Shown here in pieces: positions 1-33,113 of a stretch of DNA of 33,113 nt. The position numbers were made by a program, and so were the translations under genes. Where the stretch lies: positions 1 through 33,113 of the forward strand of contig JAJSAH010000014.1 of NCBI GenBank assembly GCA_024274875.1. The letters are read 5' to 3'. Positions within the stretch are counted from its first letter, which is position 1. Each line of letters begins with the position of its first letter. The notes under the pieces are model-generated. The model made no database searches. It was not told the DNA's origin and saw only the letters and a list, made by a program, of their open reading frames with translations. Origin of the DNA: an archaeon (lineage in GTDB: Archaea; Micrarchaeota; Micrarchaeia; CAILAH01).

Positions 1-234
1 CTGTGCCCGGTATCGCATGATGATGCATTAGAGATGATTGATGAAACAAAAGCTGCGAAAATATTAGATGGTTTTAGGGGAGGCTCAAAAATAAGCAGAG
101 ATATGGTTGCAGGCATAATCAAGAAAGTGTGTTCAATCATGCATAAAAATAGGGATATTAAGGAAATCGACCTAAATCCTGTAATATTATACCCTAACTC
201 ATACTATGCGGTAGATATAAGGGTGATAAGATAG
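1..234 (+). CDS. acdB: ADP-forming acetyl-CoA synthetase beta subunit, C-terminal part (5' cut by window edge)
   Basis: The reading frame is open from base 1 and ends at the TAG at 232-234, so only the last 77 residues are present. They carry family marks of the ATP-grasp beta subunit of ADP-forming acetate-CoA ligase: a CPVSHDDA segment, a KILDGFRGG segment and IDLNPVILYPN, followed by the usual AVD ending. The enzyme converts acetyl-CoA + ADP + Pi to acetate + CoA + ATP in the cytosol, the substrate-level ATP step of fermenting archaea. The alpha subunit follows with its start overlapping this stop, so translation is probably coupled. An internal ATG at 34 is not a real start because the homologous sequence begins before it. 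Confidence 0.9.
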   Translation: MCPVSHDDALEMIDETKAAKILDGFRGGSKISRDMVAGIIKKVCSIMHKNRDIKEIDLNPVILYPNSYYAVDIRVIR

Positions 235-1622
235 GAGCAAACGCCAATATAAAAAGAAACCTAAAAGCAGTTCTCGAGCCAAACAGCATAGCTGTGATTG
301 GAGCTTCAAGAGATCCTGCAAAGGTAGGGCATGCGATATTAAAAAATCTCATAAGAAGCGGTTATGCTGGAAAATTGTATGCAATTAACCCTCATGCAAA
401 ATCCGTTCTCGGAATTAAATCATACAAATCAATACTTGATATAAGAGGAAAGATTGATTGCGCAATCATTGCTGTTCCAGCAAAGGTTGCAAATGCCGTG
501 CTTAAGCAATGCGGTAAGAAAAAGGTGAAAGGAGCGATTATAATCAGTGGAGGATATAAGGAGATTGGGCAATACAAACTTGAGAAAGAGCTTGCGGATA
601 TAAGCAAGAAATATGGAATTGCCGTAATAGGCCCTAACTGCCTTGGAATTGTAAATGTTCACAAGCATATCGACAGCATATTCCTGCCCACATACAAGAT
701 GAAGAGGCCGCAATTAGGCAGAATAAGTTTTCTAACGCAAAGCGGAGCAGTAGGCTCTACAATACTGGATCTTATTGGAGAATCTAATATAGGGGCATCA
801 AAATTTATCTCATATGGGAATGCAGCGGTTATTGATGAAAGCGACCTGCTGAAATATTTAAGGGAAGATAATGAAACTGACATTATTGTTGCATACATCG
901 AAGGAGTAAGCGATGGGAGGAAATTTTATGATGAACTGAAAAAAACCGCCAAGAAAAAACCTGTGATTGTGTTAAAGGCAGGCAAAGGCGAGTTTGCATC
1001 GCATGCAGCAAAATCTCACACTGGCGCGCTTGCAGGAGATTACAGAGTATTCAGTTCGATGCTTAAGCAAGCCGGCGCTGTTGAAGCAGAAAACTTGGAG
1101 GATTTGTTCAACCTATCTAAGATATTTTTGCAACCTCTTCCTAAAGGAGATAGAGTATTAGTAATAACTAACGGAGGGGGAGACGGAGTTCTTGCTGCAG
1201 ATGCAATAGAGAAGTATGGCCTGAAGATGGCAGACATCAGCAGGGGTATGAAGCTGCGCCTTAAAAAAATATTTCCAAAATACACTGTGATATCCAACCC
1301 TCTCGATTTGACCGGTGATGCGGACAGCGAAAGGTATGGAAAGGCGCTACAAGAGGCAATAAAAGAGAAGAATGTGGATGCAATCATTGTTATTACATTG
1401 TTCCAAACAGCAGGGCTGAATTCAGATGTGGTGCACGAAGTTATATCTGCAGCGAATTCAACGGACAAAACAATAGTGTCTGTTGCTACTGGCGGAAGAT
1501 ATACGCAAATGCTTCTTAATATAATAGAGTCATACGGAATACCTGCCTACGAATCCCCTGCAGATGCAGTAAGCTCGCTTTCAAAGTCACTGCAATATTA
1601 TAAAAAAAGAGCGCGTGATTGA
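231..1622 (+). CDS. acdA: ADP-forming acetyl-CoA synthetase alpha subunit (probable ATA start)
   Basis: CoA-binding and phosphohistidine subunit of ACD. The N-terminus has the CoA-binding Rossmann motif SIAVIGASRDPAKVGHAI; the middle has the active-site histidine in KSHTGALAGDY (about residue 263), phosphorylated during catalysis. The first ordinary start codon in frame, GTG at 294, lies inside the first beta strand and would delete it. Upstream of it the frame is open to 198 but has no ATG, GTG or TTG. ATA at 231 is preceded by GGTG at 222-225 with a 5-base gap, the spacing seen at many other starts here, and gives 463 residues, close to the roughly 460 usual for the family. ATA overlaps the beta stop as ATAG. 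The function is sure; the start is an inference. Confidence 0.9.
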   Translation: MGANANIKRNLKAVLEPNSIAVIGASRDPAKVGHAILKNLIRSGYAGKLYAINPHAKSVLGIKSYKSILDIRGKIDCAIIAVPAKVANAVLKQCGKKKVKGAIIISGGYKEIGQYKLEKELADISKKYGIAVIGPNCLGIVNVHKHIDSIFLPTYKMKRPQLGRISFLTQSGAVGSTILDLIGESNIGASKFISYGNAAVIDESDLLKYLREDNETDIIVAYIEGVSDGRKFYDELKKTAKKKPVIVLKAGKGEFASHAAKSHTGALAGDYRVFSSMLKQAGAVEAENLEDLFNLSKIFLQPLPKGDRVLVITNGGGDGVLAADAIEKYGLKMADISRGMKLRLKKIFPKYTVISNPLDLTGDADSERYGKALQEAIKEKNVDAIIVITLFQTAGLNSDVVHEVISAANSTDKTIVSVATGGRYTQMLLNIIESYGIPAYESPADAVSSLSKSLQYYKKRARD

Positions 1623-1624
1623 AA

Positions 1625-2542
1625 ATGCTTAACGAACTAATTCTGCTATTTTTATTGTACATCAACGTGAAGGTGATTAAAAGATACCTAGATACGAATA
1701 ACACTTCATACATGATTTTAGTTGGGCTCCTCATGTATGTGCTGTTCAACCTTTGGATAAGCATGTACATGCAGATAGTTGGAAATTTCATAAGCCAGTT
1801 TAAAATGATTACAAACCTGTTCACGATATTAATCATCGTGGCGCTCGTTCATCTGGAAGGAATGAGGAAAAAGGAGGAGAAAGAGCGCATTAAAACAAGA
1901 GAATTCTTTTCAAAGTATGTCTCTGAGAAGATAGTGGATTCGCTGCTCAAGAAAAAAGGATTGCAATTAGGCGGAAATAAACAGGTTGCCACGATAATAT
2001 TCACGGATGTTCGCGGATTTACTTCATTATCCGAAAAAATGATGCCTGAGCAAATAGTTTCATTACTTAACGGGCATTTTAACATAATAACTGAGCAAAT
2101 ATTCAAGTATAGGGGCACTGTGCTTAAATATATTGGAGATGCTGCTATGGCAGTGTTCAATGTGCCTATAAAGCAGGAGAATCATGCTGAGCTGGCGATC
2201 CTTGCGTGCATAAGCATACAAAAGCGAATGAAAAAATACAGCGCATCAATAAAGGAAAAATATGGGGCTGAATTCCACATAGGGATAGGGATAAACACTG
2301 GGGAGGTTGTGGTCGGAAATATTGGATCAAAGAGATATATGGACTACACAATCATAGGGGATCCTGTGAACACTGCATCGCGATTGAACGGAGTTGCAAA
2401 AAAAGATGAAATCATCATAAGCGAAAGCACATACAATTTAGTCAAGGACTGCAAGCAGTTCAAACTCTCGAAACCAGTAAGTGTTGCTGTTAAAGGAAAG
2501 AAGGATAAGATTAAGATATACAAGGTGTTGTACGATGATTAA
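1625..2542 (+). CDS. Membrane-anchored class III adenylate/guanylate cyclase
   Basis: 305 residues. The first 80 are hydrophobic with about three membrane segments, then a charged signalling helix (KKEEKERIKTREFF, about 82-95) and a FSKYVSEKIVDSLL linker leading to a class III cyclase domain (about 120-290). Visible catalytic residues are the metal aspartates D128 (FTDVRGF) and D172 (YIGDAAMAVF), purine-contact lysine K168, D246 (IIGDPVN) and the transition-state pair N249 and R253 (VNTASRL). All are intact, so an active enzyme making a cyclic nucleotide, probably cAMP, is likely. Such proteins are common in bacteria and rare in small archaea, suggesting transfer. It starts two bases after acdA ends and is probably in that operon. 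TTG at 1619 is an alternative start; ATG at 1625 is preferred. Confidence 0.88.
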   Translation: MLNELILLFLLYINVKVIKRYLDTNNTSYMILVGLLMYVLFNLWISMYMQIVGNFISQFKMITNLFTILIIVALVHLEGMRKKEEKERIKTREFFSKYVSEKIVDSLLKKKGLQLGGNKQVATIIFTDVRGFTSLSEKMMPEQIVSLLNGHFNIITEQIFKYRGTVLKYIGDAAMAVFNVPIKQENHAELAILACISIQKRMKKYSASIKEKYGAEFHIGIGINTGEVVVGNIGSKRYMDYTIIGDPVNTASRLNGVAKKDEIIISESTYNLVKDCKQFKLSKPVSVAVKGKKDKIKIYKVLYDD

Positions 2543-3065
2543 CTATGTATATGCATATCTAATGTCAAAGAAACATATCTCGCAGATCATACTAAATTCG
2601 CAAAAAAAACCGGCAATAACTGTATTTATGTTTGTTATCGCAATGCTTATTATATCAGTTCCAGCAAAACACCCAATATCAATCAATGAATACATCTATA
2701 ATATTGGATTGATAGGTGGAAGTGTGCTCATCATTAACTGCATAATCGCGGCTATGCTTAGATATGCGATGGGCAAGGAATTTCTTAAACATTTGGCAGG
2801 GCTTGTGCATATAACTTCATCGGCATTCATAATAAACAGCATCATATTAGCGGCATTGTACATCGTGGGAATGCCATTCGGAGCAAGTGATGTATTATTG
2901 GCAGTTGCTGCAACTATGGTCTCCACATATTACTTCATAGTGCTTCTTGCAGTGTCCAGCACCGCAACGATACAAACGAAAAACAAAATGAAATATGTTA
3001 TTGAAATTGCTGCGCTAATTATGTGGTACGCATTCACTTTCTATATCCTTGCCCTAACTGCATAA
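2535..3065 (+). CDS. Yip1-like multi-pass membrane protein
   Basis: 176 residues with about five hydrophobic segments (roughly 25-45, 55-77, 95-120, 128-150 and 157-175). The arrangement and the short charged N-terminus resemble the Yip1/YIF1 membrane-protein family seen in archaea, whose role there is unknown. The chosen ATG at 2535 overlaps the cyclase stop by 8 bases, with GGTG at 2524-2527 seven bases before it; a longer open frame from 2481 would lie inside the cyclase gene. It is probably translated with the cyclase, so it could be a partner or a coincidental passenger. Its 3' end overlaps the convergent gene on the other strand by 25 bases. Confidence 0.6.
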   Translation: MINYVYAYLMSKKHISQIILNSQKKPAITVFMFVIAMLIISVPAKHPISINEYIYNIGLIGGSVLIINCIIAAMLRYAMGKEFLKHLAGLVHITSSAFIINSIILAALYIVGMPFGASDVLLAVAATMVSTYYFIVLLAVSSTATIQTKNKMKYVIEIAALIMWYAFTFYILALTA

Positions 3066-4141
3066 AGGGAACCTGTAAGCAGCAGGATTGCTCCAGCAGC
3101 GCCGCACAAGGGAGATGCAGGCGTTTCCTGCGATTCAGATAAAGGTTCGGAAATCTGCTGCACTGTAGCCACCGCATATAAACTGAGACCGCCAGTTTTC
3201 ACTTCATATATGTAATAGTCGCCTGCATCAACTACCTCAGGAATTAGAACAGAAACTTCGCCATTATCCGCATGCCTAAGAATCACGACTCTGCCATCAA
3301 CGAGCTGCTTCGGAACCTTGAACCTTATCTTTGCAGAAGTAATTTCTTCGCCATCCGATAATTCCTCTAAATGTATTTCGATTGCATCGATTGTTTTGAA
3401 ATTATCAGTATTGTATCTCATCTTAATTGCCTCAGCAAATTTGCTTCTTACTTCGCTCTTAATTTCAGATTTTGCCGCGCGGACATTGGAATTTCTTCTA
3501 ACTGATTCCAAGTCCGCAACAATCTGCACCTCAACACCATTGCCAAGCTGGCCGGAGATTGATATGACGCCGTTCCTCAGCAACTCTTTTCCATTTTCAG
3601 CACCTTCAACTTGGCCTTCAATACTAATGCGCATGTTGCCCTGCACTCTGCGAATACCAATAATGCCATCAGCAATGCAAAAGCCAAAATGCTTTGAGTA
3701 AGCGCCGGTTGAGGCATCGCATCCATCATCATCGCACAATAAAGTTATGTTTGCATTAGTTATGCTGCAGTAAACATCCGAACTGCCGGCTTTTTCGCAT
3801 GCGCAATCAGCATCTGCTGCAAGCTCGCATAAAGATTCAGCAACTTCAGGATCGATTAATTCAGGTTTTGTCAAATCTGATTGGTCAAGAAATGTGGCGT
3901 TGCAAGCATACTCATCACAATGAAGGCGTAGCTTCTGGTTGAAATCAGCCCTGCATTTCATTACGCCATCTGAAGATATTGAGCAACCGCAGTCAGCATC
4001 AAGAAAACTGCTGCACACTTTCTCCATAACCAAAGGATTCTCTGAAGCAGATTGCGGTATGCAATCTGGACCTGCCTGAACCTGCTCAGCATAGATTAAG
4101 GATGCCATCGCAATCAATAATACAACAACAAAACCGCGCAT
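3041..4141 (-). CDS. Secreted surface protein with duplicated six-Cys module and C-terminal anchor
   Basis: 366 residues. A signal peptide covers about 1-23. Two copies of a Cys-rich module follow: Cys at 43, 51, 53, 63, 75, 80 and again at 105, 113, 115, 125, 136, 141, each with a DADC-x-C core and a C-D-x-x-x-C end. Near 170-255 is a polar region with little hydrophobic sequence. Residues about 255-325 (VVILRHADNGEVSVLIPEVV, then YYIYEVKTGGLSLYAV) resemble the PGF-pre-PGF type domain of archaeal surface proteins. A hydrophobic segment with terminal Arg (about 345-366) should anchor it. It is probably extracellular and disulfide-stabilised, of unknown function. A palindromic TATA element 27 bases upstream suggests a leaderless mRNA. 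Confidence 0.6.
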   Translation of the reverse strand: MRGFVVVLLIAMASLIYAEQVQAGPDCIPQSASENPLVMEKVCSSFLDADCGCSISSDGVMKCRADFNQKLRLHCDEYACNATFLDQSDLTKPELIDPEVAESLCELAADADCACEKAGSSDVYCSITNANITLLCDDDGCDASTGAYSKHFGFCIADGIIGIRRVQGNMRISIEGQVEGAENGKELLRNGVISISGQLGNGVEVQIVADLESVRRNSNVRAAKSEIKSEVRSKFAEAIKMRYNTDNFKTIDAIEIHLEELSDGEEITSAKIRFKVPKQLVDGRVVILRHADNGEVSVLIPEVVDAGDYYIYEVKTGGLSLYAVATVQQISEPLSESQETPASPLCGAAGAILLLTGSLYAVRARI

Positions 4142-4163
4142 AGTATAATATTATTTTTCATCC

Positions 4164-4173
4164 TTTTATAAAA
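4164..4173 (-). promoter_or_regulatory. TATA element, palindromic TTTTATAAAA
   Basis: The ten bases TTTTATAAAA are a perfect palindrome centred about 27 bases upstream of the ATG at 4141 on the minus strand, the normal archaeal distance for a leaderless transcript. It also lies 10 bases before tRNA-Ala on the plus strand. That is too close for a mature-end start, so the tRNA may use the A/T-rich stretch at 4141-4157. Confidence 0.5.
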
Positions 4174-4182
4174 GTATTGAGG

Positions 4183-4254
4183 GGGCTCGTGGTCTAATGG
4201 TATGACACCGCCTTCGCAAGGCGGAGGCTCCGGGTTCGAATCCCGGCGAGTCCA
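4183..4254 (+). tRNA. tRNA-Ala (anticodon CGC)
   Basis: Complete cloverleaf of 72 bases. Acceptor GGGCTCG pairs with CGAGTCC and includes G3:U70, the alanine identity pair. The anticodon stem CCGCC/GGCGG (4208-4212/4220-4224) encloses the loop TTCGCAA, with anticodon CGC at 4215-4217. The T stem CCGGG/CCCGG encloses TTCGAAT. The discriminator is A at 4254; the next bases are CTA, so CCA is not encoded. No intron. Confidence 0.97.
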
Positions 4255-4260
4255 CTAAAA

Positions 4261-4695
4261 CTAAGCGCCCGAATCTATGAACGCGCCGCATTTATAACAT
4301 CTGAATGAATAATCTGCGGCTGCATCAAATGTGTATCCTTGCTTGCACCCTGTGCAAACAAAATCATAAACGGCTGAATCATCGTCATCAGAATTAGAAA
4401 CTGGGGCAGGGACATCCTTTAAAAATCGCTTGAGCTTTTCTTTCTTAAGCGTCCAAACATAAGTGTATTTGCCCGTATCATCATCAAAACAACGCTTATA
4501 ATCTATCAGATTATAGTTGAACAAACGATTAAGAACCGCGCGTATCCTAGATGGCTTAATCCGTATCTTCTTTGAAATATACTCCGCTGAAACTGGCCTC
4601 TTTAAGTAAGGGAGTATAACTATGAACAATTCGCCAAAATGCTGCACAGCATTATTCTTCGCATCAACATTCCTAGAGATGAGCCTATTCACCAT
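4261..4695 (-). CDS. tfe: Transcription factor E (TFE alpha)
   Basis: 144 residues. The N-terminal winged helix (about 15-90) matches the TFE/TFIIE-alpha pattern, with the YISKKIRIKPSRIRAVLNRL recognition region. An acidic linker (SDDDD) leads to a C-terminal zinc ribbon with CTGC and CYKC pairs. TFE binds the RNA polymerase clamp and helps TBP and TFB open promoters, especially weak ones. ATG at 4695 is preferred over GTG at 4701 because GGTG lies exactly five bases before it. The stop is six bases beyond the 3' end of the convergent tRNA-Ala. The roughly 135 bases upstream hold only A/T-rich promoter-like sequence (for example 4708-4720 and 4729-4738). Confidence 0.93.
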   Translation of the reverse strand: MVNRLISRNVDAKNNAVQHFGELFIVILPYLKRPVSAEYISKKIRIKPSRIRAVLNRLFNYNLIDYKRCFDDDTGKYTYVWTLKKEKLKRFLKDVPAPVSNSDDDDSAVYDFVCTGCKQGYTFDAAADYSFRCYKCGAFIDSGA

Positions 4696-4830
4696 AATCA
4701 CACCTTGTATATAAATATATCTTTAGTCCCTTAAAAACATTTTCATTTTCTAGGGCGAACTTACCCAAATCTGCTTAAAATTTTATAAATTTATGCTTAT
4801 TTTGACAATATTTATAAATAACCTTTGCTC

Positions 4831-5547
4831 TCAGCAAACCCCATATCTTCTAAAATAACGGGTTATATTCTGAACATCTCTTGCGTGCCATGCCTCAAAC
4901 TTTGGATGGCTCTGCAACACCCCCTGCGCTAAATCAATCATCCATAATCGCCCTTCTGGACCGCACAGAACATTGTATTCGCTCAAATCAGCATGAACAA
5001 AGCCGTTCTTGCGCATTTTTTCAACCTCTCCTAACAAAAACGCATAATCTTTTGCAGGGTTGAACGGCCCGTGCTCTTTCAAAGTCGGTGCGGGAGCATG
5101 AGCATCCCCAATATAATCCATTATAAGCACATTATCTTTAAACATGTGCGGATGAGGCACTAAAACCCCCATCTTTTCGCACAAAAGAAGGTTCCGATAC
5201 TCTTTTTTCACCCATTCATGCACGAGCTTTCTTCGGTTTTTCTTAACTTCAAAACGCGGATCTCCCGCTATGTATTCCTTCATATGCACAAAATCGCTCG
5301 TCTCAACCATATACACCTTTACTGCAAGAAATTTGGCTGGATAATCCTCATGCGGAGTTGCCCTGAAAACAATAGATTCTTTGCCTGATTGGATTGGAAA
5401 ATCAAGCGATTTTATCACACACTGCGAAAAAAACTTTGAAAGAGCGAGCAAAGTAAACCTGTCAAATACATATTGTTCAGTTTTTAACTGCTCCTTAAAC
5501 ACTTTTAGTGACCTTGGAGGCCGCTTGCGCTTGGAGACCTTGGCCAT
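4831..5547 (-). CDS. rio1: RIO1-type serine protein kinase
   Basis: 238 residues, the usual length for archaeal Rio1. The basic N-terminal tail is followed by a nucleotide loop QSGKESIV (53-60), catalytic lysine K77 in LAVKVY, the catalytic loop FVHADLSEYN with D187 and N192, and the metal-binding IDLAQGV with D205. The family acts as an ATPase/kinase in late maturation of the small ribosomal subunit. It is last in an operon after aIF2-beta and aIF1A, three bases beyond the aIF1A stop, which fits a shared role in small-subunit assembly and initiation. The usual VSQ of the metal-binding loop is LAQ here, a mild change. Confidence 0.94.
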   Translation of the reverse strand: MAKVSKRKRPPRSLKVFKEQLKTEQYVFDRFTLLALSKFFSQCVIKSLDFPIQSGKESIVFRATPHEDYPAKFLAVKVYMVETSDFVHMKEYIAGDPRFEVKKNRRKLVHEWVKKEYRNLLLCEKMGVLVPHPHMFKDNVLIMDYIGDAHAPAPTLKEHGPFNPAKDYAFLLGEVEKMRKNGFVHADLSEYNVLCGPEGRLWMIDLAQGVLQSHPKFEAWHARDVQNITRYFRRYGVC

Positions 5548-5550
5548 AGG

Positions 5551-5874
5551 TTATTCACCAAATTCCTTTGGCAAAAATCCCTTGCTCTTTAACCATGACA
5601 CCTGCATTTTTGTGTATCTCCAAACAACATCTCCCTTGCTGTCATCTATCTCCCACGGAACAAAAAGAATGACATCCCCTGCCCGTATCCACGCCTCTCT
5701 CTTCATTCTCCCCGGTATGCGCACAATCCTTTCCTTGCCATCTATGCATGAAACCCTTAATCTGCTTCCGCCTAAAAGTGCAGTAACTATGCCAAAAATC
5801 TCGCCCTCGCGAGGTTTCCTTACTCTTATTACTTGTTCGTTTTGATTGTTGCTCCTCTTCCTATATCTGCCCAT
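5551..5874 (-). CDS. eif1a: Translation initiation factor aIF1A
   Basis: 107 residues with the OB fold of eIF1A. Marks are the basic start, VRKPREGEIFGIV, GGSRLRVSCIDGKERIVRIPGRMK and the following WIRAGDVILFVPWEI. It binds the ribosomal A site during initiation and supports scanning and start selection. The start ATG is one base after the aIF2-beta stop region and the gene ends three bases before rio1, so the three form one operon. Length and motifs are normal. Confidence 0.96.
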   Translation of the reverse strand: MGRYRKRSNNQNEQVIRVRKPREGEIFGIVTALLGGSRLRVSCIDGKERIVRIPGRMKREAWIRAGDVILFVPWEIDDSKGDVVWRYTKMQVSWLKSKGFLPKEFGE

Positions 5875-5875
5875 T

Positions 5876-6286
5876 TTACAACCTCGCAGGAGATGTGGCG
5901 CCGCACGCCTCGCATTTAAGTATCCTTATGTTGCGGTCGATTGCTTCAAAATGCGTGTCGTATCTTCCGCATATTTTGCATTTTATAAACTTCTCAACAA
6001 AATCATGCACTTTCGATTTTATAAGCGCCTCGCTTATCTTGCCATTGAATATGAGCTGTTTTCCATCAAAATTTGATGGCGCAGCAAGCTCCTTGGATAA
6101 ATACTTGGAAACAACGCTGGGATCCCTCCTCATAGCCTCACAGAGCTCCTTAAAATTTTTGACAATTGTTTTATTTCCCTGCAAAAGAACAACTATGCTC
6201 GGGAGCTCAAAACGCTCTGCGCGCTGTTCGCGCTTAGGCATATTCTCATACACATTATTCAGCAATGCTTCGTAATCCTCACTCAT
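5876..6286 (-). CDS. eif2b: Translation initiation factor aIF2 subunit beta
   Basis: 136 residues. The alpha/beta core includes KNFKELCEAMRRDP and the following S-x-x-L-x-x-EL segment. The C-terminus is a zinc finger with CKIC and CEAC pairs. With aIF2-alpha and gamma it delivers initiator tRNA to the ribosome. The frame is open up to 6325, but ATG at 6286 gives the usual size, and a TATA element centred 28 bases upstream fits a leaderless message starting near it. ATG at 6292 is an alternative. It is first gene of the operon with aIF1A and rio1, divergent from cbf5. Confidence 0.94.
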   Translation of the reverse strand: MSEDYEALLNNVYENMPKREQRAERFELPSIVVLLQGNKTIVKNFKELCEAMRRDPSVVSKYLSKELAAPSNFDGKQLIFNGKISEALIKSKVHDFVEKFIKCKICGRYDTHFEAIDRNIRILKCEACGATSPARL

Positions 6287-6309
6287 GTGCATATATTGTA
6301 AGACGGAAG

Positions 6310-6319
6310 TTATAAAAAG
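6310..6319. promoter_or_regulatory. TATA-like element between aIF2-beta and cbf5
   Basis: TTATAAAAAG is the only strong A/T-rich TATA-like stretch in the 51-base gap. Its centre is about 28 bases from the aIF2-beta ATG (6286, minus strand) and about 24 from the cbf5 ATG (6338, plus strand), so one element could direct leaderless transcription both ways. Confidence 0.5.
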
Positions 6320-6337
6320 ATGCAATGAGGATTTGAG

Positions 6338-7213
6338 ATGATGGATGAAGTTGAAAACTTGCTAAAAGGATGTTTCATAGCCGTTGATAAGCCGAGAGGG
6401 CCTCCAAGCGCGCAAGTTGGGAGTTGGGTGAGGGATATGCTGGGGGCAAAAAAAAGCGGCCACATAGGCACGCTCGATCCTAAAGTGTCTGGAGTGCTAA
6501 TAATCGCAATAGGCAAAGCAGTTAAATTGAGCAAGTTCCTCAGCGGAGAGGATAAAGAGTACATAGCTGTTATGCATCTGCATAAAGAAATAGATAAGAA
6601 GAAGATTGCGGACGCTACAAGAATGTTCACAGGAATAATAACCCAAAAGCCCCCATTAAGAAGCGCTGTGGCAAAAAAGAAGAGAAAGCGCAGAATATAT
6701 TGGATAAAACTGCTTGAAATTGATGGCAAAAATGTTCTTATGCATGTGCGCTGCGAAGGCGGAACTTACATCAGAAAACTCATACATGACATGGGAGTTA
6801 AGCTTGGAGCAGGGGCAAACATGCTGGAATTAAGGAGAGTTAAAAGCGGCAGCGTAGGAGAAGATATGATACACTCGCTTTATGATATAAAAGATGCTGT
6901 ATGGCTCTGGAAGCATAAAGGTGATGATAGCCTGCTTAAATCTATGCTGATTCCTCCAAGCATGCTGCTTAACATGGAGAAAATAATCGTTAAAAATTCT
7001 GCTGTGCCTTCAATTGCATACGGCTCGCCAATATACAGGAAAGGGATTATTAAATATCCGCAGAATGCAAGAAGAGGAGATTATGCGAAGGTGCTATCGC
7101 AAGATGGAGCGTTCTGCGGAACAGCGATAATCGCAGATGGAAATGAGATGTACGCAAAGATAGATGTCAACTGGCTTGATGCAAAAAAATACAGCACAAA
7201 ATGGAGAAAATGA
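6338..7213 (+). CDS. cbf5: tRNA/rRNA pseudouridine synthase Cbf5 (dyskerin/TruB family)
   Basis: 291 residues. The TruB catalytic domain starts with IAVDKPRGPPS and has the catalytic aspartate D47 in HIGTLDPKVSGVL. Later marks are LSGEDKEY, the RRIYWIKLLE region and CEGGTYIRKLIHDMG. A C-terminal PUA domain (about 205-285) follows. It makes pseudouridine in rRNA as the catalytic part of H/ACA complexes with L7Ae, Nop10 and Gar1, and can make Psi55 in tRNA without guide. Two adjacent ATGs (6338 and 6341) are possible starts. Its stop directly abuts the stop of the convergent gene. Confidence 0.95.
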   Translation: MMDEVENLLKGCFIAVDKPRGPPSAQVGSWVRDMLGAKKSGHIGTLDPKVSGVLIIAIGKAVKLSKFLSGEDKEYIAVMHLHKEIDKKKIADATRMFTGIITQKPPLRSAVAKKKRKRRIYWIKLLEIDGKNVLMHVRCEGGTYIRKLIHDMGVKLGAGANMLELRRVKSGSVGEDMIHSLYDIKDAVWLWKHKGDDSLLKSMLIPPSMLLNMEKIIVKNSAVPSIAYGSPIYRKGIIKYPQNARRGDYAKVLSQDGAFCGTAIIADGNEMYAKIDVNWLDAKKYSTKWRK

Positions 7214-8362
7214 TTAATCCCATTCCATGAAAAATTCGCGGATTGAATGTTCGGAAGCGGTGTCTTTAACAGATGTTTCAAAACCAGGCTCATCAACATT
7301 CCATGTGTCAATCATTATGCCAATTAAACGACTGCTGTTAATCGATTTGTTGAACACGTATTCATAGTACTTGGTTCTTTTTCCATGCAGATCGCAGGCA
7401 TCATAATCTTCATACTGCTTGCTCACAATAAGCTCGGATATTGCCCATGAAATGTTGTATTTCTCAGATAATCGCTCAGCTCTTGAAAAAACTTCATCAA
7501 CTCTGCCCCTAAATGCTTCATAATCGCAACCGCCGTTTATCAACACTCCAAAAAAATCCAGTCCTGACACATCTAGCACAGTGAAGTCCCACTCAGTCGC
7601 ATCGCCAATCTGGTAGTAAACCTTTCCATTATATACCTTACGTATTTTTTGGAGCGCGCTGTTTTTGTAACTGTTTATTATCTCAACACGTTCGTTTTCA
7701 GAAACGCTGAATTCCTGCGAATTTATTAAATGATCTGGTTCATTAAGAGAAAAGTATTCTACATTTTCCTCCTCAGCAAACTTTGCGTCATTTATGAGAA
7801 CTTGCTCATACATATCAAAAAAACGATCTAAGTCATTGCGGCTCTTCAATTTAACGCCTTCATTAACGCCCCACGAAGACCATAGGTCAATGCGCATGCC
7901 ATGCTCTTTAGCTGTGCGTATCTCCTCGCGAAGCGAAGAGTAATCATTGGTATGAAGCGGACCGCACGGATCAAAAGAATTTTCGGAATATGTGTAGCAA
8001 ACAAACACATGGTAAGTGTTTGCGCCTAAGCGTTCCTTTATTTGCAGGTTTTCGGAGAGCAATGAATCTGTGCGCTCCCAAGGAGGAACCATGCCATAAT
8101 TTTTGACAAATGCCGATTTTATCTTTGAAGGGTATATCCTCTCTGCATCTGCGCGAACTTGCTCTGAACCTGGAGATTCATGTGCCGAACTTTCTTCCGC
8201 TTCATAAGAATCGTTCCGAACTTCCTGCAATTCGTCCTTTTCCACATCATAAGAGGACTCGTGCTCATCCTCGCGGTTCTGCGAATAATCAAGAAGTGAA
8301 AAAGCAATCAGCAAAAATGCAAGCGCAATCATCAACGCAACCGCAATACGCAACAACTTCAC
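7214..8362 (-). CDS. Membrane-anchored extracellular glycoside-hydrolase-like (TIM barrel) protein
   Basis: About 382 residues from GTG at 8362, which has GGTG six bases before it; GTG at 8371 is an alternative. An N-terminal membrane segment (about 3-25) is followed by a long acidic, Ser-rich linker (27-75) and a globular domain. FSLNEPDH (Glu about 208) and WAISELIVS (Glu about 310) lie 102 residues apart at the ends of predicted strands, the pattern of acid/base and nucleophile Glu in retaining clan GH-A enzymes. The substrate is unknown, and this assignment rests on motifs only. It is last in the operon with the ThyX-like gene, whose stop is 11 bases upstream of the chosen start. It probably acts on a surface or neighbouring-cell polysaccharide. 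Confidence 0.55.
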   Translation of the reverse strand: MKLLRIAVALMIALAFLLIAFSLLDYSQNREDEHESSYDVEKDELQEVRNDSYEAEESSAHESPGSEQVRADAERIYPSKIKSAFVKNYGMVPPWERTDSLLSENLQIKERLGANTYHVFVCYTYSENSFDPCGPLHTNDYSSLREEIRTAKEHGMRIDLWSSWGVNEGVKLKSRNDLDRFFDMYEQVLINDAKFAEEENVEYFSLNEPDHLINSQEFSVSENERVEIINSYKNSALQKIRKVYNGKVYYQIGDATEWDFTVLDVSGLDFFGVLINGGCDYEAFRGRVDEVFSRAERLSEKYNISWAISELIVSKQYEDYDACDLHGKRTKYYEYVFNKSINSSRLIGIMIDTWNVDEPGFETSVKDTASEHSIREFFMEWD

Positions 8363-8373
8363 ACTAAGCACCT

Positions 8374-9960
8374 TTAACGGCCCGCTCTTTTCATCTTTTC
8401 ATCGATCCTTTTCTCTGATTCAAGACGCTCAAAATCATAATCATTCATATCTACGAACTTCATCCATTCTGCCAACTGCGGATGAACCGATTTTATCTGA
8501 TAGTGCATCTGCTGCGCAATTACTCTATAATCAGGGTGACCTTGACGGGCGCTGCGCAGCTCAATCAAATGGTATGCCTCCCTTAAATTCATGCGCATAT
8601 ACCACCTAACCCTGTAAGCGAAAGGAACAACGTACTGGGCATGCTCGCGAGAAACGGTGAACAATTCTCTAAATACTTGGTCGGCATACTTCATTGCTTC
8701 ATCGAATTCACCAACATAACCTGCATTAACTATGTCATTTGGAACATCATACCCGTTGAATGTGGTCAAAAGCTGCCTTTCCTGAGTTAAAATCCTATGC
8801 CTGTGCAAATCCCTGTACGCACCAAAATTTGCGCACATCTCAAACAAGTACTGCGTATTTTCAAATGCCCTCCCTGGCCTGTGCCTTCTGTTTTTGCGGT
8901 TGCCAACATAATTAGCAATCACATCGCGTTTCTCCGCATCGCTCATCCTGCTAACGCATTCCAATGCTTCATCGTAAGATTTGCCAGTTGCGGCGAATAA
9001 TATGGAAGAGACAATTTTATCAACACCATTTTGATCAAATTCAACAAGCTTAACATATGAAGAATCAATTGCTTCACTTGATGGGGCATACGCGGGAAAC
9101 CTTACGCTGTTGCAGTACTCTACAGCTTGATCGCCATACTTTGAAAATGAGCGTTTTATAAATACTGGAAAAACCTTGTTAAGCTCATCATGCATCTGTT
9201 TACCTAAATCATTTATTTCACCTAAATTGGATGCGCGCATCTTAGTGATTAAATACTCAAATGCACGGCCATTTCCGAACAGCCCAACATTAGTAAGAGT
9301 AGATGCAGGCAAAAGACCCCTAAGCGAATCGCATACTTTTGCCTTTATGATTGATTTGTGCGCGCGATCCGATACATTCTCATCTTTTGGGAATTTTTCA
9401 TCAAAATATGCAGACATGGGCTCCATAAGCTTAGTGTATGTATCAAACAGGAGGTTGCATGCAGATTCATACTCATCTCCTAACCTTGAATTCAGTATAA
9501 GATCATCTCTATAGAATTTGTATTTTCCGTCAACCTTCTCATTAAAGTACACATATCTGCTGGATTTCTCCAGCGGGGATATGCCAATCCTGCGGTCTTC
9601 GATAAATTTTGTCGCAAGATTGCTTATGTTCTCAAGCGCTAAATGCGCTCCGCCAAGCTCAGCAACTGAATCATCTCCGTATTGTATCAATACGCGCTCG
9701 TAAAATTTCTCAGCCTTGCCAATCTCCAGCAATGCATCGCTATGCGCTTCTCCCAATAAGCTCTTAACATGGATTTCAGTGCCATGCACGAATTCATCTA
9801 ACAACAGGCGCTTCAAACTCTTCGGAGACCTGCTGTATCTTGAAAACAAAGTGCCCTTAACTACATCAGGCAGGTTGAGCAAAGCAAAAACATCCGAATC
9901 GACATTAGTGCAAAATTTGCCCAGGAGTTGCTTCTCTTGATCAGTAAATTGGTCCGGCAT
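8374..9960 (-). CDS. Tandem ThyX-like protein (flavin-dependent thymidylate synthase family, two domains)
   Basis: 528 residues, about twice a normal ThyX subunit. The first half has YGDDSVAELGG, then ATKFIEDRRIGISPLEKSSR, matching the ThyX signature RHRxxSxNExSxRY with DRR in place of RHR. The second half repeats the fold: FGAYRDLHRHRILTQERQL and further on ELRSARQGHPDYR. Thus RHR is intact in one copy and the Ser/Glu/Ser-Arg-Tyr part in the other, so the two copies could share one active site. Canonical ThyX makes dTMP from dUMP with FAD and folate; whether this protein does is not shown. Start ATG has GGTG exactly five bases upstream and lies eight bases after the GGT gene. Confidence 0.7.
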   Translation of the reverse strand: MPDQFTDQEKQLLGKFCTNVDSDVFALLNLPDVVKGTLFSRYSRSPKSLKRLLLDEFVHGTEIHVKSLLGEAHSDALLEIGKAEKFYERVLIQYGDDSVAELGGAHLALENISNLATKFIEDRRIGISPLEKSSRYVYFNEKVDGKYKFYRDDLILNSRLGDEYESACNLLFDTYTKLMEPMSAYFDEKFPKDENVSDRAHKSIIKAKVCDSLRGLLPASTLTNVGLFGNGRAFEYLITKMRASNLGEINDLGKQMHDELNKVFPVFIKRSFSKYGDQAVEYCNSVRFPAYAPSSEAIDSSYVKLVEFDQNGVDKIVSSILFAATGKSYDEALECVSRMSDAEKRDVIANYVGNRKNRRHRPGRAFENTQYLFEMCANFGAYRDLHRHRILTQERQLLTTFNGYDVPNDIVNAGYVGEFDEAMKYADQVFRELFTVSREHAQYVVPFAYRVRWYMRMNLREAYHLIELRSARQGHPDYRVIAQQMHYQIKSVHPQLAEWMKFVDMNDYDFERLESEKRIDEKMKRAGR

Positions 9961-9968
9961 TAAAACAC

Positions 9969-11489
9969 CTATTCAGATATGAAATGCCCGCCTCTGCGCG
10001 CGTCCCCAAACCCTTTTCCTCTGCTGTCGACTGCATTAACTCCGCCAAAATACACTCCCTTGCTCTTCCACACATTGCACTCAAACCCATTTACATTGGC
10101 AATCTCTGATGCATCAAACCCGGGTTCAATCTGCAACTTGCCCTCAGCAAAATGAATGCGCGGGCTTTCTATGGCAAGACGCAGATTCATATCATACACT
10201 ACATAATTTACAATCACTTCAAATATCATAGGAGGAATGCGATCTATGCCGCCAGTTCCGAGAACTAGTTCAACATCGCGCTTTGAATCCAATACCATTG
10301 TCGGGCACATCATGGAAATCAATCGCTCGCCAGCAGAAAATCTGTGAATGCCTTTCACATAATAATCGCTTTCGCCGAGCATATTGTTCAAATGCACACC
10401 TGTATCGTTCAGCATTATGCCGCTGCCTTCACCGTTCGTTGTAGTCATGCTTATTGCATTCCCATCCTTATCGAGCACGCTTACATGTGTGGTATTCCCC
10501 AAAAACCGCTCATTTGCATAATATGAAGAAAGCAGTTCCTTGCGGAGAGATTCAATAGATTCAGGAGACAGCAGCGACTTCCAAGACCCATCATAAAATG
10601 ATTTGATCATTGAAGATGAGCGCACTTCAAATCCCTTCCTGAGCACGCTCCCTATCGCGGTTATATAGTCCGCGCTCCCATGTTTAATTGCCTTCAAAGT
10701 AAATGCATCTGAAAGCTGAAGGTATAATGACAAAAGAAACCCGCCTGCTGACGTCGGAGGAGGCGAGCAGACCGAATGGCCGTAATACTCAGTAATTATG
10801 GGGTCGCGCTCAATAACTTCATAATCGTTAATATCTTTTTTAGCAAGCGATGTATCGTTGCGCTCAATGAACGTATGCATCTCGCTGATATATGCATCTA
10901 ACCCATTCTCAGCAAAAGATTTCATGAATTCAGCAAGCCTGTGGTTATACATAACTTGCCCTTCCATTGGTGGCGCGCCGTCCATGCAATACACTCTTTG
11001 CACATCATCAGAATACATGAACACTTCGCCCAACATGCGCATTATGTTGGATTGCATTGCATTCACCTTTACGCCATTCTCTGCAAGGCGAACTGCTGGC
11101 GCAATTATTTCGGACATATCAAGATTGCCGTATTTCTCATGGAGCGCCGCTATTCCGTTCATATTGCCAGGAACTGCAATAGATTTATGCCCTACTGGAA
11201 ACGATTGCTTTACCCCTCCAAAATCAACAATCACTTCATCCATCTCCCTGCTGGCCACACCCTTGCTGGTGTACGAAGAAAAGAAATCGTAAGATTTAAC
11301 GCTGTCGCCAATTTTTACAACAGCATAACCTGAGCCCCCAATGCTTGTCAGCGCAGGCTCAACAACAAATGATGCAAAAAGAGCCGAAAGAGCAGCATCA
11401 ACTGCATTCCCGCCTTTCTTCAGCGCATGCATGGCTGAAGTGCATACTTCTTTATGCCCACCAGCGACTGCCCCATAGCGAAGATCCAT
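9969..11489 (-). CDS. ggt: Gamma-glutamyltranspeptidase family protein, no signal peptide
   Basis: 506 residues with the full N-terminal nucleophile hydrolase architecture. The N-terminus has ALKKGGNAVDAALSA and GGSGYAVV; the autocleavage site and nucleophile are at GNTTHVSVLDKDGNAIS (first Thr about residue 333); SPPPTSAGG and GTGGIDRIPP line the gamma-glutamyl pocket. The family cleaves or transfers gamma-glutamyl groups, as from glutathione. No secretion signal is visible, so it is probably cytosolic. The frame continues to ATG 11522, but ATG at 11489 begins the conserved sequence and lies 26 bases after a TATA-like element. It is first gene of an operon with the ThyX-like and hydrolase-like genes. 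Confidence 0.88.
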   Translation of the reverse strand: MDLRYGAVAGGHKEVCTSAMHALKKGGNAVDAALSALFASFVVEPALTSIGGSGYAVVKIGDSVKSYDFFSSYTSKGVASREMDEVIVDFGGVKQSFPVGHKSIAVPGNMNGIAALHEKYGNLDMSEIIAPAVRLAENGVKVNAMQSNIMRMLGEVFMYSDDVQRVYCMDGAPPMEGQVMYNHRLAEFMKSFAENGLDAYISEMHTFIERNDTSLAKKDINDYEVIERDPIITEYYGHSVCSPPPTSAGGFLLSLYLQLSDAFTLKAIKHGSADYITAIGSVLRKGFEVRSSSMIKSFYDGSWKSLLSPESIESLRKELLSSYYANERFLGNTTHVSVLDKDGNAISMTTTNGEGSGIMLNDTGVHLNNMLGESDYYVKGIHRFSAGERLISMMCPTMVLDSKRDVELVLGTGGIDRIPPMIFEVIVNYVVYDMNLRLAIESPRIHFAEGKLQIEPGFDASEIANVNGFECNVWKSKGVYFGGVNAVDSRGKGFGDARRGGHFISE

Positions 11490-11510
11490 GAAACTATTTA
11501 AATGCACAAG

Positions 11511-11520
11511 GATTAAAAAC
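11511..11520. promoter_or_regulatory. TATA-like element between ggt and serS
   Basis: GATTAAAAAC lies in a 50-base divergent gap, centred 26 bases from the ggt ATG (11489) and 25 from the serS ATG (11540). It could serve both genes. A second A/T stretch at 11495-11503 (ATTTAAATG) could serve serS if that transcript has a leader carrying its GGTG site (11531-11534). Confidence 0.45.
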
Positions 11521-11539
11521 ATTTGAAACTGGTGAAAAT

Positions 11540-12805
11540 ATGCTGAGCATGGAGATGTTTAGAACAAACCCTCAAGCGATTGCTGACAGCGAAAAAAGAA
11601 GGTTTAAGGACCCATCAAAAGTTGATGAGGTTGTTAAGTATGATAAAGAATGGAGATCTCTCCTTAAGCAAATCGAACAGATGAGGAAGCAGAGAAATGA
11701 AGTGTCAGTGAAGATAAGCGTGCTGAAAAAAGAGGGAAAAAGCGCTGAAGATGCCATACAAAAAATGAGAGAGCTCGGAAAACAGATTGAGGAAATGGAA
11801 AAACAATGCAACGAACTCCTAAAAAAGAGAGATGAGATAAGATACACCATAGGAAACATACTTCACAAAGATGTTCCTGTGGCAGAAGATGAATCTGGCA
11901 ATAAAGAAATCCGAAAATGGGGCAGTGCTGGTAAAAAGCCGTTTAAAGTGAAAAGCCATGTGGACCTGCTCGTCGAAAGAGATTTGGTTGATTTAGAGAG
12001 AGCGGCAAATGTCAGCGGAGCAAGGTTTTATTATCTCAAGAATGATCTGGTGAAACTCAACTTTGCTCTAATCAACTATGCGATGGACATTCTAATAAAA
12101 AAGGGGTTCACTCCGATGCATACGCCTTTTCTACTGCGCCATAAATATATGAAAAGAGCTGCTGAGCTTGGAGATTTCGAGGAAACGCTGTATAAAATAG
12201 AAGATGAAGATATATTCCTTATCGCAACTTCCGAGCAGACGCTTGCGGCATACCATGCGGACGAGTTAATTAATGAAAATGATTTTCCAAAGATGTATGC
12301 AGGATTCTCAACAAATTTCAGAAAAGAAGCTGGAGCGCATGGAAAGGATACGAAAGGCATTTTCAGAGTGCATCAGTTTGATAAGGTGGAGCAGTATGTG
12401 TACTGCCTCCCTGAACACAGTTGGGAATGGCACGAAAAACTGGTAAGGATAAGTGAAGAAATCATGCAGGGACTTGAGCTGCCGTACAGAGTGGTTGATA
12501 TAGCAAGCGGGGATATGAACGACAGCGCAGCCAGAAAGTATGATATAGAAGCATGGATGCCGGCGCAAAACACATACAGAGAACTTATATCATGCTCAAA
12601 CACTACTGATTATCAAGCGCGCAAAATGAGAGTGAGAGTGCTCAGAAAGAACGGAAAGAAAGAGATTGCGCATACGCTCAACTCAACAGGGATCGCAACT
12701 GAACGGGCAATCGTTGCAATAGTCGAAAACCATCAAGATGAGGAAGGCAATATACGAATTCCTAAGGCGCTGAGAGAGTATTTCAACGGAAAAGAACAAA
12801 TATAA
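11540..12805 (+). CDS. serS: Seryl-tRNA synthetase
   Basis: 421 residues, typical length for the common (bacterial/eukaryal-like) SerRS. The N-terminal antiparallel coiled coil (about 28-105), which grips the tRNA-Ser long arm, is followed by a class II catalytic core. Motif 2 is FSTNFRKEAGAHGKDTKGIF (about 256-275) and motif 3 is NSTGIATERAIVAIVENHQ (about 380-398). It charges tRNA-Ser. GGTG lies five bases before the ATG. No missing key parts. Confidence 0.96.
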   Translation: MLSMEMFRTNPQAIADSEKRRFKDPSKVDEVVKYDKEWRSLLKQIEQMRKQRNEVSVKISVLKKEGKSAEDAIQKMRELGKQIEEMEKQCNELLKKRDEIRYTIGNILHKDVPVAEDESGNKEIRKWGSAGKKPFKVKSHVDLLVERDLVDLERAANVSGARFYYLKNDLVKLNFALINYAMDILIKKGFTPMHTPFLLRHKYMKRAAELGDFEETLYKIEDEDIFLIATSEQTLAAYHADELINENDFPKMYAGFSTNFRKEAGAHGKDTKGIFRVHQFDKVEQYVYCLPEHSWEWHEKLVRISEEIMQGLELPYRVVDIASGDMNDSAARKYDIEAWMPAQNTYRELISCSNTTDYQARKMRVRVLRKNGKKEIAHTLNSTGIATERAIVAIVENHQDEEGNIRIPKALREYFNGKEQI

Positions 12806-12837
12806 AGATTGCGGATAAGCATATAATAGGTGAAATG

Positions 12838-13242
12838 ATGAAATGGGAGACTATTGCGGAGTTTTCGTTTATCTGCGGAGTTCTGCTTGCATTCATTGTA
12901 GGAACTATGCATTCCGGGAACGAAAATTCATACAATTTGCTTATGGTGCTGGGCAGCATAGTAGGGCTTATAAACATATTCGACACGGAACTGGGAAGAT
13001 TTACTAACGCGCTGGTCGTAATAATTATATCTGCGATAGCATTTATTGTGCTTGGTTGGGTGAGCTCAAACCCGATGCTCATATTCTTCAAGGACCTGTC
13101 TATGGCAATCGCGCTGTTCACTGCCCCAGTTGCGTTCATAGGGGCAATCAAAGAGGTATACAACATAATGATTGAGTACAAGAACAAGAAAAACAAAACC
13201 AGGCACAGCAAGAAAAGGGTGTCAAGGAAGAAGAGAAGATAA
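12838..13242 (+). CDS. Small four-helix membrane protein of unknown function
   Basis: 134 residues from ATG 12838, which has GGTG five bases before it; an adjacent ATG at 12835 is only two bases away. Four hydrophobic segments are visible (about 8-23, 34-48, 59-77 and 86-106). They are followed by a strongly basic cytoplasmic tail rich in Lys and Arg (KNKTRHSKKRVSRKKRR). I do not recognise a named family. It follows serS by 32 bases and may be co-transcribed. The basic tail suggests nucleic-acid or acidic-lipid contact, but that is a guess. Its 3' end overlaps ksgA on the other strand by 21 bases. Confidence 0.6.
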   Translation: MKWETIAEFSFICGVLLAFIVGTMHSGNENSYNLLMVLGSIVGLINIFDTELGRFTNALVVIIISAIAFIVLGWVSSNPMLIFFKDLSMAIALFTAPVAFIGAIKEVYNIMIEYKNKKNKTRHSKKRVSRKKRR

Positions 13243-13989
13243 TTTTTTACCTAATTTTATTATTTGGGCTTCATCTAATTCAAACACTCTCTTTGAACAG
13301 TCCATCCCTAATTCCCTGCATAAATCCTCCGCGCTGGAGTTCAAACTCTTCTGCTTAATGATTAGGTTTAGCGTTGCTCTAATAGATTTCAGCCTGTACT
13401 GAAATAGGTTTGTTATGAATTCTTCAACCGAAAGGTCAAGCCTGCGCGCGTTCCTAATAGAAATCTCCATAAGAGTCGAATCAACTTTAGGCATTGGGGA
13501 AAACATCGACCTGGAGATGTTAAACACCCTCTTTATGTTAAAATAATATGATGCAAAAAATGACATGCGCGAACGCTTATTGCCTTTAGCGATGAGTTTT
13601 GCGGCAAACTCTTTCTGGTACATGATGTATGCGCGCTTAAATTTCCAATCCAACAACCTGAATGTGATCTGAGAGGATATGTAATATGGTATGTTGCCTA
13701 TTATATAATCAACCTCTAAACTGCCAGGAGGAACATCAAGAAAATCAGCGTTTATAATATGAACATGCGGATTGCAAGAAAACTTAGCGCGCAAAAGCTC
13801 TGCGTATTCTATATCCTTCTCAACTATGTGCAATTCAGATGCCCTGCGCGCAAGCCGTTCAGACAACCTGCCGTCTCCGCCACCAATCTCTAAAACCTTG
13901 CTCCCAACAGGAATCAAAACAGCTTCAGCATTAAGAACATTGGAGTTGGATAAAAAATGCTGCCCAAGATGTTTCTTTCGGCGCATCAT
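13222..13989 (-). CDS. ksgA: 16S rRNA dimethyladenosine transferase KsgA/RsmA
   Basis: 255 residues. It has the family start KKHLGQHFLSN, the SAM motif VLEIGGGDGRLSERL (32-46), the acidic SAM contact IVEKDIEYAELL and catalytic motif IV NIPYY (99-103), where NLPYY/NIPYN is usual. It dimethylates two adjacent adenosines near the 3' end of 16S rRNA as a late check of small-subunit assembly. It is last gene of the L21e-rpo4-DUF655-ksgA operon; its ATG overlaps the DUF655 stop as ATGA, so translation is coupled. Confidence 0.95.
   Translation of the reverse strand: MMRRKKHLGQHFLSNSNVLNAEAVLIPVGSKVLEIGGGDGRLSERLARRASELHIVEKDIEYAELLRAKFSCNPHVHIINADFLDVPPGSLEVDYIIGNIPYYISSQITFRLLDWKFKRAYIMYQKEFAAKLIAKGNKRSRMSFFASYYFNIKRVFNISRSMFSPMPKVDSTLMEISIRNARRLDLSVEEFITNLFQYRLKSIRATLNLIIKQKSLNSSAEDLCRELGMDCSKRVFELDEAQIIKLGKKLSSLLP
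13243..13248 (+). terminator. T-run terminator after the serS unit
   Basis: Six T residues directly follow the stop codon of the plus-strand membrane protein, the pattern archaeal RNA polymerase uses for intrinsic termination. They lie inside the 3' end of the convergent ksgA gene. Confidence 0.4.
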
Positions 13990-14561
13990 CTATACCTTGA
14001 AGGCCTAACAAATAAGTAATACTTGGACCCATGCAACTCTTCCTCTATCCTCTGGGCAAGGAAATCAATTAGCTTTGTTATGCGTATGCGCTTCTCGATG
14101 TCCGCAAAACTCTCAAAAGGCCTCTTCCCTCTCTCTTCAAGAATTGCATTCATAGTCCTTTTTCCGATGCCAGGAAGCAGTTCTAATTGGTGCAAGCGTA
14201 TGTTAACAGGGCCGCACCTATTAAAGAAATCTATGAATTCCTGCTCCCTCTTGCGTATGATATTCGAAATTACATCTCTCAAACTGCTTTTTGAAGCAGA
14301 TGTAAGGTCTGCAAACGAGACCCTACCCCTAATACTCCCAATCTTTTCTCTTTCATCCTTGCCAACATACACTCTCTCACCGATTGAAAAGTTGGCGCCC
14401 ATCTTTGGGTATGCTTCAAGCAGAGTGAAGAACTTCTCTCCAATAAGCTGAACAACTGGCTGCCTGCGCGGATCGCTCGATTTGCCATACGGCAGGAAAT
14501 CCAGCACGTATGCGTATTCTTCCATCTGCTTCTCCCTAAAGGGGCGTTCTCTTCTCTGCAA
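13986..14561 (-). CDS. DUF655 family protein with helix-hairpin-helix
   Basis: 191 residues of the archaeal DUF655 family. An N-terminal OB-like part (EEYAYVLDFLPYGKSSDPRR onward) is followed by a helix-hairpin-helix segment LHQLELLPGIGKRTMNAIL and a second helical repeat. It is a predicted RNA- or DNA-binding protein kept next to ksgA and rpo4 in many archaea; its biochemical role is not established. The start is TTG at 14561, supported by GGTG exactly five bases upstream and by the lack of an earlier in-frame start close to the rpo4 end. Confidence 0.88.
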   Translation of the reverse strand: MQRRERPFREKQMEEYAYVLDFLPYGKSSDPRRQPVVQLIGEKFFTLLEAYPKMGANFSIGERVYVGKDEREKIGSIRGRVSFADLTSASKSSLRDVISNIIRKREQEFIDFFNRCGPVNIRLHQLELLPGIGKRTMNAILEERGKRPFESFADIEKRIRITKLIDFLAQRIEEELHGSKYYLFVRPSRYR

Positions 14562-14572
14562 AAAATCACCTA

Positions 14573-14905
14573 TTACAAATTAGAAATTATACCTAAAAGC
14601 TCTTTAATCTGAGCATTAGTCAAATCGCGCTTCTCCTGCTGAAAAATCAATGCAACTTCTTCTTCCGTCTTAGGAACTAAATCGACCAGCTTAACAGCCA
14701 TTGCCTCTGAAACATAAGGGAGCTCAATAAGTTTGCCTATCAATTCCTTCGATTTCTCATAGCTTAGATTAGAGTGCTTCACGGCATATTCCAATGCTTT
14801 TTTCTGCTCAAAACCTAGCTCGCCGTCTTTCTCCCTTTCGCTGAGTATCTTTGAAACTTCTGCAAGGCACACTACTCTGCTATCCCTTATCTCCTTGCCA
14901 AACAT
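14573..14905 (-). CDS. rpoF: RNA polymerase subunit Rpo4 (RpoF)
   Basis: 110 residues, the size of archaeal Rpo4/RPB4. Marks are a beta-strand start (DSRVVCLAEVSKIL), a helical KKALEYAVKHS region and the HRDC-like C-terminal half with DLVPKTEEEVALIF and IKELLGII. With Rpo7 it forms the polymerase stalk that contacts nascent RNA and TFE. ATG at 14905 is chosen because GGTG lies five bases before it; GTG at 14911 would remove that spacing. It begins two bases after the L21e stop. Confidence 0.92.
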   Translation of the reverse strand: MFGKEIRDSRVVCLAEVSKILSEREKDGELGFEQKKALEYAVKHSNLSYEKSKELIGKLIELPYVSEAMAVKLVDLVPKTEEEVALIFQQEKRDLTNAQIKELLGIISNL

Positions 14906-14907
14906 AT

Positions 14908-15183
14908 TCACACCTTCTCCAAATGAACAGAGCCGGATATTAAAATCTTCTCTGCATTCCCATCTCTTATTTTAACCCTGTATGACCTGCCCTGCTTGCC
15001 AACAATCACTCCATGCCTGCCCCTGTACCTGGGGTGCGGCATGCCTGAGTGGCCTGGCTTCAAGCTTATAACTACTCTGTCTCCCTCGTTGAACTGCTTA
15101 AAGATAGCTGTCACGCCAAGCTTCTTTGCAGATTTAAGCTTTCTTGTATACGACGAATATGTGCCACGAGACCTCTTAACCAT
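14908..15183 (-). CDS. rpl21e: Ribosomal protein L21e
   Basis: 91 residues, basic. It matches L21e along its length: RSRGTYSSYTRKLKSAKK start, then FNEGDRVVISLKPGHSGMPH and RYRGRHGVIVGKQGRSYRV. It is a large-subunit protein and the first gene of the operon with rpo4, DUF655 and ksgA, an order kept in many archaea. Divergent from the TBP gene. Confidence 0.96.
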   Translation of the reverse strand: MVKRSRGTYSSYTRKLKSAKKLGVTAIFKQFNEGDRVVISLKPGHSGMPHPRYRGRHGVIVGKQGRSYRVKIRDGNAEKILISGSVHLEKV

Positions 15184-15224
15184 GCTAACAACCCTTATAC
15201 CTAATCATAGTTAGCGTGAAATAC

Positions 15225-15234
15225 ATTTTTAAAG
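15225..15234. promoter_or_regulatory. TATA-like element midway between rpl21e and the TBP gene
   Basis: ATTTTTAAAG lies in the middle of the 95-base divergent gap, 47 bases from the rpl21e ATG and 49 from the TBP ATG. Both genes would have short leaders; the TBP leader would carry AAGGTG at 15268-15273. A second stretch, ATTTAAAAAG at 15261-15270, is too close to the TBP start to serve it. Confidence 0.45.
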
Positions 15235-15278
15235 TTATTTAGCCAATCATTTTACAGAAGATTTAAAAAGGTGTTAAT

Positions 15279-15569
15279 ATGCCGAAAAAAAAGAAGAGAA
15301 TACCGCAACCGAAGTTTAGGATTGAGAATATCGTTGCATCAGCCAGCTTGAATGTAGAGCTTGATTTATACTCCATCGCAATGGAAGTGGATGATGTTGA
15401 GTATGAGCCGGAGCAGTTCCCAGGAGCAATACTGAAACTGCACAACCCAAAGGCATCACTGCTGTTGTTCAAGAATGGAAAAATCATATGCACGGGAGGA
15501 AAAAGCGAAGAAGAAGTTAGGAATGCAATAAAACGCGCAATAAAGATTCTTTCTCCCTACATAAGATAA
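15279..15569 (+). CDS. tbp: Single-repeat TATA-binding protein
   Basis: 96 residues, about half of a normal archaeal TBP (roughly 180). A basic tail KKKKR precedes one complete TBP repeat: RIENIVASASLNVELDL, then EYEPEQFPGAILKL with intercalating F47, then LLLFKNGKIICTGGK with F64, and the long C-terminal helix. It ends in TAA with no second repeat downstream, where the opposite strand already codes for deoxyhypusine synthase. The start resembles the usual first repeat and EYEPEQFPG is typical of the second, so a homodimer could rebuild the saddle with all four Phe. GGTG lies five bases before ATG. A second tbp elsewhere cannot be excluded. Confidence 0.9.
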   Translation: MPKKKKRIPQPKFRIENIVASASLNVELDLYSIAMEVDDVEYEPEQFPGAILKLHNPKASLLLFKNGKIICTGGKSEEEVRNAIKRAIKILSPYIR

Positions 15570-16487
15570 TTATTTTTTCAATTTTTCGTGCAAAGAAAGG
15601 GCCAGCAAGGGAAACAGCATTGAATAATCGCCCCATACAAAGGCATGTTTGCTGTCCGCTCTAACCTTCCCCCAGCTTATTCCTTCTCTTGGGAATGCGC
15701 TACTTATCGAAGCATCCTGCTCGGTTCCAGAGCTTATGTACACTGCATAATCAAGACCCTCCCTTAAAAGATTCACGCCTATTGTATGGTGTTTAATCAT
15801 CCCCCCGCCAAGAATTAACGCGCCAGTCTTATTGGCACTGAGAACAATATTCGCAAGTTCCTTCATATCCGCTGTGGCATCAACTGAAAACTTCGGATGC
15901 CTCTGTTTGTGCATATACAACTGAATCCCAAGCGCGCCGTCGGTTATCGCAGGGCAGAATACTTTCGCCCGTGAATCAGCGCACGCTAAAAGGAATGAAT
16001 TCTTGTCTTCTATGCGCGAGGAGAGGGCAGTTATGAGCTCGCTCGGTGAAATCACTGCATCGCCAAACGATTCAAGAATGGGCCTGACAAATGATTCAAA
16101 CTCCTCATATCTCCCATTCGGAACAAATATGTTTCCAATCCTGTTAATGCCCTTCTTCCTGAGCATAGAGTCATTAACATTAAAACTGCCTATGTAAAAA
16201 TTGCCGAACGATTTCATAACATCCTCTTCGATCGCGCCAACTGTAGTTATAATTGCATCTGGTTTTGCATCGCGTATGAACTGCGCAGCAATCTCTCTTA
16301 ATCCAGAACTTATTACAGTTGATGTGAAAGAGAAGAAAAATGTAACTTTTTCATCAATCATGCGCTCAAGAAGTTCATCAGCAATAGAGAGGTTGGTTGC
16401 CTGTATCCCAATACCTCTGTACTTAACCATGAGATCGCTGATAGAACGCACTGAATCGAGGTCAAACCCTTCTACTCTCCGCTCCAT
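15570..16487 (-). CDS. dys: Deoxyhypusine synthase
   Basis: 305 residues. Family marks are the NAD-site segment FFSFTSTVISSGLREI, TTVGAIEEDV, GALILGGGMIKHHTIGVNLL and the catalytic region AVYISSGTEQDASISSAFP followed by ISWGKV with the active-site lysine. It transfers an aminobutyl group from spermidine to a lysine of aIF5A, the first and in archaea often only step of hypusine formation. The frame is open to 16559, but ATG at 16487 starts the conserved region and has a TATA-like element 26 bases upstream. Its stop directly abuts that of the TBP gene. Confidence 0.94.
   Translation of the reverse strand: MERRVEGFDLDSVRSISDLMVKYRGIGIQATNLSIADELLERMIDEKVTFFFSFTSTVISSGLREIAAQFIRDAKPDAIITTVGAIEEDVMKSFGNFYIGSFNVNDSMLRKKGINRIGNIFVPNGRYEEFESFVRPILESFGDAVISPSELITALSSRIEDKNSFLLACADSRAKVFCPAITDGALGIQLYMHKQRHPKFSVDATADMKELANIVLSANKTGALILGGGMIKHHTIGVNLLREGLDYAVYISSGTEQDASISSAFPREGISWGKVRADSKHAFVWGDYSMLFPLLALSLHEKLKK
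15573..15586 (+). terminator. Double T-run after TBP gene
   Basis: Two runs of T (six at 15573-15578, five at 15582-15586) follow the TBP stop codon within 17 bases, consistent with intrinsic archaeal termination. They overlap the 3' end of the convergent deoxyhypusine synthase gene. Confidence 0.45.
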
Positions 16488-16508
16488 GATTAAAAAAAGA
16501 ATGCAAAG

Positions 16509-16518
16509 AATAAAAAAC
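16509..16518. promoter_or_regulatory. TATA-like element between dys and the MscS gene
   Basis: AATAAAAAAC sits in the 50-base divergent gap, centred 26 bases from the dys ATG (16487) and 25 from the MscS ATG (16538). It is placed to drive leaderless transcripts in both directions. A further A/T stretch (16530-16537) lies directly at the MscS start. Confidence 0.45.
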
Positions 16519-16537
16519 ATCCTGCGCAATTTTAAAC

Positions 16538-17581
16538 ATGGATATCCAATATATCGCAACCTTAGTAAGCCAGGACAATTACCTAGCAGGCATTACCGTA
16601 TTCCTTGCAATATTCCTCATATCAGGGATATTTAAAAAAATTGTGCTGTTTCGACTGAAACAAATAGCAAGCAAAACAAAAACAGACGTTGACGATCTCA
16701 TGGTAGAACTTATCGAGAAAATTGGATGGCCGTTTTACTTCGCATTTGGAACATATTTTGGAATAGCAGTTACCGATGCTCCCTTAATACTGAAAGATGT
16801 GGCGTATGGATTGGTTGTGCTGGCTGGAGTGTATTATGTTTCGAGAATCATCGGAAAAGTAATCGATTACACGCTGAAAAAATATGGAGAAAAGAGGGGA
16901 GATAGAGATTCATCGCTTCTGGAACTTATTGCAAACATCTTGAAAGCAACAGTGTGGATGCTTGCAATAATAATCGTGCTGCAAAATTACGGGTTTGAGA
17001 TAAGCGCGCTGATTGCTGGGTTGGGTGTCGGCGGAATCGCTGTCGCATTCGCAGTGCAGAACATACTCAGCGATATTTTCTCATCATTCTCCATATATTT
17101 TGACAAGCCGTTCAAGAAAGGAGATTTTATCGTTGTTGGAGATGATTCAGGGACTGTCGAGAGAATAGGGCTTAAATCAACAAGGATTAGAACTCTGCAA
17201 GGGGAAGAACTAATCGTGTCGAACAAGGAATTAACAGAAGCAAGAATACATAATTATAAAAGAATGAAAAAGCGTGCAGTGATATTCAGATTTGGGGTGG
17301 CGTATGAAACCCCAACTGCAAAACTGGGCAAAATACCTAAAATTGTGAAGAACATATTTGATGGCATTGAACTGGCACAGTTGAGCAGAGTGCATTTTAA
17401 AGAGATGGGAGATTTCAGCCTCATATACGAAGTGATGTACTATGTGAATACAAGCGATTATGTCAAATACTTGGATATACAACAAAATGTGAATATAGAA
17501 CTCAAAAAACGGTTTGAAAAAGAACGCATAGAGTTCGCATATCCAACGCAGACAATATTCTTAAAAAAATATTCTGCTTAA
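16538..17581 (+). CDS. mscS: MscS-family mechanosensitive channel
   Basis: 347 residues. Four or five membrane segments occupy about 15-185. The pore-lining helix has the Gly/Ala pattern of MscS (IAGLGVGGIAVAFAVQNI), then DKPFKKGDFI begins the beta domain, with a cytoplasmic C-terminal vestibule (RVHFKEMGDFSLIYEV region). It releases solutes when membrane tension rises. Length is typical of archaeal members. The ATG is likely leaderless. The tRNA-Thr gene follows after 33 bases. Confidence 0.93.
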   Translation: MDIQYIATLVSQDNYLAGITVFLAIFLISGIFKKIVLFRLKQIASKTKTDVDDLMVELIEKIGWPFYFAFGTYFGIAVTDAPLILKDVAYGLVVLAGVYYVSRIIGKVIDYTLKKYGEKRGDRDSSLLELIANILKATVWMLAIIIVLQNYGFEISALIAGLGVGGIAVAFAVQNILSDIFSSFSIYFDKPFKKGDFIVVGDDSGTVERIGLKSTRIRTLQGEELIVSNKELTEARIHNYKRMKKRAVIFRFGVAYETPTAKLGKIPKIVKNIFDGIELAQLSRVHFKEMGDFSLIYEVMYYVNTSDYVKYLDIQQNVNIELKKRFEKERIEFAYPTQTIFLKKYSA

Positions 17582-17614
17582 TGAATTGGATGTTGCGTCG
17601 GCTCATAAAAGCGC

Positions 17615-17688
17615 GCCTCCGTAACTCAGTTTGGTAGAGTGCGTCCTTGGTAAGGACGAAGTCGTGGGTTCAAATCCCACCGGGGGCT
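17615..17688 (+). tRNA. tRNA-Thr (anticodon GGT)
   Basis: Complete cloverleaf of 74 bases. Acceptor GCCTCCG pairs with CGGGGGC with one T-G pair. The anticodon stem CGTCC/GGACG (17642-17646/17654-17658) encloses TTGGTAA with anticodon GGT at 17649-17651. The T stem GTGGG/CCCAC encloses TTCAAAT. The discriminator is T, usual for archaeal tRNA-Thr. No intron, CCA not encoded. A start codon follows after two bases. Confidence 0.97.
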
Positions 17689-17690
17689 TT

Positions 17691-17963
17691 ATGAAAAAAA
17701 TAAGGTCAATTAAGATAAAAGCAATTATTTCTTTACTGCTGATCATCACATTTGCGGTTGCTCTTTTTACCGGAATTGGGTTGTATGGCTCTTCTAATGA
17801 GACAAATGCAGAAATAGACAGGCTTTCTCCAGATTCAACAAAAACCAATCTGAAAAGGATTCATACAATCTCAAGTTTCGCAATGGCAGGGCTGGCGCTC
17901 ATTCATTTGTTATTGAACCGCAGAATGCTCTCTGCTGAAATAAAAGCATTGTTAGGGAATTAA
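17691..17963 (+). CDS. Small two-helix membrane protein, DUF4405-like, possible haem binding
   Basis: 90 residues: a basic N-terminus, membrane helix 11-32, a polar loop, then helix 55-76 with His at 58 and 72. This resembles the DUF4405 type of small b-cytochrome-like proteins (IHTISSFAMAGLALIHLLLN). Haem binding is an inference from the two histidines. The ATG lies two bases after tRNA-Thr, so 3' processing of the tRNA would leave a nearly leaderless mRNA. The frame is open through the tRNA, but a start inside it is not credible. It converges on the helicase gene with ten bases between stops. Confidence 0.55.
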   Translation: MKKIRSIKIKAIISLLLIITFAVALFTGIGLYGSSNETNAEIDRLSPDSTKTNLKRIHTISSFAMAGLALIHLLLNRRMLSAEIKALLGN

Positions 17964-17973
17964 TGGAAAAAGT

Positions 17974-20900
17974 TCATTTCCCAAAATCCTTATTTATGGC
18001 AATCTTTCCATCATCATTTGTAAGGATATATTTCTTATTAAATAAATCGTCTATTGCAAGATTAACTTTTGCTTTAAACTTAGGAGTGATTTTTGCGGCT
18101 CCAAATATGTTCCCAACTTCTTTTGGGATGTCCTTTCTGCTTATGCTTATGGCATTGTCAACAACTAATAACACTGCAAAGCGTATCTCACTTATAGGAA
18201 TCATGTTTAAAGGCCGAACATCCAAGGAACATTTGCGTATATTATAGGCGAATTTAGGATCTCCATGCCAGAATACATCATGATCATCCAGCGCCAGTTC
18301 GTTATTTGGCAGATGCATCTGAATGATCTCTTCAAACCTGGCTTTTGATTTCTTTGACCCTTTTACTCCAAACCCATCAAAAATCCTTTTCATAACCAAC
18401 TGTTTATGAATTGGGGATTCACTCTTCACTATTTCTTTAACATGCTTGAAAAAGTCATACTTCATAAACTGATCAACAGTGCCATAAGAAGTTTGCGCAA
18501 CAACAGGATAATCTTTTATTGCAAATGATATATCTTTACTGAGATGCTCTATTCTTCTATGACCTTCCCTTTCGCGAGATGATGCCTTTAATTTATCCGA
18601 ACCGTTGATTAAAGAATGTATTCGCTCAACCTCCTTCGCATAGTTTAATACCCAATCATACGACCATATTCTGTGCACATTCCATCCCATCTTCCTCAAC
18701 ATCTCAGTTCGTATTCTCTCCCTGTCGCTTACGCTGTGAGAATTGGTGTAGGCAGTGCTGTCTAATTCTATGCCCAATGCGAACTCATTAGGATTGGATG
18801 GATCCACTATGGCGACATCTATGTTGAATTTTGAACTTCCAACCCCTTTCCTCACATCAAACCCTTCCTGCAAAAGCTTCGCATATACTGCATCCCTCAT
18901 ATCTGAATAGTTCGTTTCGGAAGATTCATCACATGAAATAGGTTTTGATAAACGTGCATACTCCAAATATTTCTTCAAAAGTTTGAGGCCGTTGCTTGAT
19001 GAGCGCGATTCATCAATCTCATCAGGAAGTATGGACGACACAATAGTTATCCGTTGTATCGCGCGCGTAACCGCAACATTCAATCTCTTAACACCACCTT
19101 CTTTATTCATAGGCCCAAAATTCAAAGAAAGATTGCCATCAGCATCCTTGCCATACCCTACGCTTAATATGATATGGTCTCTTTCATCTCCCTGAACTGT
19201 TTCGAGGTTCTTGACAAAGAATGCGCGCAGACTGTCGCCATTCATATGCTTCAAATATGAAGGATTCTCACGCAAAAACCTGTCCAGCTCATCATATATG
19301 GCCTGCTGCTGCGCTATGCTAAACGCAATTACACCTAGCGATTTGCCAGGCATTTCATCAAAATGCTTCTTAACAAGCTGAACAACCTTCTGCGCTTCAA
19401 TCTTATTCTGTCTTGTTCCGCCCCTATCATAAACGCCATCTTTCACATGCACTAACTTTATCGCAAACGAGTTGAGTTTGTTATTAGGAAAAGTTATCAA
19501 GGAATTACTGTAAAAATGACGATTAGAAAATGCAATCAATGATTCATCCCTGCTCCTGTAATGCCATCTCAACATGTGATTGGGAAGAGCTGCGGTTGTC
19601 TCATCTAATATGCTTGCCGCCTCTTCTATGCCTTCCTCAACATCAACATCTTCATTTACTTTAAAGAACATCGTTGGGGGAAGCTGTTTTGAATCACCCC
19701 CAACTATTACTTGGTCCGCGCGGATTATTGAACTTATTGCATCCTCAACCATTATCTGCGATGCTTCATCAAATATAACTGTATCAAAGTGCAGGACCTT
19801 CGGGTCTATGAACCGCGCAACCGATAAAGGACTCATCATAAAACACGGGCTCAAAACAAAGATTAAATTCCGTATCTCAGAGAATAGCCTGCGCAATGGC
19901 TTAAACCTTCTGCTCTTCCCAATCTCTTTCCTAAGTATGCCTACCTCGGAGGTTGTGGAAGTGAGATTTATCTTGGGCTTCTTAGATTCAATCATTTTAA
20001 TTATTCTGTTTCGAGAGTAATACTTGTGCTCATCATCGCCCTTAACAAATTTATCCTTAACTAAATCGAAATACTCTCTGCTGCGCTTTGCAAAATTTAA
20101 ATTGAGGCGAGATAAATATGTTTGCAGAAATATTTTCTCATACAATTCACTGATCTTATAATTCCTCTCTTCATCCTGCATGCTCTTCGCAAATATCCTA
20201 TACATATTCTTATCAAGCCTATCAAGCGCAGTTTTAAATTCAACCCACTTAGATATGTCATCTAAATGATTGCGGATGCTCTTAAAACGCTCATCCAACT
20301 TTTCCCATGATGCAGATTTGAAAAATCTCTCAACTGCTTCATGTTCAAAATATTCCATCACCTTAAAGTATGAATCAAGAAAATCAGATATGTGCTGATT
20401 AAACCTCTCAGCCAGTCCTTTCAAATCATAACCAGATGATATTGAATTTATCAGCTCTTTGTTGAACAACCCTTCAACCTTTTTCAAATTCCTAATCCAG
20501 TTGATTATTGACAATATCTGATCTGCCTCAACTTTTTCATCATCAATCGCATCGCAAATTTCACCTTTTAATTTCTGCAAATCTCGCCCTATCTTGCGAA
20601 ACAGCGCAAACTGCCTCAAATCATGGCTTAATTCGGAATATTCAAGGTCGCTGCTACTTTTCAGGAGAGATTTGAGCTTAGCCGCGTAAAACTTGTACCT
20701 TGGGTCAAGCAACCTCACAACAAAAAACCACGAGCCATTGATTTTTCTATGCATTTTCTCAAATTCATTATTATCCATGTTTAAAAATTCAGGTTTATAT
20801 TTAGATTCTAAGTATTGGTGTATCGCATTGTATTCATCAAGCTTTATCTTATACTCTTTAACTGCATCCTCAAACCTATTGCAATCTACTGAAAACCAAT

Positions 20901-22509
20901 GCTCCTTCAGCGCGTAATCCGTATCTGGAATGGATAAAAGCGGATTCAGCACCTCATCAAGCCCTTTTAGATCAGAAACTGACCTGAAATGAATATTCGC
21001 ATTGTTAGATAGGTTTTTGGCATCTTCCTTTATGTATTCTATAAGCTCTAAACACCTGTCCAAAAGCTCTCTCAACTGCTCTTTCTTGAGATCAGTGAAT
21101 ACATCTATCCATTTATGATTGATGTATCTAAGCATGCTGGAATTAAATTGCGCAAGTTGATCCTCATACATGTCCAATTCTTCAAAAATCGTCTTATTCT
21201 TTCTAAATTCATCAAAATCGACGCTCAAATTAACATTGATGCCTGCAAAACGTATATGATTCAGTTTGGCAAGCCTGCCGAACACTTTACATAAAGGAAA
21301 TGCATCAGACGAACCGCTCAACAGCTCCTTGCCATATTCAACCAATACCTTCCTCGACTCAACCATCTGATCAATTAATTCATCCTTGCTGCCATACAGC
21401 TTGTTTTCAACCAGCGAATTCTCAAGCTGTTCAAGTATCCAGCGTTTTCCAGCAGTGTTTGCGTTGTGCATTTCAAGCACATAATGGCCTATTCCTGCTG
21501 AATCAAGCCGCTTCTTCACAACTTCTAATGCAGCCATCTTCTCGCTTACAAACAGAACCTTTTTCCCATCCGCAAGCAGCTGCGCAATAATATTGGCGAT
21601 TGTTTGGCTTTTTCCAGTGCCTGGCGGGCCTTGAAGCACAAAACTTGCACCCTTCCTAGCGGCGAGTATGGCTTCCTTCTGGCTTTCATCAGCATCAAGC
21701 ACAAAGAATGCATCTTTAGGATCGATTGAGTCCGCGTCGTAATCCGTATCTACATTTGATACAGATTCAAGCGCCGCTTTGTCGCCAACCATCGTCCGTA
21801 TAACTGGATTTCTTAACACCAACTCCTCATTCACTATTAAATCGTTGTATAATGACAACTTCTGGAATGAAAAAATGCCTAAATGCATATCTGACCTGCG
21901 AATCTTCCACCCAAACTTCTCAGTATCTATCTCAAGTTTTCTCAAATATTCGTTAACATCATCAAACGAATCTCCTATATCATACCCATAGTGGAGCATT
22001 ACTCTCTGCCTTAAAGCAGGATTTATGAATATATCATCTTCAAGAAATGAAAGAGTGAAGGGATGAAACTGCTTTGAGAGGTCCTTTCTCCGTTGGATTT
22101 GAACAGGAATCAGTATTATAGGGGATTTTAACTTCTCCCCAGAATCCCTATCTTCATGCTCAAGAATACCAAATGCAATGTATAAAGTATTCACAACTTG
22201 CTCAGCAATGCTTTCGCGAGATGATAGGTAAATTTTGTAAAGTTTTCTGTATGCCTCCCCCTCAGGCAAAGGCACGCTGAGCATGGACTTGATGCCTGCG
22301 CTCGCAGAATCTTTTGGAAATTTAAACAACGCGCCCTTATTAACCAATTGATCATAGAATTCGCGAGCATCAGGCACATCAATCCTTATTGATGATGCGC
22401 TCTCCTTAAAATTAATCAACCGGTTTTTAAGCGAAATATCAAGCAATTTGCCCTTCCATAATTCAATCCTTCGCTGAATTTTGTCATCAATGCCCTGCTC
22501 CAACCCCAT
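17974..22509 (-). CDS. Giant DUF4011 / superfamily 1 helicase / restriction-endonuclease-fold protein
   Basis: 1511 residues. DUF4011-like start (about 15-150: LWKGKLLDISLKNRLINFKE). Walker A LQGPPGTGKS near 293, a long helical insertion (about 400-850), DEAS motif II near 913, GDSKQLPP motif III near 940 and the VAVTRA motif near 1120, typical of UPF1-like SF1 helicases (COG1112). A nuclease domain of the MTES_1575/Vsr-like fold follows (D-x-A, then GIELDS near 1250, and WNVHRIWSYDW). The C-terminus matches DUF3320 (about 1370-1490). In bacteria such proteins occur singly or in defence islands, so nucleic-acid defence is plausible but not shown. All catalytic motifs look intact. ATG 22509 follows the upstream gene after 26 bases; a TATA-like stretch at 22527-22537 may give it its own promoter. 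Confidence 0.85.
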   Translation of the reverse strand: MGLEQGIDDKIQRRIELWKGKLLDISLKNRLINFKESASSIRIDVPDAREFYDQLVNKGALFKFPKDSASAGIKSMLSVPLPEGEAYRKLYKIYLSSRESIAEQVVNTLYIAFGILEHEDRDSGEKLKSPIILIPVQIQRRKDLSKQFHPFTLSFLEDDIFINPALRQRVMLHYGYDIGDSFDDVNEYLRKLEIDTEKFGWKIRRSDMHLGIFSFQKLSLYNDLIVNEELVLRNPVIRTMVGDKAALESVSNVDTDYDADSIDPKDAFFVLDADESQKEAILAARKGASFVLQGPPGTGKSQTIANIIAQLLADGKKVLFVSEKMAALEVVKKRLDSAGIGHYVLEMHNANTAGKRWILEQLENSLVENKLYGSKDELIDQMVESRKVLVEYGKELLSGSSDAFPLCKVFGRLAKLNHIRFAGINVNLSVDFDEFRKNKTIFEELDMYEDQLAQFNSSMLRYINHKWIDVFTDLKKEQLRELLDRCLELIEYIKEDAKNLSNNANIHFRSVSDLKGLDEVLNPLLSIPDTDYALKEHWFSVDCNRFEDAVKEYKIKLDEYNAIHQYLESKYKPEFLNMDNNEFEKMHRKINGSWFFVVRLLDPRYKFYAAKLKSLLKSSSDLEYSELSHDLRQFALFRKIGRDLQKLKGEICDAIDDEKVEADQILSIINWIRNLKKVEGLFNKELINSISSGYDLKGLAERFNQHISDFLDSYFKVMEYFEHEAVERFFKSASWEKLDERFKSIRNHLDDISKWVEFKTALDRLDKNMYRIFAKSMQDEERNYKISELYEKIFLQTYLSRLNLNFAKRSREYFDLVKDKFVKGDDEHKYYSRNRIIKMIESKKPKINLTSTTSEVGILRKEIGKSRRFKPLRRLFSEIRNLIFVLSPCFMMSPLSVARFIDPKVLHFDTVIFDEASQIMVEDAISSIIRADQVIVGGDSKQLPPTMFFKVNEDVDVEEGIEEAASILDETTAALPNHMLRWHYRSRDESLIAFSNRHFYSNSLITFPNNKLNSFAIKLVHVKDGVYDRGGTRQNKIEAQKVVQLVKKHFDEMPGKSLGVIAFSIAQQQAIYDELDRFLRENPSYLKHMNGDSLRAFFVKNLETVQGDERDHIILSVGYGKDADGNLSLNFGPMNKEGGVKRLNVAVTRAIQRITIVSSILPDEIDESRSSSNGLKLLKKYLEYARLSKPISCDESSETNYSDMRDAVYAKLLQEGFDVRKGVGSSKFNIDVAIVDPSNPNEFALGIELDSTAYTNSHSVSDRERIRTEMLRKMGWNVHRIWSYDWVLNYAKEVERIHSLINGSDKLKASSREREGHRRIEHLSKDISFAIKDYPVVAQTSYGTVDQFMKYDFFKHVKEIVKSESPIHKQLVMKRIFDGFGVKGSKKSKARFEEIIQMHLPNNELALDDHDVFWHGDPKFAYNIRKCSLDVRPLNMIPISEIRFAVLLVVDNAISISRKDIPKEVGNIFGAAKITPKFKAKVNLAIDDLFNKKYILTNDDGKIAINKDFGK

Positions 22510-22535
22510 GGTATTATTTAGGGTTGATAAATATA

Positions 22536-23471
22536 TTAACCTAAATGGCGTTCAACTGCACAGCAGAACTCCTCATCATCCAACATGCTGTTAATCCATA
22601 AATATGAGATTTTTGATAAAAAGCCTGCATTTATGTTTGCAAACGATTCTGCAAAAACCTTATGCTGCTCGTTAGAATTAAGAAATATCGTTGATATAAG
22701 AATTTTTGTATCTAAGTTAGCTCCAGATAACTGAAGGGCAATTTCATCCAAATACAAATCGCAGTTTATCTCTGAATGCATAAGCAATTTATGCATAAGG
22801 TCGCGTATAAGGACCGCTTCGCTTTCCTTTGCCAGGTTTTCCATAAGCGCATGCACATTAATAGAGGATTCCATCTCTCGAAGCTCAGCATCAGATAAAC
22901 TAAGCGGAAATAATTGGTATTTTGAGAGGTATGAACTGTGCGGTAGTTTGAGAAGGTTCCAACAAAACTTCAAAGACTTAGCATCTAAATACGACTTCTT
23001 TGCAATTTGCCTTGCAAAAAAACTGAACACTTCTCTTTCAGGATAATCAGACAAAACATTATATGCTGCGCAGGATCCCCTTGATGCAAAGAACATCATT
23101 GAGAACATATATTGCCTGCCGCCCATTGCATTAACAATTGGGAGAATGATATCAGCAGTGTGGATATCCATGTTAAGATCGCTTACAAGCAAGTCCAATC
23201 CTGCGCGGTCATTGCTTCCAACACGGCTCATCATGCGCGCAAGCGCTATGCGCGATGCAGTTCTCTCCATTGCATCGCAGGAGTTTGATACAACATGCTT
23301 CAACGCATCAATGTATATGCGCTCTTTCCCCTGAGAATCTCTGCATATCTCATCTGCAATCGTTGAAGCAAGCATAACTTCTGCTGAGCCAAGCCTTCTT
23401 GCTTGCCCTGCTGCACCTCCCTTGTTTCTTATATGAGATTTAAGCTTCCCTATCACATTAGTTGCAGGCAT
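22536..23471 (-). CDS. Unrecognised all-helical protein upstream of the helicase/nuclease
   Basis: 311 residues, predicted almost wholly alpha-helical, with no signal peptide or membrane segment. The repeated helix-pair look (for example DALKHVVSNSCDAMERTASR, then ALARMMSRV) hints at HEAT-like solenoid folding, but I recognise no family and no catalytic motif. The N-terminus is basic and glycine-rich (KLKSHIRNKGGAAGQARRLG), suggesting nucleic-acid contact. It lies 26 bases upstream of the helicase/nuclease on the same strand, with its own TATA element, so the two probably form one unit in which this could be the sensor or adaptor. That role is an inference. Confidence 0.55.
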   Translation of the reverse strand: MPATNVIGKLKSHIRNKGGAAGQARRLGSAEVMLASTIADEICRDSQGKERIYIDALKHVVSNSCDAMERTASRIALARMMSRVGSNDRAGLDLLVSDLNMDIHTADIILPIVNAMGGRQYMFSMMFFASRGSCAAYNVLSDYPEREVFSFFARQIAKKSYLDAKSLKFCWNLLKLPHSSYLSKYQLFPLSLSDAELREMESSINVHALMENLAKESEAVLIRDLMHKLLMHSEINCDLYLDEIALQLSGANLDTKILISTIFLNSNEQHKVFAESFANINAGFLSKISYLWINSMLDDEEFCCAVERHLG

Positions 23472-23492
23472 GCAGGGATTGGCGCAATTTTG

Positions 23493-23502
23493 CTATAAAT
23501 AC
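23493..23502 (-). promoter_or_regulatory. TATA element of the helical-protein/helicase unit
   Basis: CTATAAATAC on the plus strand (GTATTTATAG on the coding strand) is centred 26 bases upstream of the ATG at 23471, the spacing of an archaeal leaderless promoter. It separates this unit from the AMMECR1 gene, which ends at 23519 on the same strand. Confidence 0.55.
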
Positions 23503-23518
23503 TTTTTGCATGCGTAGA

Positions 23519-24088
23519 TCATTCTGAGAATTTCTCAACAGTATATATATAGAACTCAATTCCAGGCATCTTCCATTCGTTAGCAGATAATCCTGCCTTT
23601 ATGCATAAGTGGGATATAAAATCTGATGGATTGGGCAAATCCTCCCAAACCTGCGGCAGAAATGTGGCGCTCGCAGGACCTTTGCGAATGTATAAACCGT
23701 ACTCGCCCACTTTAACCATGCTTAACAGCTGTTCGGGCGACGAAGGGCTTATGCGCTTCAAAGGAGAAAGCACAGATACCTCAATTTTTATATCATTTAA
23801 CTCATCTCTTGTTATTGGATTAAAACGCGGATCATTAAACGCTGCTGCGATTGCATTATCCCTTACAGCAGATGCAATAGATGATATCGGCTCAAGCGTG
23901 CCTATGCATCCTCTTAAAGAGCCGTTCTTTGTAAGCGTAACAAAAACGCCCCTCTTCTCCAGCAATTGAGGCGTTGGAGGGCGTTCATCTGGGATTTCCT
24001 TTCCTTTAAGCCGGTATTCTATGCTCCTGCGCGCAAGATTCAGCAAATATCTTTTTTCATCATCACTCAACAAATGCATAACAACCAT
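23519..24088 (-). CDS. AMMECR1-family protein (AmmeMemoRadiSam system A)
   Basis: 189 residues. It carries the family signature LRGCIGT (58-64), preceded by GVFVTLTKNG and followed by AVRDNAIAAAFNDPRFNPIT and IKIEVSVLSPL. The conserved Cys in a compact two-domain fold suggests an enzyme, but the reaction is unestablished. The gene overlaps the MEMO1-like gene by up to 26 bases (ATG 24088; ATG 24079 is an alternative) and is last in the three-gene unit with the MEMO and radical-SAM proteins. Confidence 0.93.
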   Translation of the reverse strand: MVVMHLLSDDEKRYLLNLARRSIEYRLKGKEIPDERPPTPQLLEKRGVFVTLTKNGSLRGCIGTLEPISSIASAVRDNAIAAAFNDPRFNPITRDELNDIKIEVSVLSPLKRISPSSPEQLLSMVKVGEYGLYIRKGPASATFLPQVWEDLPNPSDFISHLCIKAGLSANEWKMPGIEFYIYTVEKFSE

Positions 24089-24830
24089 ACCCCACTACTC
24101 TGGATTTATCACCGCTCGTGTCACCAGAGTTTTTGTAATCCACAAACATGCCTTTCCAGGATTTAGATTTTGCGATGCGCATCAGCGCCAGTATGCCTAT
24201 TTTGCCGCATGCCTCAACGCGCTGCTCAACGCATTCAACATCTAACTCAGGAATGCATTTGTTTGCATACGAATCAATCTTAACCGCATCACCATAAGCA
24301 TGATAATGGCTTAAATCAGAACTTACCAGCACTAAAGTGCTGTCATCAACATATTGCAGCAAATCATCTGCAAGCTGCAAGAAATCTGCATTGCCAATCA
24401 ATACTGGATAAATGCCTGCTTTTGGGCAGGTTATCTGCAGGAAAGGGATCTGAACCTCTAAACTGTGCTCGTTGCTGTGCGCAGAAGGAAGTATAAATAT
24501 ATGATTTCCAACCAACTCGCGAACACTTACCATGCCTAGCGGAGTCTCCCAGACATCTTCCCCTGAAGATGCTGCCCCGTTAAATAAGGAATAATGAGAC
24601 GGGCCAAGCAAAATTATTTTGCGTATTTCATCCTTGCGTTCCATAAGCAAGCGATATCCTGCTGCAGCAACGATGCCTGAATATATATAGCCCGCGTGAG
24701 GAACGATTAGCCCTCTTAATTTGCCGTTCATCTCAGGTTTTGCGCATCTGTTAATAAAATTACTTATCATGCTCACTAGCGACTGGCCGTCCCCTGGGTA
24801 AAATGTCCCAGCAACAGCTGGCGGTCTCAT
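24063..24830 (-). CDS. MEMO1-family protein (AmmeMemoRadiSam system B)
   Basis: 255 residues, the normal size. It starts with MRPPAVAGTFYPGD and has the metal-site-like histidines of the family: LIVPHAGYIYSG (H45), LLGPSHYSLFNG, SAHSNEHSLEVQIPFL and SSDLSHYHAYG, plus Cys in EACGKIGI. The fold is related to non-haem iron dioxygenases; human MEMO1 binds iron through similar His and Cys residues. The reaction in prokaryotes is unknown. It starts directly after the radical-SAM gene ends (no gap), and overlaps the AMMECR1 gene. Confidence 0.94.
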   Translation of the reverse strand: MRPPAVAGTFYPGDGQSLVSMISNFINRCAKPEMNGKLRGLIVPHAGYIYSGIVAAAGYRLLMERKDEIRKIILLGPSHYSLFNGAASSGEDVWETPLGMVSVRELVGNHIFILPSAHSNEHSLEVQIPFLQITCPKAGIYPVLIGNADFLQLADDLLQYVDDSTLVLVSSDLSHYHAYGDAVKIDSYANKCIPELDVECVEQRVEACGKIGILALMRIAKSKSWKGMFVDYKNSGDTSGDKSRVVGYGCYAFVE

Positions 24831-25889
24831 TCAATCACGCTCCTTCAATTTTCTTGCCTGCTCAGCATTCCAAATTCCTGGTATGCGGAGTCCGCAGTTC
24901 ATGCATTTTGAGTTTTTTGCATCGAGCATCTCCAACACTTCAACTGCATAACCTGTCCTGCGCACAAGCATCTCCCCGCAGTTTGGGCAGTAGGTGTTGG
25001 CAAACGGAGATAACACATTTCCTAAATAAACATATTTAAGGCCAGCATCCAATGCAATCTCGCGCAACGGGAGAAGGTCATGTTCAGCAGCTGACCTAAC
25101 ATCCATCATCTTATAGCTTGGGTGAAACGCAATTAAATGCAGCGGCATTTCAGGATCTATGTTTGCAAGCCATTCTGCTTCAGACCTTATTTCATCTTTA
25201 TCATCATTCTTTCCAGGGATAACTAAAGAAGTCACTTCCATCCACATATTGCCGAGCTTTTTTGCATATTTAATCGAATCGAGAACAGGGTCAAGCCGCG
25301 CGCCGGTGTATTCTTTGTAAAAATCCCTATCAAAACCTTTCAAATCTATGCTTGCTGCATGCACATATTTTGATGCACGGTCCCAAAAATCCTGCGTGCC
25401 ATATCCATCTGTCACAAGTATGTTGAACAATCCGTTTTTAATGGCAAGCGTTCCAATATCCCTGTGATACTCAAACCAAATTGCGGGCTCGTTGTATGTG
25501 TAGGCAATGCTTGATGCATTGTATGATTTTGCGCCTTCAACCGCCTTACGAGGAGGCAGGTCATACCATACATCCATAGGCAAGCGTTCACGAATTGCTT
25601 GGGCAAGCTCCCAATTGCAGCAGAATTTGCACATAAAAGTGCAGCCGTAAGTTCCTATTGAATATGCAATCGTGTTTGGAAGGAAATGAAATTGCGGTTT
25701 TTTCTCAATTGGATCAACGCCAAACGCAGATGGTTTTCCATACACAATCAAATCCAATTTTCCGCCAATATTCTTACGTATGCCGCAAAACCCCGCGCTC
25801 CCATCTCTTATTTTGCACATGCGCGCGCAGGCATTACAATGCAATGAGCCATCTTCCCCTCTGGTTGCCAAAGGGTCCTCTACAATCAT
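24831..25889 (-). CDS. AmmeMemoRadiSam system radical SAM enzyme
   Basis: 352 residues. The radical-SAM cluster motif is CTFMCKFC (C83, C87, C90), related to pyruvate-formate-lyase activases. A Cys-rich N-terminus (C18, C21, C25, C35) may hold a metal site. A C-terminal zinc-ribbon-like part has CPNC and CMNC pairs. The substrate is unknown; the constant partnership with AMMECR1 and MEMO suggests that they modify one substrate together. First gene of the unit. ATG at 25889 has a TATA element 26 bases upstream, so the message is likely leaderless. Confidence 0.93.
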   Translation of the reverse strand: MIVEDPLATRGEDGSLHCNACARMCKIRDGSAGFCGIRKNIGGKLDLIVYGKPSAFGVDPIEKKPQFHFLPNTIAYSIGTYGCTFMCKFCCNWELAQAIRERLPMDVWYDLPPRKAVEGAKSYNASSIAYTYNEPAIWFEYHRDIGTLAIKNGLFNILVTDGYGTQDFWDRASKYVHAASIDLKGFDRDFYKEYTGARLDPVLDSIKYAKKLGNMWMEVTSLVIPGKNDDKDEIRSEAEWLANIDPEMPLHLIAFHPSYKMMDVRSAAEHDLLPLREIALDAGLKYVYLGNVLSPFANTYCPNCGEMLVRRTGYAVEVLEMLDAKNSKCMNCGLRIPGIWNAEQARKLKERD

Positions 25890-25891
25890 AC

Positions 25892-25920
25892 ATAATAATA
25901 TGCACCTGCTTATTTAAATT
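25892..25920. promoter_or_regulatory. Paired divergent TATA elements
   Basis: Two A/T elements lie in the 34-base gap. TATTTAAATT (25911-25920) is 26 bases from the radical-SAM ATG on the minus strand. TAATAATATG (25892-25901) is 27 bases from the maturation-protease ATG at 25924 on the plus strand. The two promoters thus overlap, each lying close to the other gene's start. Confidence 0.45.
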
Positions 25921-25923
25921 ACT

Positions 25924-26316
25924 ATGGCAAGGTTTTGCATTTTTGGGAATGAGTTAGTAAAAGGAGATGATGTTGCAGTAAAAATGATCGATGGGCTTAG
26001 GGAGAAGTTTCCGCAACACGAATTCATTCATGCAAGCGTTGAAGAACTGCCGCTGCAAAACAAAGTGTTGAATATAATAGATGCTGTTAAGGGAATTAAT
26101 AAAGTTGAAGTGTTCACAGAAAAAGATTTGCATGCGTTGAAAGACGCGCCGAATATCTCTATGCACGATTTTGACCTTGCGCTGAACTTGAAAATAATGA
26201 TTAACGCAGGAATCATTGAACGCGTAAGAATAATTGGGGTTCCATTTAATAGGAGCGCGCAGGAATGCATCGATGATGTGTGCAGAATTATTTCGGTTTT
26301 TTCTTGGGAAGACTGA
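25924..26316 (+). CDS. [NiFe]-hydrogenase maturation protease (M52 family)
   Basis: 130 residues. The fold and three metal-site positions of the HybD/HycI family are visible: FGNELVKGDDVAVKMI (acidic residue of the usual GN-x-L-x-x-D-E/D motif), IDAVKG (Asp) and SMHDFDLAL (His). The family cuts off the C-terminal tail of the hydrogenase large subunit once nickel is inserted. A large-subunit gene lies about 2 kb downstream and fits as its target. The likely leaderless ATG is at 25924. Its 3' end overlaps the convergent ydcF-like gene by 29 bases. Confidence 0.8.
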   Translation: MARFCIFGNELVKGDDVAVKMIDGLREKFPQHEFIHASVEELPLQNKVLNIIDAVKGINKVEVFTEKDLHALKDAPNISMHDFDLALNLKIMINAGIIERVRIIGVPFNRSAQECIDDVCRIISVFSWED

Positions 26317-26788
26317 TTCCGAAAAACAGGATTCGAGCAAGACGGACCGATTCAGATAAATAGTGCATTAAGAGCATGCTGAATTTATAAGGGTATGATG
26401 ATGGAAAAAACCGCATCTCTTTATCTGCAATGACTTTATTGAAGATTATGCGCGTCCTCAATAGATGGTATGGAGAAGTGACTACAAGCAATGAAGTTAT
26501 GCTGTTTGCATCGGCGGTCTCATGTATATACATTGCATTCTCAACAGTGTTGGTTGATTTTTCCTCGAGCAGAATGCATTCCGGAGGGACTCCCATATCG
26601 CAGGCAATCTGCTTCATTATGCTAGCTTCGGAAAACTTTGCGCTGGTCGTGTATCCGCCGCTCATTATTATGTAATCTACCTTCTTCGTCTTAAACAGAT
26701 GCACTGCCGTCTTTACCCTTGCGTACAAGTCCTGCTCCGATTCATACCCTCTCAAACCCCTGCCTAAGCACGCCACAGCAGTATGCAT
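26288..26788 (-). CDS. YdcF/ElyC-like DUF218 protein
   Basis: 166 residues of the DUF218 family. Marks are VACLGRGL near the start, DYIIMSGGYTTSA, the EEKSTNTVENAMYI segment and VVTSPYHLLRTRIIF. In bacteria, relatives act in envelope carbohydrate metabolism; here the function is unknown. No membrane segment is clear. ATG at 26788 is chosen because GGTG lies exactly five bases before it; the open frame extends to TTG 26803. It overlaps or abuts the upstream DUF3566-like gene, so both probably form one unit. Confidence 0.8.
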   Translation of the reverse strand: MHTAVACLGRGLRGYESEQDLYARVKTAVHLFKTKKVDYIIMSGGYTTSAKFSEASIMKQIACDMGVPPECILLEEKSTNTVENAMYIHETADANSITSLLVVTSPYHLLRTRIIFNKVIADKEMRFFPSSYPYKFSMLLMHYLSESVRLARILFFGISLPKKKPK

Positions 26789-26799
26789 AAGCGCACCAC

Positions 26800-27165
26800 T
26801 CAAGCATTAAGCTTATCTTGGCCCTTAACCTTGGGTTTTGCAGGGGAATTTGCCTTCTCAACGAGCACCATCTCTGCGCCTCCAACAAAATCAGACACAA
26901 AATTGTATAACAGAGACATTACTGCTCCGCTGATGAAACCATACACCAATCCCCCTATGGGAAGACCTATGAGCGATAGTATGGATAATGCAAGGCTTAT
27001 GCCTCCCGAAACGAGAGTCGTGCTGCCTGATGAGAAATCAACAAGAGAGAGTATGATGAGAACTCCCCCATAAATCACGCCTACCAGGAAGAATAGTATG
27101 CAGTGCAGCAATGCTGAAACCTTTGCAACAGATTTTATGCTGAGCCTTCTAATTACATACTTCAT
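26800..27165 (-). CDS. DUF3566-like membrane protein
   Basis: 121 residues with two or three membrane segments (about 18-42, 48-68 and 70-92) and a charged C-terminal tail with Pro and Lys. The start MKYVIRRLSIKSVAKVSALL and the Gly-rich GLPIGGLVYGFISGAV helix resemble DUF3566 transmembrane proteins found in archaea and actinobacteria. Function unknown. Probably first gene before the DUF218 gene, with a TATA-like GCTTAAAAAT (27186-27195) 25 bases upstream of the ATG. Confidence 0.6.
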   Translation of the reverse strand: MKYVIRRLSIKSVAKVSALLHCILFFLVGVIYGGVLIILSLVDFSSGSTTLVSGGISLALSILSLIGLPIGGLVYGFISGAVMSLLYNFVSDFVGGAEMVLVEKANSPAKPKVKGQDKLNA

Positions 27166-27227
27166 GGTTAAAAATAGGAGATAAAGCTTAAAAATAAATT
27201 CTTCATAGTTTAAACTGAGGTGCTTTC

Positions 27228-28016
27228 ATGAATAAATATGTATATGCATTGATGCCTTTGCTTCTATTGTCCATAGTTAGTTTGGGATGTTTGGGGCAAC
27301 AGGAGCAAACCACCCCTGAAGAACCGCCTGCGATTGAAGAGCAAGAAGGCGTGGGAGCAGTTGAGGAAGAGGTTGTTGAAGAAACACCTACAATTGAGTT
27401 AACCAACTACCCAACAGATATGAATGCTGGAGAATCAGCGCAGTTTGAGTGGGGTATCAGCGGTGTTGAGGGAACTGTATCGCACACAGCAGTCCATTTT
27501 GGAAAGCAGAGCACTCCGGTGGTTGGTGAAGAAACAAACCCTGCAGATACAAATTACGAATTAATGACGCAGGAATACTCTTCAGGAAACTATGCTGTAC
27601 CAGGCGAATTTTCTGCAAACATAGTAATAGATGAGCCTGGGACATACTATGCTAGGGCGCACACAGTGGTTGATGGAAAGAATGTATGGAGCGATGAAGT
27701 GTCATTCACTGTTCAGGGTGAGCAGGGCCAACCTGTAAAGGAGTTCACCGTTAAAGTAAGCGATGCAGGATTTGAGCCATCTGAACTGGAAGTGAACAAA
27801 GGGGATCTGGTAAGAATACGCTTTGAAGTGGCAAGCGAAGGCACGCATGCAAATGGAGTAAGGATTGTCAGCCCAATGTGGCAAGATGCGCCTGCGCTAA
27901 TGCCAGGGGATACGCAGGATGTCGAGTTCACCGCGACTGAATCGTTTGATTTCAGGCTGTTTTGGATGGCAGGCAATCTGCTGAAAGGAAAAGCAACAGT
28001 GGTTGTGAACGAATAA
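27228..28016 (+). CDS. Lipoprotein with Ig-like domain and degenerate cupredoxin domain
   Basis: 262 residues. A signal peptide ends in the lipobox SLGC (Cys 21), so the protein should be lipid-anchored outside the membrane. A Pro/Glu-rich linker (23-53) precedes an Ig-like beta domain (about 54-163). Residues 172-262 look like a cupredoxin (FTVKVSDAGFEPSELEVNKG, then H207). Where type 1 copper proteins have a Cys-x-x-His-x-x-x-Met loop, this has FRLFWMAGNLLKG, so the Cys and second His ligands are missing and copper binding is doubtful. GGTG lies five bases before the ATG. Convergent to the hydrogenase operon. Confidence 0.75.
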   Translation: MNKYVYALMPLLLLSIVSLGCLGQQEQTTPEEPPAIEEQEGVGAVEEEVVEETPTIELTNYPTDMNAGESAQFEWGISGVEGTVSHTAVHFGKQSTPVVGEETNPADTNYELMTQEYSSGNYAVPGEFSANIVIDEPGTYYARAHTVVDGKNVWSDEVSFTVQGEQGQPVKEFTVKVSDAGFEPSELEVNKGDLVRIRFEVASEGTHANGVRIVSPMWQDAPALMPGDTQDVEFTATESFDFRLFWMAGNLLKGKATVVVNE

Positions 28017-28048
28017 ACATCTATTTTTCATTATTTATTATTTATTAG

Positions 28049-29338
28049 TTATTTCCAATTTACTTCGAGAAAATGAGTTGCGCAACTCATGCACGGATCG
28101 TATGCGCGTATAAGAATCTCTAACTCTCTCTTAATTTCATCCTTATCCATATCTGCGTTAAGGCAGTTCTGAACAAGCAAACCGCAATCCTTCTCAATCA
28201 TTATCTGATTCTGGGCGGTAGGGATTACTATCTCTATTTTATCAACAACCCCCTCACCGCCAAATTCCATATAATAGTAAAGAGTCCCGCGAGGCGCTTC
28301 AACAATGCCCGTGCCGCCAGCAGCAACAGGTTTGATTTCTTGCACAGGTTCGTTTCGCAGCTCCAAACGTTCCAATATTTCAAGAGAGTGATCCATCGCG
28401 TGAACAATCTCAATCGCCTGCGCAAGATTGTTATCATATGCGTTCTTCGAAGGAAATCTCGAGATGTGTTTTGATAAATCGCGTCGCGTGTATTTATGCA
28501 AATTGCCTTTGTTAATGTTCATACGCGCAAGCGCCCCAACCATATATGTTTCTCCGCCATACAAAAAACCCTCCGCCTGCGAATAAGGGACAACTACTTT
28601 ATTCAAATAATTGGTGAACGCAAAATCAGGTATGCATACGCCTTTAGAATCGTATATGTTCCCCTCTAAAAAATTATAGTCGTCGCCCATGTGCGTTGCA
28701 ATATAATTCGTGTCTCTTTCCAAAACCTTATCCCAATCATAGAATAAATCAACAAATTGGACTGCCTTATCTCGCTCTGACTTAATCATGCGTATAAGGG
28801 ATTTAATATCATCGTTGGAAGGAAGCTTTGAAAACCCGCCAACTGTTGGATGCAACGGATGCACTGAACGTCCTGCTATCTTCCTGCCCATTGCATTCCC
28901 GACCTCTTTCACATGCAACGCATCGTGAAGCAGTGATTTCTCTGAATCAGATTTGAAATCGAGAATTGAGTCCTTATTAAACAAATCAGGAAGGCAAAAG
29001 AAAAACAAATGCATCGCATGATCGCGAATCTGCATGCTGTTCATAACTAAGTGCTTCAACATAAGCGATTGTTCAGAAACACCTGCATTAAATGTATGCT
29101 CAATGCACTCAATCGCTCCCATGAAATGCGCTGTGCTGCATGTTCCGCAGATTCTTGAAACTAATGATTGCACAGAACTGAATTTTTTGCCAAGCACAGC
29201 TTCCTTAAAAAAACGCATGTTCTCAACAACTTTCAATTTAACATTCTTAACTTCGCCATTGAGAACCTTAACATCCAAACTTGCGTGACCCTCTATCTTG
29301 CATATGGAATCCAACGTAATGTCATCTGTCTTGTGCAT
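28049..29338 (-). CDS. [NiFe]-hydrogenase large subunit
   Basis: 429 residues. N-terminal KIEGHASL has the conserved Glu 16. Motif L1 is RICGTCSTAH (C64, C67, H71) and motif L2 is DPCMSCATH (C416, C419, H422), so all four Ni/Fe Cys are present. It belongs with the cytosolic hydrogenases (group 3-like; the exact group needs a tree). Only seven residues follow H422, so a maturation protease would remove a very short tail, if any. ATG at 29338 overlaps the small-subunit stop as TGATG. It makes or uses H2; with ACD nearby, it could dispose of fermentation electrons. No electron-transfer subunits with extra Fe-S clusters or flavin are visible in the window. Confidence 0.93.
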   Translation of the reverse strand: MHKTDDITLDSICKIEGHASLDVKVLNGEVKNVKLKVVENMRFFKEAVLGKKFSSVQSLVSRICGTCSTAHFMGAIECIEHTFNAGVSEQSLMLKHLVMNSMQIRDHAMHLFFFCLPDLFNKDSILDFKSDSEKSLLHDALHVKEVGNAMGRKIAGRSVHPLHPTVGGFSKLPSNDDIKSLIRMIKSERDKAVQFVDLFYDWDKVLERDTNYIATHMGDDYNFLEGNIYDSKGVCIPDFAFTNYLNKVVVPYSQAEGFLYGGETYMVGALARMNINKGNLHKYTRRDLSKHISRFPSKNAYDNNLAQAIEIVHAMDHSLEILERLELRNEPVQEIKPVAAGGTGIVEAPRGTLYYYMEFGGEGVVDKIEIVIPTAQNQIMIEKDCGLLVQNCLNADMDKDEIKRELEILIRAYDPCMSCATHFLEVNWK

Positions 29339-29817
29339 CAGATCACCATCTCTAAATACTTGTTGAGGATGCTGAGGAATGCCTCCTCCTGCATAGGGCA
29401 CCCCATAACACGATCATCAATCTTTACATATTTGCTTACAGGATGCACTTCCGAATTCAGCCCATACCTTTTCACTCTATTTGAAATTTTTCGTTTGAGC
29501 AATGGCGGAAACCTGTTGCGCTGGCCAGCAGGATAACCTGTGCATGCGCAGGCGCCCACCGCGACAACATACTTTGATACTTTTCTTATATGTTCAAGTT
29601 GCTTTCTTTCATCATCAGTGCTTATCGCGCCTTCAACAAAAAACACATCAATATCTTTAACTTCAAATATATCCGGGGATGTTCTCAACACTTTGCAGTA
29701 CGCAAAATCAATTTTATCAGAAAACTCAAAAAAATGCTTGTTCATGAGTTCAAGAAACACAATAGTATTATCTTCGCTGCACGTGAATGTAATCCATCCT
29801 AATCTTATCTTCTTCAT
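29338..29817 (-). CDS. [NiFe]-hydrogenase small subunit with Cys-x-x-Asp proximal-cluster motif
   Basis: 159 residues, short for a small subunit, holding only the domain of the proximal [4Fe-4S] cluster. Ligand positions are C13 in TCSEDN, C90 in VGACACTGYP and C140 in MGCPMQEE. The second Cys of the usual CxxC is Asp 16. Three Cys plus one Asp is known for the proximal cluster of actinobacterial-type (group 1h) hydrogenases; here it is read from sequence only. ATG 29817 is chosen because the conserved strand GWITF begins right after it; the long frame upstream lies inside the preceding gene. The gene overlaps that gene by 50 bases and the large subunit by one. Confidence 0.85.
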   Translation of the reverse strand: MKKIRLGWITFTCSEDNTIVFLELMNKHFFEFSDKIDFAYCKVLRTSPDIFEVKDIDVFFVEGAISTDDERKQLEHIRKVSKYVVAVGACACTGYPAGQRNRFPPLLKRKISNRVKRYGLNSEVHPVSKYVKIDDRVMGCPMQEEAFLSILNKYLEMVI

Positions 29818-30595
29818 ACACCATATTTGCAACTGCAAAATTATTAAGCAGATTGTCAATAAGGTCTGGGGAAGGAATAAGCATGAACGAACCTTCGCAA
29901 GAGAGCGTATAATTAAAATGAGGGTCATCTGTGGATGCAAATATGAGTTCGAAATGGTTGTCATCAATATAGCGCTCGGTAATTATGATGTCTCCGTTAT
30001 TGTTCGGATCTATTCTGAACTGATGCACATTATTTATGCTTGCCCAATCATTTTCACCGAAATTGAATTGTTCTGTGGAGTCATCTATAAATGAGACCTC
30101 GGCGCCAACAACCTGCGGCAAGTATGATACGCCATCAGAAAGCTTCATGAAAGAAAGATACAAAGATATGTATGCAATACCTGTTTCTTCAACAGGTTTG
30201 CTCAAATAACCCAAATGCTTTGCAAACTCAACAGGCAACCCATGCACATCCTTCAGCAAAGATGATAGCATCCATATCTTCATGCGCGAACGTATGAATT
30301 TTTCATATTCTTCGAGCAATACAGCGCGGCAATCCATCGGAACCAGATGCATAAATGGATAAAACTGAGGCAGGTACGGGTTGAATATATGGTGCGGCGT
30401 AGACCCTATCGACCAGTGCATAATGCGGTTGAAGAATAGATTATCCCCTATCTCAGAGGGCCTAAGAGCGGAATATTTCCTCTCTAAAGTGCGAACAGAT
30501 TTGTCCTGCTTTTCCTTAAGCGAACTGAAAACGCTCTTGAGCTTATCAATCTGCTTTTTATCAGCGGGACCGTTTAACCTTACAGTACACTTCAT
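29768..30595 (-). CDS. Unknown protein, first gene of the hydrogenase operon
   Basis: 275 residues, soluble. An N-terminal charged helical region (10-55: ADKKQIDKLKSVFSSLKEKQ) is followed by an aromatic- and His-rich part (HWSIGSTPHHIFNPYLPQFY, about 80-99), then a helical stretch, and a beta-rich C-terminal half. Only a few scattered Cys, so no Fe-S cluster or flavin motif. I recognise no family. Its 3' end overlaps the small-subunit gene by 50 bases and it leads the operon, so a structural, chaperone or electron-partner role for the hydrogenase is likely. The start at 30595 has a TATA element 27 bases upstream. Confidence 0.65.
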   Translation of the reverse strand: MKCTVRLNGPADKKQIDKLKSVFSSLKEKQDKSVRTLERKYSALRPSEIGDNLFFNRIMHWSIGSTPHHIFNPYLPQFYPFMHLVPMDCRAVLLEEYEKFIRSRMKIWMLSSLLKDVHGLPVEFAKHLGYLSKPVEETGIAYISLYLSFMKLSDGVSYLPQVVGAEVSFIDDSTEQFNFGENDWASINNVHQFRIDPNNNGDIIITERYIDDNHFELIFASTDDPHFNYTLSCEGSFMLIPSPDLIDNLLNNFAVANMVYEEDKIRMDYIHVQRR

Positions 30596-30617
30596 CCATG
30601 TATTTCTAAAAGTGAAA

Positions 30618-30627
30618 GTATATATAG
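30618..30627. promoter_or_regulatory. TATA element between the hydrogenase operon and the EndA-like gene
   Basis: GTATATATAG is centred about 27 bases from the operon ATG at 30595 (minus strand) and about 29 from the EndA-like ATG at 30652 (plus strand). TTTATAT at 30631-30637 is a second candidate, at a shorter distance from the plus-strand start. Confidence 0.45.
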
Positions 30628-30651
30628 TTTTTTATATTTCATAGCATTAAT

Positions 30652-31101
30652 ATGCGCATGTTTGAGATTGAGGACGAAGGGCTTGCAAATGAACTGAAAA
30701 CCAGGAAAATCGGGTTTGAGAAGAATGGGAAATATTGCGTTGATGTTCTTGCAGCTGCATACATAACTGAACTGGGAAAGGCGGATTTTCAGGAAGCAGT
30801 GCAGAAAATCAGCATAAATAGTGCGCTTAGGAATGTATATTTGGTTTACAAAGACCTGAGAAAGAAGATGTATACAGTAAATTATGTTGAGAATGACGAT
30901 GCATTCTTAGTGCATGAAAAAGGAATGATACCAAAAAACGATGAGAGCAAATACATAGTGAAAGTGGCTGATGACTTATGGGGTATTGAAGAGATTATTG
31001 ATTGGGTGAAAAAAGCGTCGAGAGTGAGAAAAGTATTTATTGCTGCCCGCGTAAAAAATGATGAAATTACATACTATAAATTCCAAAAAATTGAGATGTG
31101 A
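30652..31101 (+). CDS. tRNA-splicing-endonuclease-like protein lacking two catalytic residues
   Basis: 149 residues. The C-terminal half follows the EndA catalytic domain: LVYKDLRKKMYTV, then FLVHEKG, ESKYIVKV, SRVRKVFIAAR and EITYYKF. In active EndA these positions carry Tyr (FxVYxRG), His (HSxYLVKV) and Lys (RK). Here Tyr is His 88, His is Glu 98, and Lys 127 remains. So the protein is probably a structural subunit of a two-subunit (alpha-beta)2 tRNA endonuclease, as in Nanoarchaeum and Crenarchaeota, with the catalytic partner elsewhere. The small size fits. It leads a unit with the HIT gene, whose ATG lies four bases after its stop. Confidence 0.72.
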   Translation: MRMFEIEDEGLANELKTRKIGFEKNGKYCVDVLAAAYITELGKADFQEAVQKISINSALRNVYLVYKDLRKKMYTVNYVENDDAFLVHEKGMIPKNDESKYIVKVADDLWGIEEIIDWVKKASRVRKVFIAARVKNDEITYYKFQKIEM

Positions 31102-31105
31102 TGCT

Positions 31106-31522
31106 ATGAGTTATTGCGCGCTGTGTAAAGAACTTGCGAGCGGAGAAAATGTAGTATATACCGGAAAATATACTTTTGTGCTGGTTAATTTGAGGGCCGT
31201 TAAAAAGGGACATATCATGGTCCTGCCAAAAAGGCATGTTGAAAGATATGATAAAATGTGCCATAAGGAAGCAAAAGAGTTTTTTGATAATATCGAAAAA
31301 GCCGCAAAATATGTGCAGGAGGAATATGGAGATTATCCTCTCATAGTTATCAATCCTGTGGATAGGAGATCGGAACCGCACATACACGCGCATCTCATAC
31401 CATCAAGCAGAGGCGCAAGAGAGTTCTTCTCAGCAGTTGAGAACCTTCCGTTGAACGAGGTTGCGCCAAAGGTTGAGAGAGAAGATGTGAAAAACGCCTT
31501 ATCTAAGCGCTTTCGAAGTTAG
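31106..31522 (+). CDS. HIT-family hydrolase
   Basis: 138 residues. The histidine-triad motif is HIHAHLIPS (H92, H94, H96). The N-terminus CALC (C4, C7) with later His gives the zinc site of Hint-like members. Family members hydrolyse or transfer nucleoside phosphoramidates and dinucleotides; the substrate here is unknown. ATG at 31106 starts the conserved sequence; a frame from 31058 would overlap the EndA-like gene. The 3' end overlaps the convergent glycosylase gene by 20 bases. Confidence 0.9.
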   Translation: MSYCALCKELASGENVVYTGKYTFVLVNLRAVKKGHIMVLPKRHVERYDKMCHKEAKEFFDNIEKAAKYVQEEYGDYPLIVINPVDRRSEPHIHAHLIPSSRGAREFFSAVENLPLNEVAPKVEREDVKNALSKRFRS

Positions 31523-32180
31523 TTTTCTGCGCAAACGCACACATATGCGAAACGGGACAACTGGATGAACATAGGGGCGATGATTTTTTGCAATAAAGTT
31601 TTGCGTGCTGAACAAGCAGTGCGTGCATCTCATTATACCTGCTTGCGCTTTTGCCAAGCGCGTTTTCAAATAATTGGCGAAGGTCATCATAATCTCCTAT
31701 ATCTTCAATCCCAATGCCTATCAATCTAGAGTATATGCGTTTAGTGTATGCATCAATCACAAAAATAGGTTTATTGAGCGCATACAGCAAAATCGAATCG
31801 GCAGTTTCCCTGCCAATTCCTTTTATGGAGAGAAGATGTTCGCGTGCGCTGCGCAGGCTCATCCTGCTTAATGCATTCAAATCCACGCGCTCGCAAAACA
31901 ACTCCAATCTCTCGGCTTTCTGCCTGTAAAACCCTGCCGGCCGTATTGCTTCCTGTATTAAAGAAAGGTCCGCGTTGAGCATTGATTCGCGGTCGAGCAA
32001 TCTTTTTGATTTAAGGTTTAATATGGCTTTTTCAACATTCTTCCAGCTCGTGTTCTGCGTAAGTATTGCGCCTACACACACTTCAAACCTCGTCTTAGCT
32101 GGCCACCAATGCTGCGGACCGTATTCAGAATATAAGCGAACGAATAATTCCTTAATTAAGGCGAATGAAGAAGGCATCAT
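31503..32180 (-). CDS. Endonuclease III-like DNA glycosylase (HhH-GPD with Fe-S motif)
   Basis: About 225 residues. An HhH-GPD core has ILTQNTSWKNVEKAI, the hairpin LLSIKGIGRETADSIL and the catalytic Asp in VIDAYTKRI (about 143). The lyase Lys of Nth is Glu (about 125), so it should be a monofunctional glycosylase like archaeal MpgII-type relatives; the lesion is unknown. Four Cys (about 197, 204, 208, 214) form C-x6-C-x3-C-x5-C, one residue longer in the middle than the usual C-x6-C-x2-C-x5-C. The start is ATG 32180 or 32177, after GGTGGGG; the frame from 32207 would overlap apt. Confidence 0.85.
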   Translation of the reverse strand: MMPSSFALIKELFVRLYSEYGPQHWWPAKTRFEVCVGAILTQNTSWKNVEKAILNLKSKRLLDRESMLNADLSLIQEAIRPAGFYRQKAERLELFCERVDLNALSRMSLRSAREHLLSIKGIGRETADSILLYALNKPIFVIDAYTKRIYSRLIGIGIEDIGDYDDLRQLFENALGKSASRYNEMHALLVQHAKLYCKKSSPLCSSSCPVSHMCAFAQKTNFESA

Positions 32181-32193
32181 CCCCACCATATAG

Positions 32194-32721
32194 CTATTCG
32201 CCCTCAAAAGATATAAGAGAAGTTATGTTATATTTCTTCAGTTTCTTTCTGCCGTGCAAATCAGGAAGCTCTATTACAAACGCAATTGAATGAATTATTC
32301 CGCCAACATCTTCAACAAGCTCGGCGGCAGCTTTTGCAGTGCCGCCAGTCGCAAGCAAATCATCAACCAAAAGAACTTTCTCACCCTTCTTTATGCTATC
32401 CGAATGCATCTCAATCGCATCCTTGCCATACTCAAGTTCATACTCCCTAATAATCTTCTTATATGGCAGTTTTCCTCTTTTGCGTATCAACGCAAAACCT
32501 TTGCCCAACTTATACGCAAGAGGTGCGCCGATTATGAACCCCCTGCTCTCTATTCCAACAACCTTATCTATCTCAGCATCTGCATATTTTCGGTGCAAAA
32601 TATCTATTGTTTCTTTAAACGCCTCAGGATGATTCAATAAAGTTGTTATGTCTATGAACATAATGCCCTTCTTAGGAAAATGCGGCACAGTGCGCACATA
32701 TTTCCTCAAATGCTCGCTCAT
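32194..32721 (-). CDS. apt: Adenine phosphoribosyltransferase
   Basis: 175 residues, full length. Marks are VPHFPKKGIMFIDIT, GIESRGFIIGAPLAY and the PRPP-binding motif VLLVDDLLATGGTA (116-129). It salvages adenine with PRPP to AMP. It begins 17 bases after the end of the next gene upstream and is followed with a short gap by the glycosylase gene, so the three may be one unit. No missing residues. Confidence 0.95.
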   Translation of the reverse strand: MSEHLRKYVRTVPHFPKKGIMFIDITTLLNHPEAFKETIDILHRKYADAEIDKVVGIESRGFIIGAPLAYKLGKGFALIRKRGKLPYKKIIREYELEYGKDAIEMHSDSIKKGEKVLLVDDLLATGGTAKAAAELVEDVGGIIHSIAFVIELPDLHGRKKLKKYNITSLISFEGE

Positions 32722-32737
32722 TTGCTCGCCTCAGTAT

Positions 32738-33113
32738 TCAGTATTCACCTGGCTTATCGCGGTCTGGCTCGGTGAAATCTCTATCATCGTTCAGCCCTTC
32801 CTCTTCTGGAAGCCCAATTTCCTTCTGCTCCACCTGCTCAATCTCTCTCCCTTCCTCAAGCTCCTTCTTAATCTCCTCCTCCTTCTCCCTGAGAGCTTTA
32901 AGACGTGCTTTCTCTCTAACTCTCGACCTATAAGAGAGCGAGAATGCGACAACACCGACCGCTGCGCCGACCGCAGGGAATGTGATGAGCGCGATCACAA
33001 CAGGAGAGAAACCGTATAACAGCTTGCGCCATCTCTTAACTGCATACGCAAAACTGCCTGCCGAACTGACAAGCACCAGAACCCAAATGAAATCGCAGAT
33101 TATCGCAGGCAAA
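32738..33113 (-). CDS. Membrane protein with charged coiled-coil tail (N-terminus cut by window edge)
   Basis: The frame is open to the last base, so the start may lie beyond the window; the only in-frame start visible is TTG at 33112. Two membrane helices (about 5-25 and 35-58) are followed by a long charged helix (KARLKALREKEEEIKKELEE, about 68-87) that should form a coiled coil, and an acidic tail. I recognise no family. It lies upstream of apt on the same strand. Confidence 0.5.
   Translation of the reverse strand, partial: LPAIICDFIWVLVLVSSAGSFAYAVKRWRKLLYGFSPVVIALITFPAVGAAVGVVAFSLSYRSRVREKARLKALREKEEEIKKELEEGREIEQVEQKEIGLPEEEGLNDDRDFTEPDRDKPGEY

Follow-up and report, generated by a model that had tools for sequence, protein, structure and literature searches.

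A single-lobe TATA-binding protein likely serving as the general TBP of a Micrarchaeota archaeon

A Micrarchaeota archaeon encodes a TATA-binding protein (TBP) of only one lobe. We consider it likely that this protein is the working general TBP of the organism and forms its saddle as a homodimer, and that the one-lobe form is ancestral in the phylum, two-lobed TBPs and pairs of separate one-lobe genes (A and B) being later duplications. TBP is needed for almost all archaeal and eukaryotic transcription, and the textbook protein consists of two fused lobes, which derive from a duplication before the archaeal/eukaryotic common ancestor. The gene described here lies in a stretch of 33,113 nucleotides (contig JAJSAH010000014.1), hereafter the window.

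The tbp gene is complete and encodes one lobe

The gene and its neighbors in the window are as follows.

13222..13989, minus strand: ksgA/rsmA dimethyltransferase, synteny anchor
13986..14561, minus strand: DUF655-like gene, synteny anchor, named from sequence and context, without an NCBIfam match
14573..14911, minus strand: rpoF, RNA polymerase subunit F/Rpb4, synteny anchor
14908..15183, minus strand: rpl21e, 50S ribosomal protein L21e, divergent neighbor and conserved synteny anchor
15279..15569, plus strand: tbp, one-lobe TATA-binding protein, 96 aa (Pfam; sole TBP match in the genome; AF2 model)
15570..16559, minus strand: deoxyhypusine synthase, convergent with tbp, closing off any second lobe

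The tbp frame runs from ATG to TAA and comprises a single complete TBP lobe. The Pfam TBP family (PF00352) matches it over positions 1–83 of 85, in one stretch only, at 104.4 bits (E 2.9e-30), well above the curated cut-off of 22.9 bits. The NCBIfam TBP models score 68–99 bits, below their cut-offs of 181–347, and the two tandem lobes per chain that characterize the canonical TATA-box-binding protein are absent, one lobe being followed by the stop. Standard annotation conceals one-lobe TBPs because such genes match "TBP" yet miss the full-length models. In a phmmer comparison, the protein was about equally similar to both repeats of the M. jannaschii TBP (first, 77.5 bits; second, 74.5 bits).

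Inspection of the open reading frames and flanks on either side of tbp revealed neither a trace of a second lobe nor space for one, because deoxyhypusine synthase lies directly downstream, its stop beginning at 15570, the base right after the tbp TAA, and the rpl21e-rpoF-DUF655-ksgA cluster lies upstream, with 95 bases between rpl21e and the tbp ATG. The original prediction, made from the window alone, of a complete one-repeat gene with both intercalating Phe, a natural TAA and no second repeat is confirmed by the extent of the Pfam match and by the adjoining opposite-strand gene.

The gene is the sole TBP match in its own genome and in those of close relatives

The genome of the organism (833,113 bases, 24 contigs, 89.7% complete) contains one TBP match and, in keeping with the prediction, a search of the remainder yielded no full two-repeat TBP. 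The three other TBP-bearing genomes of its family (f1) likewise have one TBP match each, a one-lobe gene of 98–106 aa from stop to stop, in separate assemblies. When the four TBP-bearing f1 genomes were searched with a diverged B lobe as the query, only the window gene and its orthologues were found. Among the f1 genes, a dN of 0.04–0.06 alongside saturation at synonymous sites points to purifying selection on tbp. Most other Micrarchaeota families, as well as a second phylum (labelled Diapherotrites), carry the half-length gene too, closed genomes included; since the stop is kept in the three f1 relatives, the assembly error for which the prediction had allowed fails as an explanation.

Classes were assigned to 41 relatives from match positions and frame lengths. 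By these assignments, 37 carry TBP: 21 have one-lobe genes only (a single copy, except in genus g17, where there are two or three), seven, all of family f4, have two unlinked one-lobe genes, and nine have a two-lobed gene. The class survey found exactly one TBP-domain match per genome with a match in families f1, f3, f5, f9, f11, f13, f15 (11 genomes), f16, f18 and f21 (36 genomes). The closed genome G066 (771,545 bp, one contig), from a family other than f1, has one one-lobe gene and no other TBP match. Fermentimicrarchaeum limneticum (CP058998), closed or complete, has three one-lobe genes and no two-lobed gene, and the closed f4 genomes G033 (952,257 bp) and G125 (989,838 bp) have two TBP matches each. 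For the second phylum, which was reached via locus L108, TBP was found in 13 of the 14 genomes searched, mostly one-lobed.

Several unusual TBP-like proteins were met alongside. One f4 genome, G137, has a two-lobed TBP (C43) beside two one-lobe genes, from contamination or gene transfer. Extra, very diverged one-lobe TBP-like proteins (25–29 bits to the seed profile) stand beside normal one-lobe genes in G042 (L179) and G141 (L177). In the second phylum, a 726 aa frame (L337, G303:C8:7500-12500) matches Pfam TBP at 237 bits in four stretches; after its four diverged lobes come an apparent transmembrane segment and a long tail, and the product is possibly a membrane-bound TBP-like protein. A 218 aa frame (L340, G310:C1:22500-27000) has two diverged TBP lobes after an apparent lipoprotein signal (LLAGC) and, if it is a secreted TBP-like lipoprotein, would be very odd. 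Some TBP lobes also bear long histone-H1-like tails rich in Lys, Ala and Pro, located at the C terminus in G303 (L336) and at the N terminus in G310 (L339) and G309 (L343). A viral contig (L352, IMGVR_UViG_3300000875_000007) has two same-frame one-lobe TBP ORFs with a single stop codon between them.

The locus is conserved and full-length TFBs are present

Where the flanks of Micrarchaeota loci extend far enough, tbp almost always adjoins rpl21e and is divergent from it. This holds for one-lobed, A-type and two-lobed genes, and the same arrangement occurs in many loci of the second phylum. Behind rpl21e, rpoF and DUF655 mostly follow; in f4 and f8, DUF655 and rpoF are turned round. B genes and extra one-lobe copies are located away from this locus. 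The shared locus makes the half-length gene a positional orthologue of two-lobed tbp, which argues for the same job. RNA polymerase genes are present in the genome of the organism, together with two TFBs, both of full length with a zinc ribbon and two cyclin repeats.

Key residues and the predicted fold match those of canonical TBP lobes

Three segments of the lobe bear on its function.

15324..15350, plus strand: first strand of the lobe, residues 16–24 (ENIVASASL), with eight of nine positions invariant among 26 one-lobe proteins (alignment A1)
15402..15425, plus strand: stirrup YEPEQFPG, residues 42–49, with intercalating Phe F47 and with E43 and E45
15468..15482, plus strand: FKNGK motif, residues 64–68, with the second intercalating Phe, F64

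The DNA-contacting Asn (N17) and the intercalating F47 and F64 are 100% conserved, and both Phe are so in all lobes compared. Two positions set these lobes apart from canonical TBPs: position 66 (N66) is invariably Asn in the Micrarchaeota and second-phylum lobes compared and Ser in canonical TBPs, and A50 is found in 95–100% of Micrarchaeota and second-phylum lobes (single, N and C), whereas canonical TBPs mostly have Leu or Met. In TBP, the first strand lies at the lobe-lobe seam and is thus a candidate self-pairing surface. As for TFB, a 2020 study reports that it is contacted by a pair of glutamates in the stirrup of the canonical C lobe (PMC7221094). By our mapping, E43 and E45 are the counterparts of these glutamates; they are 100% conserved in these lobes, so that each subunit could in principle take TFB.

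Based on the AF2 model (pLDDT 88), the protein adopts one TBP lobe, whose top matches in the PDB are TBPs and which superimposes on one lobe of solved TBPs with about 1.0 Å rmsd over 77–79 aligned columns. Similarly, a two-lobed relative whose lobes are 84% identical (L045) is modeled as a full TBP saddle (AF2, pLDDT 92), with a TM-score of 0.8–0.94 to the best-matching solved TBPs; a saddle is therefore the predicted outcome for lobes as alike as these. Compared with canonical archaeal TBPs (M. jannaschii 2Z8U, S. acidocaldarius 1MP9, P. woesei 1AIS), the window protein shares the fold of each lobe at about 1.0 Å rmsd, the DNA-binding Asn, both intercalating Phe, the TFB stirrup and the presence of full-length TFBs in the genome. 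In contrast, the canonical proteins are two-lobed and have N/C asymmetry, whereas the window protein is one lobe, 39–51% identical to canonical lobes, for which such asymmetry would be impossible in a homodimer.

Two-lobed TBPs of Micrarchaeota are re-duplications

A tree of 107 lobes was built from one-lobe, A and B proteins, the N and C lobes of two-lobed proteins, and canonical lobes. The lobes of Micrarchaeota and of the second phylum all group together (98/95), separate from the canonical ones. Within a protein, N and C lobes are 51–84% identical in two-lobed Micrarchaeota TBPs versus 29–56% in canonical TBPs. A clade of Micrarchaeota N with canonical N lobes is rejected (AU p = 0.0003), as is one of Micrarchaeota C with canonical C lobes (AU p = 0.002). 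Orthology of the two-lobed Micrarchaeota TBPs to the canonical N and C lobes is thereby rejected; here, a single lobe gave rise to the saddle anew. On an RNA polymerase tree (concatenated B′, A′ and A″, 1,759 columns, 72 genomes, FastTree, second phylum drawn outside), the two-lobed Micrarchaeota all come together in a single clade (SH 0.999) that lies within the one-lobe families. This indicates that the one-lobe TBP, common also in the second phylum, is ancestral in Micrarchaeota and the two-lobed form a later internal duplication.

Since a single clade of Micrarchaeota N lobes is rejected as well (p = 0.005), either the duplication happened more than once or the lobes underwent gene conversion. 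The fused lobes of two second-phylum genomes, 82 and 89% identical, are a further re-duplication. In family f19, the two-lobed TBPs of G152 and G161 (L256, L257) have an intact N lobe and a degenerate C lobe (about 45–51 bits); here, N/C asymmetry is re-emerging. A different outcome is seen in the sister families f4 and f8 (RNA polymerase tree), where unlinked A and B one-lobe genes, 46–60% identical, occur in all f4 genomes with genes retrieved and in several of f8. The B proteins make up a single clade (100/99), seen in these two families only. Here, the gene was duplicated into two diverged one-lobe proteins, which probably pair with each other as a heterodimer. The reading from the window alone was right about the one-lobe TBP and missed its age and spread, the secondary re-duplications and the two-gene families, for which relatives were needed.

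The origin of the one-lobe form itself can be read in two ways, which the original prediction had held equally possible: a secondary loss, or a likeness to the ancestor of TBP. The lobe tree, sampled from Micrarchaeota, the second phylum and canonical lobes, tilts the balance to the first. Canonical C lobes fall on one side (100/85), and the single lobes fall beside the canonical N lobes, next to Sulfolobus N (94/83); moreover, D29 of the one-lobe TBPs is the N-lobe state. On these two observations, a normal TBP that lost its C lobe is the more probable origin. The alternative is that the one-lobe TBP predates the TBP duplication and was kept in Micrarchaeota and the second phylum, the canonical form having arisen after the split. 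It would agree with the one-lobe state inferred for the ancestor of Micrarchaeota and its frequency in the second phylum, and placing these lobes outside a clade of canonical N lobes, at a cost of only 5.3 log units, is not rejected (AU p = 0.34). However, besides the best tree and D29, the presence of canonical two-lobed TBPs in crenarchaea, euryarchaea and eukaryotes speaks against such a relic, which we regard as unlikely. It concerns origin and is compatible with the homodimer mechanism; if true, living cells still run on the ancestral TBP homodimer.

A homodimer is the most economical working form

Given a sole conserved TBP and a canonical TFB, a homodimer would be the most economical mechanism. 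Two identical one-lobe subunits would pair edge to edge into the usual saddle, which would bind and bend the TATA box through two Phe pairs (F47 and F64 of each subunit), and the YEPE stirrup would recruit full-length TFB; dimerization, DNA binding and TFB contact are here all predicted. As the two halves would be identical, TFB and its BRE, rather than TBP, would have to set promoter direction.

Against the homodimer stand the 10% of the genome that is missing and the chance that a very diverged partner lobe escapes Pfam, as lobes of that kind occur in G042 and G141. A heterodimer would accordingly have its second lobe in the missing tenth or beyond detection, on the model of A and B in f4 and f8, whose unlinked gene pairs and the extra diverged lobes just mentioned are its precedents. 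However, none of the four TBP-bearing f1 genomes has a second match, even with the B-lobe query, the closed G066 has A only, and B is confined to the two sister families; we therefore judge a hidden partner improbable.

The TATA boxes were considered as a further line of evidence. Genes in the genome of the organism (G000) are preceded, at a distance of about 30 bp, by TATA-like boxes with a palindromic 8-bp core; a motif forced to be symmetric loses 2.8 of 115 log units (p = 0.93). The boxes are flanked upstream by an A-rich stretch, a candidate BRE. The core is asymmetric in the two-lobe G015 (p = 0.003) and in a pooled f4/f8-like set (p = 0.00002). The pooled two-lobe set is symmetric as well (p = 0.72), so TATA symmetry does not discriminate the homodimer, no TATA motif was found in the haloarchaeal plasmid control, and G066 carried no information on symmetry. 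Although G000 shows the sign expected, symmetry was thus set aside as proof and is taken as consistent with a homodimer. In the tbp-rpl21e gap (15184–15278), a box TTTTTAAA occupies 15226–15233; its distance to the start of tbp is 53 bp and to that of rpl21e about 50 bp. It reads TTTAAAAA on the other strand and so could serve both divergent genes.

A single lobe might also act as a monomer on half a TATA site, with TFB supplying the remaining specificity and bending. The full-length canonical TFB would suit this reading, as would the need of many archaea for TFB to obtain a stable TBP-DNA complex (review PMC7289017) and the single TBP lobe of RNase HIII, which contacts duplex nucleic acid (PMC7221094). 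However, the first strand is almost invariant, the G000 motif is a full palindromic core and not a half site, and the re-fusion of two near-identical lobes in relatives suggests that these were paired beforehand; a monomer is accordingly a distinctly poor candidate. Finally, a TBP cut short by misassembly, a stop error, a frameshift or decay, conceivable in a draft of 24 contigs, is ruled out for practical purposes by the same length and stop in three independent relatives, the low dN despite synonymous saturation, and the half-length gene in many families and closed genomes with conserved synteny.

Relation to known TBP-domain proteins

The existence of one-lobed archaeal TBPs is already known. 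Brindefalk 2013 reportedly mentions archaeal single-lobe ("monopartite") TBP-domain proteins. A 2020 study mentions them too (PMC7221094), and the window protein resembles them as a one-TBP-domain protein of an archaeon. As far as these texts are accessible, they note existence alone, and the sole-TBP, phylum-ancestral, gene-pair and re-duplicated states are not stated there. A DPANN survey lists TBP simply as conserved (PMC8407392). No paper pairing Micrarchaeum with TATA-binding protein was found, and the literature searched yielded no description of a sole-TBP state across a phylum, the A/B split or the replayed duplication.

The single-copy TBP domains of RNase HIII and RnlA likewise use one TBP-type lobe for duplex nucleic acid binding (PMC7221094). 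Unlike the window protein, they sit in multidomain enzymes, and the L5 aromatic is Tyr or His in RNase HIII and RnlA and Phe in the window TBP; RNase HIII is absent from the well-scoring structural matches of the AF2 model. Haloarchaeal and viral TBPs (plasmid TBPs, IMG/VR contigs) belong to the same family as the window gene but are two-lobed, with 30–43% N-C identity, and are not close to it. A viral origin of tbp was rejected, as the IMG/VR and phage TBPs are two-lobed, except for the one contig with two one-lobe ORFs in one frame, and not close.

Collectively, whole families of Micrarchaeota appear to run on one TBP lobe, sister families on two separate lobes, and others on re-fused, near-identical lobes. 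The phylum thus offers living stand-ins for the steps of TBP evolution: homodimer, heterodimer and fused saddle. The role of N/C asymmetry in TBP is now testable, as is the question of whether a symmetric TBP can leave promoter direction to TFB and the BRE.
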